The translations under genes were made by a program, and so were the position numbers. 62,582 nucleotides of DNA from Flavobacteriales bacterium (lineage in GTDB: Bacteria; Bacteroidota; Bacteroidia; Flavobacteriales_D; Sanyastnellaceae), in NCBI GenBank assembly GCA_029242765.1, contig JAQWTJ010000093.1, positions 1 to 62,582 on the forward strand, written 5' to 3'. The notes under the pieces are model-generated. The model ran no database searches. It was given only the letters and a program-made list of their open reading frames with translations, and was not told the DNA's origin. Of the stretch, positions 1-62,582 are shown in pieces (position 1 is the stretch's first letter; each line of letters opens with the position of its first letter).

Positions 1-541
1 TCAGGGGTTGCAGCAGCAAACTAGGGATAGCCACGTCGAAGGTGTGGGGCGGAGGACAGGCGAATTCGATGTGTTGGTCGAGCCGCAGCGATTCAATTTC
101 TATGTACCGTTTAAGGGTGCATATTTCTTCATCGATGCTGATCCAACCTGCTTCTGCTTGGCGCATAACGCCGGTGACCAACTCGCGGAAGGCTGTCAGG
201 TAAGTGCGACCGCGCAATGTGCGGCCGGCTAAAACGTCGGCGCAAATGCCGTTGAGGGTGTTGAAGATGAAGTGGGGGTTCATCTGGTTTCTCAAAGCAG
301 CCAGCTGAGAGTCGTGCAGGGCGCGACGTTTGGTAAGGTCCAATGCGGCAGCCTGCAATTGGGCGATTTGCACATGTTCGGAACGAGGCGCCTCGATCCG
401 CTTGTCAACTGCACGGCTACGAGCTGTGGCGGTTGAGGCGCGGCCGGGGTTTTTGGAATGGGAAAATTGGCCCAATTTGAAAAAGAGCATTGCCAGAGCT
501 GAGATGCCGAGCAGGAAAAATGCGGAAGGGAGCCACGCCAT
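1..541 (-). CDS. LytS/YehU-type sensor histidine kinase (3' part missing)
   Basis: The reading frame is open from an ATG at 541 to the window edge, 180 codons. One transmembrane segment lies at residues 5-24, then a charged linker or coiled coil, then the His-kinase box NPHFIFNTLNG at 88-98 with phospho-acceptor His90. After it come the helices typical of the family (RYIEIESLRLD and onward) up to LLLQPL, just before the expected ATPase domain, which lies outside the window. Known of the family: these membrane kinases phosphorylate LytTR-type response regulators. The start lies 35 bases after the helicase stop and no ribosome binding site is seen, so it is probably cotranscribed with the helicase gene. 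An ATG at 561 is in another frame. The family call is firm; the signal sensed is unknown. Confidence 0.9.
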   Translation of the reverse strand, partial: MAWLPSAFFLLGISALAMLFFKLGQFSHSKNPGRASTATARSRAVDKRIEAPRSEHVQIAQLQAAALDLTKRRALHDSQLAALRNQMNPHFIFNTLNGICADVLAGRTLRGRTYLTAFRELVTGVMRQAEAGWISIDEEICTLKRYIEIESLRLDQHIEFACPPPHTFDVAIPSLLLQPL

Positions 542-576
542 GCACGTGGAATGTACTCCATCGTCTTGAGAAGCGG

Positions 577-2097
577 TCAGTCCGAGAAGGCGGCGCGCAG
601 CTGTTGCGCAAGTTTGCGCTGGTACTCATCGATGAGCCACGTGCGGTAGTTGGCCGTGGTCTTGGAAATGCACTTGGTGTAGTCGCGCACGCGCTGGTCG
701 ATGTCTTGGTCAAGGTCACCGGCGAGTTCGAGAGCGTGGAACACGTCTTCAGCCACTGGAACAATGAGTTTGGTGTGGTTGGCGATGCTGACCTCGATGG
801 CGGCTTTCGGGCGCTTCCCCGCACGTGTCACGCGCACGTATTCTTCCTTCATGCTAAACTTAGGAGTCTCGGTCAAGTTCAATTTCTTGAGCAAGTCCTC
901 TGGCATTTCATAGACGAAGGTGTCTTCGATTTCCTCATCCGAGTACAGCCCTTCGAGGTAGGCGTTGGGTGCGCGGAAGATGTCAGCCCAATTCACGTGG
1001 GCCGTCCACAAACCAAAGCGCCGTGCATTGTTTCCAAGATCGATAACAGTGAATTGTTTCTTGTTCGGCAATACACGCGAACCCCGACCAATCATCTGAT
1101 GGTAGAGTGTGAGGGACTTTGTGGCACGGTTGAGAATCACCGTTTCAACCCCTGGCTCGTCAAAGCCCGTGGTCAAAATGCTAACCGAAGACAGAATGGC
1201 GTCGTGCTTGGTGTGGAACCAATGCAAAATATCAGCGCGCTCCCTCTCGGAGTGCGTGTTGTCCAAGTGGCGAATTTCCAGCCCCTCTTCCCGGAATAGC
1301 TGGGCCACTTGAAGCGAAGTGTGAATGCCGTTGTTGAAAATCAGTGTTTTGGTGCCCTTGCCTTTCTGTTCGTACGCATAAAGCAACTTTTCCTGCATGA
1401 AGTGATTGCCGTACAAACGCTCGGAGGAGTTCACGGTGTAGTCTCCGTTGATGCCCACCTTGAGCGATTTTAGGTTCACATCGTATGAGTACGTATTGGC
1501 CTGGGCCAAATACTCTTGATCGACCAAGGAATTGATAGACTCCCCCACGATGAGCTCCGAGTAATTGTCCTTCAATGGCAATTTGATGTTCGAAGAGAGT
1601 GGTGTGGCGGTGACGCCCAAGAGGATTTGGTTCTTGAAGTGACCGAACAGCTTACGGAAACTGTTGTAGTGCGCTTCGTCAATGATAACCAAGCCCATGT
1701 TTTGAAAGACGATGTGCTCGTCATTCATCCGGTTATTCAAGGTTTCGACCATGGCCACGAAGCAGTGATGCTCGGTGTCATTTTCAAGCAACTTCAGTTT
1801 GGAGTCGATGATTTTGTTTGAAACACCGATGTCGGTGAGCATTCCGCTGGTCTGCCCAAGCAGCTCGATGCGGTGCGTCAAAATCAACACCTGTTTGCCC
1901 GTTTCCAAGATGTAACGCTTAGCGAGTTCCGAAAAAATCACAGTTTTACCTCCGCCCGTGGGAAGCTGGTACAGCAAGTTATATCTCTCAGGGAAGGACC
2001 GCATGCGGTCCATAATCTTCTCAATAGCAGACTCTTGGTAGCCGTACAAGGTCTTGCCCTTGTTGGATAAAAGTTGTTCCCTGAGTGCGTCGGTCAT
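577..2097 (-). CDS. DEAD/DEAH-box (ResIII-like) superfamily 2 helicase
   Basis: A 506-residue protein with the helicase motifs in order: Walker A QLPTGGGKT at 44-52, DEAH box IIDEAH at 138-143, GVTATP motif III, and QMIGRGSRV as motif VI. The architecture resembles the stand-alone ResIII/UvrB-like ATP-dependent helicases that remodel DNA or RNA. No nuclease or methylase domain is visible and no restriction genes lie nearby, so it is not obviously part of a defence system. The frame is open to 2166, but the start was set at ATG 2097 because the upstream residues look non-protein and a TATTTTTG box ends 14 bases before this ATG. The C-terminal ~110 residues are not recognised. The substrate is unknown. 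Confidence 0.85.
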   Translation of the reverse strand: MTDALREQLLSNKGKTLYGYQESAIEKIMDRMRSFPERYNLLYQLPTGGGKTVIFSELAKRYILETGKQVLILTHRIELLGQTSGMLTDIGVSNKIIDSKLKLLENDTEHHCFVAMVETLNNRMNDEHIVFQNMGLVIIDEAHYNSFRKLFGHFKNQILLGVTATPLSSNIKLPLKDNYSELIVGESINSLVDQEYLAQANTYSYDVNLKSLKVGINGDYTVNSSERLYGNHFMQEKLLYAYEQKGKGTKTLIFNNGIHTSLQVAQLFREEGLEIRHLDNTHSERERADILHWFHTKHDAILSSVSILTTGFDEPGVETVILNRATKSLTLYHQMIGRGSRVLPNKKQFTVIDLGNNARRFGLWTAHVNWADIFRAPNAYLEGLYSDEEIEDTFVYEMPEDLLKKLNLTETPKFSMKEEYVRVTRAGKRPKAAIEVSIANHTKLIVPVAEDVFHALELAGDLDQDIDQRVRDYTKCISKTTANYRTWLIDEYQRKLAQQLRAAFSD

Positions 2098-2111
2098 GAC
2101 AATTCGAGCTG

Positions 2112-2142
2112 CAAAAATACCGATTGAATCACCGGAACGAAA
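2112..2142 (-). promoter_or_regulatory. Bacteroidota-type promoter for the helicase/kinase pair
   Basis: On the minus strand TTTC, a 19-base spacer and TATTTTTG match the Bacteroidota promoter TTTG-N19-TAnnTTTG with one mismatch. The -7 box ends 14 bases before the helicase ATG at 2097. Confidence 0.5.
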
Positions 2143-2145
2143 GCC

Positions 2146-2153
2146 TAAATTGA
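2146..2153 (+). promoter_or_regulatory. putative -7 box before ung
   Basis: TAAATTGA is close to TAnnTTTG and lies 25 bases before the ung ATG at 2179. The same octamer occurs before ligA (54752). No convincing -33 element was found. Confidence 0.3.
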
Positions 2154-2178
2154 ATTTCCTTCGCACTTCTTGTCAACG

Positions 2179-2880
2179 ATGGCCGTATTACTCTCTGATC
2201 AAATCGAAATGTTGTCGCCCGCTTGGCGTGGTATTTTAGGGGCTCTGCGCGATGAAGATTGGTTTGTGGAGTTGGAAGAGGCATTGGATTCTGCCTTTCA
2301 TGAAGGCCAACCGCCCTGCGCACCTAGGCCCTCAGATTGGTTGCGAGCTTTGCGCTTTTGTGAACCCTCCGACGTCCGGGTGATGATCACTGGTCAGGAC
2401 CCGTATCACGGTGTGGGCCAGGCAAATGGATTGGCATTTTCGGTGGGATCAGGTCAGAAATTGCCGCCAAGTTTGCGCAATATTTTCAAGGAAATTGGTC
2501 CGGATGGAAACGGCTTTCCACGGGTGGACGGGAACCTGTCTGATTGGGCGGAAAGCGGTGTGCTGCTGCTTAACGACGTACTCACCGTGGAGTTGGGGCA
2601 ACCCGGATCTCATGGATATATGCCATGGTGTCGTTTCACTTCGGCCATCATAGAAGTTCTGGATTTCCGACCGGTGGCCTTTCTGCTGTGGGGCGCCCAT
2701 GCCCGTCGGCACGCTGGGGCCATTGCCAGCAGCTCCGTAAATCAGCAACACCTGATTCTTGAAGCGCCTCATCCTAGCCCGTTGTCCGCTTACCGCGGGT
2801 TTTTCGATTGCGGCCATTTTGAAGCTGTGAATGACTGGCTTCGAAAGCGGGGAGAGGCCCCCGTGAATTGGCATGGATAG
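2179..2880 (+). CDS. ung: uracil-DNA glycosylase, family 1
   Basis: This protein removes uracil from DNA by cleaving the N-glycosidic bond, the first step of base excision repair. The 233-residue protein has the water-activating motif ITGQDPYHG (catalytic Asp74), the uracil-binding segment LLLNDVLTV, and the DNA-loop motif HPSPLS near residue 197, all typical of family 1, and its length is normal. ATG 2179 is preferred over an in-frame TTG at 2170 because UDGs start close to this point. It is divergent from the helicase gene with 81 bases between starts. It probably forms its own unit, since hisS downstream has its own -7 box. Confidence 0.97.
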   Translation: MAVLLSDQIEMLSPAWRGILGALRDEDWFVELEEALDSAFHEGQPPCAPRPSDWLRALRFCEPSDVRVMITGQDPYHGVGQANGLAFSVGSGQKLPPSLRNIFKEIGPDGNGFPRVDGNLSDWAESGVLLLNDVLTVELGQPGSHGYMPWCRFTSAIIEVLDFRPVAFLLWGAHARRHAGAIASSSVNQQHLILEAPHPSPLSAYRGFFDCGHFEAVNDWLRKRGEAPVNWHG

Positions 2881-2900
2881 CCGCGTCTTGGTTGAGAAGG

Positions 2901-2927
2901 TTTGAGCCTGTTCCATTGGTACATTTG
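2901..2927 (+). promoter_or_regulatory. putative hisS promoter
   Basis: TTTG (2901-2904), 15 bases, then TACATTTG (2920-2927), a perfect TAnnTTTG box, 49 bases before the hisS ATG. The spacer is shorter than the usual 17-19. Confidence 0.4.
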
Positions 2928-2976
2928 ACACCACAATGCAATTGACACCTCAAGCGCACGCCATCAGCTGAACGAA

Positions 2977-4338
2977 ATGAGCAAGCCGAGCATTCCCAAA
3001 GGAACCCGTGATTTTGCGCCCCAGGTGATGGCGCGCAGGCAGTGGATTTTCGACACTATTCGTTCGTCTTTTGCTCGGCGGGGGTTTCAGGCCATCGAAA
3101 CGCCTGCGCTTGAAAATCTATCGACGCTCACGGGTAAATACGGGGAAGAGGGCGACCAGCTGATTTTTAAAGTGCTGAACAACGGGGACTTTCTGGCCAA
3201 GGCGGACGGGCAAGTTTTGGACGAACGCGATAGCAAGCGCTTGGCGTTTCAGATTTCGAAAAAGGCGCTCCGATACGATCTCACCGTGCCTTTTGCTCGG
3301 TTTGTGGCCATGCACCGCAATGAGCTTCAGCTTCCTTTCAAGCGCTACCAAATTCAAACCGTGTGGCGCGGCGACCGCCCGGGCCGGGGTCGTTATCAAG
3401 AGTTCACGCAATGCGATGCTGACATCATCGGTTCGGAGGGGCTGCTCAACGAGCTCGAACTCGTGGAGTTGTTCCACGAAGCTTTGGGCGATTTGGGCTT
3501 GCCCGGTGTTCGAATTCATATGAATGACCGCAGAATTCTAGCTGGTTTTGCAGCGAGTTGTGGGGTGAGTGAGCGCCTGACCGATTTAACGGTGGCCATC
3601 GACAAGTTCGACAAGGTGGGCATCGAGGGGGTCCTGCGCGAATTGGAAACCCAGAGCTTTTCAAGCGAGGTGCAGGCGGCTGCGGGGCAACTGTTCGCCA
3701 TTAAAGGGGCTGGGACTGATGCAATGGTTGAGCTAGAAAAGACATTTGACCACCCGTTGATCTCCGCCGGCTTGGCCGACATGCGCCAGCTTTGGAACTG
3801 GGCAGCTCAGCGTGGCATCAGCTCGCCTGAGCTCGTTTTTTCACCGGGACTGGCCCGCGGCCTGGATTACTACACGGGTGCCATATTTGAGGTGCGCATT
3901 GAGGATTCTCCGGTGGGCAGTGTCTGTGGCGGGGGACGTTACGCTGATTTGACAGGTATCTTCGGGTGGAAGGGTGTCAGCGGCGTGGGCATTTCCTTTG
4001 GTGCGGACCGCATTTACGACGTACTCGAACATTTCGATGCCTTCCCCGACGCGGCGGCCTGTGCCACCGACGTGCTGGTGATGCACATGGGCGATGCGAC
4101 CTTGGATGCCTCGCTCGATGCGGCAGCGCGATTGCGTTCAAGCGGCCGAGTTGTTGAGATGTACCCCGACTCCGCAAAGCTGAAGAAGCAGTTCAAATAT
4201 GCTGATGATCGCGGCATTGCTTGGGCGGTGGTGATCGGTGAGGATGAATGGGCCTCAAAAAAGCTCACGCTTAGAAACATGAGGACTTCGGAGCAGCTAA
4301 CCCTAGAGCTTGAAGAGGCCATCAAACGCCTATGCTGA
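2977..4338 (+). CDS. hisS: histidyl-tRNA synthetase
   Basis: A class II aminoacyl-tRNA synthetase of 453 residues that charges tRNA-His with histidine in the cytoplasm. It shows the N-terminal KGTRDF signature, motif 2 with RGDRPGRGRYQEF near residue 131, the histidine-binding segment GLARGLDYYTG near 291, GGGRYADL, motif 3 with GVGISFGADR, and a C-terminal anticodon-binding domain (about 360-453). Length and order are normal. Its last 9 bases overlap, tail to tail, the end of the minus-strand gene at 4330-5112, so no separate terminator fits between them. Confidence 0.98.
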   Translation: MSKPSIPKGTRDFAPQVMARRQWIFDTIRSSFARRGFQAIETPALENLSTLTGKYGEEGDQLIFKVLNNGDFLAKADGQVLDERDSKRLAFQISKKALRYDLTVPFARFVAMHRNELQLPFKRYQIQTVWRGDRPGRGRYQEFTQCDADIIGSEGLLNELELVELFHEALGDLGLPGVRIHMNDRRILAGFAASCGVSERLTDLTVAIDKFDKVGIEGVLRELETQSFSSEVQAAAGQLFAIKGAGTDAMVELEKTFDHPLISAGLADMRQLWNWAAQRGISSPELVFSPGLARGLDYYTGAIFEVRIEDSPVGSVCGGGRYADLTGIFGWKGVSGVGISFGADRIYDVLEHFDAFPDAAACATDVLVMHMGDATLDASLDAAARLRSSGRVVEMYPDSAKLKKQFKYADDRGIAWAVVIGEDEWASKKLTLRNMRTSEQLTLELEEAIKRLC

Positions 4339-5112
4339 CGGGGTTGGGGCGTTGCCCCACGGCAAAGTCAAGCACAACAGCCCCGGCTCACTTCGCAAGA
4401 GGCCGCCCGATTTGAAAATGGTATGAATCAAGGGGTGGTCAGCTTTCAAAGTGGCCGAGACGCCTTCGCAAAGCAGCGTCAACCCACGGTCTGTTGTTTC
4501 CCAGCGAATCGAAAATCCATCTTTCTCAATTTCTTGGCGCAAGGCACACATGCCCCATTGCTCCACCACGCTAAGCAGATGCAGGACGTTGGCTAGGGCT
4601 CCGTCTCGCGCATGCGCCCGCATTTCATCGGGCACTTCATAAGCGATGCGTACGGCCTCGAGCGAGTCCAAAAATTTCACCCAACGGCCCACCTGGTCTG
4701 CCGCCTGATCCGCGGACAGCCACGGCTGGTCCGAGGCCATGAATACATTGCGCAAATGCGTTGAAAAGCGGCTCACACACTCTGCGGCTTGATCTGGAGA
4801 TGCCCCTTCAATGCGGCGGTCTATGCGCCCGATCAGCTCGTCCAAATCTTCAGGGTTTCCACGGGTGAGCAGCACGCTAGATTCGAGTTTTAATAGCCGT
4901 TGATTGATGATCTCACGCTCTTTTAAGCGCATCAACTCATCCTGCCACATCGCGCTCTCAGGAACGCTCTGCGGGGTCGTTTGTTGCAGTCTGTCTGCAC
5001 CGGGGTCGTCCTCGTGATTTCGTCCTGCGTGCAATCTCCCCATTGCAAAGGCGGCCATTGCCACAGCGCTTCCAGCACCTGCCCAAAGGGCCCACAGTGT
5101 CCAAAGGCTCAT
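4330..5112 (-). CDS. membrane protein resembling a degenerate LytS-type kinase
   Basis: 260 residues. The N terminus has one transmembrane segment (about 4-25), followed by a polar linker. Residues 109-165 line up by eye with the helices after the His box of the LytS-type kinase at the start of this window (R.VFMASDQPWLSADQ against TGVMRQAEAGWISIDE), but the NPHFIFN box is replaced by unrelated sequence and no N or G boxes of an ATPase domain are clear. It therefore looks like a kinase relative that lost its phospho-acceptor; this is inference from one comparison. The start overlaps the meaB stop by 4 bases (ATGA), so it is the second gene of a meaB operon and probably translated by coupling. 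Function unknown. Confidence 0.75.
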   Translation of the reverse strand: MSLWTLWALWAGAGSAVAMAAFAMGRLHAGRNHEDDPGADRLQQTTPQSVPESAMWQDELMRLKEREIINQRLLKLESSVLLTRGNPEDLDELIGRIDRRIEGASPDQAAECVSRFSTHLRNVFMASDQPWLSADQAADQVGRWVKFLDSLEAVRIAYEVPDEMRAHARDGALANVLHLLSVVEQWGMCALRQEIEKDGFSIRWETTDRGLTLLCEGVSATLKADHPLIHTIFKSGGLLRSEPGLLCLTLPWGNAPTPSA

Positions 5113-6161
5113 GCGCCGGAAATAAGTTTTTCGATCGCTGAGTAGGGGGTGGTTCGCCCGGCCTTGACGTCAATGACGGCCTGGTCCCAGCCTTCGGAAA
5201 AGCCCGGTCGATCTCTCAAGAATTGCAAGGCGCTCGCCCGCACGAGCCGATTCAAAGACCCTATTCGCTGCTCAACACGTAGTGCTTCGTACTGCCCAGA
5301 GGTCCGAAGCAGCGCCTCGCGCTCCCTTAAGATTTCCAGAAAATCCGGCACGCCATCGCCCTGTAAAGCGCTCAGGGCAATCACTTGACAGGCCTCCCCG
5401 CTGGGAGGCGGAGGCAACATATCTAACGCCCGAACATAACGAGCTGTTGCTGCCTTAGCGCGCTCCACATTGTCTCCGTCGCATTTGTTCACCAGTAGAA
5501 CATCCGCCCATTCCAACACCCCGCGTTTAATGCCCTGCAGCTCATCGCCCGCACCGGCGATGAGCACCAAAACAAAAAAGTCCGTTAGTTCGCGCACCTC
5601 GGTCTCACTTTGCCCCACACCTACGGTCTCCACCACGATGCGGTCAAATCCCGCCGCTTCGCACAGCACGATGGCCTCTCCCGTCGCTCGAGCTACCCCG
5701 CCTAAGGTCTGACCCGCTGGGCTTGGCCGCACGAATGCCTCAGTCGATCGGGCCAACTCATCCATGCGCGTTTTATCGCCCAGCACGCTGCCACCCGTGC
5801 GCCGGCTCGAGGGGTCCACAGCCAGCACTGCAACGCGCTGCCCTTTGGCTATCCACGCCAGCCCTATGCGCTCGATTAAGGTGCTTTTTCCGGCCCCCGG
5901 AACGCCCGTCACGCCCACACGCACCGATTTCCCCGAGAAGGGGAGCAGCCGTTTAAGCAGTTGTTCGGCAGCTCGTCGGTCCTGAGGCCTCTCGCTTTCC
6001 ACCAATGAAATGCCTCGGGCCAGCATCTTGCGATCTCCCGCAACAATAGCCTCCCCCCATTTTGCAATGACCTCTTGGCTTGGCGCATGTTTCGAACGGA
6101 TACGTTCGATCGCAGCACGGCTTGCATTTTCTTGTGAACTTGGAGATGAGGCCTTGGGCAT
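5109..6161 (-). CDS. meaB: MeaB/ArgK-family G-protein chaperone of methylmalonyl-CoA mutase
   Basis: A 350-residue SIMIBI-class GTPase. Known role: it guards and reloads the B12-dependent methylmalonyl-CoA mutase. The P-loop GVPGAGKST lies at 86-94, followed by the family's AVDPSSRRTGGSVLGDKTRM segment, the ETVGVGQSE switch and the NKCD base-recognition motif. The C-terminal dimerisation arm is present. The mutase genes themselves are not in the window. The downstream degenerate kinase-like gene overlaps by 4 bases. A TAACTTTC box ends 5 bases before the ATG, which would give an almost leaderless mRNA. Confidence 0.95.
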   Translation of the reverse strand: MPKASSPSSQENASRAAIERIRSKHAPSQEVIAKWGEAIVAGDRKMLARGISLVESERPQDRRAAEQLLKRLLPFSGKSVRVGVTGVPGAGKSTLIERIGLAWIAKGQRVAVLAVDPSSRRTGGSVLGDKTRMDELARSTEAFVRPSPAGQTLGGVARATGEAIVLCEAAGFDRIVVETVGVGQSETEVRELTDFFVLVLIAGAGDELQGIKRGVLEWADVLLVNKCDGDNVERAKAATARYVRALDMLPPPPSGEACQVIALSALQGDGVPDFLEILREREALLRTSGQYEALRVEQRIGSLNRLVRASALQFLRDRPGFSEGWDQAVIDVKAGRTTPYSAIEKLISGA

Positions 6162-6166
6162 TGGCC

Positions 6167-6174
6167 GAAAGTTA
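6167..6174 (-). promoter_or_regulatory. putative -7 box of meaB, very short leader
   Basis: TAACTTTC matches 7 of 8 bases of TAnnTTTG (both n positions counted as matching) and ends 5 bases before the meaB ATG at 6161. Confidence 0.35.
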
Positions 6175-6179
6175 GGATT

Positions 6180-6187
6180 TAGATTGC
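6180..6187 (+). promoter_or_regulatory. putative -7 box of the gene at 6194
   Basis: TAGATTGC ends 6 bases before ATG 6194, back to back with the meaB box. TTG triplets at 6154 and 6161 are possible -33 parts. Confidence 0.35.
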
Positions 6188-6193
6188 ACCCCG

Positions 6194-6946
6194 ATGAAAA
6201 AGCTTTACGGTGGTCTTAATTTTCTTGTCAGTGCCACTAGCATCATGACCTTGTTCTCCTTGGTTTTTTTCTCTCAGGCTCAAGCTCAATCCGTCTCAAG
6301 CTCGCAGAACCTCCAAATTCGCGGCCAAGTCATCGGCCCTGACCAGCGTGGAATCCCCGGCTGTATGGTCGTCAATCGCAGCACGGGCGCTGGCCGTTTC
6401 GGTAGCGCTGAAGGGCGCTATGCTTGGACGGTCCGCACAGGGGATACGCTGCATTTCGGAGCTATCGGCTTTCACACGGCTGTACGCATTGCAGGATTTG
6501 ACATCGCCGATAGCACGGAGCAAATCATTGAACTTCGCCCTTTGCAAGTGGCCCTGGCCACAGCTGAAATCATTGCCCCGAGAACGCTTCGTCAAATCGT
6601 AGAGGATATTGAAACGCTCGGCTACAAAGAGCAGGATTATCGCACTTCTGGCGTGGATGCATTCCAGAGCCCGATTACATTTCTATACGAGCAGTTTTCA
6701 CGGCGCGAGCGATCCATACGTCAGGTCATCCGCATGGAAAACGACGACCGCCGTCGCGCGCTGCTTAAGGAGCTTTTGATGCAATACGTGGACTATGATA
6801 TCGTTGAGCTGTCCTCCGAAGAGTTTGACAACTTTATCGACTTTGTAGATCCCGGCGACGATTTGCTCCAGGCTCTCACCCAATACGAGTTCATCCTTTG
6901 GACACGTGAGCGTTTTATCGCTTGGCAGCTTCAACCTGCGCACTGA
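6194..6946 (+). CDS. exported protein with carboxypeptidase-regulatory-like domain
   Basis: 250 residues. A signal peptide occupies about 1-32 and ends SQAQAQS. Residues 41-118 form a CarboxypepD_reg-like beta-sandwich domain (IRGQVIGPDQRGIPG then TGAGRFGSAEGRYAW), the module that in Bacteroidota precedes TonB receptors or stands alone in periplasmic proteins. The rest, about 125-250, is helical and charged, with the segment SRRERSIRQVIRMENDDRRR, and is not recognised. No TonB plug or barrel follows, so it is a stand-alone protein of this type, which are common and mostly uncharacterised. It is divergent from meaB. A weak hairpin lies after the stop (6954-6974). Confidence 0.85.
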   Translation: MKKLYGGLNFLVSATSIMTLFSLVFFSQAQAQSVSSSQNLQIRGQVIGPDQRGIPGCMVVNRSTGAGRFGSAEGRYAWTVRTGDTLHFGAIGFHTAVRIAGFDIADSTEQIIELRPLQVALATAEIIAPRTLRQIVEDIETLGYKEQDYRTSGVDAFQSPITFLYEQFSRRERSIRQVIRMENDDRRRALLKELLMQYVDYDIVELSSEEFDNFIDFVDPGDDLLQALTQYEFILWTRERFIAWQLQPAH

Positions 6947-6953
6947 CGCTGGT

Positions 6954-6974
6954 GCGCTCCCCCTATAGGAGTGC
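6954..6974. terminator. possible bidirectional terminator hairpin without U-tract
   Basis: GCGCTCC and GGAGTGC (one G:U pair) form a 7-bp stem with a 7-base loop between the convergent genes ending at 6946 and 6997. No T-run follows, so the call is weak. Confidence 0.25.
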
Positions 6975-6996
6975 GGCGAGAAATACGCGGGTCTAT

Positions 6997-7344
6997 TTAC
7001 TCGAGGAAGGAGCTGTCGAGGTAGAAGGTGAAGGCTTTGAAAACTAGACCGGTGCAGGCGATAGCGACTGCAACAAGGCGCACGTTGCGGCCGCGCAACG
7101 AGCGTTTCCCGTAGTCGTCAAACCTCACTACGATGTCGAGGAATATGGCGGCAGCGGCCAGCCCTTCAATCCACGTGAGGATGCCCTTGTTTGCTTGGGC
7201 CTGATCCATGAGCGAAGCGAGGCCATTGGCCAACGCACCTGAGCCCAGTCCGATGACGTCGAGCAAAAAGGCAAGGTTGTACACGACGGCCAAAACCAGG
7301 GCGATGTCAAGGATGCGTTGGTCTGCAGAGGGTGCGCTTTTCAT
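6997..7344 (-). CDS. small integral membrane protein, three or four helices
   Basis: 115 residues starting MKSAPSADQR. Hydrophobic segments lie at about 11-32, 48-67 and 86-105, with a basic loop (KRSLRGRNVRL) between the last two. The frame is open upstream to 7494, but those residues look like random translation, and a TACCTTCG box sits 7 bases before ATG 7344. I do not recognise the family; the acidic residue within segment three (FLDIVVRFDD) and the basic loop are the only notable features. It is convergent with the gene ending at 6946 and divergent from the small lipoprotein at 7504. No function can be given. Confidence 0.65.
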   Translation of the reverse strand: MKSAPSADQRILDIALVLAVVYNLAFLLDVIGLGSGALANGLASLMDQAQANKGILTWIEGLAAAAIFLDIVVRFDDYGKRSLRGRNVRLVAVAIACTGLVFKAFTFYLDSSFLE

Positions 7345-7351
7345 GGTGCGG

Positions 7352-7359
7352 CGAAGGTA
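7352..7359 (-). promoter_or_regulatory. putative -7 box of the membrane protein at 7344
   Basis: TACCTTCG ends 7 bases before ATG 7344. This is a loose match to TAnnTTTG. Confidence 0.25.
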
Positions 7360-7466
7360 GGGGGAGGCGAAATGGATTCGGCCTAGGAGCGGAATTGAAT
7401 TGGCATTATCGACGATTACAAAACGGGGATGCAACCTTTGGCGGTCGAGAAGCAATAAAGAAGGTG

Positions 7467-7474
7467 TAAGTTTG
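7467..7474 (+). promoter_or_regulatory. putative -7 box of the small lipoprotein gene
   Basis: TAAGTTTG is a perfect TAnnTTTG, 29 bases before ATG 7504. A TTTG lies 26 bases upstream (7437-7440), longer than the usual spacer. Confidence 0.35.
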
Positions 7475-7503
7475 TTGCTTCCCTGTACCTGCAAGTATTA
7501 GAG

Positions 7504-7704
7504 ATGTCGAAAGAAATCAACCGCTCCTCCCTCGAGTTTCACGAGCGCGCCCAGCGCCTGATAGTGGCCACTCTCGGCGCATTATTTATAGCAGTTTTGA
7601 TGACATCATGCACGCGCCATAAGAAGTCGTGCAGCGCCTATGACGGTGTGCGTTGTGAGCAGGTCGTGGAGAAGATTGCTCAGGTAGAACGAGCCCGGGA
7701 CTGA
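7504..7704 (+). CDS. small lipoprotein with Cys-Ser-Ala-Tyr motif
   Basis: 66 residues. A basic N-region is followed by the hydrophobic stretch LIVATLGALFIAVLMTSC, which ends in a lipobox with Cys36. The mature part is only about 30 residues and contains KKSCSAYDG. From memory, short Bacteroidota lipoproteins often carry a C-x-AY motif soon after the lipid-anchored Cys; their function is unknown. The unusually long pre-lipobox region (35 residues) leaves the start open, though no later ATG gives a complete signal sequence. It lies 24 bases before the OmpA/phosphatase-like lipoprotein and points the same way. Confidence 0.6.
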   Translation: MSKEINRSSLEFHERAQRLIVATLGALFIAVLMTSCTRHKKSCSAYDGVRCEQVVEKIAQVERARD

Positions 7705-7712
7705 CGCGCTTT

Positions 7713-7720
7713 TACTTTCG
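7713..7720 (+). promoter_or_regulatory. putative -7 box of the OmpA/phosphatase-like gene
   Basis: TACTTTCG ends 8 bases before ATG 7729, just after the stop of the small lipoprotein gene. Confidence 0.3.
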
Positions 7721-7728
7721 CGCTGTTC

Positions 7729-9219
7729 ATGCTCCCCCAGAACTCGTTGTCCCATCTGGTTTTAGATGTAGTGCAAGTCGCTGCGCTTGTCGTGCTCGTG
7801 CTGAGCCTGAGTTCGTGCGGCCCGTTGCAAGCGCTGGTTCGTGGCGATCGCAGCATGGGTGAACCGCATGAAGCGGCTTCATCTACGTCGGCCTCCAAAG
7901 AGCATGCAGAGGTCAGCTTTCCCGTTGAGGTGGATACGACCCCCTTTCTGGCCTATAAGAACTTGTATGATGCCGACTGTGTTGAGGACAAGGTCACGGA
8001 CAATTGGGGCAAGGGTTTTGATGCTCTGTATGGTACGCGGAATTTCCGGCCGGTGCTACACGGAGTGGCCTACCGCGGTGGGGCAAACAATTATTACCAC
8101 AACACGGCCAAACGCAGCAACAAAAACCCTTTGCCGAATGACGGTTTGCAGCGCTTATTGGAAGGCGGATTTTCCTCGGCCGTTTACTTGTACAAGACCA
8201 ATTTCGAAACGGCCCCCGCATTTCTTGTGGACAGCACCCAAAGCGACACCCTGTACTATTACCAAATCGGTGGCAACACCCCGGAAGAACTCGACACCTT
8301 GTTGCAGTTGACGTATGCGTCAATTGTCGATGAGCGGCGCGGTCCGGTGTATCTGCATTGTTGGAACGGCTGGCATCAGTCGGGCTTTGTTTCGGCGATT
8401 TTGCTCAAGCAATTTTGTGGGTACGACGATCAGAAGAGTATTCACTACTGGGAGGACTGCGCCGACACTTGGACGCTTGGTTATGAGCGGATCCGGACGG
8501 CCATCCGAGACTTCGAGCCCGTAGAGCGCTATGCAATCTCGCCGGAGGTGCGTTCTGCAATCTGCCCGTGTTACGCTGACACGCGCTCGGCCGAGGCGCT
8601 TGGGCTCGATAGCATTGCTTTGGCTTTTGAAACGCCGGCCACTTCGCTTTTGTTTCCAGCGAGCGACGAACTGTTGCCGCCATCGATTTCTACGTACTTG
8701 GACGAATACGCTGCGATGCTGAAGGACTCTGTTCAGGTGGCTGTTGAGTGTGGTTTCGCTTCCGGTGACCTGCAGGCGGCTGAGCGCGCTGATGCTGCGC
8801 GTGCGTATTTGATAGGCGCAGGTGTGGACTCCGCCTTGATTTCTTGTGTTGAGCGTGACCCGGATAAGCCGCTTCGATTGAATTTGAACATTGTCGACTT
8901 GGGATTTGCCGTGAGTTTCGAAAGGGGAGGTGTTCAAATTCTAAGTGGTGATAAGTTGGTTTTGAACAGGTTGGGAGCGATTATTCCAGCGATTCAAAAC
9001 TCGACGGTTGAAATTTCAGGTCATTCTGATGCAGGCACGGGCGATGACTTTGTGAACAATCACATTGCCAAGCTGCGCGCTATGCGGGTGTACGAATACC
9101 TGCAGGTGATTGGGGTCGACATGACACAAGTGGTGCACAAGAGTTGCGGGTCAAATGAGCCTCGATATGGTGATGAACGTGACCGCAGAGTTGAATTTGA
9201 AATCGTGCCGAACAAGTAG
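7729..9219 (+). CDS. lipoprotein with dual-specificity-phosphatase-like and OmpA domains
   Basis: 496 residues. A signal sequence ends in the lipobox LSLSSC with Cys30. Residues about 60-290 resemble a tyrosine/dual-specificity phosphatase fold. The P-loop reads HCWNGWHQSG: nucleophile Cys211 is present, but the Arg of C-X5-R is Gln217, so ordinary phosphatase activity is doubtful. Residues about 395-496 form an OmpA-like peptidoglycan-binding domain (ISGHSDAGTGDDFVN, then LRAMRVYEYL, and the closing DRRVEFEI). It should sit in the outer membrane facing the periplasm, holding the cell wall. The 3' end overlaps the CotH-kinase gene by up to 65 bases. Domains are seen; a role in sensing or removing phosphate on envelope proteins is inference. 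Confidence 0.85.
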   Translation: MLPQNSLSHLVLDVVQVAALVVLVLSLSSCGPLQALVRGDRSMGEPHEAASSTSASKEHAEVSFPVEVDTTPFLAYKNLYDADCVEDKVTDNWGKGFDALYGTRNFRPVLHGVAYRGGANNYYHNTAKRSNKNPLPNDGLQRLLEGGFSSAVYLYKTNFETAPAFLVDSTQSDTLYYYQIGGNTPEELDTLLQLTYASIVDERRGPVYLHCWNGWHQSGFVSAILLKQFCGYDDQKSIHYWEDCADTWTLGYERIRTAIRDFEPVERYAISPEVRSAICPCYADTRSAEALGLDSIALAFETPATSLLFPASDELLPPSISTYLDEYAAMLKDSVQVAVECGFASGDLQAAERADAARAYLIGAGVDSALISCVERDPDKPLRLNLNIVDLGFAVSFERGGVQILSGDKLVLNRLGAIIPAIQNSTVEISGHSDAGTGDDFVNNHIAKLRAMRVYEYLQVIGVDMTQVVHKSCGSNEPRYGDERDRRVEFEIVPNK

Positions 9220-11311
9220 GCCTTGGAGGGCAGCGGCAGGGCTTGTTGTGGCTTTCCTGAGTTTCGGGTTTGCGCCTAGCGCCTGTGCACAAGATCCGGG
9301 CTTTATGCGGGTGAACATCGAGATTCCAGAAGCTGATCTCTTTGGCAGCAACCATGGCCTCTACGCCCGCGGTCCACAAGCCTATTTTGACAGCACGGCC
9401 GGGCATTGGAGAAATGCCAATTGGGAGCGCTCTTGGGAACGTGACTGCACTGTGGAAGTTTTTGATGACACGGGGGCATTGCTGATCGACCGACCGGCCG
9501 GACTGAAAATTTTCGGAGGTATGTCGAGGTACTATCCAGAGAAGTCACTGCGCATCATCGCGCGGACCCAGGTTGTCGAAATGGATGGGGACAGCGTCCT
9601 GCATTGGCCCGAGGGCTTTCATGCAGACGTGTTTGGTACGGGCGCTCAAGAATACAAGCACTTGGTTTTGCGGCACTCAGGCAATGACTACCGTTCTCTG
9701 CGCTTCAAAGACGCCCTTCTCACCTCCCTTGCCGCTGAAACCGGTCTGGATGTTCAGGCCTCAGCCCCGGCACATCTCTACGTCAACTCCGAGTATTGGG
9801 GCGTGTACAACCTTCGAGAGAAGATCAACAAGTACTATTTCAGCGACCATTACCAGTTGCCATTCAAAGGGTTGGACATCCTGCAGGGCGGGCGAACTGT
9901 GGAACACGGAAGCGATGAGGCCTACAACGACTTGCTTCGTTTTGTCAGGAGGCATCCGATGGCATTGGACTCGAATTTTCAGCAGGTTCAACAGTTGATG
10001 GACACCCGGAATTTTACGAATTTCTGGATATGCCAGTTGTTTTTTTCCAATCGCGATGTCCGAGGGAATATTCGGTTTTGGCGTTCCGAAGCCCTGGACG
10101 GTCGATTTCGGTGGATTGTTTATGACACGGACCTGGGCTTTTTTCCAGACCAGCGTAAGCACAATATGTTGGCTATGTTCACATCAAAGGAGCAAACCGT
10201 TTGGTACAACCCGTCTTGGGCGACCGGACTACTTCGTGCGCTCCTTGAGAATGAAGGCTTTAGGGACGATTTTATTTTACAGGCAACCGTCCTGTTGAAC
10301 ACGGTGCTCAGCCCCGCGAACGTGGAGAGGCGTATCGATGATTTCGAAGCGCTCTATGAGCCGGCCATGGAACGGCATTTTGCTGGTCGCCGAAAGTTCC
10401 AGTCAAACCAAGGTTCGATTGAAAAATGGCGTCGCAAGGTGGAAGATTTGCACGTCTTTGCCATAGAGCGTCCGCAGTTTTTGATGAAGCATTTGGCTGA
10501 AGTATTTGAGCTGGGTGAGACTTTTGTTGTGCGTCTGAACGTGGAAGGTGCGCAGCACGGACAAGTTCTGCTCAACGGCCAGCGTCTGGACTTTTCGAGG
10601 GACTCCACGTTCGAGGGGCAATTTTTTCGCAGCTTAGAATTGCCGCTCGCCTTGTTGCCTCGTTTGGGCTATCACTCCGCCGGGGACAATCCCGCATCCC
10701 TGCGTTGGGTGAGCAGCGACACGCTCTCGCTGGATTTTCGCTTTGAGCCGAATCCGCCCTCGGATGTCGATGTGGTGCTTCACGAGTTGGACTTGGCTGG
10801 TGGGCGGTTGGAGCTGTTCAATCGCGAGCAGTTCCCAGTGGATATTAGCGGCTGGTCTGTCGACGGCGGCGGGGGAAATCCACTGGTCTTTCACAGCACC
10901 TTGATGCCGTCCTATGGGTTTGCGGTCATGAATTTTGGTGAGATTCTCAACTCAGATTCTGCGAGTTTTGCTCGCGCGCATATTTCGCTTTTTGATGCGC
11001 TGGCCCGTCCGGTTGACCGGGCCACATTTGCCGATGCGGTCCTCTTGGATGCGCCAGCTTCCCACGGATTTGAGCGTATAGCGCCGTTGGCTCCGAAGGG
11101 GACGGGCGCTTCGCTTTGGCAGGCGAGTTCAACGGCCACTATCGGAGCGCACAACCCGCCCCACTTGGCCGTTTTAGAAGCGCGGGTGCAGGGGCAACAG
11201 CAGCGCGCCGTACACCGCGCGTGGCGGCTGGCCATCGGGTTGTTCTTTGGCACGTTTGGTGCGGGGGTCGCATTGCTGATCTTTATGGTTTTCAGGAGTC
11301 GCCAGTCTTGA
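9155..11311 (+). CDS. CotH-family secreted protein kinase with lamin-tail domain and C-terminal anchor
   Basis: 718 residues from ATG 9155; ATG 9167 or 9173 would shorten it by 4 or 6 residues and are equally possible. A signal peptide ends SACAQD (about residue 46). Residues about 50-400 match the CotH kinase fold: the Lys-containing strand PEKSLRIIAR, RHSGNDYRSLRFKDALL, YVNSEYWGVYNLREK, and the metal-binding DTDLGF with Asp324 and Asp326. Residues about 535-640 resemble a lamin-tail domain (GGRLELFNREQFPVDISGW). A hydrophobic segment near 688-710 followed by RSRQS would anchor the C terminus. CotH proteins are known atypical kinases of secreted proteins. Overlap with the upstream phosphatase-like lipoprotein gene implies joint expression. 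Confidence 0.88.
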   Translation: MSLDMVMNVTAELNLKSCRTSRPWRAAAGLVVAFLSFGFAPSACAQDPGFMRVNIEIPEADLFGSNHGLYARGPQAYFDSTAGHWRNANWERSWERDCTVEVFDDTGALLIDRPAGLKIFGGMSRYYPEKSLRIIARTQVVEMDGDSVLHWPEGFHADVFGTGAQEYKHLVLRHSGNDYRSLRFKDALLTSLAAETGLDVQASAPAHLYVNSEYWGVYNLREKINKYYFSDHYQLPFKGLDILQGGRTVEHGSDEAYNDLLRFVRRHPMALDSNFQQVQQLMDTRNFTNFWICQLFFSNRDVRGNIRFWRSEALDGRFRWIVYDTDLGFFPDQRKHNMLAMFTSKEQTVWYNPSWATGLLRALLENEGFRDDFILQATVLLNTVLSPANVERRIDDFEALYEPAMERHFAGRRKFQSNQGSIEKWRRKVEDLHVFAIERPQFLMKHLAEVFELGETFVVRLNVEGAQHGQVLLNGQRLDFSRDSTFEGQFFRSLELPLALLPRLGYHSAGDNPASLRWVSSDTLSLDFRFEPNPPSDVDVVLHELDLAGGRLELFNREQFPVDISGWSVDGGGGNPLVFHSTLMPSYGFAVMNFGEILNSDSASFARAHISLFDALARPVDRATFADAVLLDAPASHGFERIAPLAPKGTGASLWQASSTATIGAHNPPHLAVLEARVQGQQQRAVHRAWRLAIGLFFGTFGAGVALLIFMVFRSRQS

Positions 11312-11336
11312 GTTTCTCGCGCCCGCCGTGCGAGTT

Positions 11337-12713
11337 CTACCAGCGTGGGATCTTCAGTTGTTCTCCAGGCCGGATGACTTGGCCTTCTTCTAAGGCGTTG
11401 AGCTGAATCAAATCAGCCGGGGAGATTTCCGGGTAAGCGGCCGCTATGCTCCATAAGGTTTCGCCAATTTTGACGGTGTGAAATGAAAAAGGGAGGCCGT
11501 CTATGTCATTCACTGGGACAGCTGTCTGAAGGGGCTCAACACCATACAATTTCAAGGTCTCACCCAGTGCAATAGCATCGCCTTCCAAGGCATTCCACAG
11601 TCGAAGGTCCGATGTGCGCACCCCGTATTTCCTAGCGATGCTGGCCAAGACTTCGCCGACGAGGACGATGTGTTCTAAGTGTACTGTTTCGGCTTTAGCC
11701 GCTACTTTGGTTACAGGAGGTGATGTTGCACAAAGTTGCTTGAGATTTAAACCGGCCCGGGAGCTGGGTGGCAGCAGAACCGTGGTGCCCGCTGGGATAG
11801 TGTCGGATGTGAGCCATGGGTTTTCCTGCTGGAGCCAGCGACGACTGAGGCCATGGGTGACTGCGGCCGATAGGAGCCATGCGTTGGTGCAGGAACAGCT
11901 GTCTAAACGCCCTTGGCGGATCAACCACAGGGCGTCACTCCGGTCCCAGGCGAGGCTGCGGTCCAGCTGGGCGAGGACGCGGACGCGGTGAAGCGTGTGA
12001 AGCAATGAAGGGGCGGCCGTGGAATAGTGAAAGGAGCGCGCTGTTGCAACGCCTTGCATGAAGGCTACAACCTGCCGCACGGGGTCGTCGGGGAATTGCT
12101 CGGTGAGGGCGGCAATTTTCAGGGCGGCGGCGGGGTGAGCCTCTTGCGGTGTGTGGCGCTGGTCGTAACCCCTGCGGACGACCAGCCCGGCACGCTCTGC
12201 ATCTTTGATGTTAAGTGCCCAAAGCCCCGCTTGCCCAGCAGCTGACCCTGCATTCCCATTGCTGTAGTAGGCTGCGTTGCATCCGGTGAGCGCCGCAGCG
12301 ACATGGATCCACTCGGGAACCAGGCCCTCTTGTACCAGCGCAAGTTCGGCAGCCGTCCGATGCCGATCGGATAGGGTTCGCAGCAGCCGCCAGCGCAGCA
12401 TCCCTTGTGCTTCCAAACCCTGCATGATGCGGTCGGTGTGCCTTGCGGCATCGGGCATCGACTCCATGGCAGTGATGAAGTCCTGCGCCCATTCGGAGGG
12501 TGTGTCATAAGACTCGGCCACGCGGGGCTCAATCGCTGACAAAACGCTGCCAGGCTCGATTGCCTCAAGCTCTAATACCCAAGCTTGATGCTGGAGGTCG
12601 ACCAAGAGACGATTCCAAACGGCTGGTGGAGATTGACCGGCACAATTCGCACACAAAAACAGGCTGCAAAGCAGCACCGTATGGAGCACGTATGATTTCG
12701 TGGGATTCAACAA
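11337..12713 (-). CDS. LysM protein with MltD-like transglycosylase domain lacking the catalytic Glu
   Basis: 458 residues. A signal sequence ends SLFLCANCAGQ. Residues about 128-215 follow the lytic transglycosylase (SLT/MltD) pattern: EGLVPEWIHVAAALTG, SAAGQAGLWAL, then YDQRHTPQEAHPAAALKI. The Glu expected in the ESG motif is Thr143, so cleavage of peptidoglycan is unlikely. Two LysM modules follow (about 345-390 and 412-457, EHIVLVGEVLASIARKYGV and FHTVKIGETLWSIAAAYPE), so wall binding should remain. The start is a TTG at 12713; no in-frame ATG keeps the signal sequence. It is divergent from the hybrid kinase. It may act as a wall-binding scaffold or regulator rather than an enzyme (inference). 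Confidence 0.82.
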   Translation of the reverse strand: MLNPTKSYVLHTVLLCSLFLCANCAGQSPPAVWNRLLVDLQHQAWVLELEAIEPGSVLSAIEPRVAESYDTPSEWAQDFITAMESMPDAARHTDRIMQGLEAQGMLRWRLLRTLSDRHRTAAELALVQEGLVPEWIHVAAALTGCNAAYYSNGNAGSAAGQAGLWALNIKDAERAGLVVRRGYDQRHTPQEAHPAAALKIAALTEQFPDDPVRQVVAFMQGVATARSFHYSTAAPSLLHTLHRVRVLAQLDRSLAWDRSDALWLIRQGRLDSCSCTNAWLLSAAVTHGLSRRWLQQENPWLTSDTIPAGTTVLLPPSSRAGLNLKQLCATSPPVTKVAAKAETVHLEHIVLVGEVLASIARKYGVRTSDLRLWNALEGDAIALGETLKLYGVEPLQTAVPVNDIDGLPFSFHTVKIGETLWSIAAAYPEISPADLIQLNALEEGQVIRPGEQLKIPRW

Positions 12714-12764
12714 AGGCGTGGTATTATCGGCATGCGCCTACGCAAATATGGCCCGCTGATGCCG

Positions 12765-12772
12765 TAATTTCG
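12765..12772 (+). promoter_or_regulatory. putative -7 box of the hybrid kinase gene
   Basis: TAATTTCG ends 6 bases before ATG 12779. This supports that start over in-frame ATGs further upstream (12692, 12500). Confidence 0.3.
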
Positions 12773-12778
12773 GCCTCA

Positions 12779-15184
12779 ATGGCGTCCCATTCTTCTAAAT
12801 CTTCATCTTCAGATTCTCGGGATAGCCCTGAGCGTTTGGAGGAGCTCAACCGCTCATTGGAACAGACCATCGCTCAACGCACGCAAAGCTTGCGTTTGAG
12901 CCAGGCTGAGCTTCGAGATTTGATAGAGAGTGTGAACGATTCTATTTTCACCACGGATCGTGCCGGGCGCATTCTCTTTGCAAACCGAGCAACTTTTCAA
13001 ATGCTCGGTTACACGCCAGAGGAATTGATCGGCCAGCGATTCACCAAGTTTCTTGCACCTGGATTTCGTGCTTTTGGGGACCGCGTCAAAGAGGCTGCGC
13101 GCCGCAAGGATGCCCAGCTTTACGCTGAGGTACAGGTGGTTCACGCAGACGGCACGACCCGCTGGATCGGTCAGAATGTGCGGTTTAAATACGAAGAGGG
13201 CTTCCTGCGCACTGTGCAAGTTGTAGGACGTGATATCACAGCGGCCCGTGAGTTTGACGACACGCTTCGCAGCAGTGAGGAGAAGTACCGTGGCATCATT
13301 GAGAACATGGAGCTCGGCTTGCTCGAGGTCGATTTACACGGCATTGTGGTCCGGGCCTATGACCATTTTTGTGAAATGCTCGGTTACACTGAAGACGAGC
13401 TTATAGGCCGAGATCCCTCCGACTTTCTTCTGTCATCCGACAACCAGGTCGAGATGGAAAAATACATTGAGATGCGCGCCAAAGGCGGTACCGGTTTATA
13501 CGAGATTGGTGTTCTGACCAAGTCGGGTGAAGAAAAACACCTCCTCATTTCTGCGGCTCCGGTCTTTGATTCACAGGGTGTAGTTATAGGCTCAATTGGC
13601 ATACACTATGATATTTCGGAACGAAAGAAAAACGAACAAGCCTTAGCCCGTGCACGTCGAGAGGCCCTTTCTGCACGAGCCGCTGAGAAGGATTTTCTGG
13701 CAAAAATGTCCCATGAAATCCGGACTCCGATGAACGCGGTGATTGGCATGGCTCACTTACTGAAGGATACCGAGCTAACGGAAGAGCAGGGTGAATTTAC
13801 AGAGTCAATTTTGCAGGCCGCCGGGCTCTTGCAAGGATTGCTCAACAGTGTGCTCGACCTCAGCAAGCTAGAGGAAGGCCATATTCGTTGCGAATACCGC
13901 GCTGCTGATTTACGAAACACTTTGCTTGAGGTGTACGATTCGTTGCGGTTCATTCTGCGGCAAAAAGGCGTGACTGTCAGTTTAGATGTTGATGAGGATT
14001 TGCCGCGCTCGTTGAAATTTGACCGGGGCATCGTGTCGCAAATTTTGCTCAATCTTGGCAGCAATGCTGTGAAATTCACGTACAGCGGAAGCATTGTGAT
14101 TTCTGCGCGTTGGAAACCGGGGGTTAAAGGGAATTCTCCGAGCGTAGTGTTGCAGGTGACCGATACGGGTATAGGTATTGCATCGGATCAGCTCGGTTTC
14201 ATTTTTGACCGCTTTCATCAGGTGGATCAAGGTGTGGAATTTCAATCCGGCAGCACGGGCTTAGGGCTTTCCATTGTGAGAGAGCTCGCAGAAATTCATG
14301 GTGGGCGGGCCACGGTGGTCAGTGAAGTGGGGAAGGGCTCAACTTTTGAAGTGGAGTTGCTCGTTCATTTGGCGCACAATAAGGTGTTAACCAATAGTTC
14401 TTCAACAATTGGCTCGTCCTCAGAATTCAAAGGTGTACGGGTCCTTGTCGCGGAAGACAACCCGTTCAATGCGCGCTATGCCACGCGACTCATGCAGCGG
14501 TGGGGCGCTGATTACGAGGTGGTTGAAAACGGTGAGCTGGCCTTTGAGTTGTTCAAACGCAACCGCTGGGACGTGGTGCTTATGGACGTGCAAATGCCGG
14601 CGTGTGATGGCTTGGAATCCACCCGATTGATTCGCTCGTTTGAGGCGTCACAGGCGACCTCCGGTAAACCGAAGAAAGCGGCGGTCATCATTGGCTTGAG
14701 CGCATTTGACTTGGAGCACGACATTATCGCGGCAATGGATGCTGGGATGAACACGCACATTCGAAAGCCGTATACACCTGGCGACCTATCCAAAGTCATG
14801 CGGCAATCACTGAAAGACCTGCCCCCTGCACCTATGCCAAAGACTAAGCCAAAGTCAAAGTCAAAGTCTAAAAAGCGGCGTGAAGATCATCCAGTATACA
14901 CTATGTGTGAGGGGGACGAGGCGCTTTGGCTGGAAATTGTCGAAGTGTTTAAGAAGGGCTGGCCTGAAATTCGAAAGGAAATCCAAGCCGCTTTGAAAGC
15001 AGGCGATGCCATGATGCAGCACCACTCCCTTCATAAAGTCAAACCTTCCCTGGCGATGGTTGACCTCCAGCAGGCTTACAAGCGCAGTGTCGATTTAGAG
15101 GGCAGGGCCAAAGCAGGCGAGAATTTGCCACCGGATGAAGTGGCCTTGCTGGTCGATGAAGTTGATGTATGGGTTGATGAATAG
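12779..15184 (+). CDS. cytoplasmic hybrid histidine kinase, PAS-PAS-HisKA-HATPase-REC-Hpt
   Basis: 801 residues. Order: Ser-rich N terminus and coiled coil (about 15-45), PAS1 (about 43-165, FTTDRAGRILFANRA), PAS2 (about 168-290), HisKA with SHEIRTPMN (His312), HATPase with NLGSNAVKFT, DTGIGI and GSTGLGLSIV, receiver with EDNPFN and MDVQMP (Asp603), a Lys-rich linker, and a C-terminal Hpt domain with LHKVKPSLAMV (His752), the form common in Bacteroidota. No transmembrane segment is seen, so it senses a cytoplasmic signal through PAS. The phosphorelay His-Asp-His is complete within one chain. No partner regulator is adjacent. The frame stays open to 12500, overlapping the divergent LysM gene; the ATG at 12779 is preferred. 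Confidence 0.93.
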   Translation: MASHSSKSSSSDSRDSPERLEELNRSLEQTIAQRTQSLRLSQAELRDLIESVNDSIFTTDRAGRILFANRATFQMLGYTPEELIGQRFTKFLAPGFRAFGDRVKEAARRKDAQLYAEVQVVHADGTTRWIGQNVRFKYEEGFLRTVQVVGRDITAAREFDDTLRSSEEKYRGIIENMELGLLEVDLHGIVVRAYDHFCEMLGYTEDELIGRDPSDFLLSSDNQVEMEKYIEMRAKGGTGLYEIGVLTKSGEEKHLLISAAPVFDSQGVVIGSIGIHYDISERKKNEQALARARREALSARAAEKDFLAKMSHEIRTPMNAVIGMAHLLKDTELTEEQGEFTESILQAAGLLQGLLNSVLDLSKLEEGHIRCEYRAADLRNTLLEVYDSLRFILRQKGVTVSLDVDEDLPRSLKFDRGIVSQILLNLGSNAVKFTYSGSIVISARWKPGVKGNSPSVVLQVTDTGIGIASDQLGFIFDRFHQVDQGVEFQSGSTGLGLSIVRELAEIHGGRATVVSEVGKGSTFEVELLVHLAHNKVLTNSSSTIGSSSEFKGVRVLVAEDNPFNARYATRLMQRWGADYEVVENGELAFELFKRNRWDVVLMDVQMPACDGLESTRLIRSFEASQATSGKPKKAAVIIGLSAFDLEHDIIAAMDAGMNTHIRKPYTPGDLSKVMRQSLKDLPPAPMPKTKPKSKSKSKKRREDHPVYTMCEGDEALWLEIVEVFKKGWPEIRKEIQAALKAGDAMMQHHSLHKVKPSLAMVDLQQAYKRSVDLEGRAKAGENLPPDEVALLVDEVDVWVDE

Positions 15185-15238
15185 CGGGTAATTGGAGATT
15201 AAATCTAATTACATTCAATTTCATTGAGTTAGATTTCG

Positions 15239-15246
15239 TATCTTGC
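15239..15246 (+). promoter_or_regulatory. putative -7 box of the small RNA candidate
   Basis: TATCTTGC is identical to the boxes before the genes at 15382 and 31831. With about 5-6 bases to the start point, transcription would begin near 15251. Confidence 0.35.
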
Positions 15247-15250
15247 TTTC

Positions 15251-15341
15251 GTGGTGAACAGGCACTCTCAACATGTTCGAGAGTCTACCACAGTTGTGAA
15301 TCGTAGAGAAGCTCCTGCAACGGCGGGGGCTTCCCTTTTTT
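15251..15341 (+). ncRNA. candidate small RNA of about 90 nt ending in an intrinsic terminator
   Basis: This gene-free stretch between the hybrid kinase and the exported protein gene has three parts. (1) A TATCTTGC box just upstream. (2) A long hairpin: outer stem GTGGT (15251-15255) with ACCAC (15287-15291), AG (15260-15261) with CT (15285-15286), inner stem ACTCTC (15264-15269) with GAGAGT (15279-15284), and the loop-side palindrome AACATGTT (15270-15277). (3) After a 16-base linker, a strong terminator at 15308-15341. It could instead be a leader or attenuator of the gene at 15382, but that gene has its own TATCTTGC box downstream of the terminator. I do not recognise an RNA family. Confidence 0.4.
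15308..15341 (+). terminator. intrinsic terminator, 11-bp stem and T6
   Basis: GAAGCTCCTGC (15308-15318) pairs fully with GCGGGGGCTTC (15323-15333) including two G:U pairs. The loop is AACG, then CC and six T. It is 124 bases after the hybrid kinase stop and 40 bases before the next gene. Confidence 0.75.
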
Positions 15342-15368
15342 GTGCGAAATCGCATCGGCCGAACGCCG

Positions 15369-15376
15369 TATCTTGC
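15369..15376 (+). promoter_or_regulatory. putative -7 box of the exported protein gene at 15382
   Basis: TATCTTGC ends 5 bases before ATG 15382, predicting a leaderless or nearly leaderless mRNA. Confidence 0.4.
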
Positions 15377-15381
15377 AGACC

Positions 15382-16119
15382 ATGCACGCACCATTTGACA
15401 CCGTCTGCTTCGCAGTTAGGTCTGCCACCTTGTGCTTGGTCGCGCTCCTTGTTGTTCCTCAAGCACGAGCCCAGTTTTCTATCACGCCGACCGACTCCTT
15501 GGTGACATCGGCCCCGGCCGATTCCATTCTGACTATTATGCAGATCGATGTGGTGAACGAAGCCGCAGACTCCGTGGCCTTCACTTGGCGCTTAATCCAA
15601 GAGGTGGTGCCTGAAGGCTGGGATGTAAATCTCTGTGACCTTGGCGAGTGCTACGACGGCATTCCTAACTCAGCCACGATGATCCCCGCCGCCACAGACG
15701 CCCACGCCTACTTGAAACTGCTGGTGAACCCTTTGGCAATCATAGGTGACGGTTTCTGGCATTTTTGGATTTATCCCGAGGGGGATGAGGACGCCAAGCG
15801 CGATTTGTACTTCCGCATGAGCACATATGCGGTTGGCGTGGGAGAATTGGCCTTAGGAAATTCAATCCTGTGGGCGCCCAACCCCTCCTTTGGCACCCTC
15901 CATTTGACCGGTGAATTTTTCCCTCAGACGCGCGTGCAACTCTTCGACGCCGCCGGTCGTCTCTTAGGTACACAACGGCCGACTAGCGGCACATTGAACT
16001 TGACGATGTACCCATCAAAATCGCCTCAAATATTGACGCTTGTAACCCTGCAGAAGTCCTCTTCTGTGCCGGGTGACCGGCGACATGTCCAACGCATTCT
16101 CTTGCTGCCTTCGGAGTAG
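15382..16119 (+). CDS. exported protein with weak T9SS-like C-terminal domain
   Basis: 245 residues starting MHAPFDTVCF. A signal peptide ends VPQARAQF (about 32). The middle, about 40-150, looks like a beta-sandwich (VVNEAADSVAFTWRLIQEV, then the Cys pair in NLCDLGECYDG). The C-terminal 80 residues recall the T9SS type A sorting domain (APNPSFGTLHLTG, then RVQLFDAAGRLLGTQRPTSG), but the ending is irregular and the usual GxYxL step is missing, so secretion by T9SS is only likely. ATG 15382 is chosen over the open frame from 15340 because it gives a clean signal peptide and has a -7 box. The next gene, 36 bases on, is a clear T9SS cargo. Confidence 0.8.
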   Translation: MHAPFDTVCFAVRSATLCLVALLVVPQARAQFSITPTDSLVTSAPADSILTIMQIDVVNEAADSVAFTWRLIQEVVPEGWDVNLCDLGECYDGIPNSATMIPAATDAHAYLKLLVNPLAIIGDGFWHFWIYPEGDEDAKRDLYFRMSTYAVGVGELALGNSILWAPNPSFGTLHLTGEFFPQTRVQLFDAAGRLLGTQRPTSGTLNLTMYPSKSPQILTLVTLQKSSSVPGDRRHVQRILLLPSE

Positions 16120-16155
16120 CATTCATAGCATCTTCCCAATTCACAACCTCATTTC

Positions 16156-19100
16156 ATGCTCAACCGCATCTTTTGTGCGCTGCTTGCAGTCGCATTGTTT
16201 GCAGGCCCATTGGCCTCCCAGCAAAATTCTGCTTACACAACACTTCTTCAGGACGGCCCGCAAGGCACGGTCATCGAGTTCAACTTCAGCGACCCTGAGT
16301 TTACGCCTGTGCAGACCTCAGAAGGCGAGGCGCTTGTACCTCACGTCTTGGGTGACCATTCGCTCTTGAAGGCCGGCTCCCCTGACCTTTCTCAGGTTAG
16401 TGCCACAATCATTATCGACAGCCAAAGCCATACTGCATTGGAAGTGCTTGATGTGGAGTTTGTCGAATTCCAAGACATCGATATTGCCCCTTCACAAGGC
16501 AACCTTTACCGAGATGTCGATCCGTCAACTGTCCCGCGCCTGGCCGCCGAAGTGTATGCGGTCGATGCCTTTTTTCCAGCCGTTCATGCTCAGCTCAACC
16601 AGCCATTTATTCAACGCGGAATGCGCGGCCAAACCGTGCGCGTTTTCCCTTTCCAGTACAACCCCGTGCAGCGCGTTTTGCGCGTGATGCAGACAGTCAA
16701 ACTCCGGGTTTACGAGGTTGAAGGTGTTGGAGCCAATGTGCTGTCATCAAATGCAGTAGCTCGAAACACCCCCGCTATTCAGCACGCCATGGAAGGCCGC
16801 TTCCTTAATGCGCAAACCTCGCAGGACCGCTACGACTATATCCAGGAATTCGGCAAGATCATCGTGTTGACTGACCCGATGTATGACGATGTGCTGGCAC
16901 CGCTGGTGCAATGGAAGATTGAGAAAGGTTGGGAGACTCAGGTGGTGTACGCCGAGGATCTTGGGGGCGATATAGATCAGATCAAGGCTCACTTAGCCGA
17001 TGCGTATTTCAATGACGGCCTGACCCACGTAATCATTGCCGGTGATGAGGATCAAGTGCCCTCTGAGCTGGTCAGCAACGGCGGTGGTGACGGTTATTGC
17101 GACCCTTGCTATGCCTACGTCGAAGGCAACGACCATTACCCAGAGTTTTTTGTCGGCCGTTTGCTCACGCACACCGTTGAGGAGATGGCGTCGGTCGTTT
17201 CACGTACGCTCGAGTACGAGAAGATGCCCTTCTTGGGCGAGGATTGGTTCACCACAGGGATTGTCATTGGATCGGAGCAGGGCGCGGGTGCCGGTGACGA
17301 GGGACAAGCCGATTGGCAGCACTTGAACGCCATCAAGGATTTGCTTCTGGATTACTCCTACACAGAGGTTTGGGAGTTGTATGACCAAGACCAATCTGCA
17401 TTTTCGGTGAGCACCGACGGCACCGGCGACGATCCAGGGAGTCCCAACTCAAATGATATGGTGGAGCTGGTGAACAAAGGGGGCACCTTCTTCAACTATT
17501 GTGGCCACGGCTACCATGAAGGAATTGCCACCACAGGCTTTGACGTGAATGCTATCGAGACGTTACTTAACTATAACATGTACGGGTTCATATCGACGGT
17601 GGCTTGTTGTGTGGGTGACTTTGACGAAGGCGAAGGGTCGGGCGATTGCTTCGGCGAGGTGTGGATTAAGGCTGAGGGGCCAGACGGTCCAACGGGCGGA
17701 ATCGGCGGCGCGTTTTCCAGCGTTTTGCAAAGCTGGGCACCTCCTATGGAAGGCCAAGATGAAATGGTGAACTTGGTGGTTGGGGCCGGGGACGTGACCA
17801 TTGCGCATACCACTGGATCTATTGTCGCCCACGGCAACGCCAGCATGATTGATGAGTACGGCGCGGCGGGCGAAGAGATGATGGACACCTGGTGCGTTTT
17901 CGGTGACCCGACGGTCGTGCTGCGTACCGACGACCCCACCCAGATTGAATGCTCGCACCCTGATGTGGTCTTCCTCGGAGCGCCAAACATTCAAGTGTTA
18001 TGCCCCATTGAAGGTGCATTGATCGCAGTCACCACAGGCGACCAGATTCTCGGTACAAGCTTTGTCTCGGGGGGCTTGGCTGACGTCGTGTTCAGCAATC
18101 CACTTTCGACTCCAGCCACCTTGCTGGTGACGGCCACGGCGCACAACACCATTCCATACCAAGCTGAAATAACAGCTGTCCCGGCTGATGGTCCCTATGT
18201 GTTTGCTCAGAATGCGGGTGCAGTCGACGTCACCGGCGACCTCGATGGCGTTGTGGATCAGGGCGAATCCATAGAACTTGATTTGAACCTGGAAAATGTT
18301 GGTGTTGATTTGGCGGGAGACGTGATGGTCACCATTAGTACGACCGACCCTTGGGTCGTCATTACTGCGGGTGAACTTCCCGCCGGGGACATCGCAGCAG
18401 GGGAGGCCTTGCTCCTTGAAGGCTTCGGCTTTGATGTGGTGGCTGGTGTCGAGGACCAGCATGCAGTCACATTCAACATCCTTGCGACCGACGATGCTGA
18501 CAACGCCTGGAACACCTCGTTCAACATCACGCTCAACGCCCCCGTCTTGACTGTCGTTGGCCTTACGGTGCTGGACGGAGGCAACGGCATATTGGAAAGT
18601 GGCGAGACGGCTGATCTGGCCATCGAAGTGCTTAACACCGGGCACGATGTAGCCTACGATTTGGCAGGCTTGATCGACCTGGTGCACCCTGATGTGACGG
18701 TGAATAACGCCTCGTTTGACGTGGGCACATTGGCTGAAAATACAGCTGCGACCCTGCTTTTTAATATCACGATTTCACCCGATGCTGGTGATGGTGAAAT
18801 GGCTTATATCGGATTTTCTGGCGCGGCGGGCTTGTACGACGCAGCCGATGATTTCATCGAGATAATCAACCTGGTCATCGAGAATTGGGAGTCCGGGACG
18901 ACTGAGGCCTTCCCTTGGGGAATGTCGGGAAATGAGGACTGGTTCGTCTCAACTAACCAGCCCTACCAAGGCGACAACTGCCTGGAAAGCGGAGGCATTG
19001 ATGATAGCCAGTCTACGGCATTGACAATTTCGCTGCAATTCCTTGCTGACGGGAACGTAACCTTCGCTCGCCGCGTTGACACGGAAGACGGCTGGGATTT

Positions 19101-20682
19101 TTTGTACTTCAAGGTTGACGGAGAAGAAGCGGCCAGTTGGAGCGGCCAACTCGACTGGGACACCGAGAGCTTTGAGCTCACGGCGGGATACCACACTTTG
19201 GAGTGGATCTACATCAAGGACAACATCATCAGCTCCGGCGCTGACGCGTGCTGGGTGGATGACATCACCTTTCCACCGTTCTGTTACATCGACGCTCAGG
19301 TGGTGTCGAGCTCCGGCGACAATTTGCTTTGCCCCGGAGAGTCGCTCACGTTGTCTACAACCGAGGGCTACGAGACGATGTGGAATACGGGCGCTACGGC
19401 TTCTACGCTTGAGGTTACTGAGCCGGGTACGTACTACGTGAGTCTGAGTGACGGGGCGTGTACGGCCGCATCGGAGCCCTTCAATGTGGTTTTGGTTGAG
19501 CCCATCGAGCCGGTGATTGATTTCATGGGCCAATTGGAATTGTGTGCGGGTGATGTGCTCACGCTCTCAGCTCCTGACGGCGGGACTTACCTGTGGAGTG
19601 GAGGCTCATTGAGCGGGTTGACAGCACAGACCGTTGTGGTGTCAGAGGCTGGCACATACGGCTTGCTATTGACGGACGCCTGCGGGCAGGTGAACGAAAG
19701 TGCATTGCTGGAAGTGGGTGTGAACCCTTTGCCGGACACTCCGGTGGTGAGCAATGTTGTGCTTGAGACGCCTGGAAATGTGATTTTTGAAGGGGACGTG
19801 CCAACACTCTCGTGGTTTGACCAAGCGGAGGGTGGCGCACCACTTGCCACGGGTCAATCCTTCGAGGTGTACGCTGATGCGTCGACATCCTATTGGGTTC
19901 AAAACGAGGCGAGCTACGATCCCACAGTCGCTCAAGGTGGAAAGCAGTCTCCTGACGACATTGGACAGCATCATCCAAATCCAGGGTATTACTTAGAGTT
20001 TGATGCCTATCAACCGTTCACCCTTGAGTCTGTGGTGGTCCATGCCTTTGGTGCGGCGATGCGTACCATCGCGTTGTTCACAGCGGAAGGTCAGGAACTG
20101 GCCAGCGCCACAGTGCTTGTGCCCAATGGAGAGAGCGTTGTAGACCTCGGCTTCTTTGTCCCGACGGGAGCTGGCATGACTTTGCGATCAATGGACGATT
20201 CGCCGATGCTGTGGCGCGACGGCGTTGGCAGCGAGCAGTTTTACCCGTACGCCTTGGGTAGTGCAGGGGCCATCACGGGCACATCAGTGGCCGGTGCAAA
20301 TAGCGAGAGCTACTACTATTTCTTTTATGATTGGTCGATTTCGATGGATGCTGTAGGTTGCGTTTCGGAACGCATTGAGGTTATGGTTGACGTTCTCTCT
20401 TCGGTGGGAGAGATTGAAGGGCTCAGCCGATTGAATGTCTATCCGAATCCAACTTCTGATATGTTGTGGCTTGAGCTGGAACTTGAAGAGGGACTCGCTG
20501 CTTCAATGGACTTGCAAGTGGAACTTCTCGATATGACCGGTCGCATCATTCGGACATCTGCATGGCAAGGTGTGTCAAGCGGACGTCACGGTCTGGACCT
20601 TACGTCGTGCGCCTCCGGGTTGTACATGCTGCGCTTGACAGATGGGATGACTGCTGTTTTAGAGCGTGTGGTTATTCGCTAG
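16156..20682 (+). CDS. gingipain-type C25 cysteine protease, T9SS cargo
   Basis: 1508 residues. The signal peptide is about 1-20. A propeptide-like N-terminal domain runs to about 215. The C25 catalytic domain (about 220-600) has the catalytic His451 in NYCGHGYHEG and the nucleophile Cys in STVACCVGDFDEG (Cys484 or Cys485; C25 enzymes usually show one at this place). Asp/Gly-rich calcium-like loops follow, then a C25-type Ig domain, several beta-sandwich modules (repeated VLDGGNGILESGETADL pattern), a MAM/jelly-roll-like stretch (about 910-1040) and PKD/Ig-like modules. The last 85 residues are a type A T9SS sorting domain (LNVYPNPTSDMLWLELE ... GLYMLRL). Known role of relatives: secreted endopeptidases acting at the cell surface. 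Specificity cannot be read here. Confidence 0.92.
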   Translation: MLNRIFCALLAVALFAGPLASQQNSAYTTLLQDGPQGTVIEFNFSDPEFTPVQTSEGEALVPHVLGDHSLLKAGSPDLSQVSATIIIDSQSHTALEVLDVEFVEFQDIDIAPSQGNLYRDVDPSTVPRLAAEVYAVDAFFPAVHAQLNQPFIQRGMRGQTVRVFPFQYNPVQRVLRVMQTVKLRVYEVEGVGANVLSSNAVARNTPAIQHAMEGRFLNAQTSQDRYDYIQEFGKIIVLTDPMYDDVLAPLVQWKIEKGWETQVVYAEDLGGDIDQIKAHLADAYFNDGLTHVIIAGDEDQVPSELVSNGGGDGYCDPCYAYVEGNDHYPEFFVGRLLTHTVEEMASVVSRTLEYEKMPFLGEDWFTTGIVIGSEQGAGAGDEGQADWQHLNAIKDLLLDYSYTEVWELYDQDQSAFSVSTDGTGDDPGSPNSNDMVELVNKGGTFFNYCGHGYHEGIATTGFDVNAIETLLNYNMYGFISTVACCVGDFDEGEGSGDCFGEVWIKAEGPDGPTGGIGGAFSSVLQSWAPPMEGQDEMVNLVVGAGDVTIAHTTGSIVAHGNASMIDEYGAAGEEMMDTWCVFGDPTVVLRTDDPTQIECSHPDVVFLGAPNIQVLCPIEGALIAVTTGDQILGTSFVSGGLADVVFSNPLSTPATLLVTATAHNTIPYQAEITAVPADGPYVFAQNAGAVDVTGDLDGVVDQGESIELDLNLENVGVDLAGDVMVTISTTDPWVVITAGELPAGDIAAGEALLLEGFGFDVVAGVEDQHAVTFNILATDDADNAWNTSFNITLNAPVLTVVGLTVLDGGNGILESGETADLAIEVLNTGHDVAYDLAGLIDLVHPDVTVNNASFDVGTLAENTAATLLFNITISPDAGDGEMAYIGFSGAAGLYDAADDFIEIINLVIENWESGTTEAFPWGMSGNEDWFVSTNQPYQGDNCLESGGIDDSQSTALTISLQFLADGNVTFARRVDTEDGWDFLYFKVDGEEAASWSGQLDWDTESFELTAGYHTLEWIYIKDNIISSGADACWVDDITFPPFCYIDAQVVSSSGDNLLCPGESLTLSTTEGYETMWNTGATASTLEVTEPGTYYVSLSDGACTAASEPFNVVLVEPIEPVIDFMGQLELCAGDVLTLSAPDGGTYLWSGGSLSGLTAQTVVVSEAGTYGLLLTDACGQVNESALLEVGVNPLPDTPVVSNVVLETPGNVIFEGDVPTLSWFDQAEGGAPLATGQSFEVYADASTSYWVQNEASYDPTVAQGGKQSPDDIGQHHPNPGYYLEFDAYQPFTLESVVVHAFGAAMRTIALFTAEGQELASATVLVPNGESVVDLGFFVPTGAGMTLRSMDDSPMLWRDGVGSEQFYPYALGSAGAITGTSVAGANSESYYYFFYDWSISMDAVGCVSERIEVMVDVLSSVGEIEGLSRLNVYPNPTSDMLWLELELEEGLAASMDLQVELLDMTGRIIRTSAWQGVSSGRHGLDLTSCASGLYMLRLTDGMTAVLERVVIR

Positions 20683-20685
20683 AGC

Positions 20686-21909
20686 GTGACGCCCTCGGCC
20701 GACTCTTGCAGTTCAATTTTCCCCTCGGCCGCGCTGCTGGGCTCAATCTGTGCGGCGTTTCTGGTCTGGATGGCAGCTTCTGGTCGCCTCGACCCTGTTG
20801 ATCTCAAGGTGTATTTGGGTGCAGCTGAAGCTTGGCTTGAGGGTGAGCCAATGTATGGGGTGCCTTTTGGTCTGAGCTCCGGCTACTTTAAGTACGCGCC
20901 GTTGGCCGCCGTGGCATTTGTCCCGTATGCATTGATCGGTTGGTCCGGAGCCGTTGCGTTGCATGCGGCCTTCATCGTGTTAGCCCTGGCTTGGGGTGCC
21001 CCACGCTACCTCAGTTGCGTTGTAGGAATCTGGCAGTCGGCCTCGGCTGAGTTCAATTGGCGCTCTCTGAAACCGTGGCTCATTCTGCTGGCATGGCTGG
21101 CTTTGTTCAGCCCACACATTGTTCGTGAACTTATGCTGGGCAATGTGAACCTGCTTGCGCTCACTGCCGCCGTTACTGCCGCCCTCGGACTCACATCGGG
21201 TCGCCTTCAGCCTCTTGCGGTCGGCCTTCTGATGGCTGTATTGCTGTGCTTCAAGCCGCACTTTGCAGTGCTGCCAGTCCTGTGGCTTTGGCAGGGACGT
21301 TGGCGTACCGTCCTTTGGACGGCAGCGGGCTTGGTGGCTTGCCTTGCTCTGCCTTGGGCCTTGAGCTCCCACGCCGATTTCTCTCCCGCACAATGGTTGC
21401 AGGCCATGCTCGCGCACAACGCGGGCTCAGCGGGCTTGAATAACACAATTCAAGGCCTTGTCGCCCGACTCACAGGTTGGCCCATCCGGTCGGCTTGGCT
21501 TCTCTCTTGGGGTGCGCTCGCCACGGCAGCGGCTTTGTGGATCGGTCGCCCGTTCAATCGAAGCGCGGGGCGCGACCCCCGTCGCGAGCACCTCCAATGG
21601 GCGGTCGCCTTGGCTTTCATTCCCAGCATGCTGGCCACTGACACGGAGCACTTTCTATTCTCGGCGCCACTTCTGGCCATCATGCTGATGTTAGCTCTGA
21701 GTCACAACTCGAGCCAAAGCAAAGATCGCTGGACCCCTTGGATGTGGCTCCTTTTAGCCGCATCATGGTTGCCATTCGGCCTTGCTTCTACAGATTTTTG
21801 GGGCCATGAACTGGGCGCATGGTTCTTACGTAGCGGCCCTCTCGGCCTTGCAAACCTTGCGCTCATCGCTTTGTCCATCTTCGCTGCTGAGCGCCATTTG
21901 CAGTCTTAA
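20686..21909 (+). CDS. GT87-like (DUF2029) polyprenol-phosphate-dependent glycosyltransferase
   Basis: 407 residues, about ten transmembrane helices. The first periplasmic loop carries the Asp-containing motif VDLKVYLGAAEAWLEGEPMYG typical of GT-C/GT87 mannosyltransferases, followed by FKYAPLAAV, and FKPHFAVLPVLWLW is the usual later family block. Enzymes of this family move a sugar from a polyprenol-phosphate donor to an envelope glycan or glycolipid. The start is GTG at 20686, 3 bases after the protease stop; later ATGs would remove the first helix. It is therefore probably cotranscribed with the C25 protease. It could glycosylate secreted proteins or lipids, but no acceptor is evident. Confidence 0.8.
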   Translation: MTPSADSCSSIFPSAALLGSICAAFLVWMAASGRLDPVDLKVYLGAAEAWLEGEPMYGVPFGLSSGYFKYAPLAAVAFVPYALIGWSGAVALHAAFIVLALAWGAPRYLSCVVGIWQSASAEFNWRSLKPWLILLAWLALFSPHIVRELMLGNVNLLALTAAVTAALGLTSGRLQPLAVGLLMAVLLCFKPHFAVLPVLWLWQGRWRTVLWTAAGLVACLALPWALSSHADFSPAQWLQAMLAHNAGSAGLNNTIQGLVARLTGWPIRSAWLLSWGALATAAALWIGRPFNRSAGRDPRREHLQWAVALAFIPSMLATDTEHFLFSAPLLAIMLMLALSHNSSQSKDRWTPWMWLLLAASWLPFGLASTDFWGHELGAWFLRSGPLGLANLALIALSIFAAERHLQS

Positions 21910-21920
21910 ATAGTCGCCTC

Positions 21921-22631
21921 CTATTTGATTCCTCGCAGGTCTTTGATCGCTTCGTAGGCGTCGTTGATCCGCACGAACCGGTCGCGCGCCTGCCGCTGGT
22001 ATTCCTCGCCCATATCGCGCACCTTGTCCGGATGGAACTTCAGCGCCATCCGTCGGTAGGCTTTTTTGACCTCACTTTCCGAGGCAGATTCTGAAATCTC
22101 CAGCACAGCATAGTGCGAGGCGCTGTCCGAATAGAAGCTCGCTTCAATGGATTTGCAGTCCTTTTGGCTCACACCCATCCACGCGGCCATCTGCCGTATG
22201 GCATTGACTTCACGCACATCCACTTCACCGTCGCTTTGGGCAATGCCGTACAGGTATTGCAGCAGCAATAGCCGTTTGCTGTGTTCCATGAAGCTGCGGA
22301 TCTGCATGCAGACGCCCCGTGAATCCACCTCCTTCTTCAGCACGTCTTGCAGGCTGAATAGCATTTTTCCCGCCAAGTGAGGAGGGAAGTTGCTATTGAA
22401 AAATCGTTTGACGTAGGCCAGTTCCGATTGCATTACGCGCTCGTCGGCTTTCATCACAGCCGCGCTCAATACAATCAGCGCAGCTGCAAAATCTCCGCCA
22501 CCCGTCTGCTGGCGGCTGTGTTCTATTGATCTCCCCTGGGCCATCGAGCCTAAGGTGAAGCCGAGCATTGCACCAATTGGCCCGCCCAAAGCCCAGCCGA
22601 TGGCCCCGCCGATCCATTTCGAGTATCCCAT
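21921..22631 (-). CDS. TerB-DnaJ membrane-associated co-chaperone, DjlA-like
   Basis: 236 residues starting MGYSKWIGGAIGWALGG. A Gly-rich hydrophobic N terminus (about 5-30) is followed by a TerB-like helical domain (about 55-165, FAAALIVLSAAVMKADERV and GIAQSDGEVDVREV with the acidic residues of the family) and a C-terminal J domain with HPD in LKFHPDKVRD (near 202) that would stimulate DnaK. This is the DjlA plan. The frame runs on to 22727, but that part is Ala-rich antisense of the Gly-rich tail of the preceding gene; ATG 22631 is preferred. It is last of the overlapping htpG-lemA-TPM-TPM operon, which suggests work in envelope protein quality control. Confidence 0.85.
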   Translation of the reverse strand: MGYSKWIGGAIGWALGGPIGAMLGFTLGSMAQGRSIEHSRQQTGGGDFAAALIVLSAAVMKADERVMQSELAYVKRFFNSNFPPHLAGKMLFSLQDVLKKEVDSRGVCMQIRSFMEHSKRLLLLQYLYGIAQSDGEVDVREVNAIRQMAAWMGVSQKDCKSIEASFYSDSASHYAVLEISESASESEVKKAYRRMALKFHPDKVRDMGEEYQRQARDRFVRINDAYEAIKDLRGIK

Positions 22632-22650
22632 GCCTGCGCTACTTCTATTG

Positions 22651-23466
22651 TTACCAGCTTCCACCGGCCCCGCCGCCGCCGAAGCTGCCGCCACCAAAGC
22701 CGCCAAATCCACCGCCGCCGCTGCCAAAATGCCCAGAGCCGCCCTTGAAGTGCCTGAATTGACCAGTGCTTGAGTTTTGGAGCGCGTTGAGCAAGGCCCA
22801 TGCAGCCCAGAACCCTACGCCGTGCTTGTCGGCGTATTTTTGAACTGAGCGCCGGATAATTAGCACAATGAAGATGAAAATCCCGAGCAGTAGCAGGAGG
22901 ATGAATAGAGGGCTAGGGCCGTCTCTATGCTCCCCGTTGTACTCCACAAGTTCGCCCGAGGCCAAGGGTGCAAGCACCTGTAGTGCAGCTGCAATCCCAC
23001 TGCCGTAGTCCTCCCGCTTGAAGTGCGGAATCATCTCCTCATCTACGATGCGCCCGGTTTGCAAGTCGGTCACCTGGCCTTCTAGTCCGTAGCCCACCGC
23101 AATAAAAGCACCACCGTTTTGGGATCGGGTTTTGGGTCGAACGGCCAATACTATTCCGTTGTCCTCTCCGCCGATTCCAACGCCCCAGCGCCGGCCGAGC
23201 TGAACGGCAAAGTCGCTCGGTTCCAAACCGCACAAATCGGGGTGGGTCACCACGACGATGGCGTGGTTTGTTGTGTCAGTGAAGGCCGCTAGGTAGCTCT
23301 GTAGGCTCTCCTCTTGGGTTTCAGGGATGACCTCCGCGTAGTCGTAAATGAATGCGTTTGAACGGGCCTTGTCAGGAAGGCAATCTTGTGCAAACAGTGC
23401 AGGGTTGAAAGCGACAGTGCTCAGCCCCAACAGTGCGGCATAAAGAAATCGTTGTGAATACCTCAT
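22651..23466 (-). CDS. TPM-domain membrane protein, YgcG type
   Basis: 271 residues. A signal peptide ends NPALFAQD (about 27). A TPM domain (about 38-165) shows AFIYDYAEVIPE, HAIVVVTHPDLCG, RWGVGIGGEDNGIVLAV and VGYGLEGQVTD. A transmembrane segment lies near 185-205 (LFILLLLLGIFIFIVLII) and a Gly/Phe/Ser-rich tail ends GGGGAGGSW, as in other YgcG proteins. The TPM domain faces the periplasm. Known function is vague; relatives act in photosystem repair in plants. The start overlaps the stop of the other TPM gene by 4 bases (ATGA). Two TPM proteins plus LemA are a recurring trio in Bacteroidota. Confidence 0.9.
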   Translation of the reverse strand: MRYSQRFLYAALLGLSTVAFNPALFAQDCLPDKARSNAFIYDYAEVIPETQEESLQSYLAAFTDTTNHAIVVVTHPDLCGLEPSDFAVQLGRRWGVGIGGEDNGIVLAVRPKTRSQNGGAFIAVGYGLEGQVTDLQTGRIVDEEMIPHFKREDYGSGIAAALQVLAPLASGELVEYNGEHRDGPSPLFILLLLLGIFIFIVLIIRRSVQKYADKHGVGFWAAWALLNALQNSSTGQFRHFKGGSGHFGSGGGGFGGFGGGSFGGGGAGGSW

Positions 23467-23900
23467 GCTCCGAAACTGATGTCGTCCGTGAGTTCGTTGA
23501 TGTCGCCCTCAGCCACAGGGAAGAACTGCGCGAGCTGCTCACCGGCCATGCGGATGCCCTCGACTAAACCACCGGCGGCATCATTTTGGGCCAGTCGGCT
23601 TTTCAAAACGGCCAATACATCATCCCAAAAATTCTCGGGCACTGCGGCATGGATGCCGGCGTCGCCTAGGACGGCGACCTTGCGGGATTCGCTGGCGAGA
23701 TAGAACAGTACGCCGTTTCGCAGTTCCGTTTTGTGCATTGCGAGCTTTTCAAAGACGAAAGCTGCCCGGTCCATCACATCGGCCTTGCAACGCGCCTCAA
23801 TATGAACGCGAATTTCGCCTGAGGTGAGGCGTTCAGCCGCTGCAATAGCATCGGTGATTGGTCGCTGCTGCTCGGAACTGAGGAACATTGTCCCGCCCAT
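23463..23900 (-). CDS. soluble TPM-domain protein
   Basis: 145 residues, without signal peptide or membrane segment, almost entirely one TPM domain: FLSSEQQRPITDAIAAAE, SGEIRVHIEARC, NGVLFYLASESRKVAVLGDAGIHAAVP. The ATG at 23900 overlaps the lemA stop by one base (TGATG); a GTG at 23903 and an ATG at 23888 are alternatives. Its 3' end overlaps the next TPM gene by 4 bases. It lacks the membrane anchor of its neighbour, so it probably acts in the cytoplasm, perhaps at the inner face of the LemA/TPM assembly (inference). Confidence 0.88.
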   Translation of the reverse strand: MGGTMFLSSEQQRPITDAIAAAERLTSGEIRVHIEARCKADVMDRAAFVFEKLAMHKTELRNGVLFYLASESRKVAVLGDAGIHAAVPENFWDDVLAVLKSRLAQNDAAGGLVEGIRMAGEQLAQFFPVAEGDINELTDDISFGA

Positions 23901-24487
23901 CACTTTCCGAAGCTAACCGCTGGGGCCTGCTCAGCGGTGGCCGTGGCCTGAAAATACTCACGCACTTCAAAGCCAAACATTCCGGCCCATAGAGAACCTG
24001 GGATGCGGCGCACCTCGCTGTTGTAGCCCTTGACGCCGGCGTTGAAATCGCGACGAGACACCGCCACACGATTCTCTGTTCCTTCAAGCTGGTGTTGCAG
24101 GTCTAAGAAATTCTGATTCGCCTTGAGTTCAGGGTACTGCTCTGAGTAGCCAAGCATGCCTCGCAAGGCCGAGCCGAACACCAAGTTCTTTTGTTCAAAA
24201 TCAGCGATGCTTCCGCCTTCTTTGACCTGTTGCATGGCTTGTAGAGCTGAAGCACGCGCCTCAGTCACCTCCACCAAGGTGCTCTTTTCGAAGTCCGCCA
24301 CACCCTTGACCGTTTCCACCAAATTGGGGATCAGGTCGAAGCGACGTTGATATTGGGTTTCCACATCAGCCCACAAACCGCCGACGCGTTCTTCAGCATC
24401 GACAAAGCCGTTGTAGTTGCCCATGGCGTTCATGCCAACGATTACAATTAGCCCCAATGGGATGGCCCAGCGCAAGTGCTTTTTCAT
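23900..24487 (-). CDS. lemA: LemA family protein
   Basis: 195 residues. One N-terminal transmembrane segment (about 6-24, LRWAIPLGLIVIVGMNAMG) is followed by the long antiparallel helices typical of LemA: NYNGFVDAEERVGGLWADVETQYQRR, the signature DLIPNLVETVKG, then EKSTLVEVTEARA, YPELKANQNFLDLQHQLEGTENRVAVSRRDFN, and PGSLWAG. LemA is widespread, membrane-bound and of unclear molecular role. Its ATG overlaps the htpG stop by 4 bases, and its own stop overlaps the TPM start by one, so it is made from the htpG message. Confidence 0.95.
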   Translation of the reverse strand: MKKHLRWAIPLGLIVIVGMNAMGNYNGFVDAEERVGGLWADVETQYQRRFDLIPNLVETVKGVADFEKSTLVEVTEARASALQAMQQVKEGGSIADFEQKNLVFGSALRGMLGYSEQYPELKANQNFLDLQHQLEGTENRVAVSRRDFNAGVKGYNSEVRRIPGSLWAGMFGFEVREYFQATATAEQAPAVSFGK

Positions 24488-26547
24488 TTTTTCGAGGATT
24501 TGGTGGCCTTCTTGGCCGTGGTCTTCTTGGTCGTGGTCTTCTTGGCCGTGGTCTTCTTGGCCGTGGTCTTCTTGGCCGTGGCCTTCTTGGCCGTGGCCTT
24601 CTTGGCGGCTGGCGCTAGTGCGTCGAAACCGGTTGCGATGAAATCAGTCAATTCCTGGCCCGAGAGCAAGCCTTGGCTCAAGCGCGCCAGATCGATTGAT
24701 TGGCGGACGGCCGCTTCGCGTTCAGCTGGTTTTTGCTCAGCCCAACTCAACACCATCGGGTGATTTGCATTGAACATCACGTCATAGCTGTCGGGCAGAT
24801 TGCCCATCATGGCCATGCCACCACCGCCAAAACGTTGCTGGTCTTTCATGCGCCGCATGAACTCCCCTTGGGTCAGTACCACTGGGGCTGCAGAGGGTGA
24901 CATCGAGGCAAAGGCGACCTTGAAAGTGCCGGCCCCCGCGCCCGAAGGCATCAGGCCTTCAAATTCTTCGGTCATGCTTTTTTGAATTTCTGCATCAAGC
25001 GCCGCTTCTGGAGCCTCTTCCTTTGGGATAAGGCGGCTGACTATGTCTGCGTCCACCCGGCGCAACTGCAGCTTTTCGCCTGACATTTCTAGCTTTTGCA
25101 CCATGTGGCTGACCAGTGGGCTGTCGATGTGCAACACCGTGTATCCCTCCTCTTCGGCCGAGCGGATGTAGCTGTGCTGCGCCTCCATATCGTTGGTGTA
25201 GAGCAAGACCGTATTGCCGTCCTTGTCCAAGTGGTTTTGGGCCACGTGTTCGAGCAGTTCAGCCATGGTGCGCGGGGTGCCTGCCACGTCTTTGTACAAT
25301 GCGAATTTGCCTGCGCGTTCGAAAAATTTCTCGTCCATCAACATGCCGTACTCGATGAACATTTTGATGTCGTCCCATTTGCCCTCAAAGTCCTTGCGGT
25401 CTTTCTTGAACATTTGGCCCAGTTTATCGGAGACCTTTTTGGAGATATGCGAAGTGATCTTCTTCACATTGGCATCCTCTTGTAAGTAGGAGCGCGAAAC
25501 GTTCAATGGAATGTCCGGCGAATCAATCACTCCGTGGAGTAGCGTTAAAAAGTCCGGTACGATGTTCTCGACGTTGTCCGTGATAAAGACCTGCTGCGAG
25601 TAAAGATGAATCTTGTCGCGCTGGACTTCCATGCCTTGCTTGAGGCGTGGGAAATACAATACACCCGTTAAGTTGAAAGGGAAGTCGACATTCAGGTGGA
25701 TTTGAAAGAGCGGCTCCTCGAAATTCATCGGGTAAAGCGTGCGGTAGAAATCGCTGTAGTCTTCTTGCTTGAGATCTTTGGGCTGCTTGGTCCAAATGGG
25801 GGCCGTGCCGTTGATGACGCGCGGGATTGAAACCTCAATTTGGGCCTTTGGCTGTTCCTTCCCGTCTTCGTCCAGCACCACTTCTGCGGCCGGGTCGTCC
25901 TCCATGTGCGTTTCCTCTCCACTCACCACTGGAACGGGCATAAACTTGCAGTACTTGTTGAGGATGCCCAGGATGCGCTGTTCCTCGAGGAATTCGTCAC
26001 TGTCCTCGGCGATGTGTAAAACAACATCAGTTCCACAGACATCTTTCTCGCATGGACCCATCTGGAAATTGGGGCTGCCGTCGCAGGTCCACTTGACTGC
26101 TTCGCTGCCTTCGCGCTGGCTCAGCGAGTGAATTTCCACATTCGAAGCCACCATAAAGGCGCTGTAGAACCCGAGGCCAAAATGGCCGATCATGGCCTCT
26201 TTTGCGTCGCCCTGGTCTTCGTATTTGTCTTGAAAGGTTTCGACAAACTCTGTAGCGCCAGACAGCGCAATTTCATTGATGTATCGACCGATTTCTTCGG
26301 CTGTCATGCCGATGCCTTCGTCGCGAATAGTGAGTGTTTTGGCCTCCTTGTCGATGAGGACTTGAACTTGTGCGTTTTCCGCTGAGCCCTTGAGCTCACC
26401 GACGCGAATCAGCGATTTGCGCTTCTGGGTGGCGTCGATTGCGTTGGAAACGAGTTCGCGAAGGAAGATCTCGTGATCGGAGTACAAGAACTTCTTGATG
26501 ATCGGAAAAATATTTTCCGTTTGGACGTTGATTTGACCTTGTTGCAT
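24484..26547 (-). CDS. htpG: HtpG (Hsp90) chaperone with Lys/Thr/Ala-rich C-terminal tail
   Basis: 687 residues. The N-terminal ATPase domain shows IFPIIKKFLYSDHEIFLREL, SNAIDA, IRDEGIGMT and GHFGLGFYSAFMV; middle and C-terminal Hsp90 domains follow, ending near SGQELTDFIATGFDAL (about 643). HtpG normally stops about there. Here a 41-residue extension follows (647-687) built of five-residue units of the type K-K-T-T-A, like the C-terminal tails of histone H1 or bacterial H1-like proteins. It is encoded by 15-base tandem repeats (24505-24606), so unit number can change without breaking the frame. The tail is strongly basic and probably disordered; nucleic-acid or membrane binding is inference. 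First gene of the operon with lemA, two TPM genes and djlA-like. Confidence 0.96.
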   Translation of the reverse strand: MQQGQINVQTENIFPIIKKFLYSDHEIFLRELVSNAIDATQKRKSLIRVGELKGSAENAQVQVLIDKEAKTLTIRDEGIGMTAEEIGRYINEIALSGATEFVETFQDKYEDQGDAKEAMIGHFGLGFYSAFMVASNVEIHSLSQREGSEAVKWTCDGSPNFQMGPCEKDVCGTDVVLHIAEDSDEFLEEQRILGILNKYCKFMPVPVVSGEETHMEDDPAAEVVLDEDGKEQPKAQIEVSIPRVINGTAPIWTKQPKDLKQEDYSDFYRTLYPMNFEEPLFQIHLNVDFPFNLTGVLYFPRLKQGMEVQRDKIHLYSQQVFITDNVENIVPDFLTLLHGVIDSPDIPLNVSRSYLQEDANVKKITSHISKKVSDKLGQMFKKDRKDFEGKWDDIKMFIEYGMLMDEKFFERAGKFALYKDVAGTPRTMAELLEHVAQNHLDKDGNTVLLYTNDMEAQHSYIRSAEEEGYTVLHIDSPLVSHMVQKLEMSGEKLQLRRVDADIVSRLIPKEEAPEAALDAEIQKSMTEEFEGLMPSGAGAGTFKVAFASMSPSAAPVVLTQGEFMRRMKDQQRFGGGGMAMMGNLPDSYDVMFNANHPMVLSWAEQKPAEREAAVRQSIDLARLSQGLLSGQELTDFIATGFDALAPAAKKATAKKATAKKTTAKKTTAKKTTTKKTTAKKATKSSKK
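24505..24606. repeat. 15-base tandem repeats in the 3' end of htpG
   Basis: About seven imperfect copies of cttcttggccgtggt (plus strand) encode the Lys-Lys-Thr/Ala units of the HtpG tail. Differences are mostly single-base. Confidence 0.9.
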
Positions 26548-26777
26548 GACCGCCCCTTAGTCAAATCCCGTGCCGCTCAAGTTTGCCGCCTCTGAACCTC
26601 TCAGATGCTGACAAAATGACGCGCGAAGGGAAGAATCTGTTCTCTTTTAACAGCTAATCGTCCGTGTTGAGGCCCACTAGTGCGACACCTTGTCCGATTC
26701 TTACAGCATGAGGGGCCGTCTCAGATTAAATGCAGCTCAATTTGCAGTTGTGAACGTGCGACATAGTGAGTGCACGC

Positions 26778-27482
26778 CTAGAAGTTTGGTTGCATCAACT
26801 CGTTCTGGTAGAAGTCATTGATGATCTCAACCGCCTCTTCCGGCGTGTCCACCATCTGCATCAGGTCGAGGTCTTTTTCCGAGACATTGGCATCTTTAAG
26901 CAGCGTGTCTTTGACCCACTCAAACATGCCAACCCAATACGATTTACGCACCAGCACGATTGGAAAGCGCTTCGATTTGCTTGTCTGAATGAGGGTGATG
27001 GCCTCAAAGAGTTCGTCCAGCGTTCCAAAGCCACCCGGCATGACGATGTAGCCTTGGGAGTACTTCATGAACATGACCTTGCGAACAAAGAAGTAGTTGA
27101 ATTCCAGATTTTTGTCCCGCGAAATCCACGGATTGTGATGCTGTTCAAAAGGCAAAACCATATTGAGGCCTACCGAGATGCCGCCGGCCTCTGAAGCGCC
27201 GCGGTTGCCCGCCTCCATGATGCCGGGGCCGCCGCCGGTAATTACGCCGTAGCCGTTCTCCACCAGCAATCGCCCCGCCTCTCGGGCCATCTGGTAGTCG
27301 GGGTGATCCTCTGCTTTTCTGGCAGACCCGAAAATGCTGACGCAAGGGCCAATGCGGTGGAGCGACTCGAAGCCCTCCACGAACTCACTCATAATCTTGA
27401 AGATAGACCAGCTGTCATGGGCCTTCACCTCCTTCCAGCTTCGTGTCAAGTGGTGATTCTTTTCGTTCTTCTTTTTGCTCAT
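26778..27482 (-). CDS. LOG-family nucleotide 5'-monophosphate phosphoribohydrolase
   Basis: 234 residues of the TIGR00730/LOG family. The two family motifs are present: GGGPGIMEAGNRGA (about 80-95) and PGGFGTLDELFEAITLIQT (about 148-167), with VSIFGSAR at the start of the Rossmann fold. Known activity of relatives is release of the base from cytokinin- or purine-type nucleoside 5'-monophosphates; the bacterial substrate is often unclear. It lies 33 bases after the uvrA stop and has a TACTTTGC box between, so it may be expressed both with uvrA and alone. The 230 bases downstream, up to htpG, hold no gene. Confidence 0.93.
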   Translation of the reverse strand: MSKKKNEKNHHLTRSWKEVKAHDSWSIFKIMSEFVEGFESLHRIGPCVSIFGSARKAEDHPDYQMAREAGRLLVENGYGVITGGGPGIMEAGNRGASEAGGISVGLNMVLPFEQHHNPWISRDKNLEFNYFFVRKVMFMKYSQGYIVMPGGFGTLDELFEAITLIQTSKSKRFPIVLVRKSYWVGMFEWVKDTLLKDANVSEKDLDLMQMVDTPEEAVEIINDFYQNELMQPNF

Positions 27483-27501
27483 CTCGTCTTAAATCTTCAG
27501 A

Positions 27502-27509
27502 GCAAAGTA
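27502..27509 (-). promoter_or_regulatory. putative -7 box of the LOG gene
   Basis: TACTTTGC on the minus strand, 19 bases before ATG 27482 and just after the uvrA stop codon. Confidence 0.3.
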
Positions 27510-27515
27510 GGCATG

Positions 27516-30407
27516 CTATTTCATCTTTTGCAGGCGCTTTAAGTGATTTGATAAACAATCCCCTGTGTGTCCCTTTGTCAAGGCCAATTTCTCCGGCGTT
27601 CCACAGGCCATGATTTGCCCTCCTCGCTGCCCGCCTTCCGGCCCGATGTCCACAACGAAATCTGCGCTGGAGATTACGTCGAGTTGGTGTTCTATGACCA
27701 GAACGGTGTTGCCTTTTTCTGCAAGTCGGTGCAGCACATCGAGTAGCATTTCGATGTCTTGAAAATGCAAGCCTGTGGTGGGTTCGTCCAGGAAATAGAT
27801 GGTGTTCCCAGTGCCTCTTTTTGCCAATTCGGTGGCCAGCTTCACCCGCTGTGCTTCGCCGCCGCTTAGTGTCGTGCTGGGTTGGCCCAAGGTGATGTAG
27901 CCCAGCCCCACATCGGAGATGGTTTGAAGGATGCGCTTGATTTTTGGATGGGCAATGAAGAATTCCAAGGCAACTTCTACGGTCATGTCCAGCACATCCG
28001 AGATCGACTTTCCACGGTACCGCACTTCGAGCGTCTCGCGGTTGTATCGACGTCCCATGCACGATTCGCACGGCACATGTACGTCGGGCAAGAAGTTCAT
28101 CTCGATGGTCCGGAGTCCCGCGCCTTTGCACGTTTCACATCGCCCGCCGCTGACGTTGAATGAGTATCGACCGGGCTTGTACCCCCTGATTTTTGATTCT
28201 GGAAGTTGAGTGTAAAGGGTGCGGATCTCGCTGAACATTCCCGTGTAGGTCGCTGGATTTGAGCGCGGCGTCCGTCCAATGGGCCGTTGGTTGATTGCCA
28301 CGACCTTGTCGATGTGCTCGATCCCCTCGAGTTTATCGTAGGGAAGCGGCACGCGCGTCGGCTCCCAAATGTGGTTGTGCAAAATCGGGTGAAGCGTCTG
28401 GTTGATGAGCGAGCTTTTCCCGCTGCCACTGACCCCGGTCACGGCGATGATAGTGCCCAGCGGTAAATCCAGGATGTCGCCCTTGAGGTTGTGCCCTGTT
28501 GCACCACGAAGCAGCAGCCGCTTGCCGTTGCCCTTTCTGCGGGTGGTCGGAATGGGGATGACCCGCTCGCCCGAGAGGTAGGCCGCCGTGATGCTGCCTT
28601 GGTCGAAATGGGTGCTTGGCGGCCCTTCGGCGACAATGCGTCCGCCGTGAATGCCTGCGCCCGGTCCGATGTCGATCAGGTGGTCTGCTTGGCGCATGAT
28701 TTCCTCGTCGTGCTCGACCACGATAATCGAGTTGCCCATGTCACGCAAGGCTGTCAGGCTGTCAATCAAGCGTTGGTTGTCCCGAGAGTGCAGGCCGATG
28801 CTCGGTTCGTCAAGGATGTAGAGCACATTGGTCAGGCGACTTCCAATTTGAGTGGCCAGCCGAATGCGTTGGGCTTCACCGCCTGAAAGTGAACGCGCTG
28901 ATCGATCCAAAGACAAATACCCCAGCCCCATATCCAGTAAGAACGACAGTCTTGATTCGATTTCCTTTAATGGCTCGGTGCCGATTTTCAGTTCACGTTC
29001 TGAGAGTTTTCCCCAGGTGCCTGCCGTCCAATCTGACAAGGCCGTTAAGTCCATGGCAACGATTTCGGGCAAGGTTCGACCGGCGATCTTGAATTGGTTT
29101 GCAAGCGGCTTGAGGCGCGTTCCGTTGCACGCAGTGCACTTGCGCTTGCGCATAAATTGCTGTGCCCAGCGCTTCATTTTCGCACTGGCCTTCACTCGAC
29201 TTGCGTTTTCGATGGCCGCCACCAATCCGTCAAATCGTACATCCTTCGACCCGCCAAAACTGTCGGCAATCCGGATTGGTGCGTCACTGCCATACAAGAC
29301 CGTAACCAAAATCTGGTCGTCCAAATTCCCCAAGGGTGTGAGCTCGTCGTAGCCGGCCATCTCAAAGATGCTTCTGATGGCCTTGCCCGTTGTGGAGGAC
29401 TTGAGCGCGGCCAAAGGCGCCAGACCGCCTTCTTTGAGGCTCTTCGTCTTGTCGGGGATGAGGAGGTTGCGGGCCGCTTCAGATACCAGCCCCAAGCCGT
29501 TGCAAGCTGAACACGCACCGTATGGCGAGTTGAATGAAAACAAGTTTGGCTCAGGTTCGGGGTAGGAGATGCCCGAGCTGGGGCACATCAGGTTGCGCGA
29601 GTAATGCCTCGGCTCAACCCTTGGGGCTTGGGTGTTGCTTTTGTCGCCCCCTGGCTCAGCGACAACCATCATGCTCCCTCCGCCCATGCCCATAGCAGTT
29701 CGCGCTGACTTGATCAACCGGGCGGCACCTTTATCCTCAGCATTCATCGGTACGGTCAGGCGGTCGACCACCGCTTCGATGTCGTGGATTTCGTAGCGGG
29801 CCACGCGGTAGTCTTTGTGCAGCTTTACGATTTCGCCATCCACCCGAGCGCGCAAGTAGCCTCGCCTTAGAATTTTGTCAAACAATTCACGGTGGTGCCC
29901 CTTTCGAGCGCGAATCAAGGGGGCGAGTATGGTGATCTGCTGTCCAGAAAAGCGCTCTATGATGCGGGCGATGACCTGCTCGTCACTCATCTTCACCATC
30001 GCCTCGCCCGTCTCGATCGAGTAGGCCGTGGCGGCCCGTGCAAACAACACGCGCAGAAAATCAAGAAGTTCGGTCACCGTGCCCACCGTGGAGCGCGGGT
30101 TGCGTGAAATGGTCTTTTGCTCGATGGCAATCACTGGCGAGAGCCCGGTGATGCGCTCGACGTCGGGACGCTCAAGCCCTCCCATGAACTGACGGGCGTA
30201 GGCGCTGAACGTCTCAAGGTAGCGGCGCTGCCCCTCAGCGTGGATTGTGTCGAAAGCCAAGCTGCTTTTTCCGCTGCCGCTGACCCCGGTGATCACCACG
30301 AGGCGGTCACGCGGAATCTTCACGTCGATCGCTTGGAGGTTGTGCTCACAGGCTCGTTCAACGTGGATTTCTCTCACATGTTCAAGCGCTTGGTAGGCCT
30401 CTTTCAT
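27516..30407 (-). CDS. uvrA: excinuclease ABC subunit A
   Basis: 963 residues. UvrA is the damage-sensing ATPase of nucleotide excision repair and loads UvrB. Both ABC modules are present: Walker A GVSGSGKSS twice (about 40 and 660), signature LSGGEAQRIRLA and LSGGEAQRVKLA, Walker B ILDEPSIGLH and FLDEPTTGLH. Zinc-binding cysteine sets occur in both halves (CPSSG...CSACNGLG, CTACNGTR, CETCKGAG...CESCMG). The start is ATG 30407 (MKEAYQALEHV); the open frame to 30545 lies inside nhaC. The start overlaps the nhaC stop by 4 bases (ATGA), an unusual coupling of repair to an antiporter gene. Confidence 0.98.
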   Translation of the reverse strand: MKEAYQALEHVREIHVERACEHNLQAIDVKIPRDRLVVITGVSGSGKSSLAFDTIHAEGQRRYLETFSAYARQFMGGLERPDVERITGLSPVIAIEQKTISRNPRSTVGTVTELLDFLRVLFARAATAYSIETGEAMVKMSDEQVIARIIERFSGQQITILAPLIRARKGHHRELFDKILRRGYLRARVDGEIVKLHKDYRVARYEIHDIEAVVDRLTVPMNAEDKGAARLIKSARTAMGMGGGSMMVVAEPGGDKSNTQAPRVEPRHYSRNLMCPSSGISYPEPEPNLFSFNSPYGACSACNGLGLVSEAARNLLIPDKTKSLKEGGLAPLAALKSSTTGKAIRSIFEMAGYDELTPLGNLDDQILVTVLYGSDAPIRIADSFGGSKDVRFDGLVAAIENASRVKASAKMKRWAQQFMRKRKCTACNGTRLKPLANQFKIAGRTLPEIVAMDLTALSDWTAGTWGKLSERELKIGTEPLKEIESRLSFLLDMGLGYLSLDRSARSLSGGEAQRIRLATQIGSRLTNVLYILDEPSIGLHSRDNQRLIDSLTALRDMGNSIIVVEHDEEIMRQADHLIDIGPGAGIHGGRIVAEGPPSTHFDQGSITAAYLSGERVIPIPTTRRKGNGKRLLLRGATGHNLKGDILDLPLGTIIAVTGVSGSGKSSLINQTLHPILHNHIWEPTRVPLPYDKLEGIEHIDKVVAINQRPIGRTPRSNPATYTGMFSEIRTLYTQLPESKIRGYKPGRYSFNVSGGRCETCKGAGLRTIEMNFLPDVHVPCESCMGRRYNRETLEVRYRGKSISDVLDMTVEVALEFFIAHPKIKRILQTISDVGLGYITLGQPSTTLSGGEAQRVKLATELAKRGTGNTIYFLDEPTTGLHFQDIEMLLDVLHRLAEKGNTVLVIEHQLDVISSADFVVDIGPEGGQRGGQIMACGTPEKLALTKGHTGDCLSNHLKRLQKMK

Positions 30408-31831
30408 CGTTTCTTCATCCCAATTCCAAACGCAGCCACAATCAAGCTCATAATGGGGCTCAGGTAATTGAAGACGGCAAACGGCGCATACACTGAGGTG
30501 GCCACGCCCAGCACACCTGCCTGGGCCACCCCACACGTGTTCCACGGTATGAGAACGGATGTGACCGTACCGGCATCCTCGAGCGTCCGGCTCAAAAGTT
30601 CGGGCGGCAAGCCTTTTTCTTCATAGGCTGTGCGGTACATGTTGCCGGGGACGACAATGGCGATGTATTGGTCTGCTGCAATGACGTTGAACATCAGGCT
30701 CGATCCGGCGGTGCTGGCTACCAGTGAAAAGGTCGACTTCACCCCGCTTAAAATAGCTATCGTGATGCGCTCTAAGAAGCCGGCTGCTTGCATAACAGCG
30801 CCGAAGCTCAGGGCACAAATGATCAGCCAAACCGTGTTGAGCATGCCGGCCATGCCGCCCGCCGAGAGCAGTTGGTTCACTGCCTCATCGCCCGTCTCAA
30901 TTGTTGTTTTTAAGGCGGATGAACTCATCAGCGCCGTAAAGCTCTGTGCGGCGTAGTTCTGCCCGAGTCCGAGCGACCGAATGATGTCGGGTTGAGCAAT
31001 CACCGCCGCCACACCGCCGCCCAACATTCCTAAGAAGAGTGCTGGTACAGGCGCAACTTTTTTCGCAATCAGGACAATCACACCCACCGGCACAATGAAC
31101 AGCGCCGGGTGGATGTTGAAGTGTTGTTCCATCAAGGACTGTATGGCCTGTTGGCCTGCAAGGGAGCTCTCCCCCGCATCACCGCCTAGCCCGGCCACTG
31201 TGAATACAATGAGAGCGATGATGAACGAAGGGATGGTCGTCCACAGCATGAAGCGGATGTGGGTGAATAGGTCGGTCCCGGCAACGGCCGGTGCGAGGTT
31301 GGTGGTGTCTGAAAGCGGCGAGAGCTTGTCCCCGAAATAGGCCCCTGATATGATGGCGCCGGCCACCCAGCCTTCGGGCAGCCCCAGCGCACTTCCAATG
31401 CCAATCAAGGCCACCCCCACGGTGCCCACGGTGCCCCAACTCGAACCCGTGCCCAAGCTAACTGCCGCGCATAAGATGCAAGCCGCTGGTAGAAAAATTT
31501 CACGGCTGAGCACGTCAATTCCCATATGAATAAGCGTGGGAATGATTCCTGAGATGAGCCACGTTCCCGAGAGTGCGCCGATCATCAGTAAGATTAGAAT
31601 CGCACCCATGGCGTCACCAATCGTGTCGCGAATTTTCTCTTCGAAGGCCTTCCACTTCAAGCCGCGAGCGGCCCCGATGGCCACCGCCACTGCGCCGGCT
31701 GTCAGCAGGGCCATTTGATTGCTGCCGTAGCTGCTGTCTTCGCCGAAGTACATCACGTCTAGGGCAAGCATGATGACTAGCACCAAGATGGGGAAGAGGG
31801 ACTGCAAAAGTGAGGGGCGCGGCATGGTCAT
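30404..31831 (-). CDS. nhaC: Na+/H+ antiporter, NhaC family
   Basis: 475 residues from ATG 31831 (ATG 31825 is possible), with about eleven transmembrane helices. Family features are clear: SLGTGSSWGTVGTVGVALIG, AGAIISGAYFGDKLSPLSDTTNLAPAVAGT and, near the C terminus, IPWNTCGVAQAGVLGV. NhaC exports Na+ in exchange for protons, which suits a marine or saline habitat. It lies 67 bases after ybbR, in the position that coaE often takes in Bacteroidota. A TATCTTGC box ends 5 bases before ATG 31831, so it probably also has its own promoter with almost no leader; the TTG inside this box extends the open frame but is unlikely to be a start. Confidence 0.94.
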   Translation of the reverse strand: MTMPRPSLLQSLFPILVLVIMLALDVMYFGEDSSYGSNQMALLTAGAVAVAIGAARGLKWKAFEEKIRDTIGDAMGAILILLMIGALSGTWLISGIIPTLIHMGIDVLSREIFLPAACILCAAVSLGTGSSWGTVGTVGVALIGIGSALGLPEGWVAGAIISGAYFGDKLSPLSDTTNLAPAVAGTDLFTHIRFMLWTTIPSFIIALIVFTVAGLGGDAGESSLAGQQAIQSLMEQHFNIHPALFIVPVGVIVLIAKKVAPVPALFLGMLGGGVAAVIAQPDIIRSLGLGQNYAAQSFTALMSSSALKTTIETGDEAVNQLLSAGGMAGMLNTVWLIICALSFGAVMQAAGFLERITIAILSGVKSTFSLVASTAGSSLMFNVIAADQYIAIVVPGNMYRTAYEEKGLPPELLSRTLEDAGTVTSVLIPWNTCGVAQAGVLGVATSVYAPFAVFNYLSPIMSLIVAAFGIGMKKR

Positions 31832-31836
31832 GGCGT

Positions 31837-31844
31837 GCAAGATA
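31837..31844 (-). promoter_or_regulatory. putative -7 box of nhaC
   Basis: TATCTTGC then 5 bases then ATG 31831, the same box and spacing as at 15369. Confidence 0.4.
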
Positions 31845-31898
31845 GGCGGCGGGCTCGCACGCCCGTTAGCGCTGGATGAAGCTATAATTCAGCTCGAA

Positions 31899-32840
31899 TC
31901 AGTGCTGCGCCTTGCGAAGCACCTCGATGCGGCCAGGTTTCAAAATAGGGTCGTGCGCCCACTTGGGTCGCAGCGGCAAGGTCAAGTTCCACAGGCCCGA
32001 TCCGGCGGGCTGGACGGCGACCAGGCGGAACTGATCTGCATGGGGTGCGGGCAGGTCTTCGGGGTAGAAGAACGTGACATTGGCCTGAGTAGGCAGCCGG
32101 TGGAAGTCGCTAGGGGAGAGGGTTCGATTGCGGGTCGTGTCGCGTAACTCCACGTCAAGTTCGAGCGTTTGTCTCACCCACCGCGAGGAGTGCCAAGTCA
32201 CATCAGCCGAGTCCACAGCCACGTTTAGACCTGCAGGTAAATCGAAGGGCAGCCGGGCCGAGTCGCCTTCATAGCGCTCGATTTCGAGCGGAGCCGTAAA
32301 CACGTGATCAAGCGAGGCCACCACAGAAATGGGGCCTGTCACGCTCACCATTGCAGGCGTGGCCATTGGCGGGGAAATCAGTGCGCGTTCCGTTAAAGTT
32401 TCAGCCTCCGAGCCGAGGCCGACTTGAACGCGGACTTCAACGGAGGCGGTGGCCACCGGTTCAACGTCGACCTCAACCGTTGGCGGTGTGAAGGCTATTA
32501 CTCGGGCCGATGAGCCCAGCCTTTGGGTGATTTGCCCTCGCAGAGCATCGCTGGAAATGTTGTGGGTGCCGTCGACAAGGTGCTTTACTTCTAAGGCCAA
32601 TGCATCACGGCCACCGAAAAGTTCAAACGCCAACCAATCTTGAGCGCTAAGCTCCACGCTGGCGCTGAGCTGTGGCCGCGGCAACTCGACCCACCTCGCC
32701 TGTGTGCCGCTGGGTTCAAGCTGAAAAGTAAAGGTAACTGTGCGGGTTTCGTCCAAGGCGTTGAGCGCCCACACAGCTGTGGCTAAGGCCATACTCACGG
32801 CAAAAGTCCGCCAGTTGATCCCCCGCCACCAAGAGCTCAT
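31899..32840 (-). CDS. YbbR-domain protein
   Basis: 313 residues. One N-terminal transmembrane segment (about 12-28, FAVSMALATAVWALNAL) is followed by a periplasmic region with YbbR-like beta repeats (VSVTGPISVVASLDHVFTAPLEI is the clearest, near 165-188). YbbR proteins in other phyla regulate the cyclic-di-AMP synthase CdaA; in Bacteroidota the gene regularly follows yajC and its role there is unproven. The ATG overlaps the yajC stop by 4 bases. No disA/cdaA gene is in the window. Confidence 0.85.
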   Translation of the reverse strand: MSSWWRGINWRTFAVSMALATAVWALNALDETRTVTFTFQLEPSGTQARWVELPRPQLSASVELSAQDWLAFELFGGRDALALEVKHLVDGTHNISSDALRGQITQRLGSSARVIAFTPPTVEVDVEPVATASVEVRVQVGLGSEAETLTERALISPPMATPAMVSVTGPISVVASLDHVFTAPLEIERYEGDSARLPFDLPAGLNVAVDSADVTWHSSRWVRQTLELDVELRDTTRNRTLSPSDFHRLPTQANVTFFYPEDLPAPHADQFRLVAVQPAGSGLWNLTLPLRPKWAHDPILKPGRIEVLRKAQH

Positions 32841-33166
32841 TTTTTCGCCTGCAACTGCATCTCGTCCGTAGAAGATGTGGGTGAAATAGCAGTGAGATCC
32901 ACTCGGGCCTTGCCGTCATCGAGTTTCAGTACGACGGTCGTTTCGTTTACGCTGATCACCTTTCCATGCAATCCGCCGATGGTGACTACGGCATCCCCCA
33001 CGCCGATGCTGCTGCGGAATTGATTGGCCTCCTTTTGCTTCTTCAACTGCGGGCGGATCATGAAGAGGTAGAAGATGATAAACATCCCCCCCAATAGGAT
33101 GAGGAAGCTGTAGTCGTTGGTCGCGCCAGCGGCTTGAGCAAAAATACCGGTAAAAAGGATGGTCAT
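32837..33166 (-). CDS. yajC: preprotein translocase subunit YajC
   Basis: 109 residues. One transmembrane segment (about 17-37, DYSFLILLGGMFIIFYLFMIRPQ) with the diagnostic RPQLKKQKE directly after it, then the cytoplasmic beta domain (VGDAVVTIGGLHGKVISV). YajC joins SecDF at the Sec translocon. It overlaps ybbR by 4 bases and lies 35 bases after the DUF1573 gene; a TAATCTTG box between them may give an internal promoter. Confidence 0.96.
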   Translation of the reverse strand: MTILFTGIFAQAAGATNDYSFLILLGGMFIIFYLFMIRPQLKKQKEANQFRSSIGVGDAVVTIGGLHGKVISVNETTVVLKLDDGKARVDLTAISPTSSTDEMQLQAKK

Positions 33167-33191
33167 GTGGATGTCTAATTGAATCGCTCTG

Positions 33192-33199
33192 CAAGATTA
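33192..33199 (-). promoter_or_regulatory. possible internal promoter box before yajC
   Basis: TAATCTTG on the minus strand, 25 bases before the yajC ATG and just after the DUF1573 stop. Confidence 0.22.
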
Positions 33200-33201
33200 C
33201 A

Positions 33202-33675
33202 TCAGCTGTTTGGGCCGAGCACCCTCCCAGTTAAAATCAAGGTCTGCGCTGATGGGGTGGCGTTGGTAACTACGCTTGCCGTTTCCGAAAACAATCCGGT
33301 TATACTTCTGGTTTTAAGTGATATAAGTATGGTTCCTTCATATCCAACTTCAACCGGGTTTCGAGGCCAATTTTTTACAGCTGTGCAGCCGCAACTCGTG
33401 CTCACTTGTGAAATGATCAGCGGAGCCTCTCCGATGTTCTTAAACACAAACGCGACTTCAATTAGCTCACCCTCAGCGAGCAGCCCCACGTCCACGCTGT
33501 CGCTTTCCCACAACACAACAGGCCCGTTCAACTCGTCCGCTGATGCTTCCGGACCTGCAATATGAATCAGTGAAGCGTCCACGCCTGCAGGTGCAGATTC
33601 GCAGCCAGAAAAAATCAAGGAAGCCGCAACAAAAAGAGCGGCAGCCGTCAACCCGGCAGTCAAATTTGGCATCAT
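33202..33675 (-). CDS. DUF1573 lipoprotein
   Basis: 157 residues. A signal sequence with lipobox ASLIFSGC (Cys24 or nearby) is followed by one DUF1573 (HYDIN-like) Ig domain: VAFVFKNIGEAPLIISQVSTSCGCTAV, with the conserved CGCT, and GYEGTILISL. It is an outer- or inner-membrane lipoprotein of unknown function that regularly sits between nusB and yajC in Bacteroidota. ATG 33675 overlaps the nusB stop by 4 bases; ATG 33672 directly follows and is equally possible. Confidence 0.9.
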   Translation of the reverse strand: MMPNLTAGLTAAALFVAASLIFSGCESAPAGVDASLIHIAGPEASADELNGPVVLWESDSVDVGLLAEGELIEVAFVFKNIGEAPLIISQVSTSCGCTAVKNWPRNPVEVGYEGTILISLKTRSITGLFSETASVVTNATPSAQTLILTGRVLGPNS

Positions 33676-34616
33676 TGGATCAAGCCGCGCCCAGTTTTGA
33701 CGATGGTGCCGTCCTCGCTCATGCTGGTGAACATGCGGTCCAGCACACCGTTGACGAAACCACCGCTTTTCTCGGTAGAGTAGTACTTGGCCAAGTCGAT
33801 GTACTCGTTGATCGTCACCTTCAGGGGAACTTGTGAAAACTCCCGAGCCTCGGCCAAGGCCATGCGCAAGATGAGTCGGTCCATCAAAGCGATGCGCTCG
33901 AATTCCCAATTGTCAGCAGCAGCCGAAATCAGCTTGTCATGCTCGGGGGCCCAGTTGAGCGTTTGGTCCAACAAGCGCGAAACAAACTTCTTGTCGTCCC
34001 CATCGTCCTTCCAAAGCTCTAGAATCTCGAAGTCCTCCATGTCCTCGGTGATGGTCTTGATGGTTTTGAGCACAATGGAACTGGCCAAGTCCAGGTCGTC
34101 TGCCCATAAAATGCTGTGCTCCTCGAACCAATCCTGAAGCATGTCATTGTTGACGATGGTCTTGCGGAAGACCCGGTTGAGTGCCTCGCGGTCGTAAATA
34201 AAGCCTGATTCGTCGCTTTCCATGTACTCGATGTACTCCGGCGCTTCAAGAAGTTCGCGAAAAACGTGCTTGACCACGTGAGCATTTTCACCCCAGGTGA
34301 TTTTGCGCTCTTTGGCCATTTTCTTGAGGTTTTCACTCTTGACCACCACGCGCAGCGGCCTGTTGTTGACAAACTTGGTGTTTGGGTTCAGCTCCTGTTC
34401 GGTGGGCATTTGCTTGTCTTGGCCGGCTTCGATGCGTGTGATGGCAGCGTCCTGTAGCTCGGAAATAAGCATCAGCAGCAAGAGGTACATGTCGTACATC
34501 TTTTCAATCGAATCGAAAAGCAGCTTTTGTGTCTGAGACGTGTCGCGGGTTTCGTCGCTGTAGTAAGCGTAGAGAGCGTGCAGGACTTTAATCCTGAGTT
34601 GGCGTCGATTGAGCAT
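33672..34616 (-). CDS. nusB: transcription antitermination factor NusB, long Bacteroidota form
   Basis: 314 residues. NusB joins NusE (S10) in the rRNA antitermination complex. The NusB core is C-terminal (about 180-305): VLKTITEDM, RLLDQTLNWAPEHDKLI, ERIALMDRLILRMALAE, VPLKVTINEYIDLAKYYSTEKSGGFVNGVLD. The start LNRRQLRIKVLHALYAYY is the other family signature. A long helical insertion between them is the known Bacteroidota arrangement. ATG 34616 is chosen because the signature begins there; the frame is open to 34682. First gene of the DUF1573-yajC-ybbR unit and divergent from the DUF4249 gene. Confidence 0.95.
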   Translation of the reverse strand: MLNRRQLRIKVLHALYAYYSDETRDTSQTQKLLFDSIEKMYDMYLLLLMLISELQDAAITRIEAGQDKQMPTEQELNPNTKFVNNRPLRVVVKSENLKKMAKERKITWGENAHVVKHVFRELLEAPEYIEYMESDESGFIYDREALNRVFRKTIVNNDMLQDWFEEHSILWADDLDLASSIVLKTIKTITEDMEDFEILELWKDDGDDKKFVSRLLDQTLNWAPEHDKLISAAADNWEFERIALMDRLILRMALAEAREFSQVPLKVTINEYIDLAKYYSTEKSGGFVNGVLDRMFTSMSEDGTIVKTGRGLIQ

Positions 34617-34692
34617 GAGAAGAGCGAAAAGGCGGACTGCAAATTGAATCATACAAGTTGACTTTGCCAAGCGTTCTCGCATCTGCTTGTCC

Positions 34693-34700
34693 TATTTTTG
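34693..34700 (+). promoter_or_regulatory. -7 box of the DUF4249 gene
   Basis: TATTTTTG is a perfect TAnnTTTG, 10 bases before ATG 34711. TTTG lies 26 bases upstream (34663-34666); no element at the usual 17-19 spacing was found. Confidence 0.45.
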
Positions 34701-34710
34701 AACACTTGAT

Positions 34711-35772
34711 ATGACAATTTCAATTAATCATCAACACAAGACGCTGTCATTCAGTTTATTAATTCCTAATTTACTGTTTTGCCTCTTGTTCTTTTTGACG
34801 TCTTGCACCACGGAAATCACGGTGGAGTTGCCGACTGCGCCTCGACAGCTTGTGGTGGAGGGACGAATTGCTACGGGCACCCCGCCGGTGGTGGCCATTT
34901 CATGGTCGCAGGGCTACTTTGAGACAATCGGTATGGAGTCCTTGGGCGCCCTGTATCGCGGCGGTGCCGAAGTCTGGATTGAGGTGCAGGCTACTGGCAG
35001 TCCTGATGAGCCCGAGGTTCGACCTTTGCTCGAGGTGTGCACCTCGGACATTCCGCCAGAGGCCTTGCCCGAGTTGGCGGCGGTGCTTGGTGTGCCAGTG
35101 GAGTTGCTGTTGACCATGGAATTGTGCTTCTACACGGCCTTGGATTGGATAGGGGAAACGGGCCATACGTATACGCTGCACGCGGTCTTGGACGAGGCCG
35201 AAGTCCGGGCCGCCACGCGGCTGCACGCGCCCGTCCCCTTAGATGAGGTGTGGTTTGAGGTTGAGCACGACGAAATCACGGGCACGATCACCGACTCGCT
35301 AGGATTTTTGCACGCCACGCTTACCGACCCCGATACCTTGGGCAACGCGTACCGTTGGGGCGCCCAACGCTTGAATCTCAGTCCAGAAGGCAGCCCTTTT
35401 GCTGGCCAGCCTCTCGATTCTGAAATCCTGTACCCTCTAGGTTCAGTCACCGATGACAGGATGTTCAACGGTGTCACCTTCGAATTTTGGTACTACCGTG
35501 CCGACTCGCCCGAGAACGCAGACATGGATTCCACTTCTTCCACAGGCAGCCACAACTTGACGGGCTACTTCAAGGTGGGGGACACGGTTTCGGTCGAGTG
35601 GTCACATATCGATTTGGGGGTCTTCCGCGCCATTGATTCCTACGAACTCCAGCTCGCCTCCCAGGCCAATCCCTTCGCCTCACCGGCTGATTTGAAGTCC
35701 AACGTAGAAGGCGGCTTGGGCATCTGGGCCGGCTATTCCACCACGTACGATACCGTCATCTGCACGCGTTAG
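34711..35772 (+). CDS. DUF4249 lipoprotein
   Basis: 353 residues. The signal sequence ends with the lipobox LLFFLTSC (Cys32). The mature N terminus TTEITVELPTAPRQLVVEGRI and the following A(S/W)Q..Y block are typical of DUF4249. Such lipoproteins usually accompany a TonB-dependent receptor and are thought to sit on the outer membrane; no receptor is near here. The product is rich in Asp, Glu and beta-strand patterns. The gene is 9 bases from the next one, so the two are cotranscribed, and its promoter region is shared divergently with nusB. Confidence 0.85.
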   Translation: MTISINHQHKTLSFSLLIPNLLFCLLFFLTSCTTEITVELPTAPRQLVVEGRIATGTPPVVAISWSQGYFETIGMESLGALYRGGAEVWIEVQATGSPDEPEVRPLLEVCTSDIPPEALPELAAVLGVPVELLLTMELCFYTALDWIGETGHTYTLHAVLDEAEVRAATRLHAPVPLDEVWFEVEHDEITGTITDSLGFLHATLTDPDTLGNAYRWGAQRLNLSPEGSPFAGQPLDSEILYPLGSVTDDRMFNGVTFEFWYYRADSPENADMDSTSSTGSHNLTGYFKVGDTVSVEWSHIDLGVFRAIDSYELQLASQANPFASPADLKSNVEGGLGIWAGYSTTYDTVICTR

Positions 35773-35781
35773 ACACTCGCT

Positions 35782-37401
35782 ATGAAACAATTTCATCTCT
35801 ACACCCTTGCCCTAGGCTGCGCTTGCTTGCTCCAAGCCTCCATAATTGCCACAGCTCAACCTTCAAATGCAGTAGAGGAGCATTTGGCACTCCCGCCTGA
35901 AATTTCGGCGCTCGATGTGTTTCGCGATGGGGCGTCAGTGGAATGGAAATCATTATCAGCTGATTATGCTGGCGATGTGGTGGTGGCTCGGACTTTTAGC
36001 CCGAGCGAACGACCACAGGTGACATGGGCCATAGGTCTCCAGCGCCCGCAATCGGTAGAAGCCGAGCCGCGCCCTGTGGATTGGTATTCTGAGGGTGATC
36101 GAGAGCAGTTCGAGGAATTAAAACTGCAGATTCAGGAGATCGAAGCGGACTTGGCTATGCAGAGTTCTCTAAAGGAATTGGCCGCTGAAGATTTGTTGCT
36201 TTTGAAGGCCAATCGCAGCATTTCTGGCACGAATGAACCATTGCTCACGGACGATCTAGACGACATGGCACTCTGGTATCATGATAAGGTAAAGGCCCTG
36301 CTTTTTCGCGGGCTGGAGCTCGATGAGGTGCTGGTGGATTTGCGCGATGAAATCCAAGAGTTGAAAAAGGCCCAGGCGCTCGTGTCTTCGCGCCGGGCAT
36401 GGGAATGGGTGGTGCATATTGCGCCCGATGCGCCTATGGCCCGAAACTCAATCGTATTGACGGCCCGCGTGGCCACTTCCCAATCGAGTTGGGCACCCCA
36501 GAGTAAGGCGGAGCTGACGGGGGATAAGCTCGTGTTGGAGCGCGTGGCGGCGATTCGTTTGAGGGTCCCTTTCACGGGCGCCCACGCCCCCGTTTTGCAC
36601 GATGCTGCGATGGGCACAAGCATCGCCCCGGCGACCGCCTCAACCTGGCGAATTTCTACCCGCGCAGCCTATCGGAACAAAGGCGCTCGCTCACAACACT
36701 CAGCGCAAGCTATGGGCGCGCCCTCCGCTGTGGCAAGCAGGGGTGATGGTGCTGAATCGCTTGACCTCGAGGCGGTGCCTTTCGAGTCGAGTTCGTCGCA
36801 TTCCCGGGCGAGCTATCATTTGAATGAGGCGCTTTCTTTGGATATGATGCAAACGGCGTATCGCAGCATTTCGGAAGTTCCCGTGCAATTTTCCGCCGTG
36901 CGCATCGCCACGCCGCGCGAGGCTGCAGGCGTGAGCATCCGACTGGGCGTGGACCGCGCGGCTTGGGGCACACTCTCGACCAATGCCGCAGTGGAGTGTA
37001 CAGTGGACGGCCGTTTTCACGGCAAGTCCTGGCCGGTGGCCGTCGGGGACTCTGTGTTCATAATGGTGGGGCTCGACCGCGCATGGACGGTGGACCGCTT
37101 GTTGGTCGAAACACTCAGTGGAACCAAAGGCATGGGGGTTCGCTCGGAGCGGCATTTGGCCTATCGACTCACCGTACGAAACAACAGCGACCGCACGGGG
37201 AAGGTGCTGCTTGAGGAGTCCATTCCTCTGGCGGCATCCGACGACATCAACATTGAAGTGCTGGGGCTTGACGGGGGCGCGCGTGACGCAGAAACGGGGG
37301 TGGTCAGTTGGGGCATCACGCTCGAACCGGGCGCCCATCGCACCGTGCAAATTTCCTACACGATTAACTATCCTCGAGGGAAGGTGCTGACGGGCATCTA
37401 A
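35782..37401 (+). CDS. exported DUF4139 (MuiA-like) protein
   Basis: 539 residues. A signal peptide ends SIIATAQPS (about 27). The N-terminal domain starts with PPEISALDVFRDGASVEW, as in DUF4140. A coiled coil lies near 108-150 and 185-215. A DUF4139 beta domain fills the C-terminal half (IRLRVPFTGAHAPVLHD, FSAVRIATPREAAGVSIRLGV, VEYRLTVRNNS-type stretch near 455, ending VQISYTINYPRGK). Proteins of this plan are called mucoidy inhibitor A-like; function unproven. The 3' end overlaps lpxB, tail to tail, by 38 bases. Confidence 0.82.
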   Translation: MKQFHLYTLALGCACLLQASIIATAQPSNAVEEHLALPPEISALDVFRDGASVEWKSLSADYAGDVVVARTFSPSERPQVTWAIGLQRPQSVEAEPRPVDWYSEGDREQFEELKLQIQEIEADLAMQSSLKELAAEDLLLLKANRSISGTNEPLLTDDLDDMALWYHDKVKALLFRGLELDEVLVDLRDEIQELKKAQALVSSRRAWEWVVHIAPDAPMARNSIVLTARVATSQSSWAPQSKAELTGDKLVLERVAAIRLRVPFTGAHAPVLHDAAMGTSIAPATASTWRISTRAAYRNKGARSQHSAQAMGAPSAVASRGDGAESLDLEAVPFESSSSHSRASYHLNEALSLDMMQTAYRSISEVPVQFSAVRIATPREAAGVSIRLGVDRAAWGTLSTNAAVECTVDGRFHGKSWPVAVGDSVFIMVGLDRAWTVDRLLVETLSGTKGMGVRSERHLAYRLTVRNNSDRTGKVLLEESIPLAASDDINIEVLGLDGGARDAETGVVSWGITLEPGAHRTVQISYTINYPRGKVLTGI

Positions 37402-38527
37402 GGATGCACTCGGCTACGCGGTCTGATGCGCCGGTGCCGCCCAAGTTGACTCTCAATTCAGCAAAGGCAGCGCGTTGTTGTGCCGCTTGCGTTCCATGGT
37501 TGAGAAGCCCGCGCATGTCGGTGCTCAGTTGACCGGCTGTGCAGTCGCCTTGAATGCGTTCAGGAACGGCCTTTCGGCCTAAAATCAAGTTGGTCAATCC
37601 GATGAATTCAACGCGCGCAAGCAGCCGCGCTATAAAGTAGGTTGGGGGTGAGGTGCGGTAGACAATGATGTGAGGCAAGCCGTGCAAGGCCGCCTCCAAG
37701 GTGGCTGTTCCGCTGGTGATCCAGCCTGCTTGGGCCTGTTGGAACAATGCGCGGGTTTGCCCGAACAAAACGGGAAGCTGCGTGGGGTAATCGGCCCGGG
37801 TTCGCCCCGGTGCGCCTGCCACGACGGCCTGATGATCTGGAAAGTCCGCTGCTGCTGCTTCCAACACTGGCATCATCCGTTGGATTTCCTGCGGCCGAGA
37901 TCCCGGCAACAAGGCGAGCAAGGGGCTGTCGCTCAGCCCTTGCGAGGTGCGCCACGATTTTGAGTTGTCCTCATGTTCGGGTAAGGTGTCCAGCAACGGA
38001 TGCCCCACAAATTCAACTTCGAATGGGGTGGTATCGCCTCCACCGCTGCTCGCAGCCCCGCCTATATGCTTGGCATAGACTTCTCGTTCAAAAGGGAGGA
38101 TGACATACAAGCGGTCGATCACGTCAGCTATTCTCGGAATGCGGCGCTTCTTCCAAGCCCACACTTGTGGCGAGATATAATGGTCGACTGGAATGCCCTG
38201 CGCCTTGCACCAAGCGGCCAAACGCAAATTGAACCCCGGATAATCTATCGTCAGGACGCGGTCGGGTTGAAATTCCAAAATGTCCTTCTTCACGCGCTGC
38301 ATCGTCCGGCGGATTGCGCGCAGGTTCACAAGCACTTCCCAAAACCCCATGAACGAGGCCTTGCGAATGTGTTCAACAAGTTGCACGCCGGCCGCCTCCA
38401 TAGCATCACCTCCCATTCCGCGCATCTCCACGCTAGCGCGCTGCTGTCGCAATGCCGAGGCCACTTGTCCGCCGTACACGTCGCCTGAAGCTTCACCGGC
38501 TGAGAAATATACTTTTTTGATGGCCAC
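37364..38527 (-). CDS. lpxB: lipid-A-disaccharide synthase
   Basis: 387 residues. LpxB joins UDP-2,3-diacylglucosamine and lipid X to form the lipid A disaccharide at the inner membrane. The GT19 features are visible: FSAGEASGDVYGGQV, GVQLVEHIRKASFMGFWEVL, TIDYPGFNLRLA, YISPQVWAWKKRRI, LLPGSRPQEIQRMMPVL and SGTATLEAALHGLPHIIVYR. The start codon is GTG at 38527 (no earlier or nearby in-frame ATG keeps the conserved N terminus), 4 bases after the membrane-protein stop. Its end overlaps the DUF4139 gene on the other strand. Confidence 0.97.
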   Translation of the reverse strand: MAIKKVYFSAGEASGDVYGGQVASALRQQRASVEMRGMGGDAMEAAGVQLVEHIRKASFMGFWEVLVNLRAIRRTMQRVKKDILEFQPDRVLTIDYPGFNLRLAAWCKAQGIPVDHYISPQVWAWKKRRIPRIADVIDRLYVILPFEREVYAKHIGGAASSGGGDTTPFEVEFVGHPLLDTLPEHEDNSKSWRTSQGLSDSPLLALLPGSRPQEIQRMMPVLEAAAADFPDHQAVVAGAPGRTRADYPTQLPVLFGQTRALFQQAQAGWITSGTATLEAALHGLPHIIVYRTSPPTYFIARLLARVEFIGLTNLILGRKAVPERIQGDCTAGQLSTDMRGLLNHGTQAAQQRAAFAELRVNLGGTGASDRVAECILRCPSAPSLEDS

Positions 38528-38531
38528 TTAA

Positions 38532-38843
38532 TCAGGATTGAAGCCAAATGACCAACGGCACGGATGAGATCAAAATAAGCATCACCCCGCGGGCGAAATG
38601 CAACTTGTCGCGTTTCCACGCCCATCTGAATAAAGGGACACAAAACAGAACGCTCAACGTGATGATGCGATCGCGGTACAGGTCTGAGCCGAGAAAGGCC
38701 ACGCGGTAGAAATAGTCAAAACTCTCGCCAACCCACGCCGCCCAAAAACAACCGAAGGCCAGAAATCCCAGCCCCGTAGCTGCAAGCCCCGCCAATACGC
38801 CGAAGCCAAATCGGTCGACCCTTCCGCGTTTCAAAGCTGTCAT
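38532..38843 (-). CDS. small membrane protein between surE and lpxB
   Basis: 103 residues with three hydrophobic segments (about 13-37, 59-73, 82-100) separated by basic and aromatic loops (GESFDYFYRVAFLGSDLYRDR). ATG 38843 is one base after the surE stop, and the stop is 4 bases before lpxB. From memory, a small membrane protein is often found between surE and lpxB in Flavobacteriia, so a link to lipid A or membrane work is possible but unproven. I do not recognise a named family. Confidence 0.75.
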   Translation of the reverse strand: MTALKRGRVDRFGFGVLAGLAATGLGFLAFGCFWAAWVGESFDYFYRVAFLGSDLYRDRIITLSVLFCVPLFRWAWKRDKLHFARGVMLILISSVPLVIWLQS

Positions 38844-38844
38844 T

Positions 38845-39639
38845 TCAAAGTCCCCATTGGTTGATTTGCCCGATGGCGTGGTGGGCGGTCATATCGAAGT
38901 GAATAGGCACCACGCTCACGTGGCCTGCCTCAAGCGCTGCAATGTCTGTGTCGGCCCCCTTGTCCGGGTTGTAGAATTCACCGCGCATCCAGTAATACGG
39001 ACGGCCATGCGGCGAATCTCGGCGATCAAAACTGTCTTTCCAGTACCCCATCGCTTGCCGGCAAATCTTGATGTCCCCCAAATCCGCCGGTCGTCCTACC
39101 GGAATGTTCACATTCAGACAAGTGCCTTCAGGCAGCCCGTGTTTCAGCACCTGTGATGCCAATTTCCTTGCAACCAGTCCCGCTGCTTCAAAATCGGCGT
39201 CCAATCGCTCGTCCATTAGTGAAAATCCGATGCTTGGAATCGACTCCACAGCGCCCTCCACGGCCGCGGACATGGTGCCCGAGTAAATGACATTAATCGA
39301 GGCGTTGCTGCCGTGGTTGATTCCACTGACCAAGAGGTCCGGCTTGCGGTGTAGCACCTCGGCGATGCCTAATTTCACGCAGTCCACGGGCGTGCCCGAA
39401 CAATCCCACGCACCTTGTACGCCCATCCCATAGTCGTGTGGTGAAAGCTGCAATATGTCCGTGAAGGTGACCGCGTGCCCCATGCCGGACATGTGCTTGT
39501 CAGGTGCAATCACCCACACATCGCCCAGCGGAAGCATTGCCTCAACAAGGGCTCGCAGCCCTGGCGCTGTGATGCCGTCGTCGTTCGTAATGAAGATTAG
39601 CGGCTGCTTGCCTGATATTGTTGCTCCAGATTCGCTCAT
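38845..39639 (-). CDS. surE: 5'/3'-nucleotidase SurE
   Basis: 264 residues. SurE is a metal-dependent phosphatase acting on nucleoside monophosphates, important in stationary phase. The metal-site motif FITNDDGITAPGL (about 16-28), SGINHGSNASINVIYSGTMSAAVEG and the PD(K)HMSGMGHAVTF block are present. ATG 39639 (MSESGATISG) overlaps the pepD stop by 4 bases; the open frame continues upstream to 39684 but is inside pepD. Confidence 0.97.
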   Translation of the reverse strand: MSESGATISGKQPLIFITNDDGITAPGLRALVEAMLPLGDVWVIAPDKHMSGMGHAVTFTDILQLSPHDYGMGVQGAWDCSGTPVDCVKLGIAEVLHRKPDLLVSGINHGSNASINVIYSGTMSAAVEGAVESIPSIGFSLMDERLDADFEAAGLVARKLASQVLKHGLPEGTCLNVNIPVGRPADLGDIKICRQAMGYWKDSFDRRDSPHGRPYYWMRGEFYNPDKGADTDIAALEAGHVSVVPIHFDMTAHHAIGQINQWGL

Positions 39640-41102
39640 TTGTTCGCCGGAATCTCCCCCAAGGCCTCCAAGAACCAACCCCAAAACTTCTGCACTGACG
39701 AAATCTGAACGCGCTCGTCAGGGGAGTGCGCGCCTCGGATATTTGGGCCGATGCTCGCCATGTCCAGCCCGGGGTATCGGTTTCCTAAGATCCCGCACTC
39801 CAAACCGGCGTGGCAGGCAAGAATCAATGGCTTTTCACCGAAACGCTTCTCGTACAAATCTGCGAGCATATCGACCGTGTCGCTCTTGGCGTTGGGCGCC
39901 CAACCGGGGTAGGAGCCGTCGGTCAAGGTCTCGAGCCCAGCCATCTCAAATCCAGCAGCAATGCGGCGTGCAAAGTCGTCCTTCTCTGAGTCGACCGAGC
40001 TTCGCGTCAAGCACAATACTGTTACGTTCCCGCCGCCCACTTCGATGCGGGCCAAGTTGTTCGACGTCTGAACCAGCCCTTCAATCTCGGGCGTCATCCG
40101 GTCCAACCCGTTCGGGCACACGTCTAGTGCCTGCAACAATCGATCGGCCTGGTCGCACGGCATCACGGCTGATGGCGTTTCCATGGCCTCGAATACGATA
40201 TTCAAATTGGGGTCCGTAAAATCGTATTCCGCTTCGATACTTTTCACCAGGTCGGCCAATGAGGACGTGCATTGTTCCGCTGTTCGGTCCACGGCCAGCT
40301 CAGCGTTTGCCTCACGCGGGATGGCGTTGCGCAAGCCGCCACCATCCAGCGCGCCAATCTCCACGGCGCCGCCACGACTCAACTCGCGGATGACGCGCAC
40401 CAACAATTTGTTTGCGTTGGCAATCCCTTTGTGGATGTCCATGCCCGAATGGCCGCCTGATCCGCCGTTGACCACCAGCCGTACACCATTGGACGCCCGG
40501 GGCGTGGCTTGATCATAGCTCGCTGTGAACGACAGGTCCACGCCGCCTGCACAGCCGATTCCTATCTCACGGTCGTCTTCCGTGTCGAGATTAAGCAAAA
40601 CCGTGCCTTTCAGCCAGTTCTTGCGCAGCTCCAAGGCGCCGGTCATTCCTGTTTCCTCGTCGATTGTAAAGAGGCACTCCAGCGCCGGGTGGGCGATGTC
40701 GGTTGACTCGAGCACCGCGAGCATGGCCGCAGCACCGATGCCATTGTCCGCTCCCAATGTGGTTCCGTCGGCCTTCACCCAATCGCTATTGTTCGGGTCG
40801 ATAAGCATCCGAATGCCTTCCGTGTCAAAATCGAACACCGTGTCGTTGTTTTTCTGACACACCATGTCGAGATGGCTTTGCAAAATCACCGTGGGCCGAT
40901 CCTCCATTCCAGCGGTTGCAGCCTTTCTCACCAAGACATTGCCAATTTCATCGCTCTCCACATCCATGCCCTGGTCGGCACAATGTTGGACGGTCCATGC
41001 ACGGATGCGTTCTTCCTTCTTAGAGGGACGGGGTACGGCGTTGAGATCGGCGAAACGGTTCCATAGTGCGGACGGTTCCAACGTGCGAATGGCATCTGAC
41101 AT
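39636..41102 (-). CDS. pepD: aminoacyl-histidine dipeptidase (M20)
   Basis: 488 residues of the PepD/peptidase M20 family, which cleaves Xaa-His dipeptides in the cytoplasm using two zinc ions. Seen: VILQSHLDMVCQK with metal-ligand His and catalytic Asp, GTTLGADNGIGAA, FTIDEETGMTGA with the catalytic Glu pair, LLNLDTEDDREIGIGCAGG and, near the end, HAGLECGILGNRYPGLDMASIGPNIRGAHSPDE. Length and motif order are normal. It is first of the pepD-surE-membrane protein-lpxB unit and lies 25 bases after the stop of the large secreted protein. Confidence 0.97.
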   Translation of the reverse strand: MSDAIRTLEPSALWNRFADLNAVPRPSKKEERIRAWTVQHCADQGMDVESDEIGNVLVRKAATAGMEDRPTVILQSHLDMVCQKNNDTVFDFDTEGIRMLIDPNNSDWVKADGTTLGADNGIGAAAMLAVLESTDIAHPALECLFTIDEETGMTGALELRKNWLKGTVLLNLDTEDDREIGIGCAGGVDLSFTASYDQATPRASNGVRLVVNGGSGGHSGMDIHKGIANANKLLVRVIRELSRGGAVEIGALDGGGLRNAIPREANAELAVDRTAEQCTSSLADLVKSIEAEYDFTDPNLNIVFEAMETPSAVMPCDQADRLLQALDVCPNGLDRMTPEIEGLVQTSNNLARIEVGGGNVTVLCLTRSSVDSEKDDFARRIAAGFEMAGLETLTDGSYPGWAPNAKSDTVDMLADLYEKRFGEKPLILACHAGLECGILGNRYPGLDMASIGPNIRGAHSPDERVQISSVQKFWGWFLEALGEIPANK

Positions 41103-41127
41103 GCCGCAAAAGTCGGTCTCAAGCCGG

Positions 41128-44100
41128 TCAGTTGCAAGGGGAACCGTAGGCAGCCAATAAGACGAGCAAATCGGAAGAAGTCACCGAGCCGTTACCGTCG
41201 ATGTCGTGCAGGCATAGGGAGGTGCATCCAAATTCGCTCAAGAGGTTGAGCAGGTCCTCGATGGCCGTCACCTCGTCGCCGTTGAGGTCTGGTGCGCAGG
41301 CGTCAAGTTCGTTGCTCGCCACGTAGCCGTCGCAGTTGACGTCTTCGTTCAGCGGTTGAACTGGTGCGCCGGGGTAAACCTGGTTGTTGTCGTCGTTGCA
41401 GTCGCCACCTACCAATACAAAGTTGTCCCCGGGTGGGATGCACGCCAACACCCCCGCATCCAATTCGCCGTATCCGTCTAAATCTGCGTCGGGATACCAG
41501 AGTTCTTCAACGCCCACAAGGCAGTTGCCATCGCATTGGTAGCCGGGCGAGGCAAAGTTGCAGCCGCCGTCATCGCAGAGGGCGAACACGTCGTAGTTGC
41601 AGCCCGACGGATCGGTGCACCCGCTGGGGTAGATGCAGCTGCCGTCGGCTTTGGTCGCGAGGGAATCGTAATTGCATGCCACCGGGTCGTTGCAGCCATA
41701 GCAACTGATGTCGCAAGGGGTAGGGGAGTTGGCCAATGGGTCGAAGTCGCAGCCTGTCAAGTCCATGCAACCCGGGACAAAGGGGTGAGGCAAGCAGGCC
41801 GGCAAGGAGAGCGAGCCGCCAAAGTCTTCCGCCTCGCCGTAGTACAAGGTGTCCCCATTTGAGGTTAGCAGCACGAAAGCGTTCGCGCCACCGGTGCTGC
41901 TGCATCCGGCCAAGCCGTCCCCGCCGGCGTCCAGCATGTCGATGCTCCAGCAGCCGCTGGATTGGCATAAATCCCATTCGTACTGCGTTTGGGATTGCAA
42001 AGTTCCGGGTGTCACACCGAATATGGAAAAGCCGCTTGAATTGAGAAGGGACCATCCCAGTTCTTGGCCGTTGCAATCGGTCTGTACGGTGAGCGTCAGA
42101 GGATAGCAGGTCGCCTCGCACGTGCCGTCATTGAAGAGTGCAGCGGGATCGAAGTTTGGAGCGTATTGGTCGGTGCATCCGCCTTGAATTAAGGCGGGGA
42201 TACAGAATGAGTAGTTGCCAATGGCGCCGGTGCTAGGCGAGCTGAGAAAGGCGTTGCCGTCGGGGTCCAGTAGGTCGAATTCAAGGGGTGTCGTGCAGTC
42301 TGTGGTCAAGCTTTCATACCCGCTGAGCTGGTCCTGGTGGGCATGAAATTGGTAGCATCCCTGCGCCAAACAAACGGTGTCCAATGCAACTTCGAGAGGT
42401 GTGATCCATGAACTGTTGGCGATTACAGCACCGGTGCCATCGGTAATGCTCCAGCCGTTTTGCGCGCCGAAGCAGTTGTTTGCAAAGCGCACGACGAGCA
42501 GCTCGCCGTTGGCCTCAGCTACGGACCTGAATTCAATGCTCCTTGTGTTGTTCGCGACCACTTCGTCTACACCTCCGTTGACGCTGCTCAGGATGATGGA
42601 CGCGTCTGATAAGCCCCCTGCCCGTGGCAAGGCGTTTAATGACAGGTGGATGCTATCATCCACGGCGATCAAGCCGCTCCATGCCGTGTCGCTTGAAGCA
42701 CCTCCGAAAATGCCATAGCTCAGCTCCAATGCTGTGATTGCGCTTGTTCCACGGTTGTATATGGGCAAGGCAAAGGCCACAGAATCGCCGCAAACGGTGC
42801 CGCGAGGAGTGATCATACGGCCGATCGCCGCATCGAGCACGGGCTGCACGGGGAAGTCCATGACATACATTCCGCGCCCGTATGTGGCGGCGTATATCTC
42901 ACCTGTTCCGTGATTTGCCATCAAATCGGTCACCCATACAGTGGGTAGTCCAGTGGAGTAACGCTCCCAGGTTTGCCCGTCGAGTGTGTGGTAGATGCCC
43001 ACGTCGGTCGCGGCCATCATCTCGAGTTCACCCCCGAAACCTCCGATTAAATCGTTGACCGGTGCCGGCGGCAATCCCGTCGAGCGCGAAACCCAATTCA
43101 ATCCAGCATCGGTGCTCTCCAGCACTTTCGTCGTGTCGCTGTAGTTCGAGAGTGCAATCCACAGATGTTCAGAGTCGTTCGGGTCGATCAGCACTTTGGT
43201 AATCCAGTTGAAACCGTTGCCCGCGCTGATCAATTCGAAGTTCTGCCCGTCGGTGCTGCGATGCATGACGCGCTCTTTCACAGTGTAGATATAGTTCGGG
43301 TTGGAGGGGGAGACGGCCAATTCTGTGAGGTCCGAACCGGGGATGTTGCCGAGGGTATTCCACGTCTGCCCACGGTCGGTGGAGTGGTAGACCGTGTTCT
43401 TGCCCACATAGATGTGGTCGGGCTGGTAAGGGGTGGTCACAAAAGGGGTGAGCCAAGCACCTTGCGAGTGGGCCGCTTCACCTGAATTTCCAGCAATTTC
43501 AACGAACTCATTGCCACCGTCGTCTGAACGGAACACTTGGCCGTAGTACAGCGAAGCGTACAACACATCGGATGCCGAGGGGTGGAATTGGCATGTAAAA
43601 CCGTCCCCGTCCAGGACGTGCGACCACACCCCGTCGCTGCGCATAAACGTTCCGTTGTCTTGGGTGCCAATAAGCACGCGACTCATTGACTCTGGCTCCG
43701 TGGCGGCGCGGTAAATCTGTGTGATGGACAAGCCCGTGCTTCGGTCGGTGGCCTCACCGGTGGAGGGGTCAAATGTGTACACGCCGCCGTCATTTCCGAT
43801 AAGCAGTGAACCGTCGGGGCGCATTTCAATGCTGTGCTGGTCAGCGTGCAGCCGTGTCAAATCGCCTCCACCGTACCAATGCCCGGCACAATTCCAAGAG
43901 GTTCCGCCGTCTTCTGTGCCCCATAAGTTGACGCCGCCGGTCCACACTTTGAGTGGGTCTACGGGGTCAACGGCTATGCAGAGGTCGTACCAAGATTGGC
44001 CGCCAGGGTCACTCCCGGCCACGGTCCACCCGAGCAGGTTGGGGCTGTTCGCCTGCAAGTCCCAAGTTATGCCGGCGTCGATGCTTCGATAAAAGCCTTC

Positions 44101-45165
44101 GAAGCCTTGGCCAGACATCGCGCCTGCGATGGCGTACACTGTGTCGGCAGCGCTGGGGGCAAAAGCAAGTGCGATTCGGCTGATGCCGAAGTCGTTGCCG
44201 TCTATGCTGATCTCGTCCCACGTCCCACCGCCGTCGGTCGAGCGGACAACATTGTTGCCGAACTGGCCTGCAAGCACCACATCGGGGTGCCCCGGTTGCA
44301 GTTCCATCGAGGCGTAGTCGCCGGTCAGGGTACGCGTCCAGCTTGTTCCGCCATCAATTGTGCGGTAAACACCGAGACTTGAAGCGGCCAACACCGTATC
44401 GGGGTGTGCGGGGTGCACCAGAATGCGACTGATCGTTCGCCCCATGTAGGTGCTCCATGCAAGCCCTGTGGCTTCCCATGTCAGTCCGCCGTCCAAAGAT
44501 TTTAGTACGCCAATTGAGCGTGTGTCTCCATAATCGCCGTCTCCTGTAGCCAAGTACAGGATGTTGTCGTCGCTCGGGTGGAAGGCCACATCACTGATGC
44601 CGATCGAAGCCAAGTCTTCCGTTCCTGATGTTGCCCACGAGCTGCCCCCATCGTCGCTGCGCCATAGCCCCCCCGCCGGTGCACAGGCCCACCATTGGTC
44701 CGGATTGCCCGGCCGAATGACTGCGCGGTTGATTCGTCCGCAGCCGCCCAGTCCGTCCGGGGTGTTATGGCCCACAAAGTTCCAGCCGTCTTCCGAGCTG
44801 CGGTTGCTCGTTTCTGCATATGCGTGCTCCTTTGCGGCATGGAGGGCCTGTTCCCAAACGCCACCCTCTTCAAAATGCCCGGATTCGTCCACCCGAGGTG
44901 CAGCATACCAATGCCAGCGACTGAAGGGCTTGAACCCCTTGCCTCGCGGCAGTGTGTTGGGGGTGGAATTTTCAACCCACGATGCGTCAAAAGCCGTCTT
45001 GATGGAGTCGAGTGAAATGCCTGTGCGCATCATGGACGACCAGTGCGTGGGCGTAGTTTCAGTTTCGCCCGTCGTTTGTGCATGCAGTTCTTGTGAGACC
45101 GAGCTTCCGAAGAAGAACAGCATCCCCAGGAGGAGCAAGCGAGACGGCAGCGATCTGAGTTTCAT
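41128..45165 (-). CDS. secreted BNR/VPS10-like beta-propeller protein with MopE and dockerin-like C terminus
   Basis: 1345 residues. The signal peptide is about 1-30 (ends ELHAQTT). The N-terminal two thirds (about 90-790) are sialidase/VPS10-type beta-propeller repeats; blades carry SxDGGxTW (KSLDGGLTWEATG, RTIDGGTSWTRT, RSTDGGGTWDEI). Then come Ig-like modules, several Cys-rich units of the form CTDPSGCNYD...ADGSC (about 1000-1245), a MopE-like metal-binding stretch (DADLDGYGE...GGDCNDDNNQVYPGAP) and two dockerin-like Ca-loops (DLNGDEVTAIEDLLNLLSEFG, cut here after 20; DIDGNGSVTSSDLLVLLAAYG) at the extreme end. No T9SS type A domain is visible. It is cotranscribed with the protease gene 30 bases upstream, which ends in the same cassette. 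Probably surface-exposed and adhesive or hydrolytic. Confidence 0.85.
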   Translation of the reverse strand: MKLRSLPSRLLLLGMLFFFGSSVSQELHAQTTGETETTPTHWSSMMRTGISLDSIKTAFDASWVENSTPNTLPRGKGFKPFSRWHWYAAPRVDESGHFEEGGVWEQALHAAKEHAYAETSNRSSEDGWNFVGHNTPDGLGGCGRINRAVIRPGNPDQWWACAPAGGLWRSDDGGSSWATSGTEDLASIGISDVAFHPSDDNILYLATGDGDYGDTRSIGVLKSLDGGLTWEATGLAWSTYMGRTISRILVHPAHPDTVLAASSLGVYRTIDGGTSWTRTLTGDYASMELQPGHPDVVLAGQFGNNVVRSTDGGGTWDEISIDGNDFGISRIALAFAPSAADTVYAIAGAMSGQGFEGFYRSIDAGITWDLQANSPNLLGWTVAGSDPGGQSWYDLCIAVDPVDPLKVWTGGVNLWGTEDGGTSWNCAGHWYGGGDLTRLHADQHSIEMRPDGSLLIGNDGGVYTFDPSTGEATDRSTGLSITQIYRAATEPESMSRVLIGTQDNGTFMRSDGVWSHVLDGDGFTCQFHPSASDVLYASLYYGQVFRSDDGGNEFVEIAGNSGEAAHSQGAWLTPFVTTPYQPDHIYVGKNTVYHSTDRGQTWNTLGNIPGSDLTELAVSPSNPNYIYTVKERVMHRSTDGQNFELISAGNGFNWITKVLIDPNDSEHLWIALSNYSDTTKVLESTDAGLNWVSRSTGLPPAPVNDLIGGFGGELEMMAATDVGIYHTLDGQTWERYSTGLPTVWVTDLMANHGTGEIYAATYGRGMYVMDFPVQPVLDAAIGRMITPRGTVCGDSVAFALPIYNRGTSAITALELSYGIFGGASSDTAWSGLIAVDDSIHLSLNALPRAGGLSDASIILSSVNGGVDEVVANNTRSIEFRSVAEANGELLVVRFANNCFGAQNGWSITDGTGAVIANSSWITPLEVALDTVCLAQGCYQFHAHQDQLSGYESLTTDCTTPLEFDLLDPDGNAFLSSPSTGAIGNYSFCIPALIQGGCTDQYAPNFDPAALFNDGTCEATCYPLTLTVQTDCNGQELGWSLLNSSGFSIFGVTPGTLQSQTQYEWDLCQSSGCWSIDMLDAGGDGLAGCSSTGGANAFVLLTSNGDTLYYGEAEDFGGSLSLPACLPHPFVPGCMDLTGCDFDPLANSPTPCDISCYGCNDPVACNYDSLATKADGSCIYPSGCTDPSGCNYDVFALCDDGGCNFASPGYQCDGNCLVGVEELWYPDADLDGYGELDAGVLACIPPGDNFVLVGGDCNDDNNQVYPGAPVQPLNEDVNCDGYVASNELDACAPDLNGDEVTAIEDLLNLLSEFGCTSLCLHDIDGNGSVTSSDLLVLLAAYGSPCN

Positions 45166-45195
45166 TCGACGGGTTGCGGGTCGGGCCCGCGGGGT

Positions 45196-47667
45196 TTAGC
45201 ACGGCAATCCGAACGCCGCAAGCAGCGTCAGAATGTCGTTAACGTTCACGCCCGGTGCACCGTCAACATTGACAGTGCAATCGGTTGTGCAGCCAAATGC
45301 GCCCAGTACCAAGAGGATGTCATTATCATCTACTGCGTTGTTCCCGTCGATATCTCCAGTACAGGAGTTCAACTCGTCCCCATCGATGATGAGATCGCAA
45401 TTGTTGTCAACGCCTTCTTGCGTTCCGGGTGCGCCCGGCCAAACATCGATACGTGTATCATCGCAATCGGTTGCGTTTTCTACGTATCCAATCAAATTTT
45501 CTGCGCAGCCCGTTTGGCTTACATCGGCATTTCCGTAGCCATCTCCATCAACGTCAGCATATAAGGTAATGGGCGCGGTGCATGACCCGTCATCAAATGA
45601 TGCCTCTTCCATGAAGTTGCAGGCCTCGGAATCGGTGCAGCCTGCTATGGAGGAAATAGAGAAGTTTACATTTGAAATGTCGAAGAAAATGCTCGATGCG
45701 GCCTTCACTTTGACGCGTGCGGAAGTGGCCACAATGGCGGGCAGAATTACATCGTGCATGCCCGTGTTGTCTACCTCTTCGGCGAGCACATACGGGTAGG
45801 TGTAGCCGCCGTCCACGCTCAAGTAAATGTTCACCTTGGCGCAGCTCACGGGTGCAGCATCAGTTCCGGCCACATTCCAATTCACGTTGAGCATGGTGTT
45901 GCCAATAAGGGGCTCATTCGTGTTCGGGTGGGTGATTTCGAAGGGGCCTGCGACCGATGTTGCGTCAAAATTAATCGTGGCGTCGTCCACACCCCCGGTG
46001 CCGGGGTGGTTGTCGCGAATCGTGCATCGGAAGGTTAGGTCGCGTGTGTAAGTGGGCAGTTTCTCTCCGACTACCGTCGTGTTGTTGAGCAAGTCGGACA
46101 GGCGAGGAAACACGCGTGTGGCGCTTTCGGTGGGTTCCCAAGAGCGGAAGATGGGTGCGTTGCCGCTTGGCAGGTTGAGGTAGGGGTCGGACGAGGCTGT
46201 TTGTGGACCCAAGTTGTGTTGTTCCCAAGAATAGGTGATGGGGTCGCCATCGGAGTCGCTGCCTGTTGCAGTCAACTCAAACGGTGTTCCAATAGGGATG
46301 TAAAATCCCCCCGATGGCACGGTCACATTGGGTGCAGAGTTCCCCGATGAAATTTGCGTGGAGCAGTTGTTGCCGTAGCCCGAATGCAAATAGTTGCTGC
46401 CCTCATTGATGCTGTGGTTGTTGTAGTACTCATGGGCGTAATTCTGCAGGTTCGGCGAACAAATTCCGGCGTACGACATGATGGTGCTGCCGCTACCAGG
46501 TTCGTAGGCTGCGTTGTTGGAGCGGTTACCCGAACAGCTGTTGTTGAAGGTGTGGTTGCAGCCGAATTGGTGCCCCATTTCGTGGGCCACATAATCCACG
46601 TCGAAGGTGTCGCCCACAGGGCTGGATAGCCCGGTGACGCCACCCGCCTTGGCGCTTGTGCAAACGCAGCCCAGATAGGCTACACCTCCGCCTCCCGTCG
46701 AAAAGACGTGCCCGATGTCATAATTGTTGAATCCGATGATGTTGTCACACGTCGTTTGATTTTGGCTGAGCATTGCGCCGCCGTTGTTGTTCGTGTAAGG
46801 ATCGGTCGAACTGTTAAGGAAAATGAGTTGGTCCGAGTCGTTGTGAATGATCAGGCGGATGGCCAACTCTCTTTCGACAATCGAGTTCACCCGGTTGATC
46901 GAGGTGTTCATCGCGCTCAAGACCAACGATGTGTTGCCACCGTGGAAGCTGCCGTATTCGCCTGAACACGCCAGGGCCAAGATGTAATTGCGCCGTGTTT
47001 GACCGAAAGGCGGCCCGACCATCGAACGCCCAGCGTTTGAAGGGTCGAACACGTCGCCTTCACCACCGAGCCCCAGTTTGCCCAGTCCCATATGCTGCAC
47101 ATCGCAGGCCATGGGCCCTTTGCTGGTGGATGCGTAAAATTCTGCGCGTGTGTATACGAGCAGCTGTTCCTTGTCGCCTGGGGCCCACGGGTCCATGTAG
47201 ACCGTGCCTTTTGGGCTGTGCAAGATGGCGTGGAAGCCGCTTGCGCCCAGGTCAATTCGCCCGGAGATCCGGCGGTCTCGAACGCCCTGCACGAGGTAGC
47301 TGCTGATTTCCGGATACTTCAAGGCCAATTCCGATTGCATCACATCACTGCGCACAACAAAGAACTCAACCGGCAACCAGCCTTGGGTGGAGCGTTCAGA
47401 CGGCATTGGCAGTGTGATGCGTTTCGATGAGAAATCAACGCGCAGTACACTTTCCTCGCGAGGCGCTTCACTCAAGCCGCTGACAATCGCATCGTGATCG
47501 TAGGCAACGGCGCGGCTGCCTTCAATGGCTTCACGTGTGGTGGGACGTTCTTCGTTGCCCGGTGTTTGGGCAAGGATGGAGGACGTCATGAACGAAAAAG
47601 TCAAAGCGATAACCAGGCCCGCGAGGGAGGCGAATGGTCCTGAACATCGGAGGTTAAAGAGAAGCAT
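45196..47667 (-). CDS. secreted metzincin metalloprotease with MopE and dockerin-like C terminus
   Basis: 823 residues from ATG 47667; a TTG at 47691 is possible but adds residues ahead of the signal peptide. The signal region ends TSSILAQT. A propeptide of about 170 residues precedes a reprolysin-like catalytic domain: zinc motif HEMGHQFGCNH (His362, Glu363, His366, His372) and Met-turn IMSYAGIC, so it is a metzincin. Ig/PKD-like modules follow (about 430-680), then a CTDSEACNFMEEASFDDGSC unit, a MopE-like repeat (DVDGDGYGNADVSQTGC, TDCDDTRIDVWPGAPG) and two dockerin-like loops at the very end (DIDGNNAVDDNDILLVLG; VNVNDILTLLAAFG). A TATTTTTC box stands 3 bases before ATG 47667. First of a two-gene secreted-protein operon. 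Confidence 0.88.
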   Translation of the reverse strand: MLLFNLRCSGPFASLAGLVIALTFSFMTSSILAQTPGNEERPTTREAIEGSRAVAYDHDAIVSGLSEAPREESVLRVDFSSKRITLPMPSERSTQGWLPVEFFVVRSDVMQSELALKYPEISSYLVQGVRDRRISGRIDLGASGFHAILHSPKGTVYMDPWAPGDKEQLLVYTRAEFYASTSKGPMACDVQHMGLGKLGLGGEGDVFDPSNAGRSMVGPPFGQTRRNYILALACSGEYGSFHGGNTSLVLSAMNTSINRVNSIVERELAIRLIIHNDSDQLIFLNSSTDPYTNNNGGAMLSQNQTTCDNIIGFNNYDIGHVFSTGGGGVAYLGCVCTSAKAGGVTGLSSPVGDTFDVDYVAHEMGHQFGCNHTFNNSCSGNRSNNAAYEPGSGSTIMSYAGICSPNLQNYAHEYYNNHSINEGSNYLHSGYGNNCSTQISSGNSAPNVTVPSGGFYIPIGTPFELTATGSDSDGDPITYSWEQHNLGPQTASSDPYLNLPSGNAPIFRSWEPTESATRVFPRLSDLLNNTTVVGEKLPTYTRDLTFRCTIRDNHPGTGGVDDATINFDATSVAGPFEITHPNTNEPLIGNTMLNVNWNVAGTDAAPVSCAKVNIYLSVDGGYTYPYVLAEEVDNTGMHDVILPAIVATSARVKVKAASSIFFDISNVNFSISSIAGCTDSEACNFMEEASFDDGSCTAPITLYADVDGDGYGNADVSQTGCAENLIGYVENATDCDDTRIDVWPGAPGTQEGVDNNCDLIIDGDELNSCTGDIDGNNAVDDNDILLVLGAFGCTTDCTVNVDGAPGVNVNDILTLLAAFGLPC

Positions 47668-47670
47668 GAT

Positions 47671-47678
47671 GAAAAATA
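47671..47678 (-). promoter_or_regulatory. putative -7 box before the metzincin gene
   Basis: TATTTTTC, 7 of 8 to TAnnTTTG with both n positions counted as matching, ends 3 bases before ATG 47667. If functional, transcription would start inside the first codons, so the true start could be elsewhere. Confidence 0.25.
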
Positions 47679-47848
47679 GGCGTTTTATCAAAGGTCAGAA
47701 TAATATTGGGCCATACGGTGTAGGGCTGACGAAAATCATTCATTTCGGCCGCCTCTTACAACGATGCTGACACCGCTGAGGTTGGAAATTGGGGACGGCG
47801 TGTGAAAAACTGAGTGATAAAAAGTCTCGAATTGGCCTAAGGGGCTTG

Positions 47849-47856
47849 TATTTTCG
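47849..47856 (+). promoter_or_regulatory. putative -7 box of parE
   Basis: TATTTTCG ends 11 bases before ATG 47868. No -33 element at normal spacing. Confidence 0.3.
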
Positions 47857-47867
47857 AAGGATTCAAA

Positions 47868-49718
47868 ATGAGCAAGAAATACACAGAGGCTAGCATTAAG
47901 TCGCTCGATTGGAAGGAGCATATTCGGACGCGTCCGGGTATGTACATTGGCAAACTCGGCGACGGCTCCACCCCGGATGACGGCATTTATGTGCTGCTCA
48001 AAGAGGTGATGGACAACAGCATCGATGAGCACCTGATGGGGGCGGGGCATACGATTGAAGTGGCTATTCGCAAGGGGTCGGTGATTATCCGTGACTACGG
48101 CCGGGGCATTCCTTTTGGGTCGGTTGTCGACTGCGTGTCGAAGATTAATACAGGCGGTAAGTACTCCGACGGCGCTTTCACCAAGACGGTGGGTCTCAAT
48201 GGGGTGGGCACCAAGGCGGTGAACGCCTTGTCCACAAGTTTCAGAGTTGAATCCTTCCGAGACAAAGAAGTCAAATCGGCTGATTTTGAGCGCGGTGAGC
48301 TGCTCGTCGATGAGCAAGTCACCCAGTCTTCACTTCGCAACGGGACGCGCATCACCTTCACTCCGGACGAGACGGTGTTTAAGGGGTACCAATTCCGCCA
48401 GGAATACGTCGAGCGCTTGCTGTGGAATTACGCTTACTTGAATTGCGGATTGACCCTCGTTTTTAACGGCGAAAAAATCCAAAGCGAACACGGGCTGAAG
48501 GATCTGATTCAGGCCAATTTGTCGGTCGACGCCAATTATCCCATCATGCATTTGCGCGGCCATGATATTGAAGTGGCCATCACCCACACGCAGGGCTACG
48601 GTGAGGATCATTACAGCTTTGTCAATGGACAATACACCACGCAGGGTGGAACACATCAAGGGGCCTTGCGTGAATCGGTGGTAAAAGTTATCCGTGATTT
48701 TTACGGCAAGGACTACGATCCGGGCGACATCCGCATGGGGATCACCGCGGCGATTGCCGTGCGCGTGAAGGATCCCGTGTTTGAGTCGCAGACCAAAACA
48801 AAACTCGGCAGCACCGAGGTGGAGCCGGGCGGGCAGACGATGCGGGCCTTTGTGATGGAGTTCTTGAAATTGGAGCTGGCCAATCACCTTCACAGGAGTG
48901 CGGAGACGGCTGATTTGTTGCAGAGACGCATTCTGCAGAGCGAGCGCGAACGCAAGGACATGGCGGGGATTAAGAAAATCGCCCGTGCTCGCGCAAAGAA
49001 GGCCAACCTTCACAACCGAAAGTTGCGCGATTGCCGTGTGCACTATAACTCGAAGCACAAACGCGCCGCTGATTCAACGCTGTTTATCACCGAGGGCGAC
49101 AGCGCATCGGGCAGCATCACCAAGGCACGCGACGTGAATTCGCAGGCGGTGTTTTCCTTGAAGGGCAAGCCGCTGAACGTCTTTGAGAAGACGAAAAAGG
49201 TCGTGTATGAAAATGAGGAGTTCAACCTCTTGCAAGCCGCGCTCAATATCGAGGACGGACTGGAAGGGTTGCGCTACAACCGCGTGGTGGTCGCCACTGA
49301 TGCGGACGTGGACGGCATGCACATCCGCTTGTTGTTGATTACGTTCTTTCTGCAGTTCTTCCCCGACTTGGTGCGACGCGGACATTTGTATGTGCTGCAG
49401 ACCCCGCTGTTCCGGGTGCGCAACAAGAAGGAGACGCACTATTGTTATTCCCTGGCCGAGCGTGACGTGGCGGTGAGGGCTTTGGGCGCCAATCCGGAGA
49501 TCACACGCTTTAAGGGGCTGGGTGAAATTTCTCCGGATGAATTTCAATTCTTCATTGGCGATGACATCCGCTTGGATCCCGTTGATGTGGGTGGGGAACA
49601 GCATCTGGACGAGATGATGCGGTTTTTCATGGGCTCCAACACGCCCGAGCGTCAGCTGTTTGTTATCGAAAACCTCAAGGTGGACTCTGCCGATGAGCTG
49701 GAAACTTCTGCCGGATGA
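47868..49718 (+). CDS. parE: DNA topoisomerase IV subunit B
   Basis: 616 residues of the GyrB/ParE family; this subunit supplies ATP hydrolysis for decatenation. GHKL motifs: [73 protein letters not shown] and [12 protein letters not shown]. It lacks the long GyrB insertion and is followed directly by a ParC-like gene, which fits topoisomerase IV rather than gyrase. Its stop overlaps the next ATG by 4 bases. The gene starts a long plus-strand unit reaching 57853. Confidence 0.95.
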
Positions 49719-52417
49719 TGAGTGAAGACGACATGAGCGCAGACGATATGCCAATGGACGACGAGAACAAGCAAGAAAACGGCGCGCAGGGCAACGGCTC
49801 AATGGAGCGCGTATTGCGCGTTCAGGGGATGTACAACGAGTACTTCCTGGATTACGCCTCGTATGTAATTTTGGAGCGGGCCGTGCCGCATTTGGATGAC
49901 GGGCTCAAGCCAGTGCAACGGCGAATATTGCACTCTCTAAAGGAGCTCGACGACGGCCGCTTCAACAAGGTGGCCAATGCCATTGGCAACACGATGAAAT
50001 ACCATCCGCATGGCGATGCCAGCATCGGCGATGCCATGGTGCAGATCGGCCAACGCGAGTTGGTGCTGGATTGCCAAGGGAACTGGGGCAACATCCACAC
50101 GGGCGATTCAGCGGCGGCGCCTCGATACATCGAGACCCGCTTGAGCCCCTTCGCCAAGGACGCTCTGTTCAACGCGAAAACCACCGAATGGCTGTCGAGC
50201 TACGACGGGCGGAACCTCGAGCCCAAGACGCTGCCCGTAAAATTCCCTCTTTTGCTTCAGCAAGGCGCTGAGGGCATAGCTGTGGGCTTGGCGTGCAAGA
50301 TTTTACCGCACAACTTTTGTGAGCTCATCGACGCTTCGGTTGCGCATTTGCGCGGCCGCTCGTTCAAATTGTTGCCCGATTTCCCCACCGGCGGCGTGGC
50401 GGATTGTGAGGGCTATAACGACGGCCTGCGCGGCGGTCGAATCCGCGTGCGAGCAAAAATTCGCAAGCAAGACGCCAAAACACTGGTCGTAGAAGAATTG
50501 CCCTACTCGGTCACCACGACTTCACTGATTGACACAATTCTCAAGGCAAACGACAAGGGCAAGATCAAAATCAAGAAGGTCGAGGACAACACCGCTTCAG
50601 ACGTAGAGGTGGTGATTCACCTTGCGCCGGGGGTGTCGCCTGACAAGACGATCGACGCCTTGTTTGCTTTCACCAACTGCCAAGTCCGCATCGCACCGAA
50701 CGCTTGCGTCATCCGCAATAACCGTCCTGTGTTCATGGGGGTGAAGGACATGCTTCGCCATTCTGCTGACCACACACGCGAGTTGCTCAATCGGGAACTC
50801 AAGATTCGCAAGGCTGAATTGCTGGAGCAGTGGCATTTCGCCTCGCTAGAGAAGATCTTCATCGAGAACCGCATTTATCGCGACATCGAGGAATGCGAAA
50901 CCTGGGAGCAGATCTTAACCGCAATCCACACCGGATTGAAGCCTCACATCGGGCACTTGCTGCGGGAGGTGACCGATGAGGACGTCACCCGATTAACTGA
51001 AATCCGCATCAAACGCATTTCCAAGTTTGACAGCGACAAGGCTGATTTGAAAATCGCGGCATTGGACACGGACATTGAAGAAGTAACGAACCACCTGGCC
51101 CATTTGACGGATTACACTATTGAGTGGTACAAGCAACTGAAGAAGAAGTATGGCAAGGGGCGCGGCCGCAAGACCGAGCTCAAGGCCTTCGAGATGATCG
51201 ATTCTCGCAAGGTGGCGGTGGCGAACGAAAAGCTGTACGCCGATTTGAAGGAGGGCTTTGTCGGCATCGGCCTCGCCCGCGGAGAAGGCCAGTTGATCGG
51301 TGAATGCTCGAGCATTTCTGATGTGATTGTGTTCCGCAATGACGGCACGATGCAAGTTGCACGGGTTACAGGCAAGGCCTTTTTCGGGCGCGACTTGTTG
51401 CACGTGGCGGTCTGGAAGAAGGGCGACAAGCGCACGACCTACAATCTCATTTATCGCGATGGCAAGCCCGGTGCAGGGGGCAAGACCATGGTCAAGCGTT
51501 TTCAAGTCACGTCCATTACTCGGGACAAGAACTATGCACTGACCAAAGGCACCCCCAGTTCTCAAGTGTTATGGTTCTCAGCAAATCCAAACGGCGAGGC
51601 TGAAGAAGTCAGTGTGCTCTTGCGCCGTACGCCTCGTTTGAAAAAGCTGCGCATCGATGTGGATTTTTCGAAATTGGCCATTCGAGGTCGAGGGGCCACG
51701 GGCAATACCGTCACCAAGTTTTCAGTGCGCAAAATCGAAATGCGCCGCGAAGGCAGCAGCACCTTGGCGGCGCGAAAGATTTGGTACGACAGCACTGTGC
51801 GCCGGTTGAACACCGAGGAACGGGGCAAGCTTCTGGGTTCATTCTCAGCCTCTAGTAAACTCCTTGTGGTTCGTTCTACAGGCGCTTATGAGTTGATTGA
51901 ACCGGAGCTTTCTACGCACTTCCCTGAGGAGATGATCCACCTGGCCCAATGGGACCCGCAGCGCCCTCTTACGGCGGTGCATTACGACGGGGAAAAGGCG
52001 GCGTACTATGTGAAGCGCTTTGTTGCGGAGCCCTCACGCGGGGTCGCGTTGTTCATCGGCGAGTCCAATGATAGCCGCCTGGTGTTGTTCACCGATCACG
52101 GGGCACCTGAAGTCCAGGCCAAAGCTAAAGACCTGAGCATTGCAGCAATTGATCTTGTTGAGTTCATTGGTGTCAAAGGCTACAAGGCTCGTGGTAAGAG
52201 GGTCTCACAAGACAAACGCGCCAAATTCGAACTGCTCGACACGTTTGACCCGTATGTAGATGCGGCCGTTGAAGCCGCTCCGTCAATTGAAATTGCCGAT
52301 GTTGCTGAGTCGAGTGAGTTAACGGGCGACCACGATGTTGCTTCTTCCAAAGACGGCTCTGACAAGCTCAGTAACTCGGGCGATGCAGAGCAAACCTCCC
52401 TGTTTACAGTTCTATGA
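49715..52417 (+). CDS. parC: DNA topoisomerase IV subunit A
   Basis: 900 residues. The DNA-cutting domain begins after an acidic, Asp/Met-rich N-terminal leader of about 28 residues: [45 protein letters not shown] and the catalytic Tyr in [16 protein letters not shown] (near residue 134). The C-terminal region (about 500-830) is beta-pinwheel-like but lacks a clear GyrA box (QRRGGKG), supporting ParC. The last 80 residues are acidic and Ser-rich. ATG 49715 overlaps the parE stop; ATG 49718 follows immediately. Confidence 0.95.
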
Positions 52418-53859
52418 CCCGGTTAGTTTTCCCTGCGATTTGCACCTTTTGTGCAGTGCTGTTTTTGGCTTGTGGCGATTTCACGGCGCCGGCCGACCGG
52501 ATGACGGCCGAGGCGGTGGCCTTGAATGCTACGGATACGACCGATGTGCTGGTCCATCCGAGCTGGTCTCCCTCTGCAACGATTTATGAGATGAATGTGC
52601 GTCAGCACACGGCTGAGGGGACGCTGAATGCGGCCGCATTGGATTTGCCTCGTCTCAAATCATTGGGCGTGGACATCCTCTGGCTCATGCCTGTACACGC
52701 CATCGGCGGCTTGAATCGCAAGGGCGGCGAGAACAAGGCCAACCACATGGTAGAGTTGGGGTCGAGCTCACTGGGCAGCCCGTACTCGGTGCTGGACTAC
52801 ACGGGGCTCAACCCCGACTTTGGCACCTTTGACGATTTTGATGCTTTTGTCAAATCGGCGCATGCTTTGGGGCTCAAGGTGATTCTAGATTGGGTTGCCA
52901 ACCATACGGCATTTGACGCCGTGTGGACCGCAGATCATCTGGAGTACTATTTATTGGATTCAGCCGGTGACCTTCAGCCTCCGCTAGGCACGGATTGGTG
53001 GGATGTGGCCCAATTGGACTGGGGCAATGGCCAGCAGAACGGGCTGTATCAGGGCATGCAAGAGGCGATGGAGTTTTGGGTTCGCGACCACGAGGTGGAT
53101 GGGTTTCGATGCGATGTGGCGATGAAGGTGCCTACGGCGTTTTGGGAGCAGGTGCGCATGGCCCTTGAGCAAATTCACCCCGATGTATTTATGCTTGCGG
53201 AGGCAGAAGTGCCCGAACATCACAACCGCGCGTTCGATATGAGCTACGCTTGGCACGCACATCATTTGATGAATAAGGTGGCGCGCGGGGAGTTCGCGGT
53301 CGACAGTTTGCGCACATACATTGCTCACGAGCGCGAGCGGTTCGGCCCGCACGACTACCGGATGTTGTTCGTGACAAACCACGATGAGAATTCATGGAAC
53401 GGGACGATTGCCGAGCGCATGGGAGCCAACGGCGATGCTATGGCGGTGTTGGCCGGCACGTGGTTTGGCATGCCGTTGATGTATTCTGGCCAGGCGGCCG
53501 GGCTGGCTAAGCGTCTGCGGTTTTTTGAAAAGGACACCATCGATTGGGAGGCTGGTGATCGGCATGATTTCTACCGCACGCTCAACGCACTTCATCGTAC
53601 AGAGCTAGCACTTCAGGCAGGGAGCGGGGGCGGTTTTCCTGAGGAGATTGTTACGGCACAGCCCCATGCGGTGTACGCCTATCGGCGTGCTGTGGAAGGC
53701 TCCCAGGTTGTGGTGCTGATAAATTTCAATGGCAGCGCGGTGGAGCTCGAACTGGAGGGTGAGGACTTTTCTAACCTGGAGCATGTCATGGGCAGCGAGG
53801 ACCCCCATCAGTTGCCGGCCCACGGTTACTCGGTTTGGCGCGGGCATGCATTGGACTGA
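52414..53859 (+). CDS. GH13 alpha-amylase-family lipoprotein
   Basis: 481 residues. The lipobox ends CAVLFLACG (Cys20), so it is a membrane-anchored enzyme, probably periplasmic or on the surface. A GH13 barrel follows: IYEMNVRQHT (strand 1), GVDILWLMPVHAIG, ILDWVANHTAFDA (region I), VDGFRCDVAMKVP with nucleophile Asp, VFMLAEAEV with acid/base Glu, and FVTNHDENSW with the third Asp. All three catalytic acids are present. It should cut alpha-glucans such as starch or glycogen oligosaccharides. It overlaps the parC stop by 4 bases, an odd partner, and prmC begins inside its last 14 bases. Confidence 0.93.
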   Translation: MTRLVFPAICTFCAVLFLACGDFTAPADRMTAEAVALNATDTTDVLVHPSWSPSATIYEMNVRQHTAEGTLNAAALDLPRLKSLGVDILWLMPVHAIGGLNRKGGENKANHMVELGSSSLGSPYSVLDYTGLNPDFGTFDDFDAFVKSAHALGLKVILDWVANHTAFDAVWTADHLEYYLLDSAGDLQPPLGTDWWDVAQLDWGNGQQNGLYQGMQEAMEFWVRDHEVDGFRCDVAMKVPTAFWEQVRMALEQIHPDVFMLAEAEVPEHHNRAFDMSYAWHAHHLMNKVARGEFAVDSLRTYIAHERERFGPHDYRMLFVTNHDENSWNGTIAERMGANGDAMAVLAGTWFGMPLMYSGQAAGLAKRLRFFEKDTIDWEAGDRHDFYRTLNALHRTELALQAGSGGGFPEEIVTAQPHAVYAYRRAVEGSQVVVLINFNGSAVELELEGEDFSNLEHVMGSEDPHQLPAHGYSVWRGHALD

Positions 53860-54759
53860 CTTTCCACAGGACAATTCTGCGGTAGCGGTGCGCCTCTGGC
53901 TGCAACATTGCTTGAGCAATGCGTCGGCCGGTGCAGGGGCCAATGCGCGCGAGCGGGCGCAAGTGGCGGACGCTATTATTCGCACAATCGATGACCGGTC
54001 ACAGGCGGTGCTCGAGGCCCTGGACCGAAGATTCGGAGAGTCTGAATTGAACCGAATGGCGGCATGGCTGCAGCGTCTGAGTGAGGGAGAACCGTGGCAA
54101 TACGTCCTGGGTTGGACAGAATTTTGCGGCTTGCGACTGCAATGCGCACCGGGGGCCTTGATTCCGCGGCCGGAGACCGAGGAACTTGTGGGTTGGTCGC
54201 TTGAAAAATTGCCGGAGTTGAAGGACGGCGTATGCCGCGTGTTGGATGTGGGTACCGGCACCGGCTGCATTGCATTGCTTTGAAATCCTCACGGCCGGAC
54301 ATTGAAGTCAAGGCTTGGGATGTGTCCGAGGCAGCCACCGCGGTGGCCATTGATAATGCCGAGTCCGCAGGATTGGATGTCCTGTGGAAAATTGTGGATG
54401 TATTGGATCTGAACGCGAGTGTCGAGGCCTCTCCTGATGAAGGTTGGGATTTAATGGTTTCGAATCCGCCGTATATCCCCGCTGCCGAGCGTGCGGAAAT
54501 GGAGGCTCATGTGACGGAGCATGAACCGGAATCAGCTCTCTTTGTTCCGGACGGCAATCCCTTGCTTTTCTACAATGCACTCAAGGCACTGGCTTCTGCG
54601 ACACTGGCACCGGGTGGCGTTTTAATTGCGGAGTGTCATCAAGACCGAGTAGACGAAGTTGCAAACAGCTGGAATGCAGATGGTTGGGAGACTGAAGTTC
54701 ATGTGGACATGCAAGGTAAAAAACGCGCTGTTTCGGCGTGGAAGTCGGACGTAAATTGA
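53846..54759 (+). pseudogene. prmC: prmC (release factor glutamine methyltransferase) with frameshift in motif I
   Basis: PrmC methylates the Gln of the GGQ loop in release factors RF1 and RF2. The frame from ATG 53846 gives the normal N-terminal domain (EPWQYVLGWTEFCGL, LIPRPETEELVGW) and reaches motif I LDVGTGTGCIAL, then stops at TGA 54281-54283. The rest continues in the frame one base back, from about 54270: ALKSSRPDIEVKAWDVSEAA, the catalytic SNPPYIP, and a normal C terminus to 54759. Adding one base near 54274-54279 would restore the usual GCIALAL. No standard slippery heptamer is seen. Either a real one-base deletion or a sequence error; the two halves are otherwise well kept, and the gene matters for growth, so an error is plausible. 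Confidence 0.85.
54752..54759 (+). promoter_or_regulatory. possible -7 box of ligA over the prmC stop
   Basis: TAAATTGA, identical to the box before ung, ends 6 bases before the ligA ATG. It includes the prmC stop codon, so chance is possible. Confidence 0.22.
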
Positions 54760-57844
<3,085 letters not shown>

Positions 57845-57853
<9 letters not shown>

Positions 57854-59689
57854 GCCTTCAGCCTCCAATGCGCGACTGACAATCGCCACGTCACTCGGAT
57901 GGGTCAAATCGAGGAAAGCCCCAGCGAAGGGGATGCATTCGATAGATCCTGTTTGAGCCCAATTTACAACGGCTGTGGGCAGTTCCTTTTCGTCTCGCTC
58001 GACACTCAATGGGCATTCCGACGTGACTTTGAGAAAACCGTCGTAGGGCAGCCGGAACATATTCATTGAAACTCGCACTTGACCGTCTGCAGTGCGGGAG
58101 GCTTCAATTTGTTCATCGCTTGGTTTCTCTTGGATGTGTTGCAATTTCCCATCCTCTCCAGTGTGAATGACCGCAAAGGCTCGTGTGCGTTCCAGGGGCA
58201 ATTCTAAAGCGAGTCTGTCGCACGCCAATAGCGATGCTTCGGCCGAAAAGAGCGTCCGGAAAGCGCCTTGGGGCGGAAGGTTGTCCCCGTTGCAAACCGT
58301 CACAGATAGGCCGGCCCAATCCGGGCGAGAACGCAGACCCGTTTCGGCCGCGTGGGCAGCGCCCAGTGGTTTGCTTCGCCCTTTGGGCGTGTACTGAATG
58401 GCAAACTGCAAGTCCAGTCCTTTCACCGGGTGAGACGTGAAGTAGGAGGCTGTGATTTCGTCTTTCGGGTGAACGACCACGGTCGCTTCACGGCAGCCTT
58501 CCACGACGGCACGTCTCAAAATGAGCGCTAGAAACGGCGTCCCTCCCGGTCCCACTTCCAACATCGCCTTGGGGCGACCGGCTTTCATGCGGCTGCCCAG
58601 TCCGGCGGCAAGCACCAGCACGGGGTTCGCTTGAAAATGCGGCGGATGGATGTGCAATGCGGCGCCGGGGGCGGGCTGCACATTACACGCCGTCACTTTG
58701 GGGTCCACACAAATTCCGTCGCGCACCTGGGCGTTCAAATCGGCACACCAAGCAATCATGCACCCGCCGCCGCCCGAGCCATTGATTTTAGCTCCAAGCG
58801 CCCCCGCCTTTAGAGCGCCGTTGCACATGCGGTCAATCAATGGTGTGCTAACGCCCAAGGGCCCAGCGAGTCCCTCGAAATGGACGTTCATCATCTGCCC
58901 AAGCTGGGCGAGGGTTGCGCTGTCCAAGTCTCCGCCTTGCATCATTTGGGCGGCCTGCATCTCAAGTTCGCGGTTCTTCAAAGTGGCGAGCCGCAGGGCG
59001 TTGTCGGCGGGATCGTCAAGCGCCCCATCCCAATGCCCTCCCATCTTGTCGAGCAATGCGAGGCGGTCCGTTTTGCAGCGCTTCAAAATGCCTTGGGTGT
59101 CTTTTGTCACCCCTGAATTGCCCAAGATGAAATGCCCGATGCCGTCGGTAGAAAAGGGCTCATGGCGGCCATCGGCGTGCACCCGGTTGAGTCCGCCAAG
59201 TGCGATTGCGAATTGGTCCATGCTGCCGCCAGCCTCATTGAAATGGAGCACTTCAGCACGGTGCGCTGCCATGGCCAGTTCACTGGGCGTGAGCTGGATT
59301 CCCGCCATATGGGCCAATCCAGCCGTCCACGCAACCATCAGCGCGGTGGATGAACTGCAGCCTGCCTGCACCGGCACCTCACTTTCGATCACCACATCCC
59401 AGCCCGAAGGCCAACACCAGCCGCTTTTGCGACTCTCGATTAGTGCGGCCAGCAGGTGGTCGTTTTGTCGGTCAGGATGCCGTGCCGTCTCTGGCAGCGC
59501 ATCCAAGTCGTATGAGTTGCTGAGCCCCAAATCGGGGCTGCTCCACGCGGCCTGTCGGTCGCTGCGCGGTGTGAAGGTGAGGTTGCAGCGCAAGTCGATG
59601 GCCATCACAATAGCCGGCCAGCCCAAATAATCTTGGTGCTCCCCGAACAAGCAAATACGGCCCGGTGCCGAACTTTGAAAGGCCTGCAT
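57845..59689 (-). CDS. fusion of a galactokinase-type GHMP kinase and a sugar nucleotidyltransferase
   Basis: 614 residues in one frame. N-terminal GHMP kinase (1 to about 345): galactokinase-like signature GRICLFGEHQDYLG (10-23), ATP loop VPVQAGCSSSTAL (105-117), GGSMDQFAIALGG, and the third motif KINGSGGGGCM (301-311). C-terminal NTP-transferase (about 356-614): VLVLAAGLGSRMKAGRPKAM (357-376), CNGDN for the metal site, and a long beta sheet. Together they could phosphorylate a sugar at C1 and then convert it to an NDP-sugar, a salvage route. The known FKP enzyme for L-fucose has the opposite order. The gene begins 2 bases after the stop of a sodium/solute symporter, the likely importer. The sugar cannot be named. 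Confidence 0.9.
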
Positions 59690-59691
59690 GG

Positions 59692-61470
59692 TTATGGTTT
59701 AAGGTGCATGATGGCCGCGACACTCAATCCGGTCACAGCCCACAAACAGCCGCCTTCCAAGTTTTCGCCATACAAAAGCAGGCCCGTGCCCAGGAGCGCA
59801 CTGTACACGCCAATGCACCCTACGAAAGCGCCGAGCAATTGGCGCGGCACAGCCCACGGTTCGGATTTGTCATCGGCATTGGCATCCTCAAAGCGCTTCC
59901 AGCCGGGGCCGCCAGGGCGCACCTTCTTGACAAATTCCCGCAAGACATGTTCGTCCTCACCCTTGCCCAACAACGCAGCCGCCAGCCAAATCGCCGTGGT
60001 CAGCCCCGCACCAAACACAAGCTTTTGCCAATCCTCCATCGCCACCATTTGCCCGCCGCCGATTGCATCATGGACAAATGTGAAATAGCCGGCCACAAGC
60101 AATGAGCCGCCCATCGCTGCGATTTCCGTCCATGCGCTGATGCGCCACCAGAACCAACGCAGGATGAACAAGCCTCCGGTGCCCGCCCCGATAAGCAGCA
60201 GGAGCTGAAATGCTTGGCCCGCATCACGCAGCATCAGCCCGAGTGCCGCCCCCAATATCAGTGAAATCGCCGTGGCGACTTGTCCAGCTCGCACGCGCTG
60301 GCTCTCCGTGGCTTCCGGTCGGATGAACCGCCCCCAGAAATCATGGACGATGTAGCTCGCGCCCAAGTTCATTTGCGTGCTCATCGTAGACATGAAGGCC
60401 GCTAGCAAGGAGGCCGCCACCAGCCCTAGCAGGCCAGGAGGGAGGAGCGTTAGCATGGCCGGGTAGGCCGCGTCATGGCCCAATTTATCTGCTTCCAATC
60501 CTGGAAAAGCCGCAGCTAAATCCGACAGCTCTGGGAAGACGATCAAGGACGCGAGGGCGATCAGAATCCACGGCCACGGGCGCAAGGCGTAATGGGCCAC
60601 GTTGAAGAACAGGGTCGCCCCCACGGCATGGTCTTCGTTCTTAGCTGAGAACATACGCTGGGCGATGTAGCCGCCGCCACCGGGTTCGGCCCCAGGGTAA
60701 TAGCTTGCCCACCATTGGACGGCCAGCGGAACAGCCAACACGGGAATCCAAGCAGCAGGATCGGAAAAGTCGGGTACCAAAGACAGCTTGTCCATGACGA
60801 GAGGGTGTGCCACTAAGCCAGACAAGCCCCCCACTTCAGGCATCCCTAAGACGTGAATACAGGCCCACACGGATCCCACCATAGCCAGGAAAAACTGAAC
60901 GAAATCGGTCAGAATGACGGCGCGAAGGCCGCCCATCGTACTGTACAATAAGGTGATGCTGCACGTGACGGCTAAGGTCAGCCAGCCCGGCCAGCCCAGC
61001 AAAATGCTACCGAGCTTGATTGCCGCCAAACTCACGGTGGCCATCACCAGCACATTGAACACCAGCCCCAGATACAAGGCTCGGAACCCCCTCAAAAAAG
61101 CCGCCGCTTTGCCGCCGTAGCGCAATTCGTAAAACTCAATGTCCGTCAGCACCCCCGAACGGCGCCACAAACGGGCATAAACGAACACCGTGAGCATGCC
61201 GGTCAACAAAAATGCCCACCACGCCCAATTGCCGCTGACCCCTTGCTGCCGGACCAAGTCGGTCACCAAGTTCGGTGTGTCGGTCGAGAAGGTGGTCGCC
61301 ACCATGCTCACGCCAAGCAACCACCACGGCATATTGCGGCCCGCTAGAAAGAACCCGTCTGAATCTTCGCCGCGCTTTTTCGACGACCAAACCCCGATGG
61401 CAAGTGCCACAGCAAAATACGCGGCAATTACTCCCCAGTCAATAATTTCAAGTTGAACGAAGGGCTGCAT
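59692..61470 (-). CDS. sodium:solute symporter, SSS family
   Basis: 592 residues, about 13-14 transmembrane helices. SSS features: LGVSMVATTFSTDTPNLVTD (Na+-site region of helix 1-2), ADGFFLAGRNMPWWL-type start (here SDGFFLAGRNMPWW), WWASYYPGAEPGGGGYIAQRM near 245-265, and LLAAFMSTMSTQMNLGASY in helix 8 with Ser/Thr of the second sodium site. It resembles sugar or sialic-acid carriers of the family more than amino-acid ones. The kinase/nucleotidyltransferase gene follows 2 bases on, so the imported compound is probably a sugar that is phosphorylated and activated. A TATTCTTG box lies 45 bases upstream of the ATG. Confidence 0.93.
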   Translation of the reverse strand: MQPFVQLEIIDWGVIAAYFAVALAIGVWSSKKRGEDSDGFFLAGRNMPWWLLGVSMVATTFSTDTPNLVTDLVRQQGVSGNWAWWAFLLTGMLTVFVYARLWRRSGVLTDIEFYELRYGGKAAAFLRGFRALYLGLVFNVLVMATVSLAAIKLGSILLGWPGWLTLAVTCSITLLYSTMGGLRAVILTDFVQFFLAMVGSVWACIHVLGMPEVGGLSGLVAHPLVMDKLSLVPDFSDPAAWIPVLAVPLAVQWWASYYPGAEPGGGGYIAQRMFSAKNEDHAVGATLFFNVAHYALRPWPWILIALASLIVFPELSDLAAAFPGLEADKLGHDAAYPAMLTLLPPGLLGLVAASLLAAFMSTMSTQMNLGASYIVHDFWGRFIRPEATESQRVRAGQVATAISLILGAALGLMLRDAGQAFQLLLLIGAGTGGLFILRWFWWRISAWTEIAAMGGSLLVAGYFTFVHDAIGGGQMVAMEDWQKLVFGAGLTTAIWLAAALLGKGEDEHVLREFVKKVRPGGPGWKRFEDANADDKSEPWAVPRQLLGAFVGCIGVYSALLGTGLLLYGENLEGGCLWAVTGLSVAAIMHLKP

Positions 61471-61515
61471 AGGCTACGAAATGAAATGAAAACCTGAGTG
61501 GTAATTGCTACTGCA

Positions 61516-61523
61516 CAAGAATA
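61516..61523 (-). promoter_or_regulatory. putative -7 box of the symporter operon
   Basis: TATTCTTG on the minus strand, 45 bases before ATG 61470. Confidence 0.25.
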
Positions 61524-61580
61524 AGCCATCCCCGCATCACCGTCAACCGTCATCACGACCGGTGACCTTTGTCAATTTAG

Positions 61581-61611
61581 TCTGTCAGCTGAATAAAAAC
61601 TCGTAAATTGT
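61581..61611 (+). promoter_or_regulatory. putative promoter of the gene at 61638
   Basis: TCTG, 19 bases, then TAAATTGT: the Bacteroidota pattern with mismatches, 26 bases before ATG 61638. Confidence 0.35.
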
Positions 61612-61637
61612 ACCGTTAGCCAAAAAATGCTTATCAA

Positions 61638-62582
61638 ATGAATAGTTTGTTGCGCGCCGCATATACAACGGCACTTGCACTGGGAATCACGATTTCCACC
61701 TTTGCCCAATCCTACGGAGTTCGAACCGAACTCCACGCAGAGAACATTGGTGTTTTAACCAATGCCCTTGGTGAGACAACTGATCTCACTGGGTTTAACA
61801 CCTACCGTTTGTACGCCACTACGGTAAATTCAGCCGATTTTGTCTCAGCTGTATATGGAAATTCGGAGAGCCCGCTGTCAATCAATACGACGACCTCATA
61901 CTTTCACAGTTCTTTTGCTGGCTTAACGTCTGCAGGCTCCAATCCCTTGCTTGTCTCTGTCTATCCAGACGTTGCTTATGACAGCTATGTCACCATCGGT
62001 CTGGCCGGTCCTGCTGATTTGTTGTCTGGCGAGGCTGATCCGCAGATGGCGACCAGTCCGAGTCAGAATTTCGGCGCAATTTTCGATCCCGGTGCTGGTG
62101 CCGCGGGTGCAAATTTGGTTATTGACGATTTGGTCGGCGGCACGTGGTTCGTGCTCAACACGGCCGTCAATGGTACCGCTGGTGCTGACTTGGAAGTGCT
62201 TATAGGCCAATTCACAACCGATGGCGATTTCTCCGGAACGGTGAATGTTCAGGTTTTTGAAAACGGCGCAGGTGGGACGAACCTCTTTATCACAGATACT
62301 TTTGAATATGCCGAAGGTTGTGCAGCGGATGTCGATGATGATGGTATCTGTGACGACGAGGACGACTGCGTTGGAACATTAGACGCTTGCGAAGTGTGCA
62401 ATGGCCCTGGGGCTGTCTACGATTGCGGCTGTACGGATATGCCTGCGGGCGACTGCGACTGCGACGGTAATGTTGACGATGCCCTTGGCGTTTGCGGCGG
62501 CGACTGCGCAGCGGATGCCGATGATGATGGTATCTGTGACGATGAGGACGACTGCGTTGGAGCATTGGACGCCTGTGATGTG
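61638..62582 (+). CDS. secreted protein with TSP3-like Asp/Cys repeats (3' part missing)
   Basis: 315 codons are visible, open to the window edge. The signal peptide is about 1-23 (ends ISTFAQS). Residues 24-228 form a beta-rich region without a family I recognise (VRTELHAENIGVLTNALG, then VLIGQFTTDGDFSGTVNVQVF). From about 229 the chain consists of calcium-binding, thrombospondin type 3-like repeats: DVDDDGICDDEDDCVG, LDACEVCNGPGAVYDCGC, DCDCDGNVDD, then the first unit again. Such proteins in marine Bacteroidota usually go on for many repeats and end in a T9SS sorting domain, which would lie beyond the window. The ATG at 61627 is out of frame. Probably cell-surface. Confidence 0.88.
   Translation, partial: MNSLLRAAYTTALALGITISTFAQSYGVRTELHAENIGVLTNALGETTDLTGFNTYRLYATTVNSADFVSAVYGNSESPLSINTTTSYFHSSFAGLTSAGSNPLLVSVYPDVAYDSYVTIGLAGPADLLSGEADPQMATSPSQNFGAIFDPGAGAAGANLVIDDLVGGTWFVLNTAVNGTAGADLEVLIGQFTTDGDFSGTVNVQVFENGAGGTNLFITDTFEYAEGCAADVDDDGICDDEDDCVGTLDACEVCNGPGAVYDCGCTDMPAGDCDCDGNVDDALGVCGGDCAADADDDGICDDEDDCVGALDACDV
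62322..62582 (+). repeat. 186-base coding repeat in the secreted protein gene
   Basis: The stretch beginning gcagcggat at 62322 recurs at 62508, a period of 186 bases (62 residues), nearly identical over the visible 75 bases. The second copy is cut by the window edge. Confidence 0.8.

Follow-up and report, generated by a model that had tools for sequence, protein, structure and literature searches.

A conserved small RNA gene of uncultured Flavobacteriales with a candidate seed complementary to mRNA tails

We describe a gene for a structured RNA of about 90 nt and put at roughly one half the probability that it is a stand-alone gene for a trans-acting, base-pairing small RNA (sRNA) with mRNA 3' ends as its partners. 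An exposed 14-nt stretch of the RNA matches several mRNA tails just past their stop codons, which makes it probable that the sRNA is a new regulator acting by pairing with the tails of messages. Judged by comparison of genomes, the gene is a real family, unlisted in Rfam and kept in dozens of uncultured Flavobacteriales genomes.

The gene was found in a stretch of 62,582 nt, here called the window, from a Flavobacteriales bacterium (assembly GCA_029242765.1, contig JAQWTJ010000093.1, positions 1-62,582, forward strand; GTDB lineage Bacteria; Bacteroidota; Bacteroidia; Flavobacteriales_D; Sanyastnellaceae). We refer to the window's genus as g1 and to three other genera of the same uncultured Flavobacteriales family as g3, g5 and g10.

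Anatomy of the sRNA unit

The unit is laid out in the order promoter box, hairpin, single-stranded linker and terminator (Table 1), and every element listed in a first-pass annotation of the window (box, long hairpin, 11-bp terminator stem and T6) is present in the sequence. A bulge with ACAGGC separates the outer and inner stems of hairpin 1. The most informative part of the unit is the unpaired linker, which that annotation had missed. The fold of the unit has -32.2 kcal/mol; relative to 200 dinucleotide shuffles its z is -2.24, and four of the shuffles fold equally well. The score is modest by itself, and it is conservation in relatives that raises the unit above chance.

Table 1. Coordinates of the sRNA unit and its neighbours in the window
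Feature	Position	Strand	Basis or remark
Hybrid histidine kinase gene (PAS, HisKA, HATPase_c, receiver; Hpt below Pfam cut-off), neighbour	12500..15184	+	ORF and Pfam
Promoter box TATCTTGC (TAnnTT class)	15239..15246	+	read in window sequence
sRNA gene, predicted transcript, 5' end probably about 15250	15250..15341	+	matches in relatives
Hairpin 1	15251..15291	+	window fold; covariation in g1 and g5
Hairpin 1, outer stem	15251-15257/15285-15291	+	pairing limited in the window to the outermost 5 bp (GTGGT 15251-15255/ACCAC 15287-15291)
Hairpin 1, inner stem ACTCTC/GAGAGT	15264-15269/15279-15284	+	
Hairpin 1, variable loop, with palindromic AACATGTT in the window	15270-15278	+	
Unpaired linker GTTGTGAATCGTAG (also given as GTTGTGAATCGTAR), proposed seed	15293..15306	+	invariance in 25 sequences; complement in 3' UTRs
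Intrinsic terminator: 11-bp stem 15308-15333, loop AACG, T6 15336-15341	15308..15341	+	stem read in window; covariation in 25 sequences
Downstream gene, no Pfam family, own TATCTTGC box 15369-15376, neighbour	15382..16119	+	ORF and Pfam

A small ORF within the unit was considered and ruled out. A mechanical frame of 84 aa opens at GTG 15251; two of the three frames are shut by TGA or TAG within the invariant linker, and the length of hairpin 1 differs among relatives, so that the unit is not coding, in line with the initial statement that it holds no convincing ORF.

Conservation and covariation of the structure

Over 15 g1 sequences, 98.3% of the cells of the three-helix structure are paired, seven pairs are changed on both sides, and the covariation score is reached by none of 500 shuffles, which do not keep the relatedness of the sequences. 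The terminator stem shows six pairs changed on both sides in 25 sequences from four genera, and the inner stem of hairpin 1 in g5, which is of other sequence than in g1, shows three (17 sequences). When the structures are slid by 1-3 columns they become worse in all three alignments, with far fewer cells paired and a covariation score lower by about twofold or more.

The linker is the most constant element: GTTGTGAATCGTA is invariant in all 25 aligned sequences of the four genera and is followed by A or G, which leaves 13 of the 14 positions that never vary. A conserved structure with an accessible and conserved seed, as would be expected of a trans-encoded base-pairing sRNA, is thus present here.

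The two loops are of less use. That of hairpin 1 is not conserved among the 15 g1 sequences; its palindrome AACATGTT, once put forward as a means of loop-loop pairing, is confined to the window and one other genome (G003), the other 13 having different loops, and we drop the idea. The terminator loop hardly varies (GCAACGGC, with GCAACGGT in two g3 sequences), and we considered whether it was a motif of its own. Identical or similar loops recur in other terminators (L080, L194, L215), and for this reason the loop is not used as evidence.

Distribution and search for known families

BLASTN gives strong matches in 14 other g1 genomes and in one genome each of two other genera. A covariance model built from 15 sequences (R1) and run over 114 genomes of the family has a match at E <= 0.01 in 53, of which 49 are convincing, namely 15 of 17 genomes in g1, 21 of 22 in g5 (22 in a separate search), 11 in g3 and two in g10. 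Completeness is 67% and 83% in the two g1 genomes that lack a match. Four matches are weak extras (G083, G068, G091, G092), the first two of which were judged to be terminators when read. The pattern TTGTGAATCGTARN{9,13}CAACGG is found in 49 of 399 genomes of the order and is confined to these four genera. One copy per genome is the rule, with two in G106.

A similar pattern in a named collection retrieves 52 stretches, of which 49 come from MAGs titled Flavobacteriales, Crocinitomicaceae, Bacteroidetes, Bacteroidia or plain "bacterium", some of the titles naming marine surveys; the other three (Methanobrevibacter, Dyadobacter and the "bacterium" isolate Tobar14m) are taken as chance. A core model (R2) run over 395 genomes of the class finds nothing strong except the window, and 13 weaker matches, read in place, comprise 10 terminators and three linker-like stretches (L189, L190, L193). 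These three carry the linker with one mismatch and without the sRNA layout; in L190, GTTGTTAATCGTAG lies within a terminator-like inverted repeat. The viral contigs searched hold no match to the sRNA.

None of the 4227 families of Rfam 15, which presumably include Flavo-1, matches the window at the gathering thresholds of their covariance models. The best scores are 21.2 bits against a threshold of 114 for positions 15150-15420 (BSnc120, minus strand) and 22.9 bits against 56 for seven relatives (rsmX), and the sRNA is new to Rfam 15. Searches of the open-access literature returned no paper on a link between SusD, an sRNA and untranslated regions or on sRNAs of Flavobacteriales MAGs, and a broader search, at the level of titles and the beginnings of abstracts, none that describes the present RNA.

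Promoter, neighbours and transcription unit

In 44 of 46 sRNA loci a TAnnTT box immediately precedes hairpin 1, and in 37 of the 46 a TTG stands 19-20 nt before such a box; the window and G003 are exceptions to this spacing, having a box TATCTTG(C/A) and the TTG at 12 nt instead. The main-sigma box of Flavobacterium psychrophilum is described as TAnnTTTG, with a variant class TAnnTTGY (PMC9723704), and TATCTTGC fits this variant class. With a terminator at its other end, the unit may be a gene with its own promoter; conservation and covariation in relatives support the first-pass reading of a structured, independently transcribed sRNA with its own terminator.

We read the neighbours at 21 loci (11 in g1, four in g3, four in g5 and two in g10), using ORFs from a simple in-house caller. 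Upstream, a gene of the kinase cluster is present in 14 of the 21, that is, in all 11 g1 loci and in three of the four g3 loci; the four g5 and two g10 loci have a divergent LysM-type gene, identified by eye, and no kinase. Downstream, the neighbour is an RNaseH-like gene in six of the 11 g1 loci and, in each of the eight g3 and g5 loci, a Polyketide_cyc gene of SRPBCC type, both assignments resting on Pfam matches of g1 members of these clusters. G000 has a gene without a Pfam family there and G003 its cluster mate, both g10 loci have a convergent metalloprotease-like gene (by eye), and the remaining g1 loci are ambiguous or cut.

These changes of neighbour, together with the convergent downstream gene in g10, indicate that the unit is neither a leader nor a partner of the kinase nor part of its 3' UTR. 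A leader, attenuator or riboswitch of the downstream gene would account for a terminator hairpin ahead of a same-strand gene in the window, but there is no constant same-strand downstream gene over the 21 loci, the gene varying by genus, and in the window it has its own box after the terminator, identical to that of the sRNA, as had been pointed out against a simple leader from the start; we consider such a role extremely unlikely. A fragment of the kinase mRNA 3' UTR is suggested by the kinase stop codon, which lies 65 nt upstream on the same strand in the window, and is very unlikely in view of the conserved promoter-like box and of the divergent gene that replaces the kinase in every g5 and g10 locus read. 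A partnership with the kinase is rejected too, the kinase being absent beside the sRNA in these loci. The first-pass description of an sRNA downstream of a hybrid kinase therefore holds as a position in 14 of 21 loci and finds no support as a tie, the kinase being absent also from one of four g3 loci; what stands of that annotation as a whole is the new structured sRNA, without the kinase tie or the loop pairing.

Some further features of these regions deserve mention. The box of the window's downstream gene (15369-15382 region) ends 5 nt before its ATG at 15382, which suggests that the mRNA of this gene is leaderless. In four g1 loci (L013, L015, L016, L018), TTGTGGAGAA or TTGTGGACAA, which resemble a DnaA-box-like or inverted sequence, lies some tens of nt past the sRNA terminator. 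Three g3 genomes share a terminator-ended element with AGTTGTTAGTTAG before a terminator with a GCAACGGC loop (L073:1592-1671, L074:1506-1607, L075:1525-1577), which is possibly a second, related sRNA.

Complementary sites in mRNA tails of g1

We searched for the linker complement, YTRCGATTCACAAY, with wobble allowed. A first pass that tolerated at most one mismatch found sites recurring in g1 outside the sRNA gene, with stop codons just upstream and often terminators downstream. Exact sites besides the sRNA gene number 22 in the 17 g1 genomes and are spread over 11 of them. About 89% of the sampled window genome consists of called ORFs, yet 20 of the 22 sites lie 4-118 nt past a same-strand stop codon, 18 of these within 33 nt, and a terminator, judged by eye, comes directly after the site in 12 of the 20 tails. 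The two others are a leader or intergenic site (G006:C62) and a site inside a coding frame (G009:C358).

The 20 tail sites fall into six gene families, and orthologous sites are not independent. Nine belong to a SusD-like gene (PF12771, E 6e-110), six to genes ending in SGGGQR or similar, which stand upstream of another gene and have no clear terminator, and two to a gene with the Pfam family FAD_binding_3, which we take to be kynurenine-monooxygenase-like. The remaining three are in the tails of groEL and trxA, both named by eye from the sequence, and of a gene for a small protein that matches no Pfam family. These counts leave out one-mismatch sites, among which are some in 3' UTRs (groEL in G007, SusD in G003, the small-protein tail in G001 and G013) and many in ORFs. 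An exact site is lacking in five of the 15 g1 genomes that carry the sRNA (G001, G011, G012, G013, G016); in two of these, G001 (98% complete) and G013, there is a site with one mismatch, placed 4 nt past the stop codon and ahead of a terminator. Sites are present and the sRNA is undetected in G014 and G007, both incomplete genomes.

The SusD-like tails allow orthologues to be compared. The site is present in nine of 11 (with 13 of 14 pairs in G003) and lost in G012 and in G025 of g10; of 1000 permuted seeds applied to the same tails, 993 score 0 and the best reaches 5 of 11. In G000 and G003 the flanks have diverged in length and sequence and the site is retained, within a layout of hairpin, site and terminator that mirrors the sRNA. 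In the monooxygenase-like tail the site is set inside CTAC..GTAG, and this 3' UTR looks conserved around the site between two species (L003 about 1440-1620, G000:C107; L314, G003:C458).

The predicted duplex of linker and site has 14 pairs and -21.0 kcal/mol with the SusD tail and -22.9 kcal/mol with the monooxygenase tail. Upon cofolding the gain is about 13 kcal/mol, and the sRNA hairpins and the SusD terminator stay folded.

Nearly all 3' UTR sites in g1 and g5 have a G, not an A, facing the same U of the sRNA, a G-U wobble fixed across unrelated genes. Plain selection for pairing does not explain this constancy.

Other genera and controls

In g5, nine of the ten exact sites read among the matches listed are in 3' UTRs, and the tenth is inside an ORF (G095). 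Here too sites are found directly before terminators, and the tails are those of trxA in at least six genomes and of a similar type-IX-sorted protein in at least three (Pfam on the G020 copy only). We also read trxA tails irrespective of sites: the exact site is in five of seven in g5 and in one of 11 in g1, where two more have 13 of 14 pairs, and it is absent from five g3 loci (one of them, G114, perhaps the wrong gene), from the one g10 tail and from all nine tails of sRNA-less genomes. Conserved complementary sites in mRNAs of other loci are thus found at the SusD-like gene and at trxA, the latter in g5 and with one exact case in g1.

The family's sRNA-less genomes serve as a control. All 28 sites read, one per genome, lie inside an ORF, including all seven exact ones; among the matches listed, 28 of 37 genomes gave a locus, and the ORFs, on either strand and some of them short (from 98 aa), come from the simple in-house caller. 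Counting sites with at most one mismatch was tried as proof and rejected as unspecific: among the matches listed, the counts surpass the reversed-pattern control in the majority of sRNA-less genera as well, so that raw counts of this kind prove nothing.

Weaker pairing was assessed in a 697-kb sample of the window's genome, several contigs of which (C1, C38, C80, C92, C107) were picked with sites already known. At the lowest threshold the 3' UTRs hold six matches where permuted seeds average 6.6; complementarity at 5' ends is weakly raised, with 14 against 8.4, and 37 of 300 permuted seeds reach as many. From this lack of enrichment we conclude that each genome has few partners and that these turn over; in the window's genome there may be just two tails. 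A weak anti-linker match in the window (CTGCGATTTGCACC, 52433-52446), 15 nt past the stop codon of a 900-aa ORF, is at chance level, permuted seeds giving on average about two such 3' UTR matches in the sample.

The sites could also be something other than partners of the sRNA: a protein or another RNA may bind the linker, and the 3' UTR copies may be a motif in their own right, such as a site of processing or of protein binding, complementary to the linker by coincidence. The constant G-U position would fit this, as would the retention of the sRNA in genomes without exact sites, the lack of a general enrichment of weaker pairing and the absence of the trxA site from the g3 and g10 loci read. 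A 14-nt complement that recurs at orthologues, that two genera share at trxA and that lies on the coding strand in every 3' UTR case is, however, hard to obtain by accident, and we judge this alternative distinctly unlikely. The comparative evidence supports pairing of the predicted sRNA with mRNA 3' ends.

Proposed mechanism and known systems

The data suggest the following course of events, which may serve as a working model:

(i) The 5' hairpin and the terminator hairpin hold between them an unpaired linker of 14 nt, as the sequence shows.

(ii) The linker would pair with mRNA tails over 13-14 bp, and the hairpins of the sRNA would remain folded.

(iii) Pairing would alter the fate of the mRNA 3' end through its stability, its processing or termination.

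(iv) Such regulation could tune a few abundant or cell-surface proteins, namely a SusD-like nutrient receptor, GroEL, thioredoxin and a type-IX-sorted protein.

In its candidate action, the sRNA would either control the tail-bearing mRNAs or be titrated by their tails. The latter would make the terminator-capped tails decoys, and the real targets would be other mRNAs bound through shorter pairing. The layout of the tails is compatible with this: terminators stand directly behind 12 of the 20 g1 sites, as judged by eye, and likewise behind g5 sites, the SusD tail of G000 and G003 mirrors the sRNA, and the monooxygenase tail displays its site between CTAC and GTAG. Strong sites are moreover few, they are at genes expected to be highly expressed, and they turn over as the sRNA persists. 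Sponge RNAs are documented in other systems, such as the decoy QrrX of Vibrio cholerae (PMC9732341). Like QrrX-type sponges and 3' UTR-derived sRNAs, as these are described, the present case involves two RNAs with complementary exposed stretches, and its terminator-capped tails could be decoys; unlike them, it has complement sites in several unrelated mRNA tails. Against titration, no further targets were found and 5' ends in the 697-kb sample are not clearly enriched. We regard a sponge as the main rival, though a rather unlikely one, and direct action on mRNAs through their 3' ends as the most economical reading of the sequences.

A stronger form of direct action can be proposed, in which the family's core sRNA would act wholly via mRNA tails. 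The linker would dock in the gap that separates the stop codon from the terminator in a few mRNAs, a set that shifts (those for the SusD-like receptor, GroEL, thioredoxin and sorted surface proteins). With intact hairpins on either side, the complex would determine how long the 3' end lasts, and there would be no pairing at start codons. This form is tentative, and we are inclined to doubt it. Most known sRNA target sites are near start codons.

In Bacteroides thetaiotaomicron, the FopS family, of 14 members, and GibS are sRNAs with a conserved seed (PMC11697453, PMC7366714), and FopS represses mRNAs of SusC-like transporters (PMC11697453). Compared by description only, they share with the present RNA a host in the Bacteroidota and a conserved seed, FopS acting on SusC-like and the present sRNA matching SusD-like messages. 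The seeds of FopS and GibS belong to the 5' part of the RNA, which is unstructured in GibS, and pair in the region of the start codon (PMC11697453, PMC7366714), whereas the present seed is between two hairpins, its sRNA usually exists in one copy per genome, and the sites are past stop codons. Control of Sus proteins by sRNAs thus has a precedent in FopS, from the other end of the message. Rfp18 of F. psychrophilum, again compared by description only, is a structured, independently transcribed sRNA conserved across species (PMC9723704), as is the present Flavobacteriales RNA by prediction, and one of its predicted target sites is intergenic (intercistronic); it differs in its predicted action on metalloprotease mRNAs through its third stem-loop (PMC9723704). 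Bacteroides, a related group, is described as being without obvious homologues of Hfq and ProQ (PMC7366714).

For the uncultured lineage, the gene provides a candidate regulatory RNA that may control a SusD-like nutrient receptor. If the reading is true, a conserved sRNA with recurring complements between stop codon and terminator would make sRNA control at mRNA 3' ends testable at defined sites.
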